Shown here piece by piece: positions 1-64,000 of a DNA stretch of 64,000 nucleotides. Numbering within the stretch: position 1 is the first letter of the stretch; each line of letters starts with the position of its first letter. The notes beneath the pieces are model-generated. The model saw nothing but the letters and a program-made list of their open reading frames with translations. It searched no databases and was not told the DNA's origin. The stretch lies in contig NZ_SCHL01000003.1 in assembly GCF_004099695.1 (NCBI RefSeq), forward strand, positions 62,001-126,000, given 5' to 3'. A program made the position numbers and the translations under genes. Source of the DNA: Methanosarcina sp. MSH10X1 (lineage in GTDB: Archaea; Halobacteriota; Methanosarcinia; Methanosarcinales; Methanosarcinaceae).

Positions 1-544
1 CAGATTTCATGCCTTCGAGATCATCTGCAAAATGGCATGAGGGATCGGCCGGGTCTCCATAGTTAGCCTCAGTAATAAGGACGTCACAGGGAGGAAGCCC
101 GTCTGCATCTTTGATATCCCCTGTAACCAGAATCCTTGTACCTACGTCGTTTTCCCAGTAAAAAGCCGTTGCTCCTACCGTATGTTCCGTGGGGAAAGTC
201 TTTACTTTTGTTCCTTCGATATCGATTTCATTCCCAAGCCTGAACGTGCTGCCCGCGTATTTCCTGTCATGCCGGATTTCAAGCGCCACTGCGGTTTTTT
301 CCGAACAGACGGCATTGGGAGAGAGCATAGCCGATTTTCCGTGATGGTCGGAATGGGCATGGGTAATGAGATAGGCATCGGGCTGGAGATGCTTTCCAGG
401 CGTGCGGGTAGTGTCAACGGAAAAGGTGCGCAAGTCCCCGGCACAGTCCCTGAACCGGATGGAAATATGCGGTTTAAAAGTCCCGCGAGAGTTGCGCTGC
501 CTGAGCGCCAGCACACCAAGATCAATAAGTTTTTTAGAAATCAC
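1..544 (-). CDS. Metallo-beta-lactamase fold hydrolase, 5' part (runs off left edge)
   Basis: The minus-strand frame is open from a GTG at 544 to the window edge, giving about 181 residues. It contains the metal-binding signature THAHSDHHGKSA near residues 64-75, then a second His-containing strand (FPTEHTVGA) and a Gly-Asp motif (VTGDIKD). This is the N-terminal half of a metallo-beta-lactamase fold enzyme, of the type seen in archaeal nuclease-like MBL proteins (exonuclease / CPSF / SNM1 relatives). The substrate cannot be told from the visible part. The start follows a weak AAGGA-like site, and a TATA-like element (CTTAAATATC) sits about 28 bases upstream, so the leader is very short. A 124-codon open frame on the other strand is a shadow of this gene. 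Confidence 0.75.
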   Translation of the reverse strand, partial: MISKKLIDLGVLALRQRNSRGTFKPHISIRFRDCAGDLRTFSVDTTRTPGKHLQPDAYLITHAHSDHHGKSAMLSPNAVCSEKTAVALEIRHDRKYAGSTFRLGNEIDIEGTKVKTFPTEHTVGATAFYWENDVGTRILVTGDIKDADGLPPCDVLITEANYGDPADPSCHFADDLEGMKS

Positions 545-966
545 GTAAATCCTTGAGGAAATAATACTTAAGATATTTAAGCTTAGGGAAAAGCTGTAGA
601 TTCGTATACATCTTGAGACATAAAAATATGAAATTAGCATTGAAGCCAGATCAGACTTGTTTCAAATAGAGCCGGAATCTCTAAAATAAAATCAATACCT
701 GAGAAATTCAAAACCACGGGAGATCAGTTATTCCCCGGATGCAAGCCTTTTTAAAAAGAGCGTAAAAGAACTTAATAAATAAGAAAAAGTCTCGAGATCT
801 TGAAAAGTAAACCTCAGTTATGCTTTAATGTTTTTTACTTCCTCCTGAAATCAGCCTTTTCCAAAAAAAATTAAGCCGGAGATCGGACCGCAAAAGCGCG
901 AAAGCTTCGACATCTTTACGGTCGATCCCCAGTAAAGCATCCGATAGCATCCTTACCCTGCCCGGA
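545..966. other. Intergenic region, no gene seen
   Basis: AT-rich spacer between the MBL gene and the DUF1699 gene, both read leftward. It holds the putative TATA element of the MBL gene near 567-577. An overlapping open frame running leftward from 1046 to 825 starts inside the DUF1699 gene in another frame and has no ribosome-binding site of its own; I do not call it. Confidence 0.5.
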
Positions 967-1374
967 TCAGGCAGAGGCTTCCTTGGTGATGATATAAGCA
1001 ACCAGTTCGGGATTAAGCTTGCTTTCCCTTGAGACCCTTGCTTCAATATCCTCAGTGGATCTGCCTTCTGACCTCATCTCCTTTATTTTTTCAGTAACCG
1101 AGGACGGAATGGTGTAATATTCGTTTATATCTTTTCTGTGACCCCATACATCACCTTCGATGAGCTGGATTCTCTGCATCTGAAGGAACATTTCTATGGA
1201 TTTTGAAACTGTGGCCATATAAGATTTGGGTAACTGAATTACCTCAAGTCTCGGGCAGGTCTCAACCAGTCCCAAAACATCCTTGTTCGACGGCCTGAAA
1301 GCCAGGTGAACAACACGCTCATTAGGGTTAAGTGTAAAGATTTCTTCTCTGGAACTAACCACTCGGATTTTCAT
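967..1374 (-). CDS. DUF1699 family protein
   Basis: A 135-residue soluble protein starting MKIRVVSSREEIF, which I recognise as the DUF1699 family, essentially confined to Methanosarcina and relatives and present there in several copies. The function is unknown. The C-terminal half (TIPSSVTEKIKEMRSEGRSTEDIEAR) is charged and helical and could bind nucleic acid or protein, but no named domain is visible. The ATG at 1374 has a purine-rich GGGAAGAG stretch upstream. A TATA-like stretch (ATAAATATTTATA) lies about 70-80 bases upstream of the start. Confidence 0.75.
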   Translation of the reverse strand: MKIRVVSSREEIFTLNPNERVVHLAFRPSNKDVLGLVETCPRLEVIQLPKSYMATVSKSIEMFLQMQRIQLIEGDVWGHRKDINEYYTIPSSVTEKIKEMRSEGRSTEDIEARVSRESKLNPELVAYIITKEASA

Positions 1375-2071
1375 GTTTTTCTCTTCCCACTGTAAATTTT
1401 TTTACGTTTTTACATTGATATAAGTAGGACATACTGACTATAAATATTTATCTCATTCAACTAACATTATTTAGATAGTATTCTCGATTTTCTATCCGCA
1501 AAATATTTTTTAGATCCTCCAACACAGAAAAGGAAAATGGAGCGCATGCAATTATTACGAATCGTTTTCTATTTTGATTCCCTTTTCACCATTGCTACTT
1601 ATAGAATTTTTTCTTAGTAACTGATATAATTATTATTGTTCTTATGAAGATATCATATCTTTTCACCAGGTAGCCTCAGCAAGACATTTTCAGTCTTAAT
1701 GAGGGAAATTCGGTTACGGATAAGTTTGTTAAAAATGGCCCGCAGTGGGCAGTGGAGCACAGAAAGGAGCTACCTAAACGTTTCACATAAAAGAAATGAA
1801 ATTTATCTGAAAAAGAAATGAAATTTATCTGAAAAAAAATAAGGCTCATCTGTGAAAGAAATAAAGATCACTGAAAAAGAAATAAACTTGCTACAAAGGA
1901 AATAGGATTTACCCATAAGCAAATAAAAGCTCGTAAAGAAATAGTCAGATCTGGAGATATATTTTCACTTAAATTTTCAGTCGCATGAGCTATAAGAAAG
2001 CTTAAAAAGCAGGCAAAGATTAACCCGGGTTCTGGAGTCCCCCGGGCGGTCTTTGTCAGAAGAACTGAAGG
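1375..2071. other. Intergenic region with promoter and degenerate 22-bp repeats
   Basis: No gene is seen in these 700 bases. The left end carries the DUF1699 promoter. The right half holds purine-rich tandem repeats (see 1791-1857) and, near 2020-2052, a GC-rich patch just after the thioredoxin stop codon. Confidence 0.5.
1791..1857. repeat. 22-bp tandem repeat, two exact copies and a decayed third
   Basis: The unit AAGAAATGAAATTTATCTGA plus AA occurs at 1791-1812 and 1813-1834, followed by a degenerate copy. Further GAAATAAA-type echoes continue to about 1935. No start codon or ribosome-binding site is associated, so it is a non-coding slippage repeat. Confidence 0.8.
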
Positions 2072-2338
2072 TCAGAGGAGCCTATCGAGCTCCGATGCCA
2101 GTATACTGCCCTGAGTTACCCCCATGAAGCGTTTTACTTCAGTCCCGTCTTTCTCAATGATCAGGGTGGGGACAGCGTGTATGCCGTATTTGGATGCCAT
2201 CTCCTGGTTTTCATCCACATCGACAACTTTGAACTCAACTTTATCCCCGTACTTTTTCTCGAGCTCTTCAAGAATCGGTTTTTGCATCCTGCAAGGTCCA
2301 CACCATGTTGCGGAAAAGTCCAATAACATCGGTTTCAT
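2072..2338 (-). CDS. Thioredoxin / small glutaredoxin-like protein
   Basis: An 88-residue single-domain thioredoxin fold with the active site WCGPC at residues 12-16 and the cis-proline loop VPTLI near residues 57-61, both required for dithiol-disulfide exchange. It is shorter than the E. coli thioredoxin (about 108) because the first beta strand is missing, as is common in small archaeal thioredoxins. It should act in the cytoplasm as a protein disulfide reductase. Start ATG at 2338 follows an AGGTGAT site by five bases. It is the last gene on the same strand as the THF island, but a 290-base gap upstream suggests its own promoter. Confidence 0.92.
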   Translation of the reverse strand: MKPMLLDFSATWCGPCRMQKPILEELEKKYGDKVEFKVVDVDENQEMASKYGIHAVPTLIIEKDGTEVKRFMGVTQGSILASELDRLL

Positions 2339-2631
2339 AAAATCACCTGTATATTTTGAAACGTCTGAGACTTTCTTTTTTGTTTAATCCACTCCGGGAA
2401 GCTTACAGAAGAATCATACATATGCTGGCTGTAAGGCCTGTACGATAAAGCTGCCGGAAACCCAATCCTGATGATAAGCGACCTGAAAGCTGGATTTACC
2501 AAATACAGGGTCGGGACTTAATAATTGTATATATTATCTTCGAGAATATATAACGCTTATCTCAAGCTAGCGGGTTTTACTGTAAACATATTCTAAGAGA
2601 AAGCCTCACTGAATTCAACTGAACTAAGGAA

Positions 2632-3441
2632 TTATTCATTTTTCCCCGTATATTTGTTTCCGGTCCTGCCCCGAATTACGTTGCCGAAATACATACAACC
2701 CTCCATAGAGATCGTTGGCATATCCGGAGACTCATTCACCATACTTACAGGAGCGCCACGGACCAGCACGCAGGGCACTCTTTCCCCGGCTTCTCCCATA
2801 AGAAGTTCGGCAGCCGAGACAAGGTTATCTGCTACAGCCTTATACGTAATACGCAGAGGTCTCCCATAGATATCATTAGACCCCCGGGCATCTTCCACAG
2901 GCACAAAGCCTGAGACTCCAAGCGCGATCCCCGAACAGCCAAGCCTGAGAGGCTGCGTCCTGCTATCTCCGATGATTACCCCAAGCCTGCATGAGTAACG
3001 CTGCTCAAGCCTGTGCCGGATATTGTCGGAACTTTTTCGAGGGTCTTCCGGAAGCAGGATTACATGGCCTTCAGGTGCATTGGAAGCATCAATGCCTGCA
3101 TTGGGAGCCAGAACACCTTTTGTAATTGTAAGAGCAGCTCCGGGCACGCCCCCGAAAATCTCATCGCACTCCTGAAGTATGAGTTCCATTTCCCTGGGAT
3201 CAATACCATACCGTTCCCCAAGCTCCTTTGCCCTTTTGCCGGGAGTGACACTTGTAAGCCTGACGACTCTTTTTTCTGCCGTGCCGACCGCTGATTCGGC
3301 AAGCACGAAAATATCCCCGTCAACCGGGACAAGACCTGATTCCTCCAGAGCCGTTTCTAAAATCTGTACCACATCGTCCCCTTCCCGGATTACAGGGGTC
3401 TTTATCCCGAACATCTGGATGGAAGTGTTTTCTGAACTCAT
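2632..3441 (-). CDS. CofE-family (COG1478) glutamate ligase, candidate folate glutamyl ligase
   Basis: A 269-residue protein with the hallmarks of F420-0:gamma-glutamyl ligase: an N-terminal GIKTPVIREGDDV strand-turn, the NAGIDASN motif, the IIGDSRTQPLR metal/GTP loop, GCSGIALGVSG, and AELLMGEAGE. True CofE adds glutamate to coenzyme F420-0 with GTP. This copy lies in a cluster of tetrahydrofolate genes, downstream of metF on the same strand. No FolC-type (Mur ligase) dihydrofolate synthase gene is in the window. COG1478 proteins have been proposed to replace FolC in Chlamydia. I therefore think this is a folate-pathway paralog, by inference; an ordinary cofE remains the main alternative. The start ATG at 3441 has a weak AGGCAAT site. 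Confidence 0.8.
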   Translation of the reverse strand: MSSENTSIQMFGIKTPVIREGDDVVQILETALEESGLVPVDGDIFVLAESAVGTAEKRVVRLTSVTPGKRAKELGERYGIDPREMELILQECDEIFGGVPGAALTITKGVLAPNAGIDASNAPEGHVILLPEDPRKSSDNIRHRLEQRYSCRLGVIIGDSRTQPLRLGCSGIALGVSGFVPVEDARGSNDIYGRPLRITYKAVADNLVSAAELLMGEAGERVPCVLVRGAPVSMVNESPDMPTISMEGCMYFGNVIRGRTGNKYTGKNE

Positions 3442-3700
3442 ATTCTATTGCCTTTAGAAGCTAATAATTTGCCTGTTTTGCTGAATCAAAAATAGATGCG
3501 AAATCAAAGCGTAAAATACTGCAGGATATTGATAAAGGTATCCAAAGGCTTTAAAAAAGATGCGAGGCGATCAGCAAATAAAATGCTCAGGGAGAATAAA
3601 AGACTCAGGCACGGGACACAGGGTAATACAGAACTCTACCGCTGAAAAAGTGGAAAAAAGATTCTTCCGGTGCAGAGCCTATTTAAACCCCCCACAGTAA

Positions 3701-4579
3701 TTATTTTCCGGAAAGTCCAGCCAGAGAAAGCAGTTTTGGAGTATTCTTATGCGAACCTACAGGCATGATGTGGACTCCTCTTGAGAGTTTAATAAGCTCT
3801 TTTATAGTCTCCGAAGCTATGGAAAGGCCTTCTTCCACCGGGTCAGGTGCGTCTTTTATGCGGAGCATAATCTCCTCAGGCACATTAATTCCCGAAATAT
3901 TTTTGTTCATGAATTCTGCCATGCCCAGGGATTTGAGGGGAATCAGCCCGGCAATAACAGGTACTTCAAGGTGGCTGGTAGCCTCCATAAACTCTTCGAA
4001 CATGCCCACATCATAGACAGCCTGAGTCTGAATAAAGTCAGCTCCGCACCTGACTTTCTTTTCAAGCTTTATGAGCTGGATTGTTTTCTCGGGATCTATG
4101 CCAGAGACCGCCCCTGCACAAAAAGAAGTCCCTCCGTCCAGCCTGTTTCCTGCGAAATCTATGCCTGAATCTAGCTTTCGGACAAGTTGAAGAAACTGCA
4201 CGGAATCGAGATCGTATACGGGCTTTGAACCAGGGTGATCCCCACAAGAAGGAAAATCCCCTGTCATCAAGCAGATATTCCGGATACCCAGAGCATATGC
4301 TCCCAGAAGATCTGACTGAAGCCCGATCCTGTTCCTATCCCTGCAGGTAAGCTGCATAATAGGCTCATGCCCTTCGTCAAGCAGAAGCTTGCTAAAAGCC
4401 AGAGAACTCATGTGCATAATCGAGCACTGATTGTCTGTAACATTTAGAGCATCTGCAATGCCTTTGAGCTGACGAGCATCTTCCAGGGGGGCTGAAAACC
4501 TTGTGCCCTTGGGAGGGGAGACTTCAGCAGTAACCAGAAATTTGCTGGAATTCAGTTTTTCACGAAAATTAAAAAGCAT
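3701..4579 (-). CDS. metF: Methylenetetrahydrofolate reductase
   Basis: A 292-residue TIM-barrel protein of the MetF family. It should reduce 5,10-methylene-THF to 5-methyl-THF using FAD. Visible family features are the AEVSPPKG opening strand with its catalytic Glu, NVTDNQ, LTCRDRNR, the flavin-site stretch NICLMTGD, and the barrel strand CGADFIQTQAVYD. No C-terminal regulatory domain is present, as in bacterial short MetF. Its usual acetogen partner MetV is encoded 730 bases upstream on the same strand. A TTTAAATA box lies about 27 bases before the start codon with no ribosome-binding site between, so the transcript is probably leaderless. Confidence 0.92.
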   Translation of the reverse strand: MLFNFREKLNSSKFLVTAEVSPPKGTRFSAPLEDARQLKGIADALNVTDNQCSIMHMSSLAFSKLLLDEGHEPIMQLTCRDRNRIGLQSDLLGAYALGIRNICLMTGDFPSCGDHPGSKPVYDLDSVQFLQLVRKLDSGIDFAGNRLDGGTSFCAGAVSGIDPEKTIQLIKLEKKVRCGADFIQTQAVYDVGMFEEFMEATSHLEVPVIAGLIPLKSLGMAEFMNKNISGINVPEEIMLRIKDAPDPVEEGLSIASETIKELIKLSRGVHIMPVGSHKNTPKLLSLAGLSGK

Positions 4580-4601
4580 TGAATAAGAATATTAGGAATG
4601 A

Positions 4602-4609
4602 AATTATTT
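4602..4609 (-). promoter_or_regulatory. Box A (TATA) of metF, probably leaderless
   Basis: TTTAAATA on the minus strand is centred about 27 bases before the metF ATG. This is the archaeal TATA-to-start spacing, so transcription should begin at or next to the start codon. Confidence 0.5.
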
Positions 4610-4709
4610 AAACCATGCTCCTCAGGAGCACGACAACGTAAGGAACACCAGATTTCTTGACTAATTTTAAGTGCTGAGGAGAAAAATAATGTAATTGTTC
4701 CTCTAGCTT

Positions 4710-4808
4710 TGTTCCGGTCAGCCCCTGACTGATTCCGTCAACGGCTCCCTCACATAGCCTCACTCAACCGTCCTTCGGGTAATTATGCCTCAGGACGGTT
4801 CCCGGCAT
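4710..4808 (-). ncRNA. Candidate structured RNA or leader element upstream of metF
   Basis: Read on the minus strand this patch can form three successive hairpins: AACCGTCCT (4792-4800) pairs perfectly with AGGACGGTT (4766-4774) around a 17-base loop; then a GGCT/AGCC arm; then GTCAG-GGG-CTGAC. It encodes nothing recognisable. It could be a terminator for metV, a small RNA, or a regulatory leader; the predicted leaderless metF promoter lies further downstream, which argues against a simple metF leader. Confidence 0.3.
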
Positions 4809-5308
4809 TATGTTAATTTAAATTGTTTTCAAGATCAAAATTAATCATATCTAAACCAGAGTTAGTCTTTCTTCAGTTTAAGATAATATTCTTCAGACTA
4901 TTCTTCAGACCAGGATCAAGCTTCTTTCGGGCTAGCAGATTAACCTGCGGCTCTTTAGCACCAGCCGGTTTTAGCCTGTATGGAACAGAATCAGATTCAG
5001 GGGATTAGCAACTTTGACTAACTCAGCAGGTTTAAAATAAGACCGGCCTTTATTTAAGGATAAGAAGAATGGGATTCTCAAACCGCCTTTATCTCTTTAC
5101 CGTTAAGATCCAGGACAAAGGGTTTTAGGGTTTTTAATCTCAGTTCGCAGAATTTCCGTATATAAAAAACGGCCTGGAGAGAGTTTTCAACCTTATTAAA
5201 AGTAATGAATAAAAAATGGAAGTTAGTTATTCGAACTGGGTGGAAATCGAGTTAATTATTAAATGAAAAAAAGAGGTAAATTATGTAAATTAAAAGAGTT
5301 AAAAAGAG

Positions 5309-5923
5309 TTACTTAATTCCATGCTCCTGTGGGGCATGAACCGTGTAAAGAAGATCAAGCCTGTTGATTTTATTCAGTCTGTTATAAATCAGAGTCCACA
5401 CACAGTCGTTCTCTCTATTGACTTCACACATCCCGTCAATAGATCCTCCACAAGGTCCATTCAGAAGACTTTTTGGACACTGGGCTTTGGGGCAGAGACC
5501 CCCGAATTCACCAATTGTGCATTTTCCACACATTACACACTGATCTGAGAGCAGCTTACCTTCACTTGAGCCTCCCAGAGAGAGAGTATCATTTGAACCT
5601 AATACAGGCACCTCCGTTACACTTGCAACCGTTGAGATTCCACTACCACAGCCCATAACCAGGATGCAGCGCGCCTCTCTGATCTTTTCATTCTTCTGGA
5701 CCAGGGCGTCAAAAGACCGGACGCTGCAGGCTGCGGTGGGGAGAGCCCAGCCCACTACATGCTTTCCGTTTTCCTCAAGCCGTCTGCACATCTCAAGCAC
5801 CTCGGGTTCTCCACCGGTCTTCAGTTTTGCAGCGCAGACATTGCATCCGATTACGAAGATATAGTCCTCGTCCTTTAACAGAGCCAGGATTTCCTCAAGG
5901 GGTTTTGCTGAAGTTATAATCAT
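5309..5923 (-). CDS. metV: MetV-like zinc protein, methylenetetrahydrofolate reductase partner
   Basis: A 204-residue Cys-rich protein of the methylenetetrahydrofolate reductase C-terminal domain family (MetV of acetogens). The N-terminal half has GCNVCAAK and VMGCGSG. The C-terminal half has a dense Cys cluster, CVMCGKC, LCPKAQCPKSLLNGPCGG, MCEV and DCVW, expected to hold zinc and possibly an iron-sulfur centre. In acetogens MetV binds MetF and passes electrons for methyl-THF formation. I place the start at the ATG at 5923, which has a GAGGT site and begins two bases after the folP stop; an in-frame ATG 48 bases upstream would overlap folP. It is translationally coupled to folP and works with metF. 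Confidence 0.87.
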   Translation of the reverse strand: MIITSAKPLEEILALLKDEDYIFVIGCNVCAAKLKTGGEPEVLEMCRRLEENGKHVVGWALPTAACSVRSFDALVQKNEKIREARCILVMGCGSGISTVASVTEVPVLGSNDTLSLGGSSEGKLLSDQCVMCGKCTIGEFGGLCPKAQCPKSLLNGPCGGSIDGMCEVNRENDCVWTLIYNRLNKINRLDLLYTVHAPQEHGIK

Positions 5924-5925
5924 AA

Positions 5926-7152
5926 TTACCTCAAATATCGATATTCCAGATCGCTCCGGTTTGCAATACATTCACGAATCATTTCGGCAATAAGCGGAAG
6001 AGAACGCGCCTGCCCTTCAAGTTTCCTGGCAAGGCGCCCAAGCTGAAGCAGAGTGCCCATTACGAGCACATCAGTCGCCTCTGTTTCATGGGAAACCGCA
6101 TCTCTTGTCAGGGCTGCATCCCCTCCCCGAGCGAGCATTTCTTGCTTTATTATCAAAGCCTCGGTGGTTGTAAGGTTAGAGATTTTCAGCATAAGATGAA
6201 CGCTTTTGTCCTGCATCACCTGTGAACCGGTCCTGGTTACCCCAAGTTTCCGCATTACAATGGCTGCGTCCTGTGGAGACTTTACTTCAACTACAGAGAC
6301 CTCATACCTGCCTTCTTTTACTACACTTGGCCGGCTCCTGAGAGCACCTGAAAGCTTTACAACATCGGAGGTCTGAAGCACATCATGCGTACGGATAATA
6401 TGAGCACCTTTGTAAACTGCAATAGCTGCTGCAGCCAGACTGCCGTAGAGCCTTTCAGTAGCAGGTTTTCCAAGTACATCTCCTATGAAAGATTTTCTTG
6501 AGAGGGCCGCTAGCAAAGGTTTTTCAAAAATTTTAAGACGTTCGAAATCGTCGAGGGTTTCGAAGTCATAGATGGGAAGTTTTTCTTCCGTCCATCTGCC
6601 TATTGCAGGGTCAAGTATAAGATTTTTCGGATTTATACCGCCTGCTTCAGCAGCCTGTATTATGGAGTCAAGCGATCCGATAATGGCATCCATTCCGAGA
6701 GGATCACCCGGAACCTTGTTTGAGGCCATGACAACAGCAGGACATCCGTAGTCTGCTACCACCTTAATCATTCCGGGGTCTGCCGTAAACCCGGAAACGT
6801 CATTAATCAGCTGAGCTCCGTTTTTAAGAGCTTCTTCCGCGATTTCGGAAAACATGGTGTCCACCGAGATCACGGCATCCACATTACCTTCAAGAGCTTC
6901 GAGCACTGGTAAAAGACGTTTGAGTTCTTCTTTCCTGCTTATAGGTTCGGAGAAGCGCCAGGTTGAACGGGCTCCAAGATCAAGAAAAGTTGCTCCATCC
7001 TCAACCATTTTCAGAGCTATATCAAGCGCAGAGTCCGGACTTATAACCGAGCTTTCGTAAAATGATTCCGGGCTCAGGTTAATAATACCCATTACATGTG
7101 AGGGGTACTGGTCTCCTAATTTCATACCGCAGATATCAGTATCAACAACCAT
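5926..7152 (-). CDS. folP: Dihydropteroate synthase with bacterial-type C-terminal extension
   Basis: About 408 residues. The first 270 form a dihydropteroate synthase TIM barrel: GIINLSPESFYES (pterin site), FLDLGARST, SVDTM, INDVSG, ILDPAIGRW, LAALSRKSFIG and IIRTHDV (start of the last strands). It would condense hydroxymethyl-dihydropterin diphosphate with p-aminobenzoate. The remaining 130 residues, containing LIIKQEMLARGGDAALTR and TDVLVMGTLLQLGRLARKL, match my memory of the extension on clostridial/Moorella-type DHPS proteins. Archaeal methanopterin synthesis uses a different condensing enzyme, so this gene points to genuine folate synthesis. Start ATG 7152 is preferred to an in-frame TTG nine bases upstream. 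Confidence 0.9.
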   Translation of the reverse strand: MVVDTDICGMKLGDQYPSHVMGIINLSPESFYESSVISPDSALDIALKMVEDGATFLDLGARSTWRFSEPISRKEELKRLLPVLEALEGNVDAVISVDTMFSEIAEEALKNGAQLINDVSGFTADPGMIKVVADYGCPAVVMASNKVPGDPLGMDAIIGSLDSIIQAAEAGGINPKNLILDPAIGRWTEEKLPIYDFETLDDFERLKIFEKPLLAALSRKSFIGDVLGKPATERLYGSLAAAAIAVYKGAHIIRTHDVLQTSDVVKLSGALRSRPSVVKEGRYEVSVVEVKSPQDAAIVMRKLGVTRTGSQVMQDKSVHLMLKISNLTTTEALIIKQEMLARGGDAALTRDAVSHETEATDVLVMGTLLQLGRLARKLEGQARSLPLIAEMIRECIANRSDLEYRYLR

Positions 7153-8077
7153 TTTTGACAACCAGATTTATGGGTTTTAAATGAATTAACACCAGCAGAC
7201 ACTTAATATACACTTGTAAACAGGCATTGACGGAAGCCGGATTCACAGGGATTTTTCAATTGCCATATATTTTAACAATACGACACTCATCGCAGAGGTG
7301 TAATTTATTTCGTTTTCCGGGAGATTCTATGAAAGTGTTTTTTATTCCGTCACCAGAAATTTCCGGATAGGGGGAATTTAATTGATGGAGAATTATAAGG
7401 CTTAAGTGAATAATCACTGTAATCATATATTAATTAATACATATCAGCTGAATTTATCAGGTAGATTTGATTAAGACCTGTTTAAGAAAGGGCTGAACAC
7501 GTTTCAAAATTTACATTGGACCTCATTCTACCGGCCGAACATTTTATAGTATTAAATCCATAGAATTAAACTCAAAAGATCATTTCGAGTATTACGGGCA
7601 GGAAACTGTTACTGTAGTTAAATAAGCTTCAATAATACATAAAAATATTGATGTGTGGAATTAGTCTGATACAATTGGGAAAGCAATATCGTACATTAAT
7701 TAAGGAATTATCTATAAAAACCAACTGCTGTTATCGTAAACCGGCAAGAAGGAGGAAACAGGGTCGGATTTCCTGATCTGGCACAATTGGGAAAGACAAC
7801 TTTGCTTGCTTTAATGTGAAATGGGCAAGATAAGAAGTATACGAACTGATAGTCCCATACCTTAACCTTACAATCCGGCACCTTAACCTGCTTCTGATGC
7901 TTTAAAACCTGACAACACAGTGCTTTAATGTGATATCCGGTGTCACAAAGTTTACTTAATAGCTATACGAATGTCACGGAAATCTAAAAAATGCTATCAC
8001 GATAAAAAAGAAGATTAAAAAGCCTGGTAAAAAAGCCTTAATAAAAGGCCTGGTAAAAAGGCCTTAATAAAAAAGCT
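7153..8077. other. Long intergenic region between folD and folP
   Basis: About 925 bases with no intact gene. It contains a short open stretch that resembles the end of a lost gene (7497-7625), two copies of ACAATTGGGAAAG (about 7670-7683 and 7782-7794), and an AT-rich segment before folP that probably holds its promoter. The break splits the THF island into at least two transcription units. Confidence 0.5.
7497..7625 (+). pseudogene. Possible C-terminal remnant of an unidentified gene
   Basis: After a stop at 7494-7496 the plus strand is open for 42 codons to a TAA at 7623, without a start codon. The translation contains YIGPHSTGRTFYSIKS and HFEYYGQETVTVVK, which looks like beta-sheet protein rather than random sequence. 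The family is not recognised, and it may be chance. Confidence 0.2.
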
Positions 8078-8941
8078 TCAAAAATTCTTTTCTGCACATC
8101 TAAGTACATGCTTCATCAGCATGGCAACGGTTACAGGACCCACCCCGCCAGGGACAGGTGTAATCAGGGCAGCCTTCTTAACCACATTTTCGAAATCTAC
8201 GTCTCCGTACACGCCATCTTTTTCCTGGGTAATGCCCACGTCAAAGATTACTGCCCCTTCCTTTACCATATCGGCTTTGAGAAGGTGTTTCACTCCAGCT
8301 GCAACCACCAGGATATCTGCGCCGAGAGTATATTTTTTAAGGTCATCGGTAAATACGTGACAGACTGAAACGGTTGCGTTCCGGTTAAGGAACATTGCTG
8401 CCATGGGTTTTCCAACAACATTGCTGTGCCCGACAATAACTACGTTTTTGCCTTTGACAGGCACATTATATTCTTCAAGCGCCCGGATAATCCCATGCGG
8501 AGTGCAGGGAACGAGCCCTTCGTCCCCTATCATCAGCTTTCCCATATTGTATGGATGAAAACCGTCCGCATCTTTCTCAGGGGCTATAGCTTCCATTGCT
8601 TCCTGAGGAAGAAGGTGTTTCGGAAGCGGAAGCTGGAGCAGGATTGCGTGCACATCTTTATTTCCGTTAAGACTGTCGATCACGGAGAGAAGTTCCTCCT
8701 GAGTGGTCTCTGTCGGCAGGAAGTGGTCTTCTGCCCGGATGCCAACACGTTCACAGGCTCTATGTTTCAGGCGGACGTACATTCTGGAAGCAGGGTCGTC
8801 GCCTACAAGAACGGTTGCAAGCCCAGGCGTGATTCCGCGGCCGCTTTCCAGGGCTTCAACTCCTGACTCCACCTCGTCTTCAATTTGCTTTGCAAGAACT
8901 TTCCCGTCTATGATCTTTGATTCATAGCCTTCAGTTGACAT
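8078..8941 (-). CDS. folD: Methylene-THF dehydrogenase / methenyl-THF cyclohydrolase
   Basis: A 287-residue bifunctional FolD, which interconverts 5,10-methylene-, methenyl- and 10-formyl-THF with NADP. Visible motifs are the substrate-site Tyr and Lys in [11 protein letters not shown], the LLQLPLP and [10 protein letters not shown] loops, the Rossmann loop [13 protein letters not shown], and the C-terminal [12 protein letters not shown] chose the ATG at 8941 (GGGGTG site nine bases upstream); a TTG 33 bases earlier would overlap glyA. It follows glyA by 26 bases, so the two are almost certainly co-transcribed: SHMT makes methylene-THF and FolD oxidises it to the formyl donor used by PurN. 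Confidence 0.95.
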
Positions 8942-8967
8942 TGGTAAAAGCACCCCAACCTCTTCAA

Positions 8968-10206
8968 TTAGCAATAGACCGGGAACCTTGAACAGAGTTC
9001 CCTGACCTTGCCACTTGTTTCCGACAGGAGATTATCGTTATCTGCATTCTTGATCGCGATCTCAATATAGTCGGCAATTAATTCCATTTCCTTTTCCTTC
9101 ATACCCCTTGTGGTACAGGCTGGGGTTCCGAGCCTTACTCCGCTCGTGACAAATGGGCTGCGGGTCTCAAAGGGTACCGTGTTTTTATTTGCAATAATTC
9201 CGGCTTTGCTCATGGCGGCTTCTGCGTCTTTACCTGTTATATTCATGTTATTGAGGTTGACAAGCATAAGATGGTTGTCCGTGCCGCCAGACACGATATC
9301 AAAGCCCTTTTCTTTCAGGCATTTGCAGAGGGTTTTCGCGTTCTTTACGGTCTGCATCTGGTCCTGCTTGAATTCCGCACTCATGGCTTCTTTAAAAGCT
9401 ACGGCCTTTCCGGCTATGATATGCATGAGAGGACCGCCCTGAATGCCAGGGAAAACCGCCTTGTTTACACCGGCAGCAAGTTCTTCTGTCTTTGAAATAA
9501 TCATTCCGCCTCTCGGGCCCCGCAGCGTCTTGTGGGTTGTGCTGGTGACGAAGTCTGCGTAAGGCACAGGGCTCTGGTGCACACCTGCAACTACAAGTCC
9601 TGCAATGTGGGCAATGTCAGCAAGCAGATATGCTCCGACCTCGTCAGCAATCTCACGGAATTGTTTGAAATCGATTTCACGAGGATAAGCTGAGGCTCCG
9701 CAAACAATCATTTGAGGTTTGCATTCCTTTGCCTGCTCCAGAAGTGCGGAATAGTCCAGTATTTCAGTCTCTTTACTGACCCCGTAAGGCACAATATTAT
9801 AGAGCTTTCCGGAAAAACTTACCGGGCTGCCGTGGGAAAGATGTCCGCCGTGCGAGAGGTCCATGGACATAATGGTATCTCCTGGCCGCAAAACCGAGAA
9901 ATATACAGCCATGTTCGCCCCTGAACCCGAGTGAGGCTGGACGTTTACATAATTTGCGTTAAAAATTTCCTTTGCCCTGGCAATTGCAAGGTCTTCAGCA
10001 ACGTCTACGAAATCGCAGCCGCCGTAGTATCGCTTGCCGGAATATCCTTCAGCATACTTGTTGGTCAGAATGGAACCCTGAGCTTCCATAACGGCTTTGC
10101 TCGCATAATTTTCGGATGCGATAAGGTTCAATTTAAATTCCTGGCGCTCGGCTTCGTTCTTGATAGCCTCGGACAATTCCGGATCAATTTTTTCAATATA
10201 AGACAT
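8968..10206 (-). CDS. glyA: Serine hydroxymethyltransferase
   Basis: A 412-residue PLP enzyme of the SHMT family; it splits serine to glycine and loads the C1 unit on a pterin. Visible motifs are [37 protein letters not shown], the Asp-containing strand [13 protein letters not shown], and the PLP-lysine motif [15 protein letters not shown]1-carrier specificity (THF versus methanopterin) cannot be read with certainty, but adjacency to folD and the other THF genes argues for THF, and THF-specific SHMT has been reported from M. barkeri. Start ATG 10206 has an AGGTGA site five bases upstream; an upstream in-frame GTG is embedded in that site. Confidence 0.96.
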
Positions 10207-10615
10207 TACTGTCACCTGTTCACTTAAAATTGTTCAAAATCAAGATTTTTTGTGGCTTGGATTGATGGGTTGTTTAACGCTAACGTGCGCATATATGCAG
10301 GAGCTGCCTGACAGCCTGGAAAGCTCTCAAGAGGCAGGGGCATTCAGCGGTGAGAACCGCCGGATAAGCGGGAGTGTAATCAAACAGGCTCTAAACCTTC
10401 CTGATGGGTGGATTTTTCATACTGAAATTTCAGAACTTCCGGCAAAAAACTCCTGAATATCTTGAAGATAGGAAATTTCGAAACCTGGAAAGCCCTTCTG
10501 GCTGTGAGATTTCGTGGGATACCTATAAGTTTGAATTATTTATAATTATCAGGGATTAATGAAGTTGTTACCCGGTAAAATCTGTTCCGGTTTTGTATTA
10601 TTTTTAAACGTCTGC
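10207..10615. other. Intergenic region between purN and glyA
   Basis: A 400-base spacer likely to contain the glyA promoter. It includes the 10-base palindrome GCATATATGC at 10289-10298 and a short GCGG/CCGC hairpin near 10350. A 68-codon plus-strand frame starting at 10250 has no ribosome-binding site and no recognisable family, so I do not call it. Confidence 0.45.
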
Positions 10616-11224
10616 TTAAGTCCGGGTTACTACATTTCTGCCCTCAATTTTAAGTTTACCCTCGGTAAAGAGCCTGACTGCTTCAGGATATATAACGTGT
10701 TCCTGTTCCAGAATTCTGGCAGTAAGAGCCTCTTCCGTATCTTCGGGAAGCACAGGTACGCACCTCTGGAGGATTATCGGCCCTGAATCCAGACCTTCAT
10801 CTACAAAGTGCACTGTACAACCGGCAACCTTTACCCCGTACTCAAAGGCCTGTTTCTGGGCGTGAAGTCCTTTAAAAGCCGGAAGAAGAGAAGGATGAAT
10901 ATTCATAATTCTGTTCCTGTAGACCTCAATTATTTCGTTTCCCAAAAGCCGGAAATAACCTGCAAGCAGAAGAAGGTCCGTATCGTACCGGTTAAGAATA
11001 TCCAGAATCGCCTTATCATACTCAGCCCGGTCATATTCTTCCGGGTCAAGGAAAACCGTGCTTATTCCGTAATTCCCTGCACGTTCGAGTGCATAGGCAT
11101 TTGCCTTATTGGAAATAACTACATTAATTGCCGCATTCTTTATGTAACCCTTCTCAATGCTGTCCATAATCGCCTGGAGATTCGAACCCCTTCCAGAAAC
11201 CAGCACTGCAATCTTTACCGTCAT
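10616..11224 (-). CDS. purN: Phosphoribosylglycinamide formyltransferase (10-formyl-THF dependent)
   Basis: A 202-residue PurN, the normal bacterial length. It transfers the formyl group of 10-formyl-THF to GAR in purine synthesis. The N-terminal phosphate loop VLVSGRGSNLQAI, the catalytic Asn-His pair in IMNIHPSLLPAFKG and the Asp of HFVDEGLDSGPI are all present. Many archaea use formate-dependent PurT instead, so this gene makes sense only with a THF C1 supply, which folD and glyA just downstream provide. No clear ribosome-binding site is seen, and a TAATATAG box lies about 30-35 bases before the ATG, so it may be leaderless. Confidence 0.95.
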   Translation of the reverse strand: MTVKIAVLVSGRGSNLQAIMDSIEKGYIKNAAINVVISNKANAYALERAGNYGISTVFLDPEEYDRAEYDKAILDILNRYDTDLLLLAGYFRLLGNEIIEVYRNRIMNIHPSLLPAFKGLHAQKQAFEYGVKVAGCTVHFVDEGLDSGPIILQRCVPVLPEDTEEALTARILEQEHVIYPEAVRLFTEGKLKIEGRNVVTRT

Positions 11225-11775
11225 CGAAGCTTTTAGATTGAAACAGTGCTATATTAGGTTTTTGGAACTATGCCCTAAATAACCAGCCGGTTTCTGCCCG
11301 ATACCATAAAGAAAAACCGGAAATTTGTTAAACAGAACCAGGCTAAAATGAAGAGCCCGGAAAATTGTCAGGGCAAGAGCATTTAACCGGAAAAATATCC
11401 GGGCATCCTATAATTTAAGATCCTTGCAGTAGTCACAGTTGCGTCACAACTCTTCTAAAAAATCGTGTTACGTTGTTTTCGATAAAACTTTTTCTCAAAA
11501 GGTTTTCGCTCAAGCACAACCGTTGCGCCGGTTGATCACGCCGTCAAGCCTTTTTCGATAAAGCATGCATTTTTGATCAAACTTTTTTAAAAAAGTTTGC
11601 GATAAAACTTTTTATCAAAAGGTTTTCACTCAAGCACAACCGTTGCGCCGGTTGATCACGCCGTCAAGCCTTTTTCGATAAAGCATGCATTTTTGATCAA
11701 ACTTTTTTAAAAAAGTTTGCGATAAAACTTTTTCTCAAAAGGTTTTCGCTCAAGCCTTTTTTGAAAAGGCTTGTG
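11225..11775. other. Intergenic region made largely of repeat units
   Basis: Separates purN from the upstream HTH regulator gene (same strand). About 11225-11460 is unremarkable sequence with the purN promoter; the rest is the 120-bp tandem repeat described next. Confidence 0.6.
11481..11757. repeat. Hairpin-rich intergenic repeat: two 120-bp tandem copies plus a partial third
   Basis: Copies start at 11481, 11601 and 11721, exactly 120 bases apart; copies 1 and 2 differ at a few positions. Each unit carries the module GATAAAACTTTTTCTCAAAA-GGTTTTCGCTCAAGC, a conserved core CAACCGTTGCGCCGGTTGAT followed by CACGCCG, and the palindrome AAACTTTTTTAAAAAAGTTT. The same modules recur at 14210-14600 and 36520-36700. 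No coding capacity. Confidence 0.9.
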
Positions 11776-12759
11776 TTACGCCCCTTCGTGATTGTCCTTG
11801 CGTTCCTCTATAAAGTCAAGGAGTTCCTCTGAATCGCTTATCCTGTCAAGTTCTTTTTTCTCGATCAGGACCGTATTTTCTACGGATTTTATTTTGGAGC
11901 GCCCGTTGATAATGAATACGGACTGGGTCTCGGTAACGCAGGAAATACTGCTCATCAGATGAGCTCTTTTAATTACGGTCGTATTGAATTCGCTGACTCC
12001 CGTAAGGATAACTGTGGATTTGTCCCGTGAAATGGCTTTGAAAGGAGCCTGCGCAGTAGGTAGAACATCGTATCCGAGCATGGAAATAGTATTAAGGATA
12101 AGGTCTTCCGGCAAAAGCATGAAGGATTTTTCCTGACCTTCGGCTCTGGCTTCCATCTTCTTCCGGGGCTTTCTGCTTCCGCAGGATTTCAGGATATTAA
12201 TTGGCCTTGCAAGCTCCACTCCGAAAATATCCTCCAGATGAAGCACGACATCTATTGATGCGTCCATGCCCTCTTCTTCGTACTTGCTGATAGTTCTCCT
12301 TGAAACCCCTACCATACCAGCAAGGGTGCCAAGAGACATTGACTGATCCATCCTGGCTTTTTTCAGTAGATCTCCTTCTATGGAAACATACAGCCCGCCT
12401 GGAGCTGCTGAAACCAGGGGAGGAACATTTTCAATAAAATAGTCATGGAGGGTCTGCACGTTCAGGGCAAGGATATCGTAGCGCATGTAAACAACGCTGT
12501 CCTCAAGCATCTGGTCTCTGGTCTTTGCCCCCACTACAATAGCAGAGCCTCCAAGATATTCGGCCAGGTACTTCATCTCCCTGGCGGTTTCTTCGTTCAG
12601 GCCGTCAATATTAAATAAAACCTTGCAAAGTAATAGTGTTTCGCCTTTCCGTGCGGCAACGTCAAAACTCCTCGGACGAATATTACAGCGATCGGAAAGT
12701 GCAAAACCTGCACGTGCCAATACATCAATTATTTGACGTATGAGAACTTCTTTTGTCAT
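11776..12759 (-). CDS. HTH-type transcriptional regulator (archaeal conserved family)
   Basis: A 327-residue protein matching the conserved euryarchaeal putative HTH-type regulator family. Residues 1-120 resemble a nuclease-like sensing domain without obvious catalysis. Around residues 125-190 there is an XRE/Cro-type helix-turn-helix (MSLGTLAGMVGVSRRTISKYEEEG), followed by a basic linker (SRKPRKKMEAR) and a C-terminal alpha/beta domain. It presumably binds DNA as a dimer; its targets are unknown. It is divergent from tiaS across 150 bases with TATA-like ATATATAT sequences, so autoregulation is possible. Start ATG 12759. Confidence 0.85.
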   Translation of the reverse strand: MTKEVLIRQIIDVLARAGFALSDRCNIRPRSFDVAARKGETLLLCKVLFNIDGLNEETAREMKYLAEYLGGSAIVVGAKTRDQMLEDSVVYMRYDILALNVQTLHDYFIENVPPLVSAAPGGLYVSIEGDLLKKARMDQSMSLGTLAGMVGVSRRTISKYEEEGMDASIDVVLHLEDIFGVELARPINILKSCGSRKPRKKMEARAEGQEKSFMLLPEDLILNTISMLGYDVLPTAQAPFKAISRDKSTVILTGVSEFNTTVIKRAHLMSSISCVTETQSVFIINGRSKIKSVENTVLIEKKELDRISDSEELLDFIEERKDNHEGA

Positions 12760-12909
12760 TCCGGTATCAATCTCTGTTTGATCATCTATATATATTTTCC
12801 TTTACTTTTGAGAAACCTGATAATATAGAAATACGCCGGAGAATAGCGAAAACCGTATTTATCGGAAACGCATCTGGAAAACTAAAAGGCGAAATGGAAC
12901 CGAAAAAAA
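12760..12909. promoter_or_regulatory. Divergent promoter region of the HTH regulator and tiaS
   Basis: Contains the near-palindromic stretch ATCATCTATATATATTTTCC (12781-12800), which offers a TATA box for the leftward gene, and AT-rich sequence before tiaS. No other feature. Confidence 0.45.
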
Positions 12910-14196
12910 ATGATTATAGGAATTGATGATACTGACTCAAACGACGGAATGTGCACGACATATCTCGGAGCTCTGCTGCTGGACGAACTTCAGGCTTATG
13001 GAACCGTGGAGACCCTCCCGCTCCTTATACGCCTGAATCCGACCATCCCATACAAAACAAGAGGAAATGCTGCAGTAGCCCTGAAGATCAGGACTGACTG
13101 TCCGGAGAAGATAAGGGCTCATGTAGTATCCAGAATAGAAGAACTTGCGCACATGGAGTGCGAAAAAACCAATCCCGGCACGGTCTTTATTCTGGAAAAA
13201 GATTACGAAAGACTCAGCCCTGTCCTGAAGAGCTTTCTGGAGAAAGCCATAAGGGATGTGATCGAAATAAAAGAGGCAAAAAACCTTATTTTGGAATTCG
13301 GGATTTCCTCAAAAGGCTTTAAAAACGGAAGGGGCCTTATAGGCGCCCTTGCTGCCTGCGGGGCCATGTTGAACCTCGAAACATGGGATCACACTTTCGA
13401 ACACCTGGCATACAGGCAAAAAGAAAGCTGGGGAACGCCACGAGAGGTCGAAAAGGAAAGCTTCTTCGAAGCCGACAGGAAGACGTATCCTGGAACCTGG
13501 GATACCGTGGACATCAAAAACAGGCTTGTTGTCTGCGTACCTCACTCAGCCGACCCCGTGCTTTTCGGGATCAGGGGAGAAAACCCTGCAATAGTTACCG
13601 AAGCCGCAGCCCTGATCAGAGCTGAGCCTGTGGAACGTTTTGCCGTATACAGGACAAACCAGGGCACTGACATGCACCTGCTTTCCGTATCGAGTATCGC
13701 ATACATTCAGGATATGCATTCTTACAGGCTCGAAGGCGTAGTTTCGGGAACTCCGAGAACTATTTCCGGTGGGCATGTTATCTTTCCAATCCGGGATAAG
13801 GAAGGAAATGAAATCGACTGCGCAGCCTTTGAACCTACAAAGAATTTCCGGCTGCTTATAAGAAAGCTCAGGCCCGGAGATAGGGTTGCATTGTCGGGAA
13901 GTGTCAGTTCCGGAACTCTCAACATCGAAAAAATCGAGGTAAAAGCGATTGCTTCCCTCTATAAAGAAGAAAACCCGGAGTGCCCTAACTGTGGAAAACA
14001 CATGAAATCCTCAGGCCAGGTTCAGGGCTTCCGCTGTAAAAAATGTGGAACCCATGCCGCCTCAAAGCTTACCTGTGAAGTCAAAAGAGACCTTACCACA
14101 GGACTATACGAAGTCCCGCCCTGCGCCCGCCGACATCTCGCAAAACCCCTGGTCAGGGAACAAAAATCGGACTTAAATATTCACCCTGCCCGCTAA
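12910..14196 (+). CDS. tiaS: tRNA(Ile2) 2-agmatinylcytidine synthetase
   Basis: A 428-residue TiaS. This archaeal enzyme uses ATP and agmatine to modify C34 of the tRNA-Ile with CAU anticodon so that it reads AUA codons. The N-terminal motif IGIDDTDSNDGMCTTYLG and the following NPTIPYKTRGN loop are diagnostic. The middle region FGISSKGFKNGRGLIGALAA belongs to the kinase-like catalytic part. Residues 275-345 form an OB-like domain, and the C-terminus has a zinc ribbon (CPNCGKHM...CKKCGTH). Length is typical. It is an essential single-copy housekeeping gene in archaea. Start ATG 12910. Confidence 0.95.
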   Translation: MIIGIDDTDSNDGMCTTYLGALLLDELQAYGTVETLPLLIRLNPTIPYKTRGNAAVALKIRTDCPEKIRAHVVSRIEELAHMECEKTNPGTVFILEKDYERLSPVLKSFLEKAIRDVIEIKEAKNLILEFGISSKGFKNGRGLIGALAACGAMLNLETWDHTFEHLAYRQKESWGTPREVEKESFFEADRKTYPGTWDTVDIKNRLVVCVPHSADPVLFGIRGENPAIVTEAAALIRAEPVERFAVYRTNQGTDMHLLSVSSIAYIQDMHSYRLEGVVSGTPRTISGGHVIFPIRDKEGNEIDCAAFEPTKNFRLLIRKLRPGDRVALSGSVSSGTLNIEKIEVKAIASLYKEENPECPNCGKHMKSSGQVQGFRCKKCGTHAASKLTCEVKRDLTTGLYEVPPCARRHLAKPLVREQKSDLNIHPAR

Positions 14197-14209
14197 GAAG
14201 AACCGTTGA

Positions 14210-14610
14210 CCCGAAACCGTTGCGCCGGTTTATCACGCTCCGGTTATGTTGGTTTAGATAAATAATTAGTTTTTGATAAAACTTTTTTTGAAAAAGTTTT
14301 CGCTCAAGCCTTTTTGTAAAAGGCTTGCGTTGCGCCGGTCGATCACGCTCCGGTTACACCAGTATAGATAAATCATGAGTTTTTGATAAAACTTTTTCAA
14401 AAAAAGTTTTCGCTCAAGCCTTTTTTGAAAAGGCTTGCGTTGAAACCGTTGCGCCGGTTTATCACGCCGATTGTGACGTTTTCGATAAAGCATAGTTTTT
14501 GATAAAACTTTTTTTGAAAAAGTTTTCGCTCAAGCCTTTTTGTAAAAGGCTTGCGGGCAAGGATTTTTGTAAAAGGCTTGCGGGCAAGCCATTTTAAAAG
14601 GGCTGCGGGG
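14210..14610. repeat. Hairpin-rich intergenic repeat, three units plus tail
   Basis: Between the convergent genes tiaS and nadE. Units of about 110-116 bases begin near 14213, 14328 and 14440. Each has a core GTTGCGCCGG-TTATCACGC, then two strong hairpins: AAAACTTTTT/AAAAAGTTTT and CAAGCCTTTT/AAAAGGCTTG. Extra copies of the last hairpin half (GTAAAAGGCTTGCGGGCAAG) trail to 14600. With T-runs on both strands it may serve as a bidirectional terminator. Same family as 11481-11757 and 36520-36700. Confidence 0.85.
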
Positions 14611-15358
14611 GGGTTTTTCTTTTATGCTCGCTTCTTTCAATACGGCTCATTACTGAATTCAGTTGTTCTGGAGAGATTTCGAGCGTGCTCAGGATGATTT
14701 CGGGATCTTCATTCTGCTCAAGCATTTTGAGTACCTGATCTACTTTTACGTAGGAAATTCCGAGCTCGGCTTCATCGGTCTGGCCTGCCCAGAGCCCTGC
14801 TGAGGGTTTTTTGGTGATAAGGGAATCAGGAACCCCAAACCTGCGGGAGAGCTCCCAGACTTCGGTTTTATAAAGCCCGCCTATGGGTTCGAGATCAACG
14901 CCGCCATCGCCATATTTCGTGAAATAGCCAAGCAAGATCTCAGTTTTGTTGCCGGTTCCTATGACCAGACGATTCATCCGGTTTGCATGGAAGTAGAGAA
15001 GGGACATCCTGATCCTTGCTTTCAGGTTACCCATTGAGAGTCGGTCTGCGGATTCACTGCCAGCGGCTGCAGCCGTGAAAGCCGAAATAATTCCTGAAAT
15101 GTCAATAGTCCGAAACTCAATATCCAGCCAGCTTGCAAGAGCCTTTGCATCTTCGCTGTCTTCGGCAGGAGTAAGGCCGGGCTCGGGCATATGGATTCCG
15201 AGCACTTTATCATTTCCCAGAGCTTTTACGGCAAACGTTGCGGCAAGGGCTGAATCTATTCCCCCACTGATACCTACAACGGCTCCGTTCACACCTGCTT
15301 TAAGAGTCTCGTTACGGATAAAATCAATAATTCTGTTCTGTGCGATTTCAAGGTTCAT
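14594..15358 (-). CDS. nadE: NH3-dependent NAD+ synthetase
   Basis: A 254-residue N-type ATP pyrophosphatase that amidates nicotinic acid adenine dinucleotide with ammonia. The PP-loop SGGIDSA is at residues 31-37. Other family features are GNLKARIRMSLLYF, the VIGTGNKTE motif, KYGDGGVDLEPIGGLYKT, and the KPSAGLWAGQTDEAELG loop. No glutaminase domain is present. I prefer the ATG at 15358 because Methanosarcina relatives begin with a similar MNLE sequence as I recall it; an in-frame GTG at 15388 would add ten residues. Its 3' end lies in the repeat array, converging on tiaS. Confidence 0.93.
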   Translation of the reverse strand: MNLEIAQNRIIDFIRNETLKAGVNGAVVGISGGIDSALAATFAVKALGNDKVLGIHMPEPGLTPAEDSEDAKALASWLDIEFRTIDISGIISAFTAAAAGSESADRLSMGNLKARIRMSLLYFHANRMNRLVIGTGNKTEILLGYFTKYGDGGVDLEPIGGLYKTEVWELSRRFGVPDSLITKKPSAGLWAGQTDEAELGISYVKVDQVLKMLEQNEDPEIILSTLEISPEQLNSVMSRIERSEHKRKTPPQPF

Positions 15359-15927
15359 GCTGTCAATTCCCGGGTATTCGTCAGGCACATAATTCGAAAG
15401 GATTCAAGATCCTGAGAACTCACGCTCCTGATAGCTCAAGATCTTAACAATGGCAGATTTGAAAGATATGGGGTTTAAGTGGCTAATTAAGAGAATTAAA
15501 TAATTTTATACACAGAAGCTTTAAATATATAAATCCTCAGAGGAAAACGTGGATAGGGTAAACTTATTTAAGAAATGGAAGATATAGGGAGTAATATATC
15601 CCGGGCAATATAATATAAATAACTGATTATCAAATGTACCTCTAACCGACAAAATCATTGTCCGGATAGGGTACAGGCATAAAAGGGGGTGTATTAGGAT
15701 AGGAAGACTGGATAGAAAATTCAAAATCCAGGTTGTTCCGCAACAAACCCTCCGGGACAAAAATTTCCCTTATCAAAGGCATTGAAATAAAAAGACATCT
15801 AATATAGAAAACAGGTAGTTCCGCAATACGTAGACCGGAAGAATCTAAAAAATCCGGTATCCGTTTATTTTATGTGATTATTGAATAAAGGTTACAATCA
15901 AAAAGACAACTATTTTCGGGATGATCT
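15359..15927. other. Divergent intergenic region, nadE / cdc48
   Basis: No gene. AT-rich with TATA-like stretches, for example CTTTAAATATATAAATCC at 15520-15537. A 79-codon minus-strand frame here is AT-driven, lacks a ribosome-binding site and is not called. Confidence 0.5.
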
Positions 15928-18255
15928 ATGGAAGAAATACAGTTGAAGGTTGAAAAGGCATATCCTATCGACCTTGGAAGAGGAATTATCCGACTTGACC
16001 CTACAACCTTGCTGAAACTTCAGCTCTCGCCAGGCGATATCGTGGAAATCAGGGGGAAGAAAAAGACCACGGCAAAGGTATGGAGAGCCGACAGGCAGGA
16101 TTGGGATCAGGGACTTGTGAGAATTGACAACTTCATCCGGCAAAATGCAGGTGTTTCCATAGGAGAGAAGGTAACGATTAAAAAGGTTGAAGCCCCGGAG
16201 GCGAAGAAACTTATTCTTGCGCTTCCGGAAAGTATGATGCAGGGGGGGCCTGAACTTCAGTTCGGGGAACATGCAAATGAGATCATAAAACGGCATATCC
16301 TAAAAAGGCCGGTTTTCAGGGGAGACATTATTCCTATAATAAATTCGATGTCACAGCCAATGACAGAGTCCCTGACTACAAGCCAGGTAATCCCTCTGGT
16401 TGCGGTTGAGACCGAACCTTCAAACACAATTGTCCTTATCACGGAAGCAACGCTTATCGAGCTTCGCAAAAAGCCGGTACAGGGGTACGAAAAAGCAACC
16501 CGGGGCGTAACCACCTATGAAGACATAGGAGGGCTTGGGGATGAGATCATGCGCGTCCGGGAAATGATAGAGCTGCCCATGAAGCATCCTGAGCTTTTCG
16601 GGCACCTTAATATCGAGCCTCCGAAAGGAGTTATCCTCTATGGCCCGCCCGGAACCGGAAAAACCCTGATCGCAAAAGCCGTGGCTAATGAGTCAGGAGC
16701 AAGTTTCCATTACATTGCAGGCCCTGAAATTGTAGGAAAGTTCTATGGAGAAAGCGAAGAAAGGCTAAGGAAGATTTTCGAAGAGGCAACCCAGGACGCG
16801 CCATCGGTTATTTTCATTGATGAAATCGATTCCATTGCCCCGAAAAGGGAAAACGTTACAGGGGAAGTGGAAAGGCGTGTGGTAGCCCAGCTTCTGACCC
16901 TGCTTGACGGGATGGTGGAGAGAGGCCAGGTTGTGGTTATAGGCGCCACCAATCGTGTGGACGCCATTGATCCGGCACTCAGGAGGCCAGGCCGCTTTGA
17001 CAGAGAAATCCATATAGGTGTGCCTGATACCAAGGACAGGTACGAGATCCTGCAGATCCATACAAGAGGTATGCCCATAGAGGGGCACTCAGGCACCGAG
17101 GAAGGCGGAGAAGCCGAACTTGGGGTTGATGAGGCTGCCCTGGAAAGGGAGAGAAAGGAAAAGACGGATAAGTACCTCATGTATCTGGCTGAACGGACTC
17201 AGGGTTTTGTAGGCGCTGACCTGCTGGCTCTCGTGCAGGAAGCTGCCATGCGGTGCCTGAGGGAAAATCTGCCTGACCTTGACCTCGAAAAGGAAGCAAT
17301 TCCACCTGAAAGGCTGGAAAAAATCATTGTAACCAGGAGAAACTTTGAGGATGCCCTGATGGAAGCCGAACCCTCAGCTCTCAGAGAGATTTTTGTGGAA
17401 ATGCCTACAGTTACCTGGGATGATGTGGGAGGGCTGGATGAAGCAAAGCAGTCCATTATTGAGGCTGTGGAGTGGCCTATTAAAAGCCCGGAGAAATTCG
17501 CCAGGATGGGTATAAAGGCTCCAAGGGGGATTCTGCTTTACGGCCCGCCAGGAACTGGAAAGACACTGATAGCCCAGGCGGTTTCCAGGGAGTCCAATGC
17601 TAACTTTATAAGCGTCAAAGGTCCTGAAATGTTCTCCAAGTGGCTTGGGGAATCGGAAAAAGCTATCCGAGAAACCTTCAAAAAAGCCCGGCAGGTCGCT
17701 CCATGTGTGATTTTCTTTGACGAGATCGATTCGGTTGCCTCTATGCCAGGAATGGAGTCTACGGATAGCCGCACTTCCGAGAGAGTGCTCAACCAGCTCC
17801 TGACCGAAATGGATGGGCTTGAATCCCTCAGGGACGTGGTGGTAATTGCCGCAACTAACCGCCCTAACCTGCTAGATCCTGCAATCCTGCGACCCGGACG
17901 TTTTGACCGGCTGGTGTACCTGGGTTCTCCTGACAGGAAAGGCAGGCTCAAAATCTTCAGGATCCATACAAATGACATGCCCCTCGCTGAGGATGTGGAT
18001 CTTGAGACACTTGCCGATATAACTGAGGGGTACGTGGGAGCTGATATCGAGTCCGTATGCAGGGAAGCCGTGATGATTGCTCTCAGGGAGAACTTCGATG
18101 TCGAAAACGTGGAAATGCGGCACTTCAGGGAAGCTCTCAAGAAGGTAAAACCAACAATTACGGAGAATATTGCTCAGTTCTACGAAAAGATCGAGGCGCA
18201 GTTCAGGGGAGGCCAGAAACTCACAGAAACAGCCGGTTATATCGGGTACAGGTAA
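15928..18255 (+). CDS. CDC48/VAT family AAA+ ATPase
   Basis: A 775-residue homologue of eukaryotic p97/Cdc48 and archaeal VAT. Residues 1-190 form the substrate-binding N domain. The D1 ring has Walker A GPPGTGKT at 239-246 and Walker B FIDEID near 296-301. The D2 ring has GPPGTGKT at 539-546 and FFDEID near 595-600. Arginine fingers ([10 protein letters not shown] and ILRPGRFDR) are intact in both. It unfolds ubiquitin-like-tagged or aggregated proteins, often for the proteasome. Between D1 subdomains there is a 35-residue acidic insert ([12 protein letters not shown]..). The ATG at 15928 follows GGGATGA. It stands alone as a transcription unit except possibly for the PRC-barrel gene 150 bases downstream. 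Confidence 0.96.
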
Positions 18256-18404
18256 GAGTTTGAACGGGTAATGCTTTAAAGGAACAACTTTTAAAAGGAA
18301 AAAGTTTTAAAGAACCTGGTTTCAAATGGAATAAAATATTTGAAATGAAAAATCCAGCTTTACCCATAACTCTCATAACACGCTGCGACGGAGATACGAT
18401 AAAA

Positions 18405-18659
18405 ATGTCGAAGGAATTTGCAAGGAACCTCTTTAACAAGCAGGTAATGGCTACCGACGGAACCGAGATAGGAACGCTGAGCAATGTTGTAGTCGAGATC
18501 AGGGGAGGAAACATTATTGACATGATGATTACCCCTAATCCGAATTTTGACACTTCCAGATACAGGAAAGCGGACAACTTTATCCTCATTCCTTTCGATT
18601 CCGTAAGTGCCATAAAAGACTACATAATAATTGACAAGATGAAAGCAAAGACGAATTAA
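18405..18659 (+). CDS. PRC-barrel domain protein
   Basis: An 84-residue protein starting MSKEFARNLFNKQVMATDG, which is a single PRC-barrel fold as in photosynthetic reaction-centre H subunit and RimM C-termini. Archaea have many short stand-alone PRC proteins of unknown role, possibly RNA- or division-related (CdpB-type). I use the ATG at 18405, with a GGAGAT site nine bases upstream; an ATG 60 bases earlier would add 20 residues unlike the family. It is downstream of cdc48 on the same strand. Confidence 0.85.
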   Translation: MSKEFARNLFNKQVMATDGTEIGTLSNVVVEIRGGNIIDMMITPNPNFDTSRYRKADNFILIPFDSVSAIKDYIIIDKMKAKTN

Positions 18660-19024
18660 AACGAAGAGAGGGAGTTTCTCTCCTCTCATATTTTGTCTCT
18701 TTTTATACTGTATATCTCTTTTTATCCTGTGTGTCTCTTTTTATCCTGTATTTATTTCAGCCCGGAGGAACTCTTCTTATATCACCCTGATGTTGCTTCA
18801 AAAGTGCAGAGTTCGTAGCTCACTCTGCTCATCCAGCGTGATTGGTTTTAGGTATATCTTTTTTCTTAAATCGCTCCTGTGGAGAAAATTCTATTTGTTT
18901 TTCTCTTAAAAGTGAAATCTAGATAAATGTGTGTAACATTTACAATCGATGACATACCCATGGCAATTATAAAGCCAGACTGTATAGAGTAGTAAGAAAC
19001 AGAAATAAATCAAAGGTGGTAAGG
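18660..19024. other. Intergenic region with 19-bp tandem repeat
   Basis: After the PRC gene a GAGAGGGAG/CTCTCCTCTC near-palindrome is followed by a pyrimidine-rich repeat: TCTCTTTTTATCCTGTGTG-type units at 18696, 18715 and 18734, exactly 19 bases apart. The T-runs fit an archaeal terminator. No gene is seen in the rest. Confidence 0.6.
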
Positions 19025-19738
19025 TTGGCGCTTAAAAAAAGCAGTAAGTATGGTACTGATTTTCTTAAAGAAAATATGATGGGCCCAAATTCGATAAAAA
19101 TTCTTGAGGAGATGGCAGAGTCTTTAAAAATTGAGAAAGGTATGCGGATACTTGATCTGGGCTGCGGGCGGGCACTCACTTCAATTTTCCTGGCAAAAGA
19201 ATATGATGTTACGGTTTTTGCAACCGACCTATGGATCAGTGCAACGGAAAATTATGAAAGAATCAGGTCGATGGGACTGGAAGATAAAATAATCCCAATA
19301 CATGCCGAGGCGCATGACCTGCCGTTTGCCAATGAGTATTTTGATCTCGCCATATGTGTGGATGCCTATCACTATTTCGGGATCGAGGAAAATTATCTGA
19401 CAGACCATTTTGCTCCGCCTGTAAAGAAAGGAGGGCAAATAGCAGTTGCAGTCCCGGGACTGAAAAAGGAATTTACAGACGGAGTTCCGGCAGAATTACA
19501 GCCATACTGGATTGAGGATATGAGTTTGACTCTACACTCACGCGACTGGTGGTACGATTTGTGGAAAAAATCTGATTCAGTAAGTATTCAGGAGTGCAAA
19601 GAGCTAAACTGTCTTGAAGATGCCTGGCAGGACTGGCTTTCCTGCGACAACGACTACGCACGCAGGGATATAGGAATGATGGAAGCCGAAGGTGGAAATT
19701 ACTATAATCTGGTTTCAATAATAGCTACTAAATCGTGA
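19025..19738 (+). CDS. SAM-dependent methyltransferase (class I)
   Basis: About 237 residues with a class I methyltransferase core: motif I ILDLGCGRA near residue 47, the acidic end of strand 2 in FATDLW, and motif IV region DLAICVDAYHYFG. It resembles small-molecule methyltransferases (UbiE/cyclopropane-synthase-like); the substrate is unknown. Initiation at the TTG at 19025 is favoured by AGGTGGT five bases upstream; a GTG at 19016 overlaps that site. The last 32 codons and the following 180 bases are duplicated at 20446, and a cupin gene follows the second copy, so the original arrangement was probably a methyltransferase-cupin pair. Confidence 0.85.
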   Translation: MALKKSSKYGTDFLKENMMGPNSIKILEEMAESLKIEKGMRILDLGCGRALTSIFLAKEYDVTVFATDLWISATENYERIRSMGLEDKIIPIHAEAHDLPFANEYFDLAICVDAYHYFGIEENYLTDHFAPPVKKGGQIAVAVPGLKKEFTDGVPAELQPYWIEDMSLTLHSRDWWYDLWKKSDSVSIQECKELNCLEDAWQDWLSCDNDYARRDIGMMEAEGGNYYNLVSIIATKS

Positions 19739-19920
19739 AGAAATTTTAAGACTCAATTTTTATTTTTTGCAGGTTGTCCGGGCGTGGAGGATTTTCCTTA
19801 GCTTATGAAAAATAAAAGGAATCAAATCAGCAGTAAGGAGCATGAGGATATTGACGGCGGTTTTACGAAGGTGCAGGCGACAGCCAGACGGCTTTCTGGA
19901 CATGTTATTCCGACAGGATT
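19643..19920 (+). repeat. Direct repeat copy 1 (methyltransferase 3' end plus cupin 5' end)
   Basis: About 280 bases, visibly similar (roughly four of five bases) to 20446-20731, offset about 803 bases. Shared landmarks are GCAGGGATAT, CTGGTTTCAATAATAGCTA, TTTTAAGACTCAATTTTTAT, ATCAGCAGTAAGGAGCA and CAGCCAGA. Copy 1 keeps the methyltransferase stop codon and a truncated cupin start. Confidence 0.85.
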
Positions 19921-19925
19921 TAAGG
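19784..19925 (+). pseudogene. Truncated duplicate of the cupin gene
   Basis: Aligns with the first 45-48 codons of the intact cupin gene at 20588 (GTGGAGGATTTTCC, then ATGAAAAATAAAAGGAATCA). Its frame breaks within GGCGGTTTTACGAAGGTGCAGG, and similarity ends near 19920. The metal-binding cupin motifs are missing. A broken duplicate, not a functional gene. Confidence 0.75.
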
Positions 19926-20445
19926 TATCTATGATCAGTCCAGAATCCTATAAATTATATAATCCGAAAAAATCGCTATCCATTTCTTTCTGTATTGATT
20001 CAATTCAAAAAAGATATATAAATATGAATGGATTCAACTCATTAAGAACATTAAATAAAAACATTTGTCCTTAATATGCTGTTTATTTAGGCCTTTTACT
20101 CTCATCGGGTTCCTCTTCTATGTCTATTTGTTCTGCTGTATCTCCTCTTTTTTCTTCTATTGATTCCAGTTTTTCCATTAATTCTTTTTCTTTATTATCA
20201 TTCTTTACTTTTCTTGCAGGCATTTGTTTACCTCAATAGTTTGATGTCTGATGGAGTTATAAGTATATTGAAAACCCTGTTGATGCTAAATTGTTTTTTG
20301 GTCAATATAAACCTGCGTTTATGTTAAATACAGAATCAATATCAGTAAATACTACGAGGTTTTTGTTATTTACTGCTTTATGTTGTCTTAACTTGTGAGC
20401 AGGAAATACAGATTCTTAATGAGTTGTTTTCCCCTTATGGCGAAG
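19921..20445. other. 0.5-kb insert between the direct repeats
   Basis: Sequence without counterpart in either repeat. It carries a small well-initiated minus-strand ORF (next entry), a TATA-like TATATAAATATGAATGG near 20012-20030, and otherwise AT-rich DNA. No inverted terminal repeats or transposase are seen. Confidence 0.5.
20083..20223 (-). CDS. Small highly charged protein, 46 residues
   Basis: ATG at 20223 is preceded by TTGAGGT with a seven-base gap, one of the better ribosome-binding sites in this region. The product begins MPARKVKNDNKEKELMEK and ends EEEPDESKRPK. It is almost entirely Lys, Glu, Asp and polar residues, with a helical middle (LMEKLESIEEKR), and likely disordered or a short coiled coil. 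No family is recognised. A TATA-like GTTTATATTG lies about 90 bases upstream. It sits alone in the insert between the direct repeats, pointing leftward against its neighbours. Confidence 0.5.
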   Translation of the reverse strand: MPARKVKNDNKEKELMEKLESIEEKRGDTAEQIDIEEEPDESKRPK

Positions 20446-20731
20446 TGCGATAACGATTATGCTCGCAGGGATATTGAAATGAGGGAATCAAAAGGCGTAA
20501 ATTACTTTAATCTGGTTTCAATAATAGCTAAGAAATCGAGAGGAGATTTTAAGACTCAATTTTTATTTTTGCAGAAGGTGTCCGGACGTGGAAGATTTTC
20601 CTGAGTTTATGAAGAATAAAATGAATCATATCAGCAGTAAGGAGCAAAATACTGAGGATATTGACGGTTATTTTTTTGAAGGTGCAGACGGCAGCCAGAT
20701 GGCTTTCTGGACCTGTTATTCCGACAGGGTT
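20446..20731 (+). repeat. Direct repeat copy 2, including a methyltransferase 3' remnant
   Basis: Second copy of the 280-base repeat. Its first 90 bases encode CDNDYARRDIEMRES and NLVSIIAKKS in frame, matching the end of the methyltransferase at 19025-19738. The stop codon has mutated (TGA to AGA context) and nothing upstream of 20446 matches the rest of the gene, so the methyltransferase copy is a remnant. Confidence 0.85.
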
Positions 20732-20938
20732 TCCAGGAAACATGCGCATGAATTCGATGAATACATGGTTTGTGTCAGCGGGCAGTACACGGCAGTCTTA
20801 AACGGCGAGGAGTTTGTTCTTACTCCGGGGAACGAATTATTCATTCCGAAAGGGATAGAACAGTGGGGAAAATGTATTGCCGGAACGAGAACCATTCATG
20901 CATTTGGTGGGAAACGCATTCGGAGAGCTGAAGAATAA
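20588..20938 (+). CDS. Cupin domain protein
   Basis: A 116-residue single-domain cupin. Motif 1 is SRKHAHEFDEYMVCVSGQYTAV (metal ligands in HAHxxxE) and motif 2 is PGNELFIPKGIEQW with a following His in TIHAFGG. It should form a beta barrel holding a metal, as in small cupins that bind sugars or act as dioxygenases/isomerases; the substrate is unknown. Start is GTG 20588, or ATG 20609. It lies downstream of a methyltransferase remnant; the intact methyltransferase is 850 bases upstream. Confidence 0.8.
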   Translation: MEDFPEFMKNKMNHISSKEQNTEDIDGYFFEGADGSQMAFWTCYSDRVSRKHAHEFDEYMVCVSGQYTAVLNGEEFVLTPGNELFIPKGIEQWGKCIAGTRTIHAFGGKRIRRAEE

Positions 20939-21164
20939 GGAATTTGTAAAAAGGCTGGATAGTTTGGGTTTGCCGTTATAAAGAATAGTTTAGTTTTGCT
21001 TTTATAAAGAATAATAAATAAGTTTAATCTGAACTTTACATAAGTTTAACCTGAACTTTACATAAGTTTAACCTGAACTTTACATAAGTTTAACCTGAAC
21101 TTTATATGCTTTATTGAAAAATAGTTTTAAAAAAATATAAATATTGAATAGCTTACTTTACCTC
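20939..21164. other. Intergenic region dominated by a 22-bp tandem repeat
   Basis: Contains two near copies of GTTTTGCTTTTATAAAGAAT-type sequence, then the four-copy repeat listed next; nothing else is seen. Confidence 0.6.
21018..21105. repeat. 22-bp tandem repeat, four copies
   Basis: Unit ATAAGTTTAACCTGAACTTT plus AC starts at 21018, 21040, 21062 and 21084; the first and last copies each differ by one base. Non-coding, upstream of a membrane protein gene. Confidence 0.95.
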
Positions 21165-21635
21165 ATGTCTTTCAGAATAAATGAAAACATTTCTTCCCGA
21201 ATAAATGAAAACATTTCTTCCCGAATAAGTGAAATTATTTTCTTTACTATCATAATCAATTTTCTCATTGCCAGCACTGAAACTTACTTGAGAAACCCGG
21301 AACTTTTTAACCAGAACGGTCTCATGAGTTTACTGCCAGTCTGGTATCAATTGTCAGCAGGACTTTTAGTAATTTATTACTTTGTGATACGAAAGAATGA
21401 AGATAATGTAATAAAGAAAGAATCGATTAACAAACACAGGTACAATGCTTTGCGGATTAACTTATTCTGCAGCAGCCTTTTACTTTTGTGCTTAATCCTC
21501 GTTAACAGCTTTCCTGCATATTTCACATTAATAGGTGCACATTTGCATGTTTTAGCATACTTATCACTAGCAGTAAACTTGATTGTACTGGCAATTTTAG
21601 CGTTAAGTCTCTCTTATCTATTTAAAAAGAAGTGA
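21165..21635 (+). CDS. Small membrane protein with duplicated N-terminal octapeptide
   Basis: About 156 residues with four predicted transmembrane stretches (around IIFFTIIINFLIAS, LLPVWYQLSAGLLVIYYFVI, LFCSSLLLLCLILV and LAYLSLAVNLIVLAILALSL). No family is recognised. The N-terminus contains RINENISS twice and a partial third, produced by a 24-bp in-frame tandem repeat (21176-21199, 21200-21223, then partial). Start ATG 21165 is chosen; TTG 21144 is an alternative. No good ribosome-binding site is seen. Confidence 0.6.
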   Translation: MSFRINENISSRINENISSRISEIIFFTIIINFLIASTETYLRNPELFNQNGLMSLLPVWYQLSAGLLVIYYFVIRKNEDNVIKKESINKHRYNALRINLFCSSLLLLCLILVNSFPAYFTLIGAHLHVLAYLSLAVNLIVLAILALSLSYLFKKK

Positions 21636-21950
21636 AGACGTGGAGCTTTTTGCTGAAAACTAGACATTTCTTTCAATTTTTAAAAAATCTGGGAAAATTC
21701 TTATTTCTTACTTAGTGATTACAAGAGGATTAATGATTTGAAACGGTTGCCTTGTTCATTGGTTGTCGGTCAGCGAATTTTCCTGCTTTATGCCGTCGAT
21801 TCTTGAGCAAAATTCTGGTAGGTACAGACTAGAGCTTGTCTTAAAATGAATTCATACAATCAGGATAGTAACTTAATCATTAGATTTAATATTCCCCGCT
21901 ATCCAATTGTAAATGGTATGGTTTAGTGACATCTCAGGAGGCATAAGGTT
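21636..21950. other. Intergenic region, no gene seen
   Basis: About 315 bases of AT-rich sequence containing the presumed promoter of the next gene; no recognisable motif other than an AGGAGG ribosome-binding site at 21936-21941. Confidence 0.5.
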
Positions 21951-22346
21951 TTGGAAGATTGGAAGATAAAGATTTCCGTGCTCTGGCTCTTTGCATCGAT
22001 TGCCTTTCTGGTTCATCAGATACTGTTGCTTATGGAGCCTGGTATAATAGCAAATCTAATGGCGGGAGAAGCAGAAGGTCAGAAAATAGTGCCTGAACTT
22101 ATACTGTTCTTTGCAATCTTAATGCTGGTTCCGATGTTGATGGCTTTCCTGTCCCTCATCCTGAAAGATTTGATGAATCGCCGGGTAAATATCATTGTAG
22201 GTGCAATTTTTGCTGTTATCTGGTTAGTTGGCGTAGTTGATGCGGTACAGTCCGCATACTGGGGCGGGGCACTAATGACGCTTTCAGCAGTTGTGGCTTC
22301 GGCGTTGATTGTCTGGTATGCGTGGAAGTCCAAACAGATAGCTTGA
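21951..22346 (+). CDS. Four-helix membrane protein, possibly DUF6326
   Basis: A 131-residue protein with four hydrophobic segments (ISVLWLFASIAFLVHQILLLM, LILFFAILMLVPMLMAFLSLIL, IIVGAIFAVIWLVGVVDAV and LSAVVASALIVWYAW). Length, topology and the LWLFA-type opening resemble the DUF6326 family, but I am not certain. Function unknown. Translation starts at TTG 21951, nine bases after a perfect AGGAGG. No operon partner. Confidence 0.7.
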   Translation: MEDWKIKISVLWLFASIAFLVHQILLLMEPGIIANLMAGEAEGQKIVPELILFFAILMLVPMLMAFLSLILKDLMNRRVNIIVGAIFAVIWLVGVVDAVQSAYWGGALMTLSAVVASALIVWYAWKSKQIA

Positions 22347-22512
22347 ATTTTTCCAACCAGATCCATGTAAAGGATCTTTTAGTAGCGAAAAATAAGGGAA
22401 TTAATGAGGTATAAACGATCAATTCCCTGTAAAGTATTAAGGATAATCAAAGAGCTTATCTTAGAGGGTATTATAAGAAAGAAAAAAATTTAAGAAAGAA
22501 AAAAGATTTCCA

Positions 22513-22533
22513 CCCCGGCAGCTTGCTGCGGGG
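22513..22533. terminator. GC-rich hairpin between convergent genes
   Basis: CCCCGGCAGC-TT-GCTGCGGGG forms a stem with one bulged base. It lies between the membrane protein gene and the convergent DUF2795 gene and can stop transcription from either side. Confidence 0.5.
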
Positions 22534-22567
22534 TATTGGGCTGAATGAGAAAAGTTAATTTACGTTT

Positions 22568-22801
22568 TCAGGAAGGAACTCCCATATAAACAATGTGAAG
22601 TTCCCCGGCGACCTCCTCAGCGCTATTGTATTGCTTGTCCGGAAGCAGGCCGAATTCCCGAAGGATGTCAGGGATTGCTCCGCTCTTCTTTGCCTGGGCA
22701 ATAATCTCGTTCCTTTTTACAGGAAAATCCATACTTTGTAATATCTTCTGGGCTTCCATAGGAAGTTCGGTAATAAATCCGCTTTTAGTCTCATTTTCCA
22801 T
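22568..22801 (-). CDS. DUF2795 family protein
   Basis: A 77-residue protein with the DUF2795 pattern: an N-terminal hydrophobic/acidic stretch, PVKRNEIIAQAKKSGAIPDILREFGLLPDKQYNSAEEVAGEL. This small helical family is widespread in bacteria and archaea and its function is unknown; the fold resembles DNA-binding SAP-like domains, but that is only a resemblance. ATG 22801 follows AAAGGGG by eight bases. Confidence 0.8.
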   Translation of the reverse strand: MENETKSGFITELPMEAQKILQSMDFPVKRNEIIAQAKKSGAIPDILREFGLLPDKQYNSAEEVAGELHIVYMGVPS

Positions 22802-23262
22802 AATATTTCCCCTTTACTTTGTCTATTCCCTCTCAAATTCCCTGGCGGCATTTGGGGCGTTTGTATTCTCCTTTTCCGTAGACTTTTCATATTCTGCCTG
22901 ATGCCATTCCCGGAATCATTATCCATAGCGTTTACGATATTTTCCTGCAAAGCAGGAAATGGATACTTTTTAAAGTCTCTTGAAAGAAGCTTAACTTCTT
23001 TCGTCAGTATGAATATAATGATGATACTATTTAAATGTTAGCATTTTTCTATAAAAATGTGTTAAATATTAACATATTTTTCTAGTTTAGTAACAATATA
23101 TAATTGTAAATTAGTAAATTTTTAAGATAAAACTAACGAAAATTCTCAGTTAAATAAATGTTTTGAATTACGGTTTATCCACATTTATATATGTGAGTCA
23201 ATAAAAAGAGATTTCGCATTAAAGTTAAATTTAATAAGAAGATTTGTAGTGTTCACTGGCAG
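22802..23262. other. Intergenic region with palindrome and promoters
   Basis: No gene is called. It contains the perfect hairpin TTTCCTGC-AAA-GCAGGAAA at 22941-22959, upstream of the leftward DUF2795 gene, and an AT-rich tract. TTTATATATG near 23184-23193 is a good TATA box for the rightward transglutaminase-like gene. Confidence 0.55.
23184..23193 (+). promoter_or_regulatory. TATA box of the transglutaminase-like gene
   Basis: TTTATATATG matches archaeal box A. It would start a transcript near 23210-23220, about 45 bases before the ATG at 23263, which argues that the gene with the internal TAG is transcribed. Confidence 0.45.
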
Positions 23263-23883
23263 ATGAGTAAAATGCATACCGAAAGCAACAATCTTCAGGA
23301 CTACCTCAAAAAGAGTGAGGTCATAAACTATGACCACAGGCTGATTATTGAGAAGTGTCTTGAACTGCAGAGAGGCACTGAAGACGAAATTTGTCTTACT
23401 TAGAAGGTTTATGAGTTTGTCCGGGATGAGATTCACCATTCAGGCGATATAAACGCACAGGAGGTTACCTGTACGGCATCGGAGGTTCTGGAGTTCGGTC
23501 ACGGGATATGCTGTGCTAAAGCTCACCTGTTTGCAGCCATGCTGAGGTTTTTCGGGATACCTGCCGGATTCTGTTATCAAAAACTTTCTTCAAGCCGTGA
23601 CATTAATAAGAAGTTCCTGCACGGCTTAAACGCTGTATATTTAAAAGATTTAAACAAATGGATAAGACTGGATGCCAGAGGCAATAAGCCAGGAATTGAT
23701 GCTCAGTTTTCGATATATGAAGAAAAGATTGCAAAGCCGGTCCGCAAAGAGCTTGGGGAAGAAGATAATCCCGTAATCTTCATGGAGCCCAATCCGACTG
23801 TAGTTCAGGTATTAAAGAAAAGTAGTAACATGGAAGAATTATGGGCACAGTGGGAACTCGGGTTGAAAGATTTATCTGGCTGA
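23263..23883 (+). CDS. Transglutaminase-like protein with in-frame TAG (pyrrolysine candidate or nonsense mutant)
   Basis: One frame runs from ATG 23263 to TGA 23883 (206 codons) interrupted only by TAG at codon 47 (23401-23403). Both sides read as coherent protein: before it, LQDYLKKSEVINYDHRLIIEKC; after it, KVYEFVRDEIHHS, then the transglutaminase core with catalytic Cys in GHGICCAKAHLFAAMLRFFGIPA, a His in FLHGLNAVYL and an Asp in WIRLDARGN. This is a papain-like amidase/protease or transglutaminase fold. Methanosarcina decodes TAG as pyrrolysine, so a full-length product with Pyl47 is possible; a recent nonsense mutation with a dead gene is the alternative. No ribosome-binding site is evident. 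Confidence 0.7.
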
Positions 23884-23889
23884 GAAATC

Positions 23890-24570
23890 TTAAATCCAGC
23901 CTTTTCCCTCAAGAAATTCGAAGGCTTCGATGGCTCCGTCGCCATAAGTGGCTTCTGTTATATAATCTGCAGCTTCCTTTATTTTTTCGTCGCCGTTTCC
24001 GACAGAAATTCCAAAGCCAGAGACTTCGAACATTTCAACATCGTTTGCAGAGTCTCCGAGGGCTACGAAATCCCCGGGTTTTAAGCCCATAAGGCTTGCC
24101 AGTTTCTTAAGGCCTATACCTTTGTTGATTTTCCTGCTTTTGAGATGGATAGCGTATTTGGTATCAATGAGCTCAACGTCAAAGGGCTGGGTTTCAAGCA
24201 GAGTTCTGGCTTTCTGGAGGTTAAAATCCCTTCTCAGGGCAATCTCAGTTCTCCGGTAGAGAGGGTCAAGCTTGGTGAGCTTGAAATGCCGGGAAAGAAA
24301 AGCAAAGGCTTTTTCGCATTCCTCAAGGCTTTCCTCATAAGTGCCTTTCAGGTCGTAGCGGACAGTTATAGCTCCCCCGTTTTCTGCAATCACAGCACCC
24401 TCCAGGCCGATAAGCCTTGATGTTGTCCTTGCGTAGCAGAGAATGTTTCCTGTAGCAAGCACGAAGGGAAGTTTAAGTGTGCGGATTTTTTCAACGGCCC
24501 CCAGATGAAGTTCCCTTTTCTCGCAGGTGATTGTCCCGTCAATATCAGCAACAATAGCTTTGAATTTCAT
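23890..24570 (-). CDS. Phosphoglycolate phosphatase, archaeal HAD type
   Basis: A 226-residue HAD-superfamily phosphatase of the archaeal PGP / TA0175 group. Motif I VADIDGTIT is near residue 8, motif II is in LATGN (the Thr), the Lys is in KINKGIGLKKL and motif IV is GDSANDVEMF. Such enzymes dephosphorylate 2-phosphoglycolate; some act on sugar phosphates. The C2-type cap lies between motifs II and III. Start ATG 24570. It converges on the transglutaminase-like gene with only six bases between stop codons. Confidence 0.92.
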   Translation of the reverse strand: MKFKAIVADIDGTITCEKRELHLGAVEKIRTLKLPFVLATGNILCYARTTSRLIGLEGAVIAENGGAITVRYDLKGTYEESLEECEKAFAFLSRHFKLTKLDPLYRRTEIALRRDFNLQKARTLLETQPFDVELIDTKYAIHLKSRKINKGIGLKKLASLMGLKPGDFVALGDSANDVEMFEVSGFGISVGNGDEKIKEAADYITEATYGDGAIEAFEFLEGKGWI

Positions 24571-24706
24571 CAAAAAAGATTGGGGATGGGTAGATAAAAG
24601 ATTTACCTACCCGCTTTTGAACATCTCTACGGTTTACCGTTTACTTCTGGTATGTTTATTTCAACGTTGTTTGCTTCTTAATCTTACTGCCTGAGGTTTC
24701 TAAATC

Positions 24707-25684
24707 TCACTGGTCTGTGAGTCCGTCAGTGGTGACTGCGATAACAGCTTCTCCTTCGGGCAGGTTGGGAGAGTCCACAAGGCGTATTATCCTTTTATCG
24801 CCTTTGGATTTCCTCAGGTAAAGCCTGAAGGTTGCAGTGTGTCCCACAACGTGTCCTCCGACAGGTCTGGTGGGGTCGCCGAAGAAAGCATCGGGTTTTG
24901 CCATGACCTGATTTGTTACGACCACGCAGGCATTGAACAGGTCCCCGAAACGGAGCAGGGCATGCATGTGCTTGTTTAGCTTCTGCTGCCTGTCAGCAAG
25001 GGTTCCTCTTCCTACGTACTCAGCCCTGAAGTGAGCCATAAGCGAGTCAACAATCAGCAACTTAACAGGTTTGCCCATTTCCTTGAGCTCGTTTGCCAGG
25101 TCTGTTGCAGACTCAACAAGAAGCATCTGGTGATTGGAATTGTATGCCCTGGCGACATGGATATTCTGGAGGAACTCTTCCGGGTCAAGACCCATGCCGT
25201 ATTTTTCGGAAAGCCCTTTTACCATCTGGGCAATTCTCTCAGGCCTGAAAGTGTTTTCAGTATCTATGATGATAACCGAACCATTAAGCCCTCCTTGCTC
25301 CCTGTCCATCTGGACATTGACTGCAAGCTGGTGAGCCAGCTGGGTCTTTCCGGAACCGAATTCTCCGTACAGTTCGGTAATTGCCTGGGTTTCTACGCCC
25401 CCGCCCATCATTTCATCAAATTCCGTACAACCGGTGGTCAGCTTGCCTACAAGTTTCCGCCTTTCAAGCACGACATCTCCGGTTTCAAAGCCCCCAATAT
25501 CAGCAGCTTGTCTTGCAGCATTAATGATTTTTGCAGCCGTCGATTCCCCGATTTCGGCTGTAGTTGCAAGTTCAGAAGGAGAGGCAACAGCCACTGCTTC
25601 AATGGTATTAAATCCGGCTTCTTTGAGTTTTTCTGCGGTTGCAGGGCCAACTCCGGGCAGCTCTTCGAGTGCTATTTCGCTCAT
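24707..25684 (-). CDS. radA: DNA repair and recombination protein RadA
   Basis: A 325-residue archaeal RecA/Rad51 homologue, the expected length. The N-terminal helix-hairpin-helix domain ([20 protein letters not shown]) binds DNA. The ATPase core has Walker A GEFGSGKT at 107-114 and Walker [13 protein letters not shown], and the polymerisation motif GFETG lies between the domains. It forms filaments on single-stranded DNA for strand exchange. I chose ATG 25684, with TTAGGAGA seven bases before; an open frame continues 19 codons upstream but is not conserved in type. Confidence 0.97.
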
Positions 25685-26003
25685 TACTAATTCTCCTAAG
25701 ATGCACATGTTTGTATAAGGTGCATAACAGTTGCTCCACAATAGTTTTGCAGGTATATATAACTAGAGGAGGCTGGGTGAAAGTATTCTAAAGTGCCTGT
25801 AAAACGCGGTTTTATTGCCGGGGAACCCCGCAAAAAGGGGATAAACCGGGAAGGTTTTTTCTGACACTCACATTCAAAAAAAGAATGGAAGAAAGCGAAA
25901 AGAAAGTGAAAAGAAAGAGAGATAAAGGAAAAAAATACGAAAATTCCCTGAAAAGCGGAGAAAAACCAAAAACTTCTTTTTACTTGGTAGATTATCACCC
26001 ATC
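25685..26003. other. Divergent promoter region, radA / coaD
   Basis: No gene. Box-A-like ATATATAACTAG at 25754-25765 faces both ways. A GC-rich patch near 25815-25842 and a long purine tract (25860-25960) lie closer to coaD; the purine tract creates an artefactual open frame on the other strand. Confidence 0.5.
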
Positions 26004-26474
26004 ATGCCAAAGGTCGCAGTCGGCGGTACGTTTCAGTATTTTCATGACGGGCACGCCAAACTGATTAAAAAAGCATTTGAAATCGCAGAGGATGGAAAAG
26101 TCCACATAGGTCTTACCTCGGACGAGATGCTGAGTAAAAACCACAGCGTAGATAATTATGAAAAAAGGAGGAACCGGCTGCTGCAGTTCATAAAAGCTAT
26201 GGGATTTCCGGATGACAGGTATGAGATTACAAAGCTTAATGACCCCTATGGCCCTACACTCGAAGAGGATTTTGACTTTATCACCGTCTCTCCTGAGACC
26301 TATCCGGTTGCCCTTAAAATTAACCTCGTCAGGGAAGAGAAAGGAAAGAAACCTCTGGAAATCGTATATGTCGAATATGTAATGGCTGAAGACGGAATCC
26401 CGATTTCTTCTACAAGGATTGCAGAAGGGGAGATTGACAGGCACGGCAGGCTGAAAAAAGACATCAAGCACTGA
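26004..26474 (+). CDS. coaD: Phosphopantetheine adenylyltransferase, archaeal type
   Basis: A 156-residue nucleotidyltransferase of the archaeal/eukaryotic PPAT family. It joins ATP and 4'-phosphopantetheine to form dephospho-CoA. The nucleotide-binding motif is GGTFQYFHDGHAKLI, an HxGH variant, and the C-terminal ISSTRIAEGE is the second phosphate-binding motif. CoA is in heavy demand here for acetyl-CoA synthesis and acetate use. The start codon lies close to a TATA-poor region with no ribosome-binding site; the leader may be short. Confidence 0.94.
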   Translation: MPKVAVGGTFQYFHDGHAKLIKKAFEIAEDGKVHIGLTSDEMLSKNHSVDNYEKRRNRLLQFIKAMGFPDDRYEITKLNDPYGPTLEEDFDFITVSPETYPVALKINLVREEKGKKPLEIVYVEYVMAEDGIPISSTRIAEGEIDRHGRLKKDIKH

Positions 26475-26643
26475 TAGTTCAACCTCAAGCGGGCGAAAGC
26501 TTGATCACAAACGCTCGCGGGTTTGATTGCAAACGCTCGTTTGATCCACGCTTTGATTGAAAAAAAGCGAGAAATAAACAGTCCCACTCCTGCATTATCT
26601 GTATCTAAGCAGTTATAAATGGGACGGAACCATAAGTGATAGT
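26475..26643. other. Short spacer with GCTCG-type inverted sequences
   Basis: Holds two related units, GATCACAAACGCTCG (26500-26514) and GATTGCAAACGCTCG (26525-26539), followed by GATCCACGCTTTGATTG. It looks like a decayed piece of hairpin-forming intergenic sequence. Confidence 0.4.
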
Positions 26644-26976
26644 ATGCCCAGAGAATTTACACGAAAGGATATTGAGATATTTAACAAGCTTGCTCCTGAA
26701 GCCGGAGGAAGATTGACATCCAGGGAAGCAGGGCATCAGTTTCCCTTTATTCTGCGCCCGGTCTCACACAAGTTCGCCGAATCGTCGGAAGATTTCAGGA
26801 AAAGGCTGGAGAAGCTGAGCCCTGATGAGCTTGATTACCTGGTAGGGCTTGCTCTGGAAGGAAAGGAAGACGTTCAGTCTCTGGACGAGGATTTTGAAGA
26901 GCTGGCTACAGTAGTTGCCGAAAAATTGTCTCCTGAGAGAGCAAAGCAGCTAAAGGACTTCGTGGGAGTTTTCTGA
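26644..26976 (+). CDS. Conserved hypothetical protein, 110 residues
   Basis: A soluble, charged, mostly helical protein (starts MPREFTRKDIEIFNKLAPEA; contains SPDELDYLVGLALEGKEDV). No named domain is recognised. It is 14 bases upstream of the endonuclease IV-like gene on the same strand, so the two are co-transcribed and may act together, perhaps as a small accessory subunit; that is inference. ATG 26644 has AAGTGAT upstream. Confidence 0.75.
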   Translation: MPREFTRKDIEIFNKLAPEAGGRLTSREAGHQFPFILRPVSHKFAESSEDFRKRLEKLSPDELDYLVGLALEGKEDVQSLDEDFEELATVVAEKLSPERAKQLKDFVGVF

Positions 26977-26990
26977 AAGGACAGCTGAAA

Positions 26991-27824
26991 ATGCCTCCAA
27001 AACATCTATTTTTCGGGACCGGGGGAATTCCGAGAAGCACAAAAGGAACAAGCAGCATCTCAGGCATCAAGAGGATCAGGGAACTTGGCCTTGACTGTAT
27101 GGAACTTGAATTCGTCCAGGGCGTACGCATGGGTGAAAAAGGGGCAAAAAACGTCCTGGAAACTGCAAAGAAAGAAGAAGTAGCCCTGAGCGTCCATGCC
27201 CCGTACTATATCAACCTGAATTCCTATGATGAAGAAAAATTAAAGGCAAGCCTTGAGAGGATCTACCAGGCTGCAAGGATAGGCAGCCTTTGCGGGGCCG
27301 AATCTATTGTGCTACACGCAGGTTTCTATCAGAAAAGCAGCAAAAAGCATACCTTTGAAAGCGTTTCGAAAGCCCTGAAAGCGATTACCGGACAGCTCAG
27401 GGAAGAAGGAATCCCTGCAATCCTGCGCCCTGAGACGATGGGCAAGCGCACTCAGTTTGGAACACTTGAAGAAGTGCTTGCTCTTAGTGCAGAGATTGAA
27501 GGAGTTATGCCCTGCCTTGATTTCTGCCACCTGCACGCACGAGAAGGAAAGGAAAATTCCCATCCCGAATTTACGGAAATTCTCTCCCAGATCGAGGAAA
27601 GCCTTGGAAAAGAAGGGCTTTCAAATATGCACATGCACGTCGCAGGAGTGGAATATGGCCTGAATGGGGAAAAAAAGCATTTGAATCTCAAGGAATCGGA
27701 TTTCAATTACCCCGACCTTATGCAAGCCTTAAAGGAATTCAGAACCAGAGGGAGCGTAATACTTGAAAGCCCTGTTCTTGAACAGGATGCACTTATGCTG
27801 AGGGAACTTTACGACAGGATATAA
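26991..27824 (+). CDS. Endonuclease IV-like TIM-barrel protein
   Basis: A 277-residue xylose-isomerase-like TIM barrel of the AP endonuclease family 2. The expected metal-ligand strands are visible: SVHAPYYINL, IVLHAGFY, LRPETMG, CLDFCHLHARE, MHMHVAGVEYG and VILESPVLEQDAL, giving the His/Glu/Asp set that binds zinc ions in Nfo. It probably incises abasic sites in base excision repair. The MPPKHLFFGTGGIP opening is the archaeal subgroup form, whose activity is less well proven than that of bacterial Nfo. Second gene of a pair with the 110-residue protein. Confidence 0.85.
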   Translation: MPPKHLFFGTGGIPRSTKGTSSISGIKRIRELGLDCMELEFVQGVRMGEKGAKNVLETAKKEEVALSVHAPYYINLNSYDEEKLKASLERIYQAARIGSLCGAESIVLHAGFYQKSSKKHTFESVSKALKAITGQLREEGIPAILRPETMGKRTQFGTLEEVLALSAEIEGVMPCLDFCHLHAREGKENSHPEFTEILSQIEESLGKEGLSNMHMHVAGVEYGLNGEKKHLNLKESDFNYPDLMQALKEFRTRGSVILESPVLEQDALMLRELYDRI

Positions 27825-28066
27825 TTTTAATTCCATGATCTAGTTATAAAATCTGCCTGGGGGCTCAAGATCAGGATGAAAAAAAGTATTTCTTACTTAG
27901 TATTTCTTACTTATTACTTAAACTCTTTGAAAAGCTTACTAAAAAGCTTACTTACTAAAAACTTAATATGTACTTGGTGTTGCAAGCACATATTATTCAA
28001 AACATTATTCAAGGTATTCAAGGAAAGATTCCGGGAAAATCAGGAAGGAAAAGCAATTTCCCTATC
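27825..28066. other. Spacer with short direct repeats
   Basis: Contains the 14-base tandem duplication AGTATTTCTTACTT (about 27886-27913) and several AGCTTACT echoes. A 65-codon plus-strand frame is low-complexity and not called. Confidence 0.5.
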
Positions 28067-28360
28067 TTATTGAATCCCACTCCAGCTATATTGCTTACCA
28101 CTATAGCGTTTTTCGCCCTCTGCTGCTTCCCCGTGCTTTTTCATAGCTAATTTTGCCTTGTATTTTATTAACAGGTAGACTCCAGCCAGGCCAACAAAAG
28201 TGTAGATCAGCCGCGAGATAAAAGATCTCTTTCCAAATATAGCCGCTACCAGATCAAAGTTCAGTAAACCTACAAAACCCCAGTTAAGAGCGCCTATTAT
28301 CGCTAGCAGCTTAGATGGGATGTATAGATTATCCGGCACATCGGGCATTTTATGATGCAT
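28067..28360 (-). CDS. DUF378 family membrane protein
   Basis: A 97-residue protein with two transmembrane segments and the DUF378 signature IGALNWGFVGLLNFDLVAAIFG, then SFISRLIYTFVGLAGVYLLI. The family (YuzA-like) is small, widespread and functionally uncharacterised. The Lys/Glu-rich C-terminus (KLAMKKHGEAAEGEKR) is probably cytoplasmic. I use ATG 28360, ten bases after GGGGAGG; a TTG nine bases earlier lies too close to that site. Confidence 0.85.
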   Translation of the reverse strand: MHHKMPDVPDNLYIPSKLLAIIGALNWGFVGLLNFDLVAAIFGKRSFISRLIYTFVGLAGVYLLIKYKAKLAMKKHGEAAEGEKRYSGKQYSWSGIQ

Positions 28361-28621
28361 CTTTGTCAAACCTCCCCACTGTAACAGAGCTTTATAAACG
28401 ACAGATCATTTTCCCGGAATGAAAACTCCAGGCTTCCGGATGATCCAGCGATTTGCTCTCGTAAATAGTGTTAGAGCTAAGAGATTATGAATCTATTCCC
28501 TAACCTTGCTATCTTGTATAAAAAATAAATGAATTTTCAGATTATACCCTCGATTTTAATATACTCAAAAGAGCTGTAGTGAAAGCTAAGAAAAGGGGAA
28601 AAAAGGAAAAAGGAGGAGAGA

Positions 28622-29983
28622 TTATATCTTTAGCGTTTCAGGGCTGTTCCCACTCTCTTCGAGCCAGGGGCAACCTTCTTCCCTGTTAACAACTCCGACC
28701 GTAAATTCTATCCCGCTTTTTTCCACGTATTCCTTTATCCTTTTAAGGGCATGGTCCACCATCCCGCCGGCTGTAAGGATAAGGCAGCGTTTTCCGCAGA
28801 GCGCCATCAGGATGGATTTGTCTATAACGCCTGAGGTAACGTCCAATCGGACTCCGTCCTGCTCGGCAAGGATTTTACTTTTCTTGCCCATAGCCCCGAC
28901 AAAGACAATTTCCCCTTCCTTAATGATTTGCTTTATTTCAGGCAGGGAATAGCTGTCAGTGTCATAAAGCAGGACTCCTCCGGCTTTAATTCCTTTACGT
29001 TTTAACTCAACAATAGCCCTTCCGTCCGAATGAATATGCAGCACAGTGGCGTTAATTGCCTCGTAAGGCGACTGGGTTGCATATTCCCCGTACATGACCC
29101 CAAGGTTCAGGTTATCCCCCTCTCTTACGCCAGGGGGAACTTCAACCCACATCAGGTCAAGAGGTTTTAAGGTATTGACAAGCTCAGGTATGGTTTTGGG
29201 GGAATTTCTACCGTACGCAAGCCCTCTTCTCTCGATTTCATGGTAAATTTCAAGGGTGGTGGGCTGTCTGAGCCCGGCTTTTTTAAGAAGTTCGGGATCT
29301 TTGAAAACCTCTGCCGGCGTGCCCTGGCCTATGATCTTGCTGTTCGACAGGAGGAACACATAGTCAGACCATCGGTATGCCAGGTCCACATCATGCGTTG
29401 AGATAATGATAGTGCTCCCGAAGTGGTTAAATTCATTGATCAGATCCATTATTTCGTCTGCCCCTACAGGATCGAGATTCGAGAGCGGCTCATCAAGGAT
29501 AATCACTTCGGGTTCCATTGCCATAATTCCGGCAATTGCAACCCTTTTTTTCTGCCCTCCGCTGAGATGGTGGGGGGGCTTGTCCTTAATCCGTGAAAGT
29601 CCAACCTGCTCAAGGGCAAGCTGAACGCAAGTATCGACCCTCTCTTTCGAATAACCGAGATTTGAAGGCCCGAAAGCTACATCCTGGAATACCGTGGGCG
29701 CAAAAATCTGGTCATCGGAATTCTGAAAGACTATCCCTATAGATCTCCGGATTTCACGGAGGGATTTTGAATCGTACTCCAAAGGAACGCCGTGGAAAAG
29801 AACTTCCCCCTGGCTCGGCTTAAGGGTCCCGTTAAGAAGCAGGAAAAGGGTGGACTTACCGGAGCCGTTCTGCCCTACAAAGGCAATTTTCTTTCCTTTC
29901 ATGATTTCAATATTCAGATCCTGAACAGCCACGGTTCCGTCAGGATAAGCGTACTTAAGGCCCCTGGTCTCAAGAATAATCAT
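28622..29983 (-). CDS. cbiO: Cobalt ECF transporter ATPase with C-terminal extension
   Basis: A 453-residue protein. The first 280 residues are a CbiO/EcfA-type ABC ATPase: Walker [10 protein letters not shown] near 36-44, Q-loop [15 protein letters not shown], signature [11 protein letters not shown], Walker [14 protein letters not shown] and the switch His in STHDVD. The last 170 residues are an added domain (for example [15 protein letters not shown] and [21 protein letters not shown]) absent from ordinary CbiO. It is the last gene of cbiM-cbiN-cbiQ-cbiO and powers cobalt uptake, needed for the corrinoids of methyl transfer in methanogenesis. Confidence 0.95.
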
Positions 29984-29994
29984 AAACTTTTACC

Positions 29995-30777
29995 TCAGAC
30001 AATAGATGCGTTTTTTGTTAGATAAAGAAGTGCGAGAGTCAGGAGAAAATAGGCTGAAGTAAGGAGCAGTTCAGGTGCCCCTACAGGCCTGTGCACTTCG
30101 AAAAGTGCCATTTTCCCATCATAACATCTTGAATTCATGGCAAGGAAGAGTTTGTCTCCCTGTTCCCAGGAGCGGACGAAAAGGGTGCTCCCAAGCATGC
30201 CCAGGGAGCGGATAGACCGCCTGAAACTCGAGTATCCCAGCCTTACGGTCTGGGCATACCTTATGGAGAGAGCCATGTCAAGGAAGACGAAGATGTAGCG
30301 GTAAATCAACATGGAGAGCTCTATAAAGGACTCTGGAAGCCTGGAAGCTTTAAGTACCGCAAAGAGCTCGATCATCGGGGTTGTCAGCGCCAGGAAGTAA
30401 AGGCAGCACATCCCGCTTACTGATCTCGCAAGTACCAGCAGCGCAAGCTCAAACCCATCTGCCCTTACATCGAGAGGATAACCCAGGAGTTCGAAAGACA
30501 GAATTTCAGGTCCCGAGCCTGAAAAAAAGGCTATTATAAAAACCCCGACAGCCGCAAAACTCAGGGGAGCCAGCAGAAGTTTTACATAAAGCGAAAGGGG
30601 AGCTTTGCCAAAAGTAACGGTTGCAAAGCTCATGCAGAAAGCTATGAAAAAAGGAGGGATAGGAGACCTCGAAGAGACTCCTGCAAGCAAACCGAATAGC
30701 ACTATTGCCAGTTTCAGCCAGTTGTTTCGGTGCCTGAGAGGGCTCATAAGGGCATAGTCGTCAAGGATATTGGTCAT
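29995..30777 (-). CDS. cbiQ: Cobalt ECF transporter membrane subunit
   Basis: A 260-residue T component with five or six transmembrane segments. The coupling-helix motif typical of CbiQ/EcfT is around SIRSLGMLGSTLFVRSWEQGDKLFLAMNSRCY, containing the conserved Ala/Ser-Arg-Gly-type helix ends that contact the ATPase. It ends 11 bases before cbiO. Start ATG 30777 (MTNILDDYALMSPLRHRNNW), with the substrate-capture partners CbiM/CbiN upstream. Confidence 0.93.
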   Translation of the reverse strand: MTNILDDYALMSPLRHRNNWLKLAIVLFGLLAGVSSRSPIPPFFIAFCMSFATVTFGKAPLSLYVKLLLAPLSFAAVGVFIIAFFSGSGPEILSFELLGYPLDVRADGFELALLVLARSVSGMCCLYFLALTTPMIELFAVLKASRLPESFIELSMLIYRYIFVFLDMALSIRYAQTVRLGYSSFRRSIRSLGMLGSTLFVRSWEQGDKLFLAMNSRCYDGKMALFEVHRPVGAPELLLTSAYFLLTLALLYLTKNASIV

Positions 30778-30895
30778 ATTGAAAACCCGCAGAAAGGTAG
30801 ATGAAACCTGAAAATTAAAGGTTAAAAATAAAAGGCAAAAGATAAAAACCTTCCTACCTGAGAAGAAGGAAACATAGAGAAAGAATAAAAAGAGG

Positions 30896-31237
30896 TTACA
30901 GGGACTGGCTATCCCCTTCGGACTTGTTTATTCCTTTGCGGGCAAGGTCGTTTTCGTATCTCTTTTTGGCCCTGTAATACCCGAGGAAATATCCCAGGAC
31001 ACCTGCACCTATAGCAGCCTGAAGCCCAAAGAGGAGGCTTTCGATTTCGCTGCTTGGAGGCTCCCAGAGGGGTTCTGCTACAGGCTCATAAGTTCCGCCG
31101 GTAGCTTCTTTTATTGCGTCTTCAGCCTGCCCGTCAGCTCCCATATATTCTGCATCTGTTGTCGAAGACATGTAGATAAACTGGATTGCAAAAATCAGGA
31201 CTATGGCAAGCACAATGATTTCCAGTTTTTTGCTCAT
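30896..31237 (-). CDS. cbiN: Cobalt transporter accessory subunit
   Basis: A 113-residue protein with an N-terminal and a second transmembrane helix separated by an extracytoplasmic loop (YMGADGQAEDAIKEATGGTYEPVAEPLWEPP), the usual CbiN architecture. CbiN is needed for metal loading into CbiM. Its start codon overlaps the cbiM stop by four bases, so they are translationally coupled. The cytoplasmic tail RAKKRYENDLARKG is charged. Confidence 0.9.
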   Translation of the reverse strand: MSKKLEIIVLAIVLIFAIQFIYMSSTTDAEYMGADGQAEDAIKEATGGTYEPVAEPLWEPPSSEIESLLFGLQAAIGAGVLGYFLGYYRAKKRYENDLARKGINKSEGDSQSL

Positions 31238-31941
31238 GCGGAGCTCCCTCTAAGTTTTCTAACAACTGCAGCTTCAATTACTTTCATTTCTACAAGAATA
31301 TCACTCTTGACATTAACCACATACTTGAAGAGCAGAGCACTGACCGCGCCTTCCATAATTGCCAGAGGCAGCTGCGTTAGCCCAAAGATAGCCCCGAACA
31401 CCTTAAGCTGAGCCAGAAATCCTTCAAAGGTAAGGATTCCTCCCTGAGGATAAGCAAGAGCAAGCTGTGTGGAAGTTACACCATAAGTTACCCAGTCTCC
31501 AATAGCTGTAGCAAGGAAGACAACGAAATAAAAATTAATTCTGGCTTTCATTCCTGCTTTGTAAACAATATATGCTGCCAGAGGGCCTGCTATACCCATG
31601 GAAAATACATTTGCTCCAAGGGTTGTCAGCCCGCCGTGGGCAAGGAAAAGAGCCTGGTACAGAAGCACTATTGTCCCGAGCACTGCAGAAATCGCCGGCC
31701 CGAACATGATTGCTGCAATCCCGGTCCCGGTCGGGTGAGAGCAACTTCCGCTAACAGAAGGCAATTTGAGGGCAGAGAGCACGAAAATAAATGCACCTGC
31801 AACAGCCAGGAGAGGCAGTATTTCACGTTTTTCACTTACCAGCCTGTTCATTTTATAAATCCCGTACAGTATCACCGGTATGGATACTGCAAACCATAAC
31901 TGCCACCAGGGGGTGTCTAAAAAACCTTCCATTATATGCAT
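31234..31941 (-). CDS. cbiM: Cobalt ECF transporter substrate-capture subunit
   Basis: A 235-residue S component with about seven transmembrane segments. The N-terminal MHIMEGFLD matters: in CbiM the N-terminus folds into the core and His2 is a metal ligand, so the start at 31941 is well fixed. The further conserved region SGSCSHPTGTGIAAIMFGP holds another ligand His. GGTGATC lies just upstream as ribosome-binding site. First gene of the cbiMNQO operon. Confidence 0.95.
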   Translation of the reverse strand: MHIMEGFLDTPWWQLWFAVSIPVILYGIYKMNRLVSEKREILPLLAVAGAFIFVLSALKLPSVSGSCSHPTGTGIAAIMFGPAISAVLGTIVLLYQALFLAHGGLTTLGANVFSMGIAGPLAAYIVYKAGMKARINFYFVVFLATAIGDWVTYGVTSTQLALAYPQGGILTFEGFLAQLKVFGAIFGLTQLPLAIMEGAVSALLFKYVVNVKSDILVEMKVIEAAVVRKLRGSSA

Positions 31942-32628
31942 AGGATCACCATGGGGATATCAAGTAAACATTAGTGGGCTTAAGGCAAGTTAAATTGAGT
32001 TCATTTATAGATAAAGGTTACGGTGAGGCAGAAGCGAGTGCGTGAGAGCGAATCAAATTAATTAAAAGGTAATAATATTCTTAGAATGAAGGAAGTATAG
32101 AGTAGAACAAGTAAACTTGAATCAATACTGGGCATAAACCAGGCAGATAATTATATCCAATATATAATAATATTATAAAAAAGGCAATCAAACGGATTTA
32201 ACATCTGGAAGAAACCGGAATTTACAGGGAAACTAAATATTACTATTTAAAGGACAGGCTACACCCAAATATGAAAAGCTAAATTGTGTAGAATCGATAA
32301 AAAGGGAAGAAAAAAGAAAAGGGAAAAAAATAGAAAAATGGAGGTTATAATCAAATACAGTTTCCGTTTTAAAACCCTGGAAGACGGGCAAGAAAAAAAC
32401 AAATTAAAGCAATGTAGATCAACTAAATTTGCTTTAGTAACTTACTATTGTACTTTGTATTACATAAATATATCTATTTTTTCCGTACAAAAAATAATTT
32501 TGGAAAGATCGTTCAGAAATGTAAGTAATAACAGAAAAAGAAACTAAACGTCAGGAAAAATTTGAGTAAATTATGTGAATTGGCTAAATTAAAAGACAAT
32601 TTATTCAACTTATCTTGAGAAGCTTAAA
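31942..32628. other. Intergenic region upstream of cbiM
   Basis: About 690 AT-rich bases. I looked for a cobalamin riboswitch (B12 box) on the minus strand and did not find one. A very AT-rich patch at 32150-32177 and GTGAGGCAGAAGCGAGTGCGTGAG near 32020 are the only features. An 87-codon Lys-rich plus frame at 32284 is not convincing. Confidence 0.5.
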
Positions 32629-33084
32629 TTAACCACTAAAAAAAGCTGTCAGATACGCAACTGCAAAATAACGCCCGAACTTTCCAAGGAAAACCAGAAC
32701 CGAAAAATAACGGAAAGGGAGCTGCATAAGCCCGGCAGCCATGGTAATTACATCTCCTATGCCTGGAACCCAGGTGAAAAGCAGGGTGTAAACGCCATAT
32801 CTATTAAAGAGCCTTTCACTTTTCTCAAGCTGCTCAGGAGAGGGAGAAAGGTATTTTTCAAGTACCGGACGCCCTTTTAGCCCGAGATAGTATGTTGTGC
32901 AGGACCCGAGAAAATTGCCCAACGTCGCCACCATAACAACAGAATAAGGATTGAAACCCTGGTAAATGAGAGCTATTATCAGCGCTTCCGACCCTAAAGG
33001 CAAAACCGTGGAAGCCAGAAAGCTCAGGACAAAGAGATTAAGATAGCCGTAATCGGCAAGAAAGGAAGTAAGGGCTTCAAGCAT
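32629..33084 (-). CDS. YqaA/DedA-type membrane protein
   Basis: A 151-residue protein of the VTT/SNARE-associated (DedA) superfamily, YqaA branch. It has FLASTVLPLGSEALIIALIYQG, the amphipathic reentrant region GNFLGSCTTYYLGLKG, then LFTWVPGIGDVITMAAGLMQLPF and a last helix. DedA-type proteins act in lipid (undecaprenyl- or polyprenyl-phosphate) flipping and membrane homeostasis; this one's substrate is unknown. I prefer ATG 33084 over a TTG 12 bases upstream. Confidence 0.85.
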   Translation of the reverse strand: MLEALTSFLADYGYLNLFVLSFLASTVLPLGSEALIIALIYQGFNPYSVVMVATLGNFLGSCTTYYLGLKGRPVLEKYLSPSPEQLEKSERLFNRYGVYTLLFTWVPGIGDVITMAAGLMQLPFRYFSVLVFLGKFGRYFAVAYLTAFFSG

Positions 33085-33239
33085 TATACTCAACAATCGT
33101 AGTACGGTATTTTAAGCTGTCGTCTCAGGCAATAATCGCACGAGATACCGGTAGAAATTGCTGGTTAAAGCAAAGAGGAAGTTCAGTCAGGATAGCGACA
33201 GAATAACGGCAAAGTGACGTAAAAAAGAATTGGAGAGCC

Positions 33240-33261
33240 GGAAGTCCCGAATTGGGATTCC
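33240..33261 (-). terminator. Hairpin after the S-layer-type gene
   Basis: GGAA-G-TCCC-GAATT-GGGA-TTCC is an inverted repeat 110 bases past the stop codon of the leftward S-layer-type gene, with a T-rich run about 20 bases further on the minus strand. Likely terminator or processing site. Confidence 0.4.
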
Positions 33262-33370
33262 AGCTCATGCGCCGTACAGGCACTGAAACTGTATTAAAGC
33301 CCTTTTTTCATGTTCTGGTATGAGCCAGTACGCTTTAACACCAGAGCCAGAAGCGCATATCAGTTTTGAA

Positions 33371-35956
33371 TCAGTTTCTCCTTTTCCGGAGGATAACAAA
33401 TGCTGCGGCGAGTACTCCAAGTGTGGCCATCCCGCTGAAGAAGGGAGCTTCTTCAGTTACCTCATAACTTTCACTCAGACCCCCTACCTCAACTGTATAT
33501 GTTCCTGGCTCGTCCTCGGTATGTGAGAATTCGACTGCGGTGCTCTCACCCGGACCAAGGCTTATATTTTCGGAATCAACCGGTTCGTTATTAACCAGTA
33601 AATCCACTCTGGATTCTCCTGCCGCATTTCCGGTATTCGTGGCATCCGCTCTTATGCTTACCGCAGTTCCTGCCTCAATTGAAGCAGGTTCTATTGTGAG
33701 GTTCGAGAAAGTAAACTCCGCTACGTTTTCTATCACCTCAATTACGGTTTCCCCTTCTTCATAACCTTCTTTTGTAGCATTTACCGTATATGTGCCCGGA
33801 GCAGTAACCCAATGTGACACGGTACCGTTTGCGTTAGTCTTTTCGTCAATTCTCTGTCCGCCGAAGAATATATCCGCCCCGGCAACAGGCTGGTTTTCTA
33901 CGGAATCGGTAACCGTTATGCTGATCTGGTCTCCTTCCCGTACAGTTTCAGGCGAGACTGCAACCAGAAGCTTCAGGACCCCTTCCGAAACAACATCAAT
34001 ACTCTTACTTCCGGAAACATAACCTTCCCGGCTTGCAGTTACAGTGAAGCTGCCTTCGCTGCTCGGTGTGAAAGTCAGGTTACCGTCATCGCCGGTAGTG
34101 CCTATGCTGTTGTTTCCAACAAAGACTTCAACGTCGCCGACAGAAACATTTCTCGCGGTTACCGTGATATTAGCCTGTCTTCCTACCTCAAGGACATCAG
34201 GCATTTCGATATTCAGTTGTTCGCCTTCCCCGGTTTCGATTTCAACAAAGGGATAAAAGCGCAGGACTGAAGCATCGGCAACCCTGAATTTGACATTGCC
34301 CATCAGGTCAACAACATCATCTCTTGAAAGGGAGATTGAGTCCTCGTTTCTCATTGTAATGCCGGAATCGGAAATTGAGCTGATCTCCATCTCACCGAAA
34401 AGATCTCCCTCGGAAATTTCTATATAATCGTCCGAGATCTGGAAGATGCCCTCCACAAATACGGCATCTGTCTCGCGGGAACGGAAGACCGTACTTACAT
34501 GGACTGCAATGACCGGGACATCTTCAGCGCCTCCGATATCGGCTTCATACACATAGTCTCCGTTTGAGGGAATTATTCCCGAATCCAGCTGTTCTCCGTT
34601 CCTGTAAAGCTCAAAGAGTATTCTTTCCCCGTTAACATCGACCTCGGCTGCCCTGAGAGAGTAGCCATTCTCAAGGGCTAGAGAGGAGCCTGTGAAAAGG
34701 GACTTTTTATCGTCATCATCAATAAGGACTTTTGAAAGGACATTGTCCGAAAGCACACTTACACCATTCGAGTTGCCAAGAGTGTCTTCAGGATATCCTG
34801 CAAAATACTGTTCTGCCATGAAGCCGACAACCTCATAGCTCCCCCAGTCATTATGCTCGAATTCAACACGTGCCGGCCTTGTAGAATACACGAGGGCTTC
34901 ATCATCAATTGTCCTGCCATCGAGCTCTTCAATAACAAGGCTTTCAGTTGAGACATTTTCGTCGATATTATAATAGAAACCTTCGAAGTTAAAAGGCGTC
35001 CATACCGTGGTATCAAACCTATCATCGTGTACGGTTCCCCTTAACTCATAGGTTCCGGGCTCGGAGGTTTCGACTATAGGAGCAAAACGAAGCTCACTGG
35101 CATCAGCAACTACAAAACTCAGCTTACCCATGATATCGATAGTGTCGCCCCTGCCAAGCGAGATAGAATCGCTATTCCTCATTCTTATGCCCGAGCTAGA
35201 AGTAGAACTTACCTCCATTTCTCCGAATTCATCCCCGTTCTGGATTTGCACGTACTGGTCCGATATCTGGAAAATCCCTTCCACAAAAACTGCATTGGTC
35301 TCTCTACCGCTGAAAATCTGGTCGAAATGGACTGCAATCAGCGGCACATCTTCAGCATCCTCGAGGTCGGCCGTGTACACATAGTCATTATTGGAGGAGA
35401 GGAAAGCGTCATCAATTATGTTGCCGTCCTTTTCAAGCTGTACCCAGACGGTATCTCCGTTTATATCAACCTCAACTATGTTCAGGGAATACCCTTCCTC
35501 AAGAATGAGAGAAGAGCCCGTATATAGCGATCTCCTATCATCGTTATCGGTCAGAACCTTTGAAAGCTGCCCGTCCGAGATAACGCTGATCTCGTCATCT
35601 GCAAAGCTTGAGTTTTCATTGTATCCTGCAAAGTAGCGCTCAGCCATAAACCCGATAACTTCATAAGAACCCCAATCAGTATACTCAAAAGCCGTTTGTA
35701 TGGGTACTGTTTCATACCGCAGGTTGTTCTCTTCAATTGACCGGCTGCCCTCACTAAGCTGGACTGTCAGATTCTCGGAGCCTTCTCCGGTGTCCAGATC
35801 ATAATAAAAGCCCGAATAGGTTTGAGGCGTCCAGGTGTAGGTAAGGTTCTGGTTTGTATTTTCGTCCCAGATACGGTTGCCTGTCGAATCCGAAACCTGA
35901 GCAGCCGCATTTACAGGCAGCAGCCCGAGCACCAGAAATAAGCATAAAATCTTCAT
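33371..35956 (-). CDS. S-layer-type protein with two DUF1608 domains
   Basis: About 861 residues, exported (signal MKILCLFLVLGLLPVNAAAQ). Two homologous domains follow, roughly residues 30-290 and 300-570, each with GFYYDLD/GFYYNID, YEVIGFMAE, YFAGY and KVLTDNDDRRSLYTGSSL-type blocks. This is the Methanosarcina S-layer duplication domain (DUF1608), which forms the sheath of M. acetivorans and M. mazei. Then come two Ig-like segments with VTASREGYVSG and VNATKEGYEEG, a CARDB-like adhesion domain, and a C-terminal membrane anchor PFFSGMATLGVLAAAFVILRKRRN resembling PGF-CTERM anchors. The major S-layer protein usually has only the duplicated domain, so this may be a minor or accessory one. ATG 35956 is preferred; TTG 35974 is in frame. 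Confidence 0.9.
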   Translation of the reverse strand: MKILCLFLVLGLLPVNAAAQVSDSTGNRIWDENTNQNLTYTWTPQTYSGFYYDLDTGEGSENLTVQLSEGSRSIEENNLRYETVPIQTAFEYTDWGSYEVIGFMAERYFAGYNENSSFADDEISVISDGQLSKVLTDNDDRRSLYTGSSLILEEGYSLNIVEVDINGDTVWVQLEKDGNIIDDAFLSSNNDYVYTADLEDAEDVPLIAVHFDQIFSGRETNAVFVEGIFQISDQYVQIQNGDEFGEMEVSSTSSSGIRMRNSDSISLGRGDTIDIMGKLSFVVADASELRFAPIVETSEPGTYELRGTVHDDRFDTTVWTPFNFEGFYYNIDENVSTESLVIEELDGRTIDDEALVYSTRPARVEFEHNDWGSYEVVGFMAEQYFAGYPEDTLGNSNGVSVLSDNVLSKVLIDDDDKKSLFTGSSLALENGYSLRAAEVDVNGERILFELYRNGEQLDSGIIPSNGDYVYEADIGGAEDVPVIAVHVSTVFRSRETDAVFVEGIFQISDDYIEISEGDLFGEMEISSISDSGITMRNEDSISLSRDDVVDLMGNVKFRVADASVLRFYPFVEIETGEGEQLNIEMPDVLEVGRQANITVTARNVSVGDVEVFVGNNSIGTTGDDGNLTFTPSSEGSFTVTASREGYVSGSKSIDVVSEGVLKLLVAVSPETVREGDQISITVTDSVENQPVAGADIFFGGQRIDEKTNANGTVSHWVTAPGTYTVNATKEGYEEGETVIEVIENVAEFTFSNLTIEPASIEAGTAVSIRADATNTGNAAGESRVDLLVNNEPVDSENISLGPGESTAVEFSHTEDEPGTYTVEVGGLSESYEVTEEAPFFSGMATLGVLAAAFVILRKRRN

Positions 35957-36828
35957 GTAGTTTTTAATCCCCAAATAAGGCCTCCTCTATGTTTTAAGAG
36001 GCGGGAGTGCAGTTTTCAGGTTTCCGAAAGAAAAAAGCAGGAAAAAAATAGTTTCCTCAACGTCCGGAATATGTCCTTAGTCCAGATACCCCGCCTATCT
36101 GAGTTATATCAAAGGTATTCAACTATATCCATTTTCTAATATCTCGGGCATGAAATAAAAAATTTTTGGATATTGGATAAATTTTTTTTGGGAAATCAAG
36201 TAATAAAAAAATTGAAGGTTCTAAAAGAAGGAGTTTTATGCCATAAAAATGTTAGAGCCCCTTTAAAACGGATTTTTGATAACATAGCAGATCCATATAT
36301 TGTAAGTTTCAGGATGAAAGAAAAATAAAACCGGAAAATACCTTTATTACAACCAGGCTTGTTAAGACTCAGGAAAGGACGGAGAGTGGAAAATCATATT
36401 TCGGACGTAGACATTCATAAATTAGCTTGAGAGTATGCAACAGACAGGAATCTCCCCCTCGAAAAAATTTGTAGTCTTGTTGCTAAATCTTTTTAGTTGT
36501 CCCTTTTAAGATCCGGGCGTTGAACCGCGACCGTTGCGCCGAAACCGTTGCGCCGGTTTATCACGCTCCGGTTATGTTGGTTTAGATAAATCATTAGTTT
36601 TTGATCAAACTTTTTTTGAAAAAGTTTTCGCTCAAGCCTTTTTTGAAAAGGCTTGCGGTCAAGGATTTTTTGAAAAGGCTTGCGATCAAGCTATTTTTTG
36701 AAAATATTTGTGACTCCACAAGTTATAAGTTTGAGGAGGGGATTTCTGACACTTATAAGCAGGAAATCAGCGTAACTCAGATTTATTCTGCATTGTAAGA
36801 CCGAGTAAAATATGGAGCCGTCCCTGGC
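35957..36828. other. Intergenic region upstream of S-layer-type gene and cca
   Basis: About 870 bases with no gene. It holds the leader and promoter of the S-layer-type gene, AT-rich DNA to 36500, and one copy of the hairpin-rich repeat (next entry). Confidence 0.55.
36520..36705. repeat. Hairpin-rich intergenic repeat, single extended unit
   Basis: Starts with a doubled CCGTTGCGCCG, then a stretch almost identical to 14215-14330 (TTTATCACGCTCCGGTTATG, GGTTTAGATAAATCATTAG), the AAACTTTTTTTGAAAAAGTTTT hairpin and the CAAGCCTTTTTTGAAAAGGCTTG hairpin, followed by two decayed repeats of the latter. Third location of this family in the window. Confidence 0.85.
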
Positions 36829-38196
36829 ATGGAAACGTATACAGTCATTCCCGAAGAATTAAAATTGGCAGTCCTTGAGAGAATAAAACCCACAGCGGTT
36901 GAGAGAGAAAAGCTTCTGGCGATCCAGAAGGAACTTGTCTCGCAGGTAGAAGCAGCAGCCGAGAGGCTTGGCATCCCGGACGTGCTTGTGAAGATGGTAG
37001 GCTCTGCTGCCAGAGGCACCTGGCTTTCAGGCACGCACGATATTGATGTCTTTATAAGTTTTCCCGAAGAGACAGCCAGAACGGAACTCGAAACCCTGGG
37101 CATGGCAATTGCCAGGGAAGTGGCAAAACATGCCGAACATGCCGAAGATCGCCATGCTGAACACCCTTACCTGAATATCATTTACAAAGGCTTTGATGTG
37201 GATCTTGTGCCCTGCTTCAGGGTCGCTTCGGCTTCCAGGATCAAATCCGCAGTTGACAGGACACCTTTTCATAACGATTTTGTCAAGCCCCGCGTAAAAG
37301 GGCGTGAAGACGAGGTCCTGCTCCTGAAACAGTTTATGCGCGGAGGCGGGGTCTACGGCTCGGAATTGAAGACCCAGGGCTTTTCAGGCTACCTGACCGA
37401 ACTCCTTATAATTCACTACGGCTTCTTTGAAAATACTGTCCGTGCAGCCTGTTCCTGGAAGCCCGGTCAGAAAATCGACATAATGCGACACGCGGAAATC
37501 GAGCACATCGAACCGCTTGTAATGGTCGACCCTACCGACCCCAGGCGGAACGTAGCAGCAGCCCTTTCCCTTGACAAATTCTGCATGTTCATAGACCACT
37601 GCCGGGAATTCCTGAAAAGCCCTGAGCTCAGCTTCTTCTTCCCAGCTACTTCTCTCCCCCTGAAGGATAGAGAAATCCTGGCAAGCCTTGAAGCCCGGAA
37701 GAGCACCCAGCTTGCAATCGTCTTCAAAACCCCCGATGTAGTAGAAGACGTGCTCTACCCCCAGCTCTATAAAATGGAGCAAGCCGCAGCCGCCCTTCTG
37801 AAAGAATATGATTTTACAGTTATAAAAACCGGGATCTGGTCAGGCAAATCCGAAACCGCAGTCCTTCTGGAACTGATCTCCGGCACCCTCCCCAACGTGA
37901 AAAAGCACGTCGGCCCCCCCGTCTGGGTCAAAACCCACGCCGAAAAGTTCAAGGAAAAGTACCAGGAGGCAGCTGACGGCGTCTTCGGAGGCTATATCGA
38001 AAACGGAAAATACGTCTTTGAAATCCGGCGCAAATACCCGACTGCAAAAGGGCTTTTAGAGGATCGGCTCATGACCTGCTCACTTGGGAAAAGCGTATGC
38101 CAGAGCGTGAGTGAAGGTTTTGAGATTATAGAGGATGCAGGGATTTGCAGGTTAAAGGATACTGATTTCAGGGTTTTTTTGAGGGGATGGATGTAA
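36829..38196 (+). CDS. cca: CCA-adding enzyme, archaeal class I
   Basis: A 455-residue class I tRNA nucleotidyltransferase, which builds or repairs the 3' CCA end without a nucleic acid template. The polymerase-beta-type catalytic motif is MVGSAARGTWLSGTHDIDVFISF (GSxxRGT...DxD, near residues 56-78), with the third carboxylate in GFDVDLVPCF. The remaining neck, body and tail domains match the archaeal length. ATG 36829; no clear ribosome-binding site. Confidence 0.95.
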   Translation: METYTVIPEELKLAVLERIKPTAVEREKLLAIQKELVSQVEAAAERLGIPDVLVKMVGSAARGTWLSGTHDIDVFISFPEETARTELETLGMAIAREVAKHAEHAEDRHAEHPYLNIIYKGFDVDLVPCFRVASASRIKSAVDRTPFHNDFVKPRVKGREDEVLLLKQFMRGGGVYGSELKTQGFSGYLTELLIIHYGFFENTVRAACSWKPGQKIDIMRHAEIEHIEPLVMVDPTDPRRNVAAALSLDKFCMFIDHCREFLKSPELSFFFPATSLPLKDREILASLEARKSTQLAIVFKTPDVVEDVLYPQLYKMEQAAAALLKEYDFTVIKTGIWSGKSETAVLLELISGTLPNVKKHVGPPVWVKTHAEKFKEKYQEAADGVFGGYIENGKYVFEIRRKYPTAKGLLEDRLMTCSLGKSVCQSVSEGFEIIEDAGICRLKDTDFRVFLRGWM

Positions 38197-38354
38197 AAAG
38201 AATTTGCTATGGGATAAAGAATGTATTCAATTAGCTGTTTGATTGAATAAAGTGAGACTTTTCCGTGAAAGTTATTTTTAAAAAACTTTTTTGCCCCTAA
38301 AATAAAAAAACCATTTTAACGGTTAATCTTATTGAAACTTGTGGTGTTAGGCAG

Positions 38355-40052
38355 TTGATAAACCAAGAGAAAATTCATAATAAATGCCTTAGCGATGATC
38401 CGAAAGAACGTATTGAGGCATTAAAGCAGCTAATGTATAAGTTTTCACGACTGCCTGATAAACAAAAGGCTTGGAATGACTTCATTAGACTGGCAGCTGA
38501 TCGGAACATTCATGTGAAGCGGAATGCAATTTCTGCCCTTGATTCGGTATTTTCTCAAATAACAGATAAACAACAGGCATGGAATGAATTACATCGATTG
38601 ACCAATGATCAAGATAGTGATTTGAGGCAGGGAACTGCCTACTCTCTAGGTGCAGTTTTTTCTCAGTTACCAGATAAACAACAAGCTTGGAATGATTTAC
38701 ATAGACTGATCACTGACGGAAATAGTAGGGTGAAGAGGGGAGCTACCTATACTCTTGGTTTGGTTTTTTCCCAATTATCGAGTAAAGAACAAGCTTGGAA
38801 TGACTTGCAGAGCCTGGCCAATGACAAAGATCGTGGTGTAAGACTTAGAGCAGCCTCTGCCATTGGTTCTATATTTTACCATATACCAGATAAACAGCAG
38901 GCATGGAATGAATTACATAGACTAACTAACGATCAAGATACGGGTGTTAAGGCCTACGCAAATCATTCTCTTGGGGAAATTTCAATATTCAAGGCTTCCC
39001 AAGCAGAAAAAGAAGAAGATTACAAGAGAGAATTAGAAGAAGCAATTGAGTTTTTTGAAATCGCAGCACAGGAGGATAAATGGGGTAGTCCATCTCAATT
39101 TTGTCTTCCCTTTTACCGTTCTTTCCACACAATAATTTTCAAAAGGCAGGAAGCACAAGAAGAAGTGGGGAAATACCTAGCAGAAGCTAAAGAAGCCGTT
39201 AGAGGTTCTAAAAGTAAAGAACTGCTCTTCGAAGCTGTTGAAAACCTTGCAAATGCATTAAAAGAAGTCCAGAATTCAGAAAACCTGAATTTAGAGGCAA
39301 AAAAAGATGAGCTTAAATTTTATAAAAAATACTGTGATCGTGCAGTAGAACTAATGAGAGATACTGAAGAAACAGCACCTTTTGCAACAATAGCAATGAG
39401 AAAAGGGCTGCCTATTCTTGACAGAAATCTAAAAGAACTTCTCGAAGAGATTCAAAGGAAAGCAAGGATTGCGTGCAATGAATCGAAAGGGACTGATGCA
39501 GAAGAAATTGCGTGCACCATTAATAGAGAAATCCAAACATGGGAAATCGGCAATCAAGAAGAAATGACTTTTAATGTGGAGAACTTAGTTTTTACTTTAG
39601 AAGCAAATACTCCACATAATCCTCAAAATAATTTCCTTCTTGACAGAATTAAACAAATTCCTGAGCAGAAAGATGTGTCAAAGCAATACAATATGTTAAG
39701 TTCCATAATCACACTTATTATCAATTCTTGTCTGGAACAAAAATTACAGGATATCGGAGAAAAAGTTGATAAGGTCAGCGACAAACTTGAGGAAATAACA
39801 ATCTCCCTTAAACCTGGAATCAGTGAAGAACTCATTATACATGTTGGTCCTATTTCTCAATGGGGAGGAGTTGAATACACTTTGACCATACCTTTACAGG
39901 ATATTTCATATCCTGAACTGAAAGAGGACCTCCAGAAGATAATGGGGAAAAAGATAGACAAATTATCCAAGATGCCCTCAGGTTTAGCTGGTAAAGTTAG
40001 AGATTATTTGATCCAGAAAAATATGTGGAGTTTTCTTGATAAGCTGACTTGA
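38355..40052 (+). CDS. HEAT-repeat protein with unknown C-terminal region
   Basis: A 565-residue protein. Residues 35-214 consist of five 36-residue HEAT-like repeats, each opening (D/S)KxxAWN(D/E) and continuing to a hydrophobic VFSQL-type helix. Residues 215-400 are predicted helical with coiled-coil character (KEEDYKRELEEAIEFFEIAAQE). The C-terminus (residues 455-565) has an amphipathic stretch EKVDKVSDKLEEITISLKPG and a compact domain ending WSFLDKLT. No enzymatic motif is seen. Codon use is more AT-rich than cca and OGG1 on either side, suggesting an accessory gene. Similar AWND-repeat proteins exist in Methanosarcina with different C-terminal domains. Start is TTG 38355. Confidence 0.75.
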   Translation: MINQEKIHNKCLSDDPKERIEALKQLMYKFSRLPDKQKAWNDFIRLAADRNIHVKRNAISALDSVFSQITDKQQAWNELHRLTNDQDSDLRQGTAYSLGAVFSQLPDKQQAWNDLHRLITDGNSRVKRGATYTLGLVFSQLSSKEQAWNDLQSLANDKDRGVRLRAASAIGSIFYHIPDKQQAWNELHRLTNDQDTGVKAYANHSLGEISIFKASQAEKEEDYKRELEEAIEFFEIAAQEDKWGSPSQFCLPFYRSFHTIIFKRQEAQEEVGKYLAEAKEAVRGSKSKELLFEAVENLANALKEVQNSENLNLEAKKDELKFYKKYCDRAVELMRDTEETAPFATIAMRKGLPILDRNLKELLEEIQRKARIACNESKGTDAEEIACTINREIQTWEIGNQEEMTFNVENLVFTLEANTPHNPQNNFLLDRIKQIPEQKDVSKQYNMLSSIITLIINSCLEQKLQDIGEKVDKVSDKLEEITISLKPGISEELIIHVGPISQWGGVEYTLTIPLQDISYPELKEDLQKIMGKKIDKLSKMPSGLAGKVRDYLIQKNMWSFLDKLT

Positions 40053-40110
40053 ACTCTGTCTTTTCTGCTTCTACTTTAAAATCCTGAATATAATCGTCAA
40101 AAAACAAAAC

Positions 40111-40953
40111 TCAATAAAGACCTACAAACCCCTCAACCCTTTTCTGATAATATAAATACTGCTGTGCATACCCGCAATATTGCCCGAAGTATTCCCTTCC
40201 CCAGTCTCCCATTCGGCTCAGGTTCGTGCAGTTTTCAAAGAAATTATCGTCGATATGGTAGTGCTGGATTATCTGCCTGATGTGGGTGTCTACGGGGAAG
40301 GCTTCCATTTTCTCGAAAGCGAATAGGAGCACGCAGTCGGCAACTTTTTCCCCGATTCCGCGGAGCCTCATGAGGCGTTCCCGCGCGTACCGGTATTCCA
40401 GGCGGAAAAGGACGTCAAGGTCAAGCTCGCCGGAAGCCACTTCTTCGGCTGCAGCTTTTATGTTCTGGGTCCTGAAGCCCAGTTTGCATTTGTCAAGTTC
40501 GGCGGGATTGGCATTTGCAAGGGTTTCAGGCTCTGGAAAGCTGAAATAGTTGGGTTCGATTTCCTGCCCGAAAGTCTGGCTGAGCAGGCAGATCCGTTTC
40601 TGGATTGTAGGGATGCTTGAGGCGGTTGCTAGCATATAGGAAATCAGGCACTCCCAGGGGTCCTGCCGGATGAGCCGCAAGCCCCGGTACTTGCGGATAG
40701 CCCTGTCGATAAGCAGGTCTCGATTTATGCTCTGGTAGATTGAAGGCAGGTTGTCGTCCATGCGGAAATAGCGGGAAAAAAACTCAGGCGGAAGGTTTGA
40801 ATCGACAATCAGATGTCCATTGTCCTGCGAAAGCCGGATGACATGGTTTCCGACAACTCCTGTCCACCAGTCCCCGTTACGCTCCCAGCGGAAAACCTGC
40901 CCGCAGTCGAGTGTATAATTGAGATCAAAAAGCTGGGGTTTAAGTCTGTACAT
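40111..40953 (-). CDS. 8-oxoguanine DNA glycosylase, OGG1 type
   Basis: A 280-residue HhH-GPD glycosylase/AP lyase that removes 8-oxoguanine. The N-terminal TBP-like domain has FDLNYTLDCGQVFRW, the HhH motif is LRGIGEKVADC with catalytic Lys203, and the catalytic Asp is D222 in PVDTHIRQ. It is the OGG1 architecture found in Eukarya and some archaea rather than the short AGOG or OGG2. ATG 40953 overlaps the end of the upstream kinase gene by 14 bases, indicating co-expression. Confidence 0.92.
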   Translation of the reverse strand: MYRLKPQLFDLNYTLDCGQVFRWERNGDWWTGVVGNHVIRLSQDNGHLIVDSNLPPEFFSRYFRMDDNLPSIYQSINRDLLIDRAIRKYRGLRLIRQDPWECLISYMLATASSIPTIQKRICLLSQTFGQEIEPNYFSFPEPETLANANPAELDKCKLGFRTQNIKAAAEEVASGELDLDVLFRLEYRYARERLMRLRGIGEKVADCVLLFAFEKMEAFPVDTHIRQIIQHYHIDDNFFENCTNLSRMGDWGREYFGQYCGYAQQYLYYQKRVEGFVGLY

Positions 40954-42418
40954 CCAGCTCAAGCCCCCTGAGGAAAATTCCTGCGGCTAATGTATCCCCG
41001 AGCCCGACAGTGGTTACAGGATATCGGGAAAGCAGAGTGGGGAGTATGCAGAAGACATAGCCCTTCCTGAAAGCATAAGCCCCCTGTCCGAGGGTTTTTC
41101 CATTGAAAGCTTTAAGGAAGGCTTCAAGCTGCTCTCTTCCGAATGCACTTTCCTGAAGTTTCGAGGCTTCTTCTTCCACGAATTCCCGCCCTTCAAGCCG
41201 GCCTGAAGCCGCATACGCGGCTGCACACCTGACTCCGAAATCAAGAGCTTCAAGTTTTTCTCCGGCTTCCCTCTGCAAAGCCGGACTTTCAGGATTTTCA
41301 GGATTTTCAGGATTATCCACTTCTCCCGAGGTCCGGACATTAACAGGATTTTCGGAATCCGGTTCGGAATTAGAAGTAAAATTCGGTTTAAATACGGTCA
41401 GCACAAATTCCCTGGTGTGAATAAAAATTTTCTTAAGCCCATTCCGCGAAGCCAGCCTGAACGCTGCATCGGCTATGGCTTCAGCTTCCATATTGTGGAG
41501 CCCTTCTCCGGGCACTCCGTGTAAGTTGTAAAATATTGCAAGTTCATCTTCATTCATTCCGAGGCTATCGGAAAGTTTTGCAAAACGTAGAAAGACTGAA
41601 TTTGCAATTTCTTTGCTTGCGAAGTGCCCGAACTCCAGGTGAATCCTGAGCTTATCATTCCTGGCTTTCCAGTTCCTGAGCCGGGAGAGGGTATTATCAA
41701 GAATTGTTTTATAGGTACTGCCGTCCGGATAGGTTTCAATAAGGAGATGAAAACCCGATATGAGTACACCATCAAACTCGCAGGCGTGTTGAAGTGCATA
41801 CTGCTCAAATGCAGGGCTGACAAAGAGCCTCAGATTCAGGTGATCGCAGGTCGCTATGAAGCGGTTTTCCCTCGGAACCTTTACCTCAGTCCCGTACAGG
41901 GAAAAAACCTCACCCTCTGAAAAATCAAATACGAAATGTATAGGTTCTTGGCTGCTGGAAAGGTTGCTATTATTTTCTTCAGGTGTCGTCCCGCCGTCTC
42001 TCTTGAAAGAATTGGAAGCTTCCGGAAGGTAGACTGCTTTTTTTGAGAAGAGGGAAATCTGGGTTTTTGAAGGCACTGCAACGTTAGGAACTACCCTGGA
42101 CGCGCCCAGCTGGGAAAGGGCATTTGCCATTATTCCGGCGTTTCCTCCCATCCTTACGATGGATTTTCCAAAATACCGGCTTTTAAGAAACTCAAAAACG
42201 GATTTCTCAAAAACAAGCCATTCGGCTCCGCTCCCCTCTTTCATGCAATAGGCAAGCCCTGCAACAAAATCCGACTCCGAGATTATTATTCCCGGGGGAT
42301 TCTCGATTTTCTCAAGGATCTCAGCCGCCTGGAAAGTGTCCAGAAGTTCCGAAATCTCGGTTCCGCTGATCCGGTATACCGAGTCTATATTAACATTATA
42401 GCCACAAAGTACATTCAT
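40940..42418 (-). CDS. ADP-dependent sugar kinase paralog
   Basis: A 492-residue protein homologous throughout to the ADP-dependent phosphofructokinase encoded just upstream: GYNVNIDSVYRI, RMGGNAGIMANALSQLG, VPRENRFIATCDH, GVLISGFHLLIETYPDGSTYK, HLEFGHFAS and the catalytic VGLGDTLAAGIFL. The N-terminus is about 30 residues shorter, starting just before the NxD substrate loop. An insert near residues 365-380 (PENPENPESP) comes from a 9-bp slippage repeat. Substrate could be glucose, fructose 6-phosphate or something else; it has diverged considerably from the upstream paralog. It is followed by the OGG1 gene. Confidence 0.82.
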   Translation of the reverse strand: MNVLCGYNVNIDSVYRISGTEISELLDTFQAAEILEKIENPPGIIISESDFVAGLAYCMKEGSGAEWLVFEKSVFEFLKSRYFGKSIVRMGGNAGIMANALSQLGASRVVPNVAVPSKTQISLFSKKAVYLPEASNSFKRDGGTTPEENNSNLSSSQEPIHFVFDFSEGEVFSLYGTEVKVPRENRFIATCDHLNLRLFVSPAFEQYALQHACEFDGVLISGFHLLIETYPDGSTYKTILDNTLSRLRNWKARNDKLRIHLEFGHFASKEIANSVFLRFAKLSDSLGMNEDELAIFYNLHGVPGEGLHNMEAEAIADAAFRLASRNGLKKIFIHTREFVLTVFKPNFTSNSEPDSENPVNVRTSGEVDNPENPENPESPALQREAGEKLEALDFGVRCAAAYAASGRLEGREFVEEEASKLQESAFGREQLEAFLKAFNGKTLGQGAYAFRKGYVFCILPTLLSRYPVTTVGLGDTLAAGIFLRGLELDVQT

Positions 42419-42482
42419 CTAACCAGTTCCTGTGTCCGGAATGGGAGGTTTCGGATTAAATAAAGGGAATTTATTTTCCTGC

Positions 42483-43946
42483 CTACTTCTGCTTCATTGT
42501 TGCAAGCATGGCTGCAAAAGCTCCTGCTGAGATAGTATCCCCTATTCCCACCGTAGATTTCGGTTTCTCGACAACTTTGGAAGGAATGATAACCGCATTA
42601 TGATCTGCCCCGTAAAGATATCCGAACTCGAATTCCTCAGGAGTGCAGAGCCTCTTCCCTACACAGTAAAGCTTGAAGTTTTCCAGGTCTTCAATGCCTT
42701 TACCTGAAACCGGAACTTCCAGCCCTGCGGCTGCCTCGTCAAGATTTTCAATATCTCCCGTGAGGGCTTTAGCCCCGGCAAGGGTTGAGGAAAAGAGCAG
42801 GGCGTCCCTGTGTTCTTTAAGTGTAAGAGGATGACCTTTTGCAAGGATACAGATGTAAAACCCGAGAGAATGCACGTGAACCCTTTCAAGCGACAGGTCT
42901 TTTAAAAGCTGAACAGCTCCATGATAAAGCGAGGTTATCCCGTTCTCCTCTTTTCTTATCACGGAATAAGAGAGTTCTTCATGCCCCAGGACGTTCAGGG
43001 CATTTGCCACCTCCACAGTATCAAGGCCCAGGGAATGGACATGTCTGGCAACGATCTCAGTCAGGATGGCCTTTCTTATAACCCGGTTCTGGATGGATGT
43101 AAGCTCCACATGGATGCGGAGTTCGGGATTTAAAGCCTTGAGTTTCTCGATAACTTTCACGGAATGCGAAACATAGTCTTTATACGTAGACCCATCCTCA
43201 TATTCCTCTTTTATCATCTGATAACCTGAAAGCATCGCCCCGTCAATCGGGTAGAGCGATTCAAGCTGCTCATAGATTTCCCTGTCCATGTCCAGACGAA
43301 TCCATTTCGGGCGTGAGGAAATTATCAGGCGGTTATCTCTTGGCACCGTGAAATTGTTCCCGTTACAGGTTACTTCCAGACCTCTGGAATACTCAAAGAT
43401 CCAGTTGACTTTTGACTCGATTCCGGGTTTGAAGGCTTCCTTAGGAGGTTTGAGCACAACCTTTCCGTCTTCTAATTTAGGATGCAGAAGATTGTCAGAA
43501 GCTGCAAAATAGTCTGCCTGTTCTTCAGAAAGCCAGGGAATATATGCAACCACTTTTTTTAGCTCGAGGCGGGCAAGAAGGTTCGAAATTATTCCTGCCT
43601 GGCCGCCCATGCGCGCATAGTCAAAACCCAGGTGAGCTTTTAACCACTCATGAATATCTGACGTATGGGTAGGGATTTCAGCGGCTTTTCCCTCTCGCAT
43701 GGAAATCAGCAGGCGAGCCATGAAATCCAGGGGCTCATTTATTTCCCTCGGATAAGTTTCAACTCTTTTCTGAATGTCAACCTCGTCAAAAAGCTCCATA
43801 AGCCTGCACAGGTCTTCATCCGTAAGGTGTTTTATAGCATCGATATTGCTGTTGTAAGCTACAAACATACCTTCCAGATAAGGAAGGGACTTTTTGACAT
43901 TGTAAAAAGCGTCGGTATGGCGCTGTTCCCATTCTTGTATATCCAC
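42483..43946 (-). CDS. pfkC: ADP-dependent phosphofructokinase / glucokinase
   Basis: A 487-residue member of the archaeal ADP-dependent kinase family (ribokinase-like fold) used in the modified Embden-Meyerhof pathway. Motifs are VAYNSNIDAIKHL, YARMGGQAGIISNLLA, VPRDNRLIISSRP, GYQMIKEEYEDGSTYKDYV, HVELTSIQN and the catalytic STVGIGDTISAGAFAA. Methanosarcina enzymes of this type phosphorylate fructose 6-phosphate and often glucose, for glycogen use. The gene ends in TAG, with an in-frame TAA three codons later. A perfect palindrome encloses its TATA box. The upstream in-frame ATG at 43946 is a good start. Confidence 0.92.
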   Translation of the reverse strand: MDIQEWEQRHTDAFYNVKKSLPYLEGMFVAYNSNIDAIKHLTDEDLCRLMELFDEVDIQKRVETYPREINEPLDFMARLLISMREGKAAEIPTHTSDIHEWLKAHLGFDYARMGGQAGIISNLLARLELKKVVAYIPWLSEEQADYFAASDNLLHPKLEDGKVVLKPPKEAFKPGIESKVNWIFEYSRGLEVTCNGNNFTVPRDNRLIISSRPKWIRLDMDREIYEQLESLYPIDGAMLSGYQMIKEEYEDGSTYKDYVSHSVKVIEKLKALNPELRIHVELTSIQNRVIRKAILTEIVARHVHSLGLDTVEVANALNVLGHEELSYSVIRKEENGITSLYHGAVQLLKDLSLERVHVHSLGFYICILAKGHPLTLKEHRDALLFSSTLAGAKALTGDIENLDEAAAGLEVPVSGKGIEDLENFKLYCVGKRLCTPEEFEFGYLYGADHNAVIIPSKVVEKPKSTVGIGDTISAGAFAAMLATMKQK

Positions 43947-44031
43947 TTAATAAACCCCCTGGAGATACTTATCTGAACCAAAAATAATTTTCAGGAATAG
44001 GGGAAACCCGGTTCTTTTTCTCGAAATTGTT

Positions 44032-44045
44032 TCACTTATAAGTGA
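44032..44045 (-). promoter_or_regulatory. TATA box inside a 14-bp palindrome, upstream of pfkC
   Basis: TCACTTATAAGTGA is a perfect palindrome, about 86 bases before the pfkC ATG. Its centre CTTATAAG fits archaeal box A. A dimeric repressor bound here would block TBP, so this is a candidate operator; not proven. Confidence 0.4.
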
Positions 44046-44107
44046 TCCTGCGTGTAAGTAATCTTATTAATATTTCCTCTATTTCCTTTCAGATTTTTGA
44101 CATTGTA

Positions 44108-45295
44108 TCAAGTCGTGTATTCAGCATTGATTTTGACATAGTCGTAGGTAAGGTCGCAACCCCATGCAGTCGCCTGCTCATTTCCCATATTGAGATCAAG
44201 CGTAATGACAATTTCTTCATTTGCCATAATCTTTTTCAGAAGGTCGAGATCGGAAGAACTGGAAATCTCCCCGGACTTTACAAGTTCGACCTCCGCTCCT
44301 CCACCTGAAAACGAAAGGGAAAGAATTTCCTGCTCAAGCTCAGCACCAGAATATCCTGCAGCGGCTACAACCCTTCCCCAGTTAGGGTCTTTTCCGAAAA
44401 TTGCGGATTTGACCAGCGGAGAACGTACAATTGCTTTTGCAGCAAGTTTAGCATCTTCGTATGTTTTTGCGCCGACTACCCTCGCTTCGATGAGTTTTGT
44501 AGCGCCTTCGCCATCTCTCGCCATTTTCTTTGCAAGCTCTGTAAATACGTAAATCAGACCCTCCTCAAAATCATCCAGGCAATCCATGCAGGGCTTGACC
44601 CCGGACTTACAGGTTGAGGTAAGAAGTACCATATCGTTCGTGCTGGTATCCCCGTCCACGACGACCATATTAAAAGTCTTATCCACGGCTATTCTGAGAG
44701 CAGCATCCAGAACGTCGGCAGGCACTTTTGCATCAGTATATGCAAAACAGAGCATTGTTCCCATATTGGGCTCGATCATTCCCGAGCCTTTAGCAATTGC
44801 CCCTATCCTGATCCCGCAGTCCATCTCAATAGCCACTTCTTTTACAACCCTATCCGTGGTCATGATCGCTTTTGCAGCTTTACGGCTGCATTCCGGAGAA
44901 CTGCCCAATCCCTCAAGGACTTCAGGAAGGCGTTCACTGATCAGGGAGACGTTAAGTCTTCTGCCGATTACTCCTGTTGACGCAACTGCAACCGTATCAG
45001 GCTTAAGGTTAAGTTTTTGGGCAAGCACGGTTGCCATTTCCATAGCATCCAGAAAGCCGTCATCACCTGTAAAGGCGTTAGCATTACCGCTATTTGCAAT
45101 TATAGCTGAAAGACGGTGCTGTGTTTCGATTACTCCTTTACTCAGGGTAACCGGGGCTGCGATTACCTTATTCTTTGTAAAGACACCTGCTGCAGGACCC
45201 TCCGCATGGATGACAGCCACCCCCATTTTTCCATTCTTGATCCCGTTTGCGGATACACCCCTCACTGCACAGATTCCACCTTCTATTTGCTTCAT
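44108..45295 (-). CDS. argJ: Bifunctional ornithine acetyltransferase / N-acetylglutamate synthase
   Basis: A 395-residue ArgJ. It recycles the acetyl group from N-acetylornithine to glutamate in arginine synthesis. The autoproteolytic site is the Thr in the stretch GSGMIEPNMGTMLCF, which separates alpha and beta subunits. The DGDTSTNDM motif and the conserved GKDPNWGRVVAAAGYSGA are also visible. I use ATG 45295, with AAGGAGAG eight bases before it; the open frame continues upstream into the preceding gene. It is 19 bases downstream of the CBS-domain gene. Confidence 0.95.
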   Translation of the reverse strand: MKQIEGGICAVRGVSANGIKNGKMGVAVIHAEGPAAGVFTKNKVIAAPVTLSKGVIETQHRLSAIIANSGNANAFTGDDGFLDAMEMATVLAQKLNLKPDTVAVASTGVIGRRLNVSLISERLPEVLEGLGSSPECSRKAAKAIMTTDRVVKEVAIEMDCGIRIGAIAKGSGMIEPNMGTMLCFAYTDAKVPADVLDAALRIAVDKTFNMVVVDGDTSTNDMVLLTSTCKSGVKPCMDCLDDFEEGLIYVFTELAKKMARDGEGATKLIEARVVGAKTYEDAKLAAKAIVRSPLVKSAIFGKDPNWGRVVAAAGYSGAELEQEILSLSFSGGGAEVELVKSGEISSSSDLDLLKKIMANEEIVITLDLNMGNEQATAWGCDLTYDYVKINAEYTT

Positions 45296-45314
45296 GAAAG
45301 ACTCTCCTTCTCCC

Positions 45315-45779
45315 TCAGAGCTTTGCAAGACCTTTAATAATATCGCCGCGCGTAACAATTCCTACCACGCGGCTATCTTCAGTTACAGGAAGCCTGTTAA
45401 TCCTGTGCCTTATCATATGCTCGGAAGCTTCTTCTACTGATGCCTCGGAAGAAATTATGTGCACATCCTTTGTCATGATCTCTTCTATCTTTGTGGAACC
45501 CACATCAGAAAGCATCTTCTTTGTTTCCTCCCAGCCGAGAAGTTCCCTGATAGGAACCTCGATAACCTCAAAGGGGCTTGGAAGCCAGAGTTCCCCTTTT
45601 TCAGGAATTATCAGCAGTTTCAGAAGATCCGCCTCGGTTACTATTCCCACAAGCTTTTCGCCTTTAAGGACAGGAGCTCCGCTGATATTGTTTTCCTTCA
45701 AAATTTTTGCCGCTTCCCGGACTGAATCTTCAGGCTTGCAGAAAATAAGGTTCGGGTTCATGACATCTTTTACCTTCAT
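45315..45779 (-). CDS. Two-CBS-domain protein
   Basis: A 154-residue protein consisting of two CBS domains: residues 1-60 (VKDVMNPNLIFCKPEDSVREAAKILKENN, then GIVTEADLL) and 90-150 (IEEIMTKDVHIISSEASVEEASEHM, then GIVTRGDIIKGL). CBS pairs bind AMP, ATP, SAM or related ligands, or metals. It lies between argC and argJ on the same strand, close enough to be one operon, which suggests a nucleotide-sensing or regulatory role tied to arginine synthesis. ATG 45779 follows GGGGT. Confidence 0.9.
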   Translation of the reverse strand: MKVKDVMNPNLIFCKPEDSVREAAKILKENNISGAPVLKGEKLVGIVTEADLLKLLIIPEKGELWLPSPFEVIEVPIRELLGWEETKKMLSDVGSTKIEEIMTKDVHIISSEASVEEASEHMIRHRINRLPVTEDSRVVGIVTRGDIIKGLAKL

Positions 45780-45856
45780 CTGACTATACCCCTTGAGACA
45801 AATTCCATTATTTACTTAAATCCGTTACCAGTTATATTTTCTTGCTTGGGCTTTAT

Positions 45857-46870
45857 TTACGGAGCCGCTGCAGGCAGCCAGAGCCCCCGTGTCTCGTCCA
45901 GGCCGAACATCAGGTTCATATTCTGGATAGCCTGTCCTGATGCACCTTTCACAAGGTTATCAATTGCCGAGAGCACCACAACCCTGTTATTTTCCTTATC
46001 CGCTTCAAAACTTATATCGCAGAAGTTAGAACCCCTGACTGAGGCAAGGGAAGGAACTCCTGAAGGGAATCTTATAAACGGCCTATCCCTATAAAATCCT
46101 TGATAAATTGTCTTTAAATCGTCCGTGGAGAGAGGTTCCTTTGTAAAGAGGTGAGCAGTTGTAAAGATCCCCCTGATAGAGGGAATTACATGGGGTGTGA
46201 AACTGATATTCCTGAGTTTTCCGTCCAGAGCAGTCAGTTCCTGGACAATTTCAGCCCGGTGCCTGTGGGCTGTAAGTTTGTATGGGACGATATTTTCCGC
46301 AAGGTTAGGGTAATGTGAGGTTTCAGTAGGCGAGATGCCAGCTCCTGAAATTCCGGTCTTGGAGTCAAAAACCGCAATATCAATAAGTCCAGCTGCCGCA
46401 AGAGGGGCTGCTGCAAGGATTGCGCCTGTAGGAAAACATCCGGGATTTGCCACGAAATTCTCTTTTCCAGCTTCGGGATGGAGCTCCACAAGCCCATAAA
46501 CGGCATCTCTGGGGTCGGTATGCTTTAAGCCGTAAATCTTTTCAAATTCCGAAGTTTCGAGCCTGTAGTCCGCGCTAAGGTCAATAACCTTGGTATGGCC
46601 GTCAAGCAGCTCAGGTACATAGTTCATGCCAGTTCCGTGAGGTACTCCCAGAAAGACAACGTCGCAGCGTTCCCTGATATCTTCAGAATCAGGATTTTCA
46701 TACCTGAGGTCCAGGAAACCTTGAAGATGTCTGTGAGTGCCCGTTACGGGCTTCCCGGCAAGGCTTCTGGAAGTTGCCAGCTCCAGCTTTATATTGGGAT
46801 GATTGACTAGCAAGCGCAGGAGTTCTCCTCCTGTGTATCCTGAAGCTCCGATTATTCCAGCCTTGATCAT
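45857..46870 (-). CDS. argC: N-acetyl-gamma-glutamyl-phosphate reductase
   Basis: A 337-residue ArgC, which makes N-acetylglutamate semialdehyde with NADPH. The Rossmann motif is IIGASGYTGGELLRLL at the N-terminus. The catalytic Cys is in VANPGCFPTGAILA, and a conserved His is in the FTPHVIPSIRGI stretch. Length is typical for type 1 ArgC. I prefer ATG 46870 to a GTG nine bases upstream. First gene of the argC-CBS-argJ operon; argB and argD are not in this window. Confidence 0.95.
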   Translation of the reverse strand: MIKAGIIGASGYTGGELLRLLVNHPNIKLELATSRSLAGKPVTGTHRHLQGFLDLRYENPDSEDIRERCDVVFLGVPHGTGMNYVPELLDGHTKVIDLSADYRLETSEFEKIYGLKHTDPRDAVYGLVELHPEAGKENFVANPGCFPTGAILAAAPLAAAGLIDIAVFDSKTGISGAGISPTETSHYPNLAENIVPYKLTAHRHRAEIVQELTALDGKLRNISFTPHVIPSIRGIFTTAHLFTKEPLSTDDLKTIYQGFYRDRPFIRFPSGVPSLASVRGSNFCDISFEADKENNRVVVLSAIDNLVKGASGQAIQNMNLMFGLDETRGLWLPAAAP

Positions 46871-47314
46871 AAGTGTCACTGCCTGTGTAATATCAATACA
46901 AATAATTAAATTTGTTCATGGAAACAGGATTGGAGGATTTGCTCTGTTCCCTAAGCCATTGCTGGCAGCACGCTCCCATTAAGAATCAGGAGTTTACTTT
47001 TCCCGGCTCGTAGTTTCCGTCAAGAAGTCGCTGAGGGTCAAGGGAGCTCGTCAACCGTAACTGACCCCAATTATCAGGAAGCCTGATTCTCTGAGCCTGT
47101 GATTTGCAGTTTTCTATAAAGCGAATCATATTTTTAATTTTTAATCAGTAAAACTTGAGTTTTTAGATATATAAGCGTATTCCACACAGAGGAGACTAAA
47201 GTCTCTAGCGCCGGAAAGGAAAACACTATAGATAAATTATTCTACTTTTGGAGCTTCTGTTACTATAAGAAAATTTGTTATACATACCTTCTGAAGTGGC
47301 AGGACGAAAAAAAT
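46871..47314. other. Intergenic region between argC and the deoxyribosyltransferase gene
   Basis: About 440 bases holding a possible 47-residue minus-strand ORF (next entry), a TATA-like AGATATATAAGCG at 47165-47177, and the palindrome GAGACT-AA-AGTCTC at 47192-47205, which would lie at the start site of that promoter. Confidence 0.5.
46986..47129 (-). CDS. Possible small protein, 47 residues, or gene remnant
   Basis: A minus-strand frame from ATG 47129 to TGA encodes MIRFIENCKSQAQRIRL to a C-terminus LLDGNYEPGKVNS. The composition looks protein-like, but there is no ribosome-binding site and I recognise no family. It could be the tail of a lost gene or a chance frame. Low confidence. Confidence 0.25.
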   Translation of the reverse strand: MIRFIENCKSQAQRIRLPDNWGQLRLTSSLDPQRLLDGNYEPGKVNS

Positions 47315-47734
47315 ATGAACGGAAAAAAGAAAATTTACCTTGCAGGACCCCTTTTCAGCCATGCAGAGCTCGAATATAACCGTAAACTGAAGGATTTGCT
47401 GCTCAAAGGATTTTTGGTTTTTTTGCCCCAGGAAGACGCAGAGGAGACCACAGACGAGCGTGAGAAACAGAATCAGGAGTCGATTTTCAAGAAATGTGTG
47501 CGGGGCGTGGACGACTCAGACCTTGTAGTTGCAGTCCTCGACGGAGTGGACGTGGACTCAGGAACCGCCTGGGAGATAGGCTACGCTTGTGCAAAAGGAA
47601 AGCCTGTTATAGGACTTCGGACTGATTTTCGGGCTCTCTCGGATGGGATTGTTAACCTGATGATAGAAATGGCTATAGATGCACTTGCAAGGGATGAAGA
47701 AGAGCTGTTAAAAATATTGGAAAAATACCGGTAA
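47315..47734 (+). CDS. Nucleoside 2-deoxyribosyltransferase family protein
   Basis: A 139-residue protein of the NDT / Rossmann-like nucleoside hydrolase-transferase family. Motifs are IYLAGPLFSHAELEYNRKL (substrate loop), LVVAVLDGVDVDSGTAWEIGYACAKGKPVIGLRTD with the catalytic Glu in GTAWE. It either transfers deoxyribose between bases or hydrolyses a nucleotide, as the related Rcl/DNPH1 enzyme does; archaeal roles are not settled. It looks monocistronic. ATG 47315 is preceded by AGGACGAAAAAAAT. Confidence 0.88.
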   Translation: MNGKKKIYLAGPLFSHAELEYNRKLKDLLLKGFLVFLPQEDAEETTDEREKQNQESIFKKCVRGVDDSDLVVAVLDGVDVDSGTAWEIGYACAKGKPVIGLRTDFRALSDGIVNLMIEMAIDALARDEEELLKILEKYR

Positions 47735-48186
47735 CTCCTGAACGGCTCTAATATTTCCGGCTCTGAGCTTGTCAGTCCAGAACTATTTTTTGTTCTCAGC
47801 ACTTTTAGTTTGAAAAACTATGATCCTGAACTATTTTTATTCACCAGAGCTTACTCTGAAATAGAGCCGCCAGAGAATACGATTCGAGAAAAATGCCAGG
47901 TAGAGAGCATTAACGAGCTTTTGTTAACAGGCTTCTGTCAGGAAGTTATCCTTAAGAGTTCTTGTTAAAGAATTGTGTGTAGCGAGCTTTCGTAACGGGT
48001 TTTAATAATGACCTGTGCCTTTCAAAATTCTTTATAATTTTCTTTTTTTATTATTATATAATTATATCTCAAATGAGATAAGTTAGGGGTTCGATTCGGG
48101 AACAGAAGCCCGAATTTATAACGATTATTAAGTAAAAAAATTTTAATATAGAATGCCTGACATAATAACTACTGGAGGTTAAAATA
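47735..48186. other. Intergenic region upstream of a small ORF
   Basis: No gene. AT-rich, with a possible TATA at 48050-48070 (TATTATATAATTATATC) for the small ORF at 48187. A GGGGTTCGATTCGGG sequence at 48088-48102 resembles a tRNA T-arm but no acceptor or anticodon arm accompanies it. Confidence 0.5.
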
Positions 48187-48357
48187 GTGACCTTTGTGAA
48201 CGGATACACTTTTAGAAAAGTGAAAACTTCACATGGGCCTGACATGTACGTGTCCAGATATGGGAAACTGGTAAAGATCGTACCATTCAGTCCACATGTG
48301 GAGTTCTCCGAAAGATATACCACAGACTTGATCCGCCAAATCGAGTCAATGGAGTGA
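48187..48357 (+). CDS. Small protein, 56 residues
   Basis: GTG at 48187 follows GGAGGT by seven bases, an excellent ribosome-binding site. The protein starts VTFVNGYTFRKVKTSHG, is basic in its first half with three short beta-like stretches (MYVSRYGKLVKIVPFS), and ends in a helix (TTDLIRQIESME). It is too short for usual gene calls, and I recognise no family. A TATA-like TATTATATAATTATA lies about 120 bases upstream, leaving a long leader. Believable as a real small gene. Confidence 0.65.
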   Translation: MTFVNGYTFRKVKTSHGPDMYVSRYGKLVKIVPFSPHVEFSERYTTDLIRQIESME

Positions 48358-48649
48358 AATAATAGAAATTTTTCCCGACATTTCCTTTTTAATTCGGACC
48401 CTTCCTGATGAAAGCCCCTTTTCAGGCCGAAGCTTTTTCGGTCTGGCGTTTTTTAGAATATTTTTTTTCTATATATAGCTTGCTCTTGCCTTAACTTTTT
48501 GTATAAAGTTCCCCCCACCGGAAGTTTATAGGCTCAATCAGGCTCAGTCAAACCCTTCATATTTTAAAACCGGGCTTACGAGGATATGCTTTTATTTTAT
48601 GTAAATAAAACAACCTTAGAAAAGGAAATTAAAAAGGAAAGTCGATAAA
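48358..48649. other. Intergenic region
   Basis: GGCCGAAGCTTTTTCGGTC-type imperfect hairpin (48434-48452), followed by a T-run at 48462-48470, probably terminates the small ORF transcript. TATATATAGCTTGC near 48471-48484 may be the next promoter. Confidence 0.45.
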
Positions 48650-49078
48650 TTGATCCGGAGTTACGGAAAAAACGATTTAGAAGCAATGGTAAAAATCTGG
48701 TATGAGGCTTCCGTTACAGCCCATTCCTTCGTCCCGGCTTCCTTCTGGGCTTCACAGAAGAATGCGATGAAGGAAACATACCTCCCACTTGCCGAAAACT
48801 TTATTTTTGAGGAGCACGGGCAACCCGCAGGATTCATTTCCCTTGTTGGGGAGAAAGTCTGCGCTCTTTTCGTTGCGCCGGAGATGCAGGGCAGGGGGAT
48901 TGGCAGGACTCTCCTCGAATACGCGAAGACCCTGAAGGGAAGGCTCTGCCTCAAAGTCTACAGGGAAAACGAGCGTGCCCTTCATTTTTATGAGAAGTGC
49001 GGGTTTGTTGCAGCCGGTGAAGAAATCGATGAATATACAGGCTGCATGCAGGTTTTGATGGAATGGGAAAGAATTTGA
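48650..49078 (+). CDS. GNAT family N-acetyltransferase
   Basis: A 142-residue GNAT domain. The acetyl-CoA pyrophosphate loop is VAPEMQGRGIGRTLLEYAK, and the C-terminal strand has ENERALHFYEKCGFVAAGEE, both typical of YiaC/PhnO-like acetyltransferases. The acceptor (protein N-terminus, amino acid or small amine) cannot be predicted. Start is TTG 48650 with AAAGGAAAG upstream. No operon partner. Confidence 0.87.
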   Translation: MIRSYGKNDLEAMVKIWYEASVTAHSFVPASFWASQKNAMKETYLPLAENFIFEEHGQPAGFISLVGEKVCALFVAPEMQGRGIGRTLLEYAKTLKGRLCLKVYRENERALHFYEKCGFVAAGEEIDEYTGCMQVLMEWERI

Positions 49079-49294
49079 GTTTATTCTAATCTGCAAGGCC
49101 CGGTTTTGGCGAATTAATACTTCATAATACAGTACAGCAGCCCAGATAAGGAATACAGGATCTACTGACTTTATTGAAAGTTCATATCCTTAGTGAAATC
49201 TGCTATAAGAGAGAAATAGCGATCAGCACTTAAATCAACAATTTTATCACAGTATACCTACTATCCTGAGTTATCATTTAAGTGTTGAGAATCT

Positions 49295-50854
49295 ATGGCA
49301 AAAAACACAGCAGGCTCAAATGGAAATGGTGCAAATTTAGGTTTTGAAGAAAAACTCTGGCAGGCAGCAGACAAACTCCGAAACAATATGGATGCAGCAG
49401 AGTACAAACATGTAGTACTCGGCCTCATTTTCCTGAAATACATCTCGGATGCTTTTGAGGAGATGCACGACGAACTTCTTGCTGAAGTTGTGGACGGGGC
49501 TGATCCGGAAGATCCGGAAGAATATCTTGCAGAGAATGTTTTCTGGGTCCCTCCTGAAGCCCGCTGGAACCATCTGGAAAGAAGTGCAAAGCAGCCCACT
49601 ATCGGGAAAATCGTAGACGATGCCATGACCGCAATCGAGCGGGACAATAATACCCTGAAAGGAGTGCTCCCAAAAAACTATGCACGGGAGGGGCTTGACA
49701 AGCAGCGTCTTGGTGAACTGATTGACCTTGTAGGCACAATCGGCCTTGGCGATAAGGAGAGCCGGAGTAAAGACGTACTCGGCCGGGTTTATGAGTATTT
49801 CCTCGGGATGTTTGCAGATGCGGAGGGCAAGCGCGGCGGCCAGTTCTATACCCCGAGAAGCATAGTCCGAGTTCTTGTCGAGATGATTGAGCCTTATCGC
49901 GGCCGAATTTACGACCCCTGCTGCGGTTCGGGCGGAATGTTTGTCCAGAGCGAGAAATTCATTGAAGCTCACGACGGCCGCCTTGAAAATATCTCCATTT
50001 TCGGCCAGGAGTCAAACCAGACCACCTGGCGCCTCTGCAAGATGAACCTTGCAATCCGGGGTATAGATAACGACGGGATCAAATGGGGAGACTCTTTCCA
50101 TAACGACCTGCACAAAGACTTGAAGGCTGATTTTATCCTTTCAAATCCTCCTTTTAACGATTCGGACTGGAAAGGCGAACTTCTTGCCGAAGACGCCCGC
50201 TGGAAATTCGGGGTCCCGCCAAAAGGTAATGCCAACTTCGCCTGGGTTCAGCACTACATTCATCATCTCTCTCCTACCGGGATCGCCGGATTTGTCCTTG
50301 CGAACGGCTCCATGTCCTCAAACACCTCCGGAGAAGGCGAAATCCGGAGAAATATCATTGAAGCTGACCTCGTGGACTGTATGATCGCACTTCCGGGCCA
50401 GCTTTTCTACAATACGGGAATTCCAGCCTGCCTCTGGTTCCTCGCCCGCGACAAACAGAACAGCGGCTTTCGCGACCGGCGCGGCGAAGTTCTTTTCATT
50501 GACGCCCGGAACATGGGAGTTTTGCGGGACCGTACCCATCGCGAACTAACCGACGAAGAAATCCGGAGGATTTCCGATACCTACCACGCCTGGCGCGGGG
50601 AAAAAACCAATCGCGGAGAATATGAAGATATTCCCGGCTTCTGTAAGGCTGCTCCTCTTGATGAAATCAAGAAGCACGATTTTATCCTGACGCCTGGCCG
50701 TTATGTGGGTTTTGAGGAGACCGAAGATGACGATGAGGAATTTGAAGAGAAGATGGAAAGATTGACCGCAGAACTCTCGGTACAGTTCAGGAAGTCAGAG
50801 GAGCTGGAGAAGAAGATTAAGGGAAATCTGGCAGGGCTAGGGTATGAAATCTAA
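49295..50854 (+). CDS. hsdM: Type I restriction-modification system, methyltransferase subunit
   Basis: A 519-residue HsdM. The N-terminal helical domain is [40 protein letters not shown] motif I is [11 protein letters not shown] (near 206-216) and the adenine-N6 catalytic motif IV is NPPF at 284-287, so it methylates adenine. It forms M2S with HsdS, and M2S R2 with HsdR. Unlike many loci, hsdS is separated from hsdM by a gene of unknown function. GC content is higher than the specificity region of hsdS. Confidence 0.96.
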
Positions 50855-51014
50855 TCTAAGGTCAGTAGAATCTGAAACCCTTGAGCTATGAGAGGTTTCC
50901 ACGGAAAGTATAAAACTGGACTTGCAAACGAAGCTTAAAAACTAAGTTTAAACACGTGCTGCTACAATGAATATTAAGAAAAAAATAAAATTGCAGATAA
51001 GCGGAGGGCATACC

Positions 51015-51980
51015 ATGAGTCCTGATACTGGGAACAAATTTACTGAAGGGGGAGATGATTCGCTTTCCCGATATCTTAAACCCGATACTCCGGAAATAAA
51101 GGAAATCAAAAGCCTGCAAGGAAATGAGTACGAATACAGTGTTTATCTGGGAACTATTGAATATTCGATTGCAAGGTATTTTTATGAAAATGACCTGAAA
51201 ATAAGGGACAAAGACGCAGTAGCAGCATTAAATAACATCAAAAAGAACTACGATAAAGAGATCTCTTTTTTTAAGCAGGATCTTGAGATAGAAATAATTG
51301 AAGACCTGATAGAACTTCTTGAAGAGGAACCGATAAGCCATCACGAGTTCAAACTGGCAATCGACTACGTTCTGGAGGTTATCGACAACAGGTCATGGAT
51401 GGAAGACGAACAGGCGTACCTGAAGTGGGCAGCCTATGTTATGGGGCTTTTTACCGGAAAAGAGAGTGAAGAGTACGAAAATAGCGTTAGAAAGTTCGCT
51501 GCCAGGATGGGCCTGTCCAGCAAACATGCAGACCTCATGCTTATGAAAGGAGATGAGGAAGATTATTTCGAATTTGTAGAAAGCTACGGAGCAGAGGGCA
51601 CAGATGAACTAACTGAGGAAGAGCTGGTAGCCGAAATGGAAACAAAATTCCTCTCACTGCCAGAGGACGAAAAATTTGATTTCCTGCTGGAAAACGGCCC
51701 TGAATTCTATGAACTCGTAGGTCTCTATATCTCAGACCTGTCCGAAAGAGGCGAATTTGATAAAATTCAGGACCTTTACGAAAAACTTACTGAAAGATAT
51801 GATGACTTCCTCTACCTGTATGTTTACATGGGAGGAATCTATATCGAAAAAGACCCCTTCCTTGCTAGATCCTACTTCGAAAAAGCTCTGGAAACCCTGG
51901 ATAAACTCGATGAACTTTCGGATTCTACCAGAGAAGCATTAAGAGCTAAGTTCCTCAACCTGATAGATAAATTAGATTGA
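51015..51980 (+). CDS. Acidic TPR-like protein inside the R-M locus
   Basis: About 321 residues, strongly acidic (EEL, DDE and EED runs) and almost all helical. The C-terminal third resembles TPR units (FDKIQDLYEKLTERYDDFLYLYVYMGGIYIEKDPFLARSYFEKAL). No catalytic motif or named family is recognised. I prefer the ATG at 51015 with GGAGGG eight bases upstream; an ATG at 50967 would add 16 basic residues. It lies between hsdM and hsdS on the same strand, ending in a strong terminator hairpin, so it may be co-transcribed with hsdM. An acidic DNA-mimic or an assembly/immunity factor is an idea only. Confidence 0.8.
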   Translation: MSPDTGNKFTEGGDDSLSRYLKPDTPEIKEIKSLQGNEYEYSVYLGTIEYSIARYFYENDLKIRDKDAVAALNNIKKNYDKEISFFKQDLEIEIIEDLIELLEEEPISHHEFKLAIDYVLEVIDNRSWMEDEQAYLKWAAYVMGLFTGKESEEYENSVRKFAARMGLSSKHADLMLMKGDEEDYFEFVESYGAEGTDELTEEELVAEMETKFLSLPEDEKFDFLLENGPEFYELVGLYISDLSERGEFDKIQDLYEKLTERYDDFLYLYVYMGGIYIEKDPFLARSYFEKALETLDKLDELSDSTREALRAKFLNLIDKLD

Positions 51981-52108
51981 TTTTTCGGGAAAATCCCGGC
52001 AGAAATCATATAAATTTTTGTTGGCAAGAAATAAATGGAATAGCCGGAAACGAGATCTGGCAAATCAAACACAGAGGAGCCATAATAGCCGTCTTTCGCG
52101 CGTCTTGC

Positions 52109-52127
52109 CCGCTCGCCAAGCGAGCGG
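52109..52127 (+). terminator. Strong hairpin terminator after the acidic gene
   Basis: CCGCTCGC-CAA-GCGAGCGG is a perfect 8-bp stem followed by TCTTTTCC. It lies 130 bases past the acidic gene and 135 bases before hsdS, so hsdS probably has its own promoter. Confidence 0.65.
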
Positions 52128-52263
52128 TCTTTTCCGGAAACCACAATAGAAGAAATAATTGAATTAAAGCAAGTATGCTAAATCAAGCAAAAAGATCCAC
52201 TATGATTTATACTTTTTAAGCAAGGAATCCGTAAAAACAATAAAATGAGATGGGGAAAAGCAA

Positions 52264-53538
52264 TTGGCCTCTGAAACAAAATTCAAAGAAACTGAGATTG
52301 GGATGATTCCTGAAGATTGGGATTTAAAAGAGATTGGTGAAATTGCAGAGTTTAGACAAGGGCTGCAAATAGCTAAGTCTCAACGTAAAAGTGAATTTTT
52401 AGATAACAGTCACCCCCTATTAAAAATTACAGATATGGGTACTAACAACTTTTCAGAGTATATTGTTGACCCTCCAATAAAATATGTCACATCTAAAGAA
52501 GATATAATCTTTACCAGAACTGGCCAAGTTGGGCTGGTATATACAAACTTAGTTGGCGTTTTACATAATAACTGCTTTAAAATAATAACAAATCCAGGAC
52601 AAATAGATCGGTATTTTCTTTTTTATTTCCTAAAAAGTAAATACGTTCAAAACTTTGTCAATGGATGTTTAGCAAGTAGTGTCCAGTCAGATCTAACTCA
52701 CAGACAATTTAAAAGATGCCACATGATAATACCTCCACTTGAGGAACAACAGAGTATTGGAAATACTCTTTTTCTTATAGATCAGAAAATCGACCTCAAC
52801 CGCCAGATGAACTCCACCTTAGAACAAATCGCCCAAACCCTCTTCAAACGATGGTTCATCGAGTTCGAGTTCCCGGATGAGAATGGAAACCCTTACAAAT
52901 CAAGCGGCGGCAGGATGGTAGATTCGGAATTGGGGGAGATACCGGAAGGGTGGGAAGTTAAGCGGATTAGCGACATTTGCGAGACCTTTGGAGGAGGAAC
53001 TCCGAAAACCAGCGAACCTTCTTACTGGGAAGGAGGAGATGTTTTTTGGGCAACACCTACTGATATGACATCTCTTAATTCACCGGTTATTTTTTACACT
53101 TCAAGGAAAATCACAGAAAGGGGACTTCAGAATAGCTCTGCCAAGTTGCTTCCAGTAGGGTCTATTCTGATGACAAGCAGGGCAACTTTGGGTTATTTTG
53201 CCATCACAAAAGTTCCAATTTCTACTAATCAGGGTTTTATTTCTATGGTTTGTAATGACAGAGTTTCCAATTATTATCTATTAAATGCGGTTAAAAATAA
53301 TATGGAAGAAATTGAGAATTTGGCTGGTGGTAGTACATTTCTTGAAATTAATAAAACTTCTTTCAGATCCATAAAAATAATTTTGCCACCTAAGAATATA
53401 ATGAGTAAATTCGATGAAATTGCAGATTCTGTTTATGAGAAAATATTCCATAATGGATTAGAAACAAAAAGAATTGCTGAAATTCGTGATTCCCTCCTTC
53501 CCAAACTCATGTCAGGGAAAATTCGTGTTCAGACTTAA
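52264..53538 (+). CDS. hsdS: Type I restriction-modification system, specificity subunit
   Basis: A 424-residue HsdS with two target-recognition domains. TRD1 spans about residues 10-165 and TRD2 about 220-380; each is followed by a conserved helical spacer (PPLEEQQSIGNTLFLIDQKIDLN and the C-terminal LETKRIAEIRDSLLPKLMSGKI). TRD openings GMIPEDWDLKEIGEI and GEIPEGWEVKRISDI are the typical half-repeat starts. Each TRD reads one half of a bipartite site. TRD1 is noticeably AT-rich compared with the central spacer (52795-52990), consistent with domain exchange. Start TTG 52264 with GGGGAAAA upstream. Confidence 0.94.
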   Translation: MASETKFKETEIGMIPEDWDLKEIGEIAEFRQGLQIAKSQRKSEFLDNSHPLLKITDMGTNNFSEYIVDPPIKYVTSKEDIIFTRTGQVGLVYTNLVGVLHNNCFKIITNPGQIDRYFLFYFLKSKYVQNFVNGCLASSVQSDLTHRQFKRCHMIIPPLEEQQSIGNTLFLIDQKIDLNRQMNSTLEQIAQTLFKRWFIEFEFPDENGNPYKSSGGRMVDSELGEIPEGWEVKRISDICETFGGGTPKTSEPSYWEGGDVFWATPTDMTSLNSPVIFYTSRKITERGLQNSSAKLLPVGSILMTSRATLGYFAITKVPISTNQGFISMVCNDRVSNYYLLNAVKNNMEEIENLAGGSTFLEINKTSFRSIKIILPPKNIMSKFDEIADSVYEKIFHNGLETKRIAEIRDSLLPKLMSGKIRVQT

Positions 53539-53796
53539 ATAAGTTGAGGGCGAGGTTTAGCTCCGCACTTTATTCTTTTTCTTCTCTGTTTCGGAATGAC
53601 CGCTCTCCTTCGTCGAGCGTGACAAGAACGACGCCGGACAGCGAATAAGGTTTACCCTGAGAAGTTATAAAAAGTGTGAAGATCGGGAATTATATAATCT
53701 GAAAAAAGTGATATACTGATGTTTTGCAAACTCTGATTCCCGACTTTCGTTTACTGCTTTTCCTTTAGAGAAATTTGCTATGCAGATTACCCGGTT
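53539..53796. other. Intergenic region between hsdS and the convergent Hsp20-like gene
   Basis: About 260 bases; contains GCTCTCCTTCGTCGAGCG, a weak hairpin at 53611-53628. No gene. Confidence 0.5.
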
Positions 53797-54096
53797 TTAC
53801 TCGATTTTCACGTCAACTAATTTTTCTAGAGGCATCTGATAAGGTACAGTGACTCTAAGTATACCGTTTAAATATTTGGCAACGGCTTTTTCCGGGACAA
53901 CCGGGCAGCCGGTTGGATAGCTGTCCAGATATGTAACTCCCTCTTTTTTACCGCTTACAAAAAAGCTGTCACTGGTGAGTTTAAAAGAAATGTCTTTCTT
54001 TTCCACTCCGGGAAGAATTACTTCAATTTCAAGGTTTTCGTATTTGTCGTCAGGAAATGCGCTAATTACCGGTGATAGTCTCAATGCTTCCGCCAT
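53797..54096 (-). CDS. Small Hsp20-like (alpha-crystallin domain) protein
   Basis: A 99-residue protein fitting a truncated alpha-crystallin domain: YENLEIEVILPGVEKKDISFKLTSDSFFVSGKK and the final strand LNGILRVTVPYQMPL (the NGIL/GxL motif). It lacks the long N-terminus and the C-terminal IXI tail, so it may not form large oligomers. It is transcribed against the R-M genes, between hsdS and hsdR. The ATG 54096 has GGGGGT upstream. A full Hsp20 is encoded after hsdR. Confidence 0.8.
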   Translation of the reverse strand: MAEALRLSPVISAFPDDKYENLEIEVILPGVEKKDISFKLTSDSFFVSGKKEGVTYLDSYPTGCPVVPEKAVAKYLNGILRVTVPYQMPLEKLVDVKIE

Positions 54097-54491
54097 AATA
54101 ATACCCCCGAGTAATGTAATGAATTAGAATATTTATACATTTGCATTGAGGTGCCACCTAGTCTACTTTATGGCAGAGTTGTTCCTTAACAGGCTGTCAG
54201 GAAAAATATAATTGATAACAAAATAGCTATGCTTAAATAAATTTACCGGGATACACACTTTTGATTTTTAGACTCTTGTTTTAATGCGGGAAACTCTAAT
54301 TTAAACATTAAACATAAGCCTTCCCCATAAGAGCAAAACCGGACAACACGAACAAAAAAGCAAGCAGCAAAACGGGCAAGAAAGCAAGCAGGCAAAACGG
54401 ACAAAAAAGCAAGCAGGCAAAACGGACAAAAAAGCAAGCAGGCAAAACGGACAAAAAAGTAAGCAGGCAAAAAAAGAGAGGAGAAATACCC
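54097..54491. other. hsdR leader region with 25-bp tandem repeats
   Basis: About 400 bases holding the promoter of the leftward Hsp20-like gene and, on the right, the tandem repeats and ribosome-binding site of hsdR. Repeats give long but meaningless Cys/Phe- or Lys-rich frames on either strand. Confidence 0.6.
54352..54475. repeat. 25-bp tandem repeat, about four and a half copies
   Basis: Unit GGCAAAACGGACAAAAAAGC plus AAGCA starts at 54391, 54416 and 54441; a diverged copy precedes and a decayed partial copy follows at 54466. It ends just before the AGAGGAG ribosome-binding site of hsdR. The period is not a multiple of three, so copy-number change would shift any frame crossing it. Confidence 0.9.
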
Positions 54492-57400
54492 ATTCCCACC
54501 TTTATTCCCGAATCCGAAGTTGAAGAAGCAGCTCTTGACATCCTTTCAGAACTTGGCTACGGTTACCTTTACGGTCCGGACATTGCGCCGGGAGCGGATG
54601 GTGCGGGAAGGGAAAACTTCGGAACCGTGATTCTACCGCGCCGGTTCAGGGCTGCTATTGACAAACTGAATCCCAAAATCCCGGCAGGGGCAAGGGAAGA
54701 GGCAATAAAAAAGGTGCTGCGGGAAGAAAGCCAGGATCTCGTACATAACAACCGGGCTTTTCACAATATGCTGGTAAACGGGGTTGATGTGGAGTATCAG
54801 GGCAGGGACGGGGAAACCGTTTATGATAAGGTCTGGCTTTTTGACTTTGCGGAACCTGCGGAAAACGAATTTCTTGCAGTCAACCAGTTCACCATTGCAG
54901 AAGATGGGAACAACAGGCGGCCGGATATTATACTTTATGTTAACGGGCTGCCGCTTGTTGTTGTTGAGTTAAAGCGGCCGGACGAAGAAAACGGGTTTGC
55001 AGATGACGAAATTATCTGGGACGCCTACAAGCAGCTCCGGACTTACAAAAAAGAGATTCCAGGGCTTTTCCGGTATAATGCTTTCCTGCTGATAAGTGAC
55101 GGGCAGGACGCAAGGGTAGGGACACTCACTTCAAACAACAGGGAATGGTTCGTGCCCTGGAAGACAATTGACGGAGAAAAAGCCGCAGATTTTAAGATCC
55201 CGCCTATGGAGGTGCTTCTAAGGGGGATGTGCAGTCAGGAAATCCTTCTTGACCTCATCAGGCATTTTATCGTCTTTGAGGACGACCGGGGAAAGGTTAT
55301 CAAAAAACTTGCCCGCTACCACCAGTACCATGCAGTTAACAGGGCGGTAGAGAAAACAAAATTTGCCTGCATGCCTGGCGGGGACAGGAAGTGCGGGGTT
55401 GTCTGGCATACGCAGGGCTCAGGGAAAAGCCTTTCAATGGTGTTTTATACCGGGAAGCTTGCGCTTGAACTCGATAATCCGACAATTGTAGTGCTTACGG
55501 ACAGAAACGACCTTGACGGGCAGCTCTTTGATAACTTTGCCCGATGCAGCGAAATCCTGCGCCAGCAGCCTGTTCAGGCTGAAACCAGGGCTCGTCTCAG
55601 GGAACTTCTTTCAGTCGCTTCAGGAGGGATTGTATTTACGACAATTCAGAAATTCTCTCCCGAAGATGAAGAAGACAGGTTCCCGATCCTATCCGAAAGG
55701 AGAAACATTGTCGTGATCGCTGACGAAGCCCACCGCAGCCAGTACGGCTTTGATGCAAAATTCAGGGAAAGGGAAGTAGAAGGCGAAAAGATTGCAGAGA
55801 TTTCCTACGGCTTTGCGAAACACATGCGGGATGCACTCCCGAATGCTTCGTTCATCGGATTTACCGGTACGCCCATTGAACTCAATGACAGGAGCACGCC
55901 TGCGGTTTTCGGGGATTATATCGATGTTTATGATATTGAGCAGGCTGTAAATGATGGAGTAACTGTAAAGATCTTCTATGAAAGCCGCCTTTCAAAGCTC
56001 GATCTGGTCAAAGAAGCAAGGGAAACGCTGGATACTGATTTCTCTAAGATAACCGGAGATTGGGACTCATACGAAGCAGAAAAACTCAAGTCTCGCTGGT
56101 CTCGACTCGAAGCCGTGGTCGGAAGTAAGGATAACCTTAGAAAGCTGGCAGCTGATATTGTCTTCCATTTTGAGGAAAGGCTTGAAAAAGCTATGGAAGG
56201 GAAAGGCATGATCGTCTGCATGACCAGGCAGACCTGCGTCGACTTATATAATGAAATCACAGCCCTTCGCCCGGAATGGCATGACAATGACGACCTGAAA
56301 GGCCAGATAAAAGTGATTATGACCGGCAGTGCGGCTGATGACGAGATGTTACAGCCTCATATTCGGAATAAAGGCCGCAGGATGAAGATTCGGGACAGGA
56401 TGCAGGACCCGGATGATCCCCTGAAACTTGTTATTGTCTGCGATATGTGGCTTACCGGTTTTGACGCCCCCTGCCTGCACACCATGTATTTCCTGAAGTG
56501 GCTTCAGGGGCACAATCTAATGCAGGCAATAGCTCGTGTAAACCGTGTTTTCAGGGATAAGCCGGGAGGGCTTATCGTTGATTATGTGGGCCTCCTCTAC
56601 GACCTGAAATCTGCTATGGCAAATTACACTCGAAACGGAGGCCGGGGCAACCCTGCAGACTATAAGGAAAAAGCTATTGCATTAATGCTCGAAAAGTACG
56701 AAATTGTACAGAACCTTTTCTACGGCTTTGATTACATGCGAGTATTCTCTGCTTCCCCAAAAGAGAAACTTACGATTGTCAGGGAGGGAGCGGATTTTAT
56801 CCTCTCACACGGCCGTACTGAGGATGAAAGAACCCAGGAAAAGAAACGTCTCATTCAGCATGTGACCGAGCTCTCCAAAGCCTTTGCTCTTTCAGTGCCG
56901 CATCCTGAAGCTGAGCGGATCAGGGACGAACTTGCATATTTCCAGGCTGTAAGAGCAATTCTTGTAAAACTGGAAAGAAGACATGCAAAATCAAAGTATG
57001 AGATGAACTCGGCAATAAAAGAACTTGTCTCAAAATCAATTGCAACCGAGGAGATAATAGATATCTTTGATGTGGTTGGAGTAAAGAAGCCGGAGATCTC
57101 AATCCTTTCAGAGGAGTTCCTCGCTGAAGTCCGGGATCTGCCTCAAAAGAATCTTGCTTATGAAGTTCTGAAAAAGTTGCTTTACGATGAGATAAAAACA
57201 AGATCCCGTAAAAATTTGATTCAGGGCAGGTCTTTTGCCGAAATGCTTGAGCGGGCAATAAATGAATATAAAAGCCGGGGCATTGACACCTTGCAGGTTA
57301 TAGAAGAACTCCTTGAGCTGGCAAGGAAGATAAGTGAAGCTGACAAAAGAGGCGAAGGACTGGGCCTGAGTGATGAAGAAATTGCTTTTTATGACGCTCT

Positions 57401-57659
57401 TGCTGACAATGAAAGTGCTCTGGAAATCCTGGGCAATGAAACATTAAGACTCATGGCAGCGGAACTTGTTAAGATTATAAGGCAAAACGCAGGCGTTGAC
57501 TGGACTCTCCGGAAAAATATTCAGGCGAAGATAAAGGTCAGCGTAAAACGGCTCCTGAAAAAGTACGGATATCCTCCAGACAAACAAAAATTAGCTGCTG
57601 AAAATATACTCAAGCAGGCTGAGCTTCTTTGCAGGGATGTGGGAGTTTCAGCAGCATAA
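54492..57659 (+). CDS. hsdR: Type I restriction-modification system, restriction subunit
   Basis: About 1055 residues if started at ATT 54492. The encoded [18 protein letters not shown]...[14 protein letters not shown] is the conserved HsdR N-terminus, and AGAGGAG lies eight bases before the ATT, but no ATG, GTG or TTG exists in frame upstream before a stop at 54315. The next ordinary start is GTG 54627, which would lose 45 conserved residues. The PD-(D/E)xK nuclease has RRPDIILY and VVVELKRP (E159, K161). Helicase motifs are [10 protein letters not shown] (309-313), ADEAH (411-414) and GFTGTPIE. It translocates and cuts DNA with HsdM and HsdS. Possibly AUU-initiated at low level. Confidence 0.88.
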
Positions 57660-58255
57660 GTTTCCAGGCTTAAATTGCTAGCTTTACCTCTTCTGTACAG
57701 ACTTTACTCCACTTGTCGAATCTCCAGGGGAATTTATAAAATATTTTAGCCATTTCAATCGGCTTCAGAACTCTTTTTGGCTGGAAATCCTGTAATTTTC
57801 CTGACAATATACCAGCGGTTATAAAAGTTAAACGCTAAGCGAGCGAAAAATTTAAATATTGTTACCCCTAACTATAAGATAGTAACTGAGCAGCAATAAC
57901 CACCATACAGAGCTATAAAATATAGACTGTGCTGCTGACCATAAGTTACAGTATAAATAACCTGCGGATAGACCTAAGGCGGAACCTGTACCGCCTGTAA
58001 AAAACGGATTACTTCCTCCTCCGGAAGAGTATGAGAGTCCTGAACTCTCACACTACTTTCCTTGCCTTTCAGGCAGTGCTCTGAGGAGAAGGAGAATAGT
58101 GTTCTGGACCAGTGCCAGATTTACAGATCACAGACCACTATAAAACCAGGTAAAAGCAGGAAAACCGAAAAAAGCAAGCCCGACGATCAGGGAAAACTGG
58201 AATCGGGAAGCTTGAAATCAGGAAGTCCTGTAATCGGATAAGGAGGAATCTGTAT
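57660..58255. other. Long leader/promoter region of the Hsp20 gene
   Basis: About 600 bases without a gene. It contains TATA-like CTATAAAATATAG at 57913-57925, the hairpin AGGCGG/CCGCCT at 57977-57996, and the perfect hairpin TGAGAGT-CCTGA-ACTCTCA at 58032-58050. Structured leader elements near a heat-shock gene could be regulatory. Confidence 0.5.
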
Positions 58256-58714
58256 ATGAAACTGCCAGCAAAGAGAACAGACCGTGATATATACAGCTGG
58301 GACCCGTTTGACGAGATCAGGAAAATGCAGGATTATATGGAACAGATGTTCAGGAATTTCCCTGTTCTGGAAAGCCGGTTCGGAACCGGGACTCTTTCCC
58401 CGCTAACCGATGTTGCGGAAGAGGACAATAAGGTAGTTGTGACAACTGACCTTCCGGGGGTTGACAGGGAAAACGTTGAGCTCAATCTCAGGGATAATAT
58501 CCTCGTAGTCAGTGCAGGCAAAGGAAAAGAAGAGGAGACCGAAAAAGAAGGTTACCTGAGAAAAGAGCGGTCTTTCATGCGCTACTACCGTGAGATTCCT
58601 CTTCCGGACGGCGTAACCGAAGAAGGGGCAACCGCGCAGCTCAGAAACGGGGTCTTAACCGTCACACTGCCGAAAACAAAATCCGTAACCGGAAAAAAGA
58701 TTCAGATTGAGTAA
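58256..58714 (+). CDS. Hsp20 small heat-shock protein
   Basis: A 152-residue sHSP: N-terminal WDPFDEIRKMQDYMEQMF, alpha-crystallin domain from residue 48 (LTDVAEEDNKVVVTTDLPGVDRENVEL), the LRNGVLTVTLPK motif and a C-terminal KKIQIE that serves as the IXI tail. It should form large oligomers that hold unfolding proteins. ATG 58256 follows AAGGAGGAA by eight bases. The last codons and stop have been tandemly copied into the 3' flank. Confidence 0.96.
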   Translation: MKLPAKRTDRDIYSWDPFDEIRKMQDYMEQMFRNFPVLESRFGTGTLSPLTDVAEEDNKVVVTTDLPGVDRENVELNLRDNILVVSAGKGKEEETEKEGYLRKERSFMRYYREIPLPDGVTEEGATAQLRNGVLTVTLPKTKSVTGKKIQIE

Positions 58715-58766
58715 TAACCGGAAAAAGGATTCAGATTGAGTAATAACCGGAAAAAAGATTCAAACC
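58687..58766. repeat. 29-bp tandem repeat at the 3' end of the Hsp20 gene
   Basis: AACCGGAAAAAAGATTCAGA followed by TTGAGTAAT starts at 58687, 58716 and 58745 (third copy partial). The first copy is the coding end of hsp20 with its stop codon; the others are non-coding. Confidence 0.92.
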
Positions 58767-59159
58767 GGTAAAATGGCACTGAGGATCTGAAACTTGAGAA
58801 GTCTGAAGACAGGCTCAGAAACCGGGCTCTGAAGCTTACAGGCTTCCCGGGCTGAAAAATAAAAGTCCTCTCGTGTATCTTTTTTATTCGGGCATTCCCC
58901 GCCTGGCTTACAGAATTCGGAAAATCTGGACGCGGACAACAGAACCCACCCGAAAAACGGAATTATTCAAAGCAATTGACACATTACCATTCCGGAAGTT
59001 AGGAGCTGGAGAAGAGAAAGCCTGGAAAATTCACAAAATACCTCAGTGCCAGCCGGAATTAAGTATAAAAAGATACGGAAAAACTAAAAAATAAGGTGAA
59101 GGTATCGGACCTGCACCTTTAGTTTTTCTGCATTGAAATTTTCACTCTAATCTTCTATT
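58715..59159. other. Intergenic region, Hsp20 gene to surface-protein gene
   Basis: After the 29-bp repeat nothing is recognised until the terminator. A 73-codon plus-strand frame at 58873 is Arg/Lys-rich and has no ribosome-binding site, so I leave it out. Confidence 0.5.
59093..59119. terminator. Bidirectional terminator hairpin
   Basis: AAGGTG-A-AGGT-ATCGG-ACCT-G-CACCTT forms a 10-bp stem with one mismatch, followed by TAGTTTTTCT on the plus strand. It separates the convergent Hsp20 and surface-protein genes. Confidence 0.6.
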
Positions 59160-62100
59160 TCACTTCTGTTTTTTCCTGTACAGATGCACAGCGAGTAGAC
59201 CGGTTATACCGTAAATTATCTCAAAGCCGGGTATTCCTGTGCTTTCTTTCTGATCAGAGGTATATTCGACATTTGCTCCTTTATTTTCATTATTTTGCTC
59301 AGGAACCTCTGTGCCGGATTCAGACTGTATTTCAGTTAGTGATGCTTTTGTTTTACCGGTTATTGCAAAAGGAGAGAACCCAGGGGTTTCGGCTGTGAAG
59401 TACAGGTATCTGTCATCTTCCCCTGACAGGCCGGTTGACAATGGGTTCCACTTACTATCATTGTACCTGTTCAGGACGATTGAAGCCTGGTCAATATCAT
59501 TCTCCTCTATCCAGGATTTTTCAACCCTGAAATGTATAACCGCGTTTTCGAGATTACTTTCAATTCCACGCGCACTGTTTCCAACCCAGATGTTGAGGTA
59601 ACCGTACACCTCATCTTCGGGAGTATCAGACGTAAGCGTAGATCTGTCTTTCAGTACCTCAACAATGGTTGTTGTCTTGCCGGATGTCTTTTTGGAATCA
59701 AAAGCGATAGATAGAATCGAAGTGGCATTCTTTGTGAAATCGAACCTCACAGGCTTTCCGCCTGTAATGAAGGCCCTGGAAAGTTCCTTTATTTCAACGT
59801 TTTTTGCAGGCTCAGGGGACCCGCCTGCGCAGCTGCCACCATTGGAACCGCTTCCACCGTTACTGCTGCCGCCGCTGGAACTGCTTCTTTCAAGCACAGT
59901 GATTGAAGCAGTCTTTGTTGCTGTACTGCCGTCTTCACTGAATGCAGTCAGATTAACCCTGAAGGTTCCCGGAACAGTGTACACATAAACCGGCGTTCGG
60001 GAAGTAGAGTCGACTGTCTCGTCGCCATTAAAGTCCCATGTTACCCCAGCCGCATTTTCCGAAGAATCGGTAAACTGAACAGTAAGGGGCGCATAACCCT
60101 GACTGACACTGCTGTTGAAATTTGCAACAGGAGGCACTGTACTGAACCGCTCTAAAACCTTTACAGTAGCAGACATTGAATCCGTACCGTCTTTGCCGGT
60201 AACGGTTAGCTTAACTGTATAAATCCCCGGAGTTAAGTACACATAGCCCGGATCTTTTAACGTTGAGTCAGCCTCTCCGTCATTATCAAAGTCCCAGCTC
60301 CATGAAACTGCATGTTCCGAATAGTCCGTAAACTGAACTGAGAGAGGAGCATAACCCTGACTGACATTACTGCTGAAGTTTGCTTCAGGAAGAATCGGCT
60401 CTCCCGGTTCCAGAACTTTTATTGTGGCAGTCTTTGAACTTTCACCGTCTGCATTGGCGACAGTGAGCTTAGCCTTATAGATTCCCGGAACTGCGTACGA
60501 ATAAACCGGGTTCTGATATGAAGAGTCAACATGTCCGTCATTATCGAAATCCCAGCTCCATGAAACTGCATGCTCCGAATAGTCCGTAAAATGGACTGAG
60601 AGTGGAGCGTAACCCTTACTAATATTGGTATTGAAATTCGCAACAGGAGGTACTGATATGGCTTGTTTCTCCAAAACAGCTATTGTAGCTAATTTTGAAT
60701 CTGTACCGTTTTTGTTGCCTGCTGTCAGATTAACAGAATAGGTTCCCGGATCCGTATACACATGAACCGGGTTTCTTTCTGTAGAATCAGCAATCCCGTC
60801 ATTACTGAAGTCCCAGTTTATTGTATCTGCATTTCCAGACCGGTCGGTAAACTGGACAGAAAGGGGTGCATAACCCTCACCTACATTGCTGCTGAAATCC
60901 GCTACAGGAAGTATTAATGCAGGCTCCCCGGTTTCCCTTAGTTTAAGGGTTAACTGTTTCGCGAGATCTCCTGCCTTTACCTCGAAGTTTCCGGGAGGAA
61001 CAGGTGTCGTATTATAGGAGCAGGTGAAAACTCCGTTTGAGTCAGCTTTTATAGCCTGAAGAGCTTTAATCTTCAGATTAACCTCTGAAACCCCTTCTCT
61101 CGCATTTCCGTCGATTTTTATCGTATAAGTTCCTGCAGGGATATTTGTTTGAGATATGATTGCAGTATCCCCTGAAGCTTCTGAGCTTTTTGTCACCCAG
61201 AGAGTCATTTTTACCCTCACGTTCAGGTTGTTGACTCCCCTGGCTTCAACCGTAAAAGCATTACCCAGACCCTCGGGAATTGTCACATCCTCAAGAATAT
61301 ATTCAAACTTCCCTCTGGTGGAAGGAACGGTTTTTTCAAAAGCTGCAGATATGTCGATTTTCTCTTCCGGAACAGCATTCCCGTTTATAATAAGGACGTC
61401 CCCGCAAAAAGGTTCCTGAGGGGAGAATTCCCACTGGATATCTTTCTTAGTAACATTGATTGTACTCAACTTTGAATTCTTACCATAGTCATTGCTTGCA
61501 GTCAAATTGACGGTATAATTTCCAGGAGTTGTAAACACATGAACTGGATTAGTTTCGTTAGAATCAATGATTCCGTCACCGTTAAAGTCCCAGCTCAGTG
61601 AAGTTGCATTTTCAGAACTGTCATTAAATTGGACATTGAGGGGAGCATAACCTACTGTCTCATTTGCAGTGAAGTTTGCAACTGGCGATTCCAGTTTTAA
61701 GACAGTTACTATAGCTGATGCTGAATCTGTACCGTCTTCATTGATTGCAGTCAGATTAACTGTATGGGTTCCTGGAGTTGTGAACTCATAAACTGGATCA
61801 GTTTCATTATAATCAGTGATTCCGTCACCGTTAAAGTCCCAGTTTATTGTATCTGCACCCTCTGACAGATCGTTAAACTGGACAATTAAAGGAGCGTAAC
61901 CTTCACTAACATTGGTACTGAAATTCGCTACAGGAAGTACGGATCTATCTGAAACATTAATTGAGGCTGACGTCGAATTCGTACCATTCTCATTGCTTGC
62001 TATCAGGTTAACGGTATGGGTTCCCGAAGTTGTGAACTCATAAACTGGATTAGTTACGTTAGAGTCACTGATTCCATCACTGTTAAAGTCCCAGCTCAAT

Positions 62101-63899
62101 GAGATTGCATTCTCTGAACTGTCACTAAACTGAACCGTAAGAGGAGCAGAACCTTCACTGATATTGGAGCTGAAATTTGCAACAGGAAGTACTGGTATCA
62201 AAACAGTTACAGTAGCTGACGTTGAAGCTTTTCTATTTTCATTGCTTACTGTTAAGTTAACAGTGTAGTTTCCTGCTGCAAAGTAAGTATGCATTGGATT
62301 CTGCTCAGTTGAGTTTGATTTGTCTCCAAAGTCCCAGTACCATTCAGTTGCGTTTTCAGAGCTGTCGTAAAACTGAACAGTCAGTGGAGCATAACCCTCT
62401 ATCGGACTTGCATTAAAATTCGCTACAGGAAGAATAGGTGCTGGCGCATAAGCTTCTGATTTTGAGGCATAAACCGTATTTCCGTCCGGACCTATGTTAA
62501 TTCTATTTCCGTTGGGTTCCGGTTCGTTAAAATAGTCTGAGAAAAGATATCCAGTGTCAATGCATGGGGAGTTCATGCTGTCACTTACCCAGGCACTCCC
62601 GCTCCACCGCCCGGCTTTTGACTTTAACCGGTAATCATGTCTGTCTCTGTCGGCATACAGGGGATCTGCCTGTATATCCGTAGTCGATGGGTCTACATTC
62701 CAATAGTCGCCGCCGGAGTTGTTATAGAAACAATTATTATCCAGAACAAAAGAGTGGGTCCCTGTAAGGAAATTGGATACCCCAGTTGCATTCATTCCAT
62801 CCGATGAGCGTCGAGTGTTTGTTATAATGTTATTTCTTGCTGTAACAACATATCCCAGGCCATTCAGAGTTTCAGAATAATACACATTCTTCTGTGCAAT
62901 GCCAGCCCCATAGGCTCCGTCAATCACGTTGTTTTCAACAAGGACATTAAAACCATCGGATACGATTCCTCCTATTTTGTTATTGCTGGAGTTCGTTCCG
63001 GTGTCATAAATCTGATTATGGTGGACCGACACATTTGCTGATGAAGGGGAATAAGAACCTGAACCGAAAATCCAGATTCCAGCAAGTGCAGTCCTGTATA
63101 TCGTATTATTGTGGATTTCAATATCATTCATTTCAATTGCAGGATCATTGTATTTCTGAATTTCAATTCCTGAACCCCCGAAGCCTTTCGATGTAATATC
63201 GTTGTTGTAGAAACTCACGTTGTTAGTGTTGTAAACCCTTAGCCCGCTGTTTGTCCGGCAGGTTATTTTGTTATTGTAAGCCTCTACATGCAGGCTGTTG
63301 AGTGCGTATAAAACGTCGTGTCCGAGTAAATATGCCTCGTTATCATGGAAACTTATATTAGAACAGGTTTTAGCTTTCAGACCGTTTCCGTGATTGTTAG
63401 TTAGATACATCTCATGTATATTGATATTCTTACAATTGATCAAGCTAATGAGGTCGTAGTAATCGCTTCCGCTGGTAACGTCAGTATTTCCTTCCCGGTT
63501 TCCGTCAATTGTAAAGCCCTTAATAGTAATATTCTGTCCGACGCTGTCCATCTGTGTAATTAAGGGTTTTTGCTTCGCCCAGCCAGCATGATCAGCCAGT
63601 TTGATCACAGCAGTGGAATCTCCTTCAAGAATGGTATCGTTACCGGTTAAAAGCGTATCACTAACAGTGTACGTAAATGGTCCTTTAAGGTGGACAGTCG
63701 TATAATCAGGGTTTTCAGCTACGAACTGAAGGGCTTGATTAATCTGTATTTGATCATTTATTCCACTGCAATTAAAATCACCACTACCATCTCCCGCAAT
63801 ATAGACAATTGGCGCGGGGGATGTACATAAGACAGTAGGGATGTTTATAAGTATAGAAAGACACATCAGGAAAGAGAGCATCAGCTTTCGATTTTTCAT
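59160..63899 (-). CDS. Large surface protein: beta-helix, eight PKD domains, PGF-type anchor
   Basis: A 1579-residue exported protein. Residues 1-26 are a signal peptide. Residues 30-460 form a right-handed parallel beta-helix (NosD/pectate-lyase-like) with Asn-rich rungs such as ISFHDNEAYLLGHD and IEIHNNTIYR. Four PKD domains follow (each GYAPLTVQF...WDF...NPVY...GTYTVNLTA), then a 170-residue Ig-like segment, four more PKD domains, a Ser-Gly linker (GGSSNGGSGSNGG), a PGF-pre-PGF domain (KNVEIKELSRAFITGG to FSPFAITG) and a C-terminal anchor GIPGFEIIYGITGLLAVHLYRKKQK. Many DxDGDG-like turns may bind calcium. A role in cell envelope, matrix binding or aggregation is likely but unproven. Confidence 0.92.
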   Translation of the reverse strand: MKNRKLMLSFLMCLSILINIPTVLCTSPAPIVYIAGDGSGDFNCSGINDQIQINQALQFVAENPDYTTVHLKGPFTYTVSDTLLTGNDTILEGDSTAVIKLADHAGWAKQKPLITQMDSVGQNITIKGFTIDGNREGNTDVTSGSDYYDLISLINCKNINIHEMYLTNNHGNGLKAKTCSNISFHDNEAYLLGHDVLYALNSLHVEAYNNKITCRTNSGLRVYNTNNVSFYNNDITSKGFGGSGIEIQKYNDPAIEMNDIEIHNNTIYRTALAGIWIFGSGSYSPSSANVSVHHNQIYDTGTNSSNNKIGGIVSDGFNVLVENNVIDGAYGAGIAQKNVYYSETLNGLGYVVTARNNIITNTRRSSDGMNATGVSNFLTGTHSFVLDNNCFYNNSGGDYWNVDPSTTDIQADPLYADRDRHDYRLKSKAGRWSGSAWVSDSMNSPCIDTGYLFSDYFNEPEPNGNRINIGPDGNTVYASKSEAYAPAPILPVANFNASPIEGYAPLTVQFYDSSENATEWYWDFGDKSNSTEQNPMHTYFAAGNYTVNLTVSNENRKASTSATVTVLIPVLPVANFSSNISEGSAPLTVQFSDSSENAISLSWDFNSDGISDSNVTNPVYEFTTSGTHTVNLIASNENGTNSTSASINVSDRSVLPVANFSTNVSEGYAPLIVQFNDLSEGADTINWDFNGDGITDYNETDPVYEFTTPGTHTVNLTAINEDGTDSASAIVTVLKLESPVANFTANETVGYAPLNVQFNDSSENATSLSWDFNGDGIIDSNETNPVHVFTTPGNYTVNLTASNDYGKNSKLSTINVTKKDIQWEFSPQEPFCGDVLIINGNAVPEEKIDISAAFEKTVPSTRGKFEYILEDVTIPEGLGNAFTVEARGVNNLNVRVKMTLWVTKSSEASGDTAIISQTNIPAGTYTIKIDGNAREGVSEVNLKIKALQAIKADSNGVFTCSYNTTPVPPGNFEVKAGDLAKQLTLKLRETGEPALILPVADFSSNVGEGYAPLSVQFTDRSGNADTINWDFSNDGIADSTERNPVHVYTDPGTYSVNLTAGNKNGTDSKLATIAVLEKQAISVPPVANFNTNISKGYAPLSVHFTDYSEHAVSWSWDFDNDGHVDSSYQNPVYSYAVPGIYKAKLTVANADGESSKTATIKVLEPGEPILPEANFSSNVSQGYAPLSVQFTDYSEHAVSWSWDFDNDGEADSTLKDPGYVYLTPGIYTVKLTVTGKDGTDSMSATVKVLERFSTVPPVANFNSSVSQGYAPLTVQFTDSSENAAGVTWDFNGDETVDSTSRTPVYVYTVPGTFRVNLTAFSEDGSTATKTASITVLERSSSSGGSSNGGSGSNGGSCAGGSPEPAKNVEIKELSRAFITGGKPVRFDFTKNATSILSIAFDSKKTSGKTTTIVEVLKDRSTLTSDTPEDEVYGYLNIWVGNSARGIESNLENAVIHFRVEKSWIEENDIDQASIVLNRYNDSKWNPLSTGLSGEDDRYLYFTAETPGFSPFAITGKTKASLTEIQSESGTEVPEQNNENKGANVEYTSDQKESTGIPGFEIIYGITGLLAVHLYRKKQK

Positions 63900-64000
63900 C
63901 TATTTATCTCCTTTATAAGCATATTAACCAGAAAGATACTGATGTTGGCTGGCCTACCAGGCTAGGTTTACAGTATTAACTGTTGTAATCTGTAACTTGG
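63900..64000. other. Upstream flank of the surface-protein gene
   Basis: The minus strand carries AAAGGAGATAAATAG just before the ATG at 63899, a good ribosome-binding site. No other feature before the window ends. Confidence 0.5.

Follow-up and report, generated by a model that had tools for sequence, protein, structure and literature searches.

A single-copy gene for a transglutaminase-core (cysteine-protease-like) protein in a Methanosarcina species (genome G000) carries one in-frame TAG, and the most satisfactory explanation, which we hold to be fairly probable, is that this amber codon was acquired neutrally and is in part decoded as pyrrolysine. The window analyzed here is a stretch of 64,000 nucleotides (contig C33, positions 62001-126000) of a 3.56-Mb assembly. 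The open reading frame lies on the forward strand at 23263-23883 and consists of 206 codons from the ATG at 23263 to the TGA at 23881-23883. Its sole internal stop is the TAG at 23401-23403 (codon 47), and the frame is otherwise undamaged, as described in the initial annotation. The methionine at codon 4 (Met4, 23272) is better conserved as a start than the ATG at 23263; counted from it, the TAG would be codon 44. The 46 codons before the TAG (23263-23400, forward strand) would on their own give a short peptide lacking the catalytic core, and the frame after it (23404-23880, forward strand) holds the three residues C83, H120, and D137. Reinitiation downstream of the TAG was considered and rejected, as the first in-frame ATG, GTG, or TTG is the ATG at 23539 (codon 93), which falls after the catalytic cysteine. 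A catalytic product would thus require readthrough, because the interval from the TAG to C83 contains no start. The upstream TATA box that had been pointed out, TTTATATAT at 23184-23192 on the same strand, is conserved in one of the two nearest relatives, G103, and almost conserved in the other, G080.

Read with the TAG as a residue, the protein matched the Pfam transglutaminase core (PF01841; E = 3.9e-15, residues 35-138) with a score of 56.5 bits against a cut-off of 23, and no NCBIfam model was found for it. C83, H120, and D137 were invariant across an alignment of 27 sequences, which bears out the earlier recognition of a catalytic Cys, His, and Asp; judged from the family, they probably form the catalytic triad. 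A sequence search for a relative of known structure gave none at E 0.01. The structure predicted from the 27 sequences (pLDDT 89.8, pTM 0.90) had as its best solved match 3isr (Z 13.5, 3.4 A, 154 residues), a putative cysteine protease of Cytophaga hutchinsonii. The fold resembles that of the transglutaminase-core cysteine proteases, whose Cys-His-Asp set is conserved in the archaeal family, although the identity between 3isr and the archaeal protein is 14%. In the predicted fold, residue 47 sits within the helix 42-56, before the helix that begins at C83, and is not one of the three catalytic residues. Relatives of the protein were matched in 52 other genomes of the family, and the closest, judged by this gene, are those of Methanosarcina genomes. 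In addition, two MAG contigs labelled Firmicutes and Clostridia (L073 and L075) encode proteins 53-54% identical to the archaeal one, which suggests transfer between domains or misbinned contigs.

Judged by its gene content, the cell is able to read TAG. A tRNA-Pyl with anticodon CTA (CUA) was found by ARAGORN immediately 5' of pylS, and the PylS protein scored above the curated cut-off of TIGR02367. Directly after pylS come three ORFs with the order and lengths expected of pylB, pylC, and pylD, and we take them to be these genes. In the same cluster, mtmB contains one internal TAG together with a match to the Rfam element PYLIS_1 (RF01982). The assumption of the initial annotation that the organism has a pyrrolysine tRNA and decodes TAG thus agrees with these findings. 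TAG is also a rare terminator, ending 1 of the 47 conserved ORFs in the window, as had been noted, and 9 of the 310 ORFs in a 631-kb sample of the genome, a share near the 4-5% published for Methanosarcina (PMC4153887). The only conserved gene of the window that ends in TAG codes for an ADP-dependent phosphofructokinase/glucokinase (42483-43946, reverse strand; assigned by Pfam); its frame extends three codons more in G103, and readthrough would add little. The Pyl genes of Methanosarcina are constitutively expressed (PMC4153887), and an introduced UAG in M. acetivorans was read as pyrrolysine with an apparent readthrough of 20-30% (PMC2933860). Because the cell carries the genes for reading TAG as pyrrolysine, the full-length transglutaminase-core protein is probably still made.

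Pyrrolysine is a derivative of lysine, and the residues found in relatives at the TAG column are almost all basic. In the genus alignment, the 19 other full-length Methanosarcina orthologues all have a Lys or Arg codon there (17 with Lys, encoded by AAG in 11 and AAA in 6, and 2 with Arg, encoded by AGG). Among the 26 relatives in the wider alignment, 25 had Lys or Arg. The exception, the distant L029, has Gly, as does a second distant genome, L088. AAA is the codon of G103 and G080, the nearest relatives, and AAG prevails in more distant orthologues, so that a one-step change of AAG to TAG is the simplest path; the ancestral codon was most likely AAG. Derivation from AAG had been proposed in the initial annotation, and AAG is indeed the commonest codon at this column. 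A TAG at codon 47 was absent from all other species examined. A scan of genome contigs for further strains of the species matched other organisms only, in a set from which G000 itself may be missing. A structured element 3' of the TAG was also searched for, and neither a PYLIS nor any other Rfam match was found up to E = 5, with a folding z-score of -0.33. Since there is no PYLIS or unusual structure and the TAG is absent from the other species examined, the pyrrolysine would most likely be incidental and without function in this protein. On the other hand, the conservation of the column as Lys or Arg means that the bulkier pyrrolysine side chain may not be harmless at this site.

Selection on the gene was assessed on the terminal branch of G000 with a GY94 codon model with F3x4 on an IQ-TREE tree (203 codons). 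The dN/dS of this branch was 0.152 for the full gene, 0.140 for the 43 codons before the TAG, and 0.160 after it, and the corresponding background values were 0.189, 0.254, and 0.175. The branch did not differ from the background (LRT 0.38, 0.72, and 0.05 for the full gene, before the TAG, and after it), and dN/dS = 1 was rejected in all three cases (LRT 26.7, 8.4, and 17.7). Lys or Arg in homologues and a dN/dS below 1 downstream of the TAG had been named in advance as observations that would favor readthrough, and both were made. No relaxed selection and no further lesions were detected on the branch, within whose test error a short recent neutral phase would fall. With the 3.84 threshold and interpolation between computed grid points, the fraction of the branch that could have been neutral is limited to about 18% in the full gene and to about 26% in the part after the TAG. 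The branch also spans time preceding the origin of the TAG, and therefore a very recent pseudogene is compatible with these values. Apart from the TAG, the changes found only in G000 at columns invariant in all others were V26I, I43T, and the loss of F201 (numbering from Met4); after the TAG, the columns invariant in other species were unchanged up to F201 near the C-terminus. Within the genus alignment, S41C and I43T are unique to G000; situated one to three codons 5' of the TAG (which is residue 44 in this numbering), they could be local decay.

The main rival to partial decoding of a neutral TAG is a very young pseudogene. On this reading the gene is dispensable, the TAG is a recent loss-of-function change in it, and such readthrough as occasionally happens has no bearing on fitness; we regard this as a good deal less probable, but worth serious weight. 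It is the main rival because a gene with a history of repeated loss might here be starting to disappear. The transglutaminase-core match was undetected in ten Methanosarcina genomes, four of these 99% complete, the gene is broken in Methanosarcina G093, and an additional copy is broken in G089. Lesions were also present in sister genera, with a TAA near the N-terminus in G045, a TGA in G031, and a frameshift in G057. In another sister-genus genome, G051 (L079), a TAG occupies an otherwise invariant Trp and several conserved residues are lost, which seems to be genuine decay and contrasts usefully with G000. As the gene is undetected or broken in several genomes, it is dispensable on long time scales. 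However, the G000 gene has no second lesion, its dN/dS is not relaxed, and its promoter-like box is kept, and a cell that decodes pyrrolysine is expected to make some full-length product regardless (PMC2933860). The two readings grade into each other and differ in whether the partial supply of enzyme matters.

A second Methanosarcina species also has a TAG in this gene. The orthologue in G075 (L018 1501-2124, corresponding to G075:C1:4374260-4374883) has an independent in-frame TAG and an otherwise intact frame. Counted from the conserved Met, this TAG is codon 9, a position held by Gln (CAG or CAA) in the remaining Methanosarcina orthologues. The G075 branch is likewise constrained, with a dN/dS of 0.21, indistinguishable from the background, and the first in-frame ATG, GTG, or TTG after this TAG is codon 47. 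Internal TAGs thus occur in 2 of the 20 full-length Methanosarcina genes, at different positions. Independent TAGs in the same gene of two species, together with a catalytic product that needs readthrough for want of a start between the TAG and C83, might be taken to suggest a pyrrolysine-dependent switch, in which the level of Pyl-tRNA, and with it methylamine use, sets the amount of full-length enzyme and the TAG is kept by selection. Against this, the position of the TAG is not conserved, 18 of the 19 remaining full-length orthologues in the genus are free of TAG, and no PYLIS or structure was found; a second TAG among 19 orthologues would be only mildly surprising at the rate in our sample. 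We consider such a switch very improbable. The stronger version is if anything even harder to credit: selection would maintain the dependence of the gene on pyrrolysine, with the enzyme made only when the cell is charged for growth on methylamines, and this dependence would have originated on two or more occasions within Methanosarcina, each time at another codon.

The internal TAG of the transglutaminase-core gene is more than chance clutter. ORFs intact in one of three genomes were traced in the others over stretches of about 631 kb in G000 and 680 kb each in G103 and G080 (311-432 genes per pair), and clean stops were picked by inspection. Most apparent internal stops proved to be start-site shifts, C-terminal shifts, or shadow ORFs and were discarded. 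Among these were a 191-aa ORF with four stops, a shadow antisense to a longer open frame that presumably codes for ribosomal proteins, and a TAG upstream of the Met of a gene that we take to be hypD, which was a start shift. Two multiply damaged genes were left out, namely a TrmB-like remnant of G103 that contains a TGA and a KUP-like gene of G080 whose local frame is scrambled. Comparison of about 311 genes with one relative left the transglutaminase-core TAG as the sole clean internal stop in G000. All three clean stops in the three-genome sample were TAG, the other two being in a cyclase-like and a GNAT gene of G103. The former, a squalene-hopene-cyclase-like gene at about G103:C1 2373595, has TAG at codon 60, where G000 and G080 have Gln; it also has an upstream TAA near codon 8 in G103 and G080, probably before the true start, and its intact counterpart is G000:C22:107232-107975. 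This gene is a further candidate for a pyrrolysine site. The GNAT acetyltransferase gene (G103:C1, about 2420857-2421486) has a single in-frame TAG at codon 50, where the intact G080 gene has AAG. Given the codons one step from each stop, the chance of three TAGs in three is 0.04-0.08; counting a further, non-TAG case gives 0.13-0.21 for at least three in four. The excess of TAG is suggestive only, because we selected the clean cases manually and could see the type of each stop. These data also bear on a sequencing or assembly error at one base, to which the site could in principle be due, as it differs from AAG by one A/T difference and is known from a single assembly. However, completeness of the assembly is 99.95% and its contamination 0.17%, the error would have had to strike the very site at which a stop is the frame's only defect, and events of the same kind occur in other complete genomes, so an error seems very unlikely.

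Taken together, partial decoding of a nearly neutral TAG would proceed as follows. A Lys codon, most likely AAG, would have mutated to TAG in one Methanosarcina species, and Pyl-tRNA(CUA) and the release factor would then compete at the UAG. Some ribosomes would place pyrrolysine at residue 47 and go on to complete an active enzyme, and the remaining ribosomes would release a useless 46-residue peptide. If the UAG is partly read in this way, the mutation would therefore have cost little, and the TAG would be a tolerated change with no role for pyrrolysine in the active site. In this scheme we infer transcription of the gene, insertion of pyrrolysine, activity of the product, and neutrality of the TAG. 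The proposal in the initial annotation of a pyrrolysine candidate is thus upheld by the decoding genes, the residues at the column, and the constraint on the gene, but not as a site with a special role, there being no PYLIS and a TAG in one species. The gene is best regarded as a candidate incidental pyrrolysine site, a known kind of event and no new use of pyrrolysine. A literature search for a transglutaminase with pyrrolysine returned nothing relevant, and the G000 or G075 gene may have been listed earlier in supplementary material. If pyrrolysine is inserted, this would add to the few pyrrolysine proteins that lie outside methylamine metabolism and would support the drifting of UAG into ordinary genes once the cell is able to read it. 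Such TAG-bearing genes would otherwise be dropped as pseudogenes in genome annotation. The case also makes testable how frequent in-frame TAG is, compared with TAA and TGA, in constrained genes of pyrrolysine-decoding archaea.

The G000 gene shares an in-frame TAG in a pyrrolysine-decoding genome with the methylamine methyltransferases MtmB, MtbB, and MttB. However, pyrrolysine is catalytic in those enzymes and its position is conserved, whereas the TAG of the G000 gene is neither conserved among Methanosarcina orthologues nor at a catalytic residue, and a PYLIS like that matched in the mtmB of the same genome is missing from it. Nearer parallels are found outside the methyltransferases. A survey of 2013 reported further likely neutral amber cases (PMC3639795), and Ca. 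Methanomethylophilus alvus has 16 putative pyrrolysine proteins beyond methyltransferases and methylamine metabolism (PMC4153887). Like the G000 gene, these have a sporadic TAG, homologues without it, and a genome that avoids TAG as a terminator, but Ca. M. alvus belongs to a different methanogen order with stronger avoidance of TAG (1.6% versus 4-5% in Methanosarcina; PMC4153887). Thg1, the tRNA-His guanylyltransferase of M. acetivorans, is of the same genus. According to an account that cites Heinemann 2009 and Abad 2010, it gained a pyrrolysine that was physically observed and is not essential for activity (PMC2933860). Both genes have a species-specific in-frame amber codon in a gene that is not a methyltransferase, with homologues that lack it, and the G000 TAG has the features of such a neutral site: it is confined to one lineage, lies one step from a codon found in its relatives, and stands in a constrained gene (dN/dS 0.15). 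They differ in that the pyrrolysine of Thg1 has been seen physically and is dispensable for activity, whereas that of the transglutaminase-core protein is predicted from sequence.
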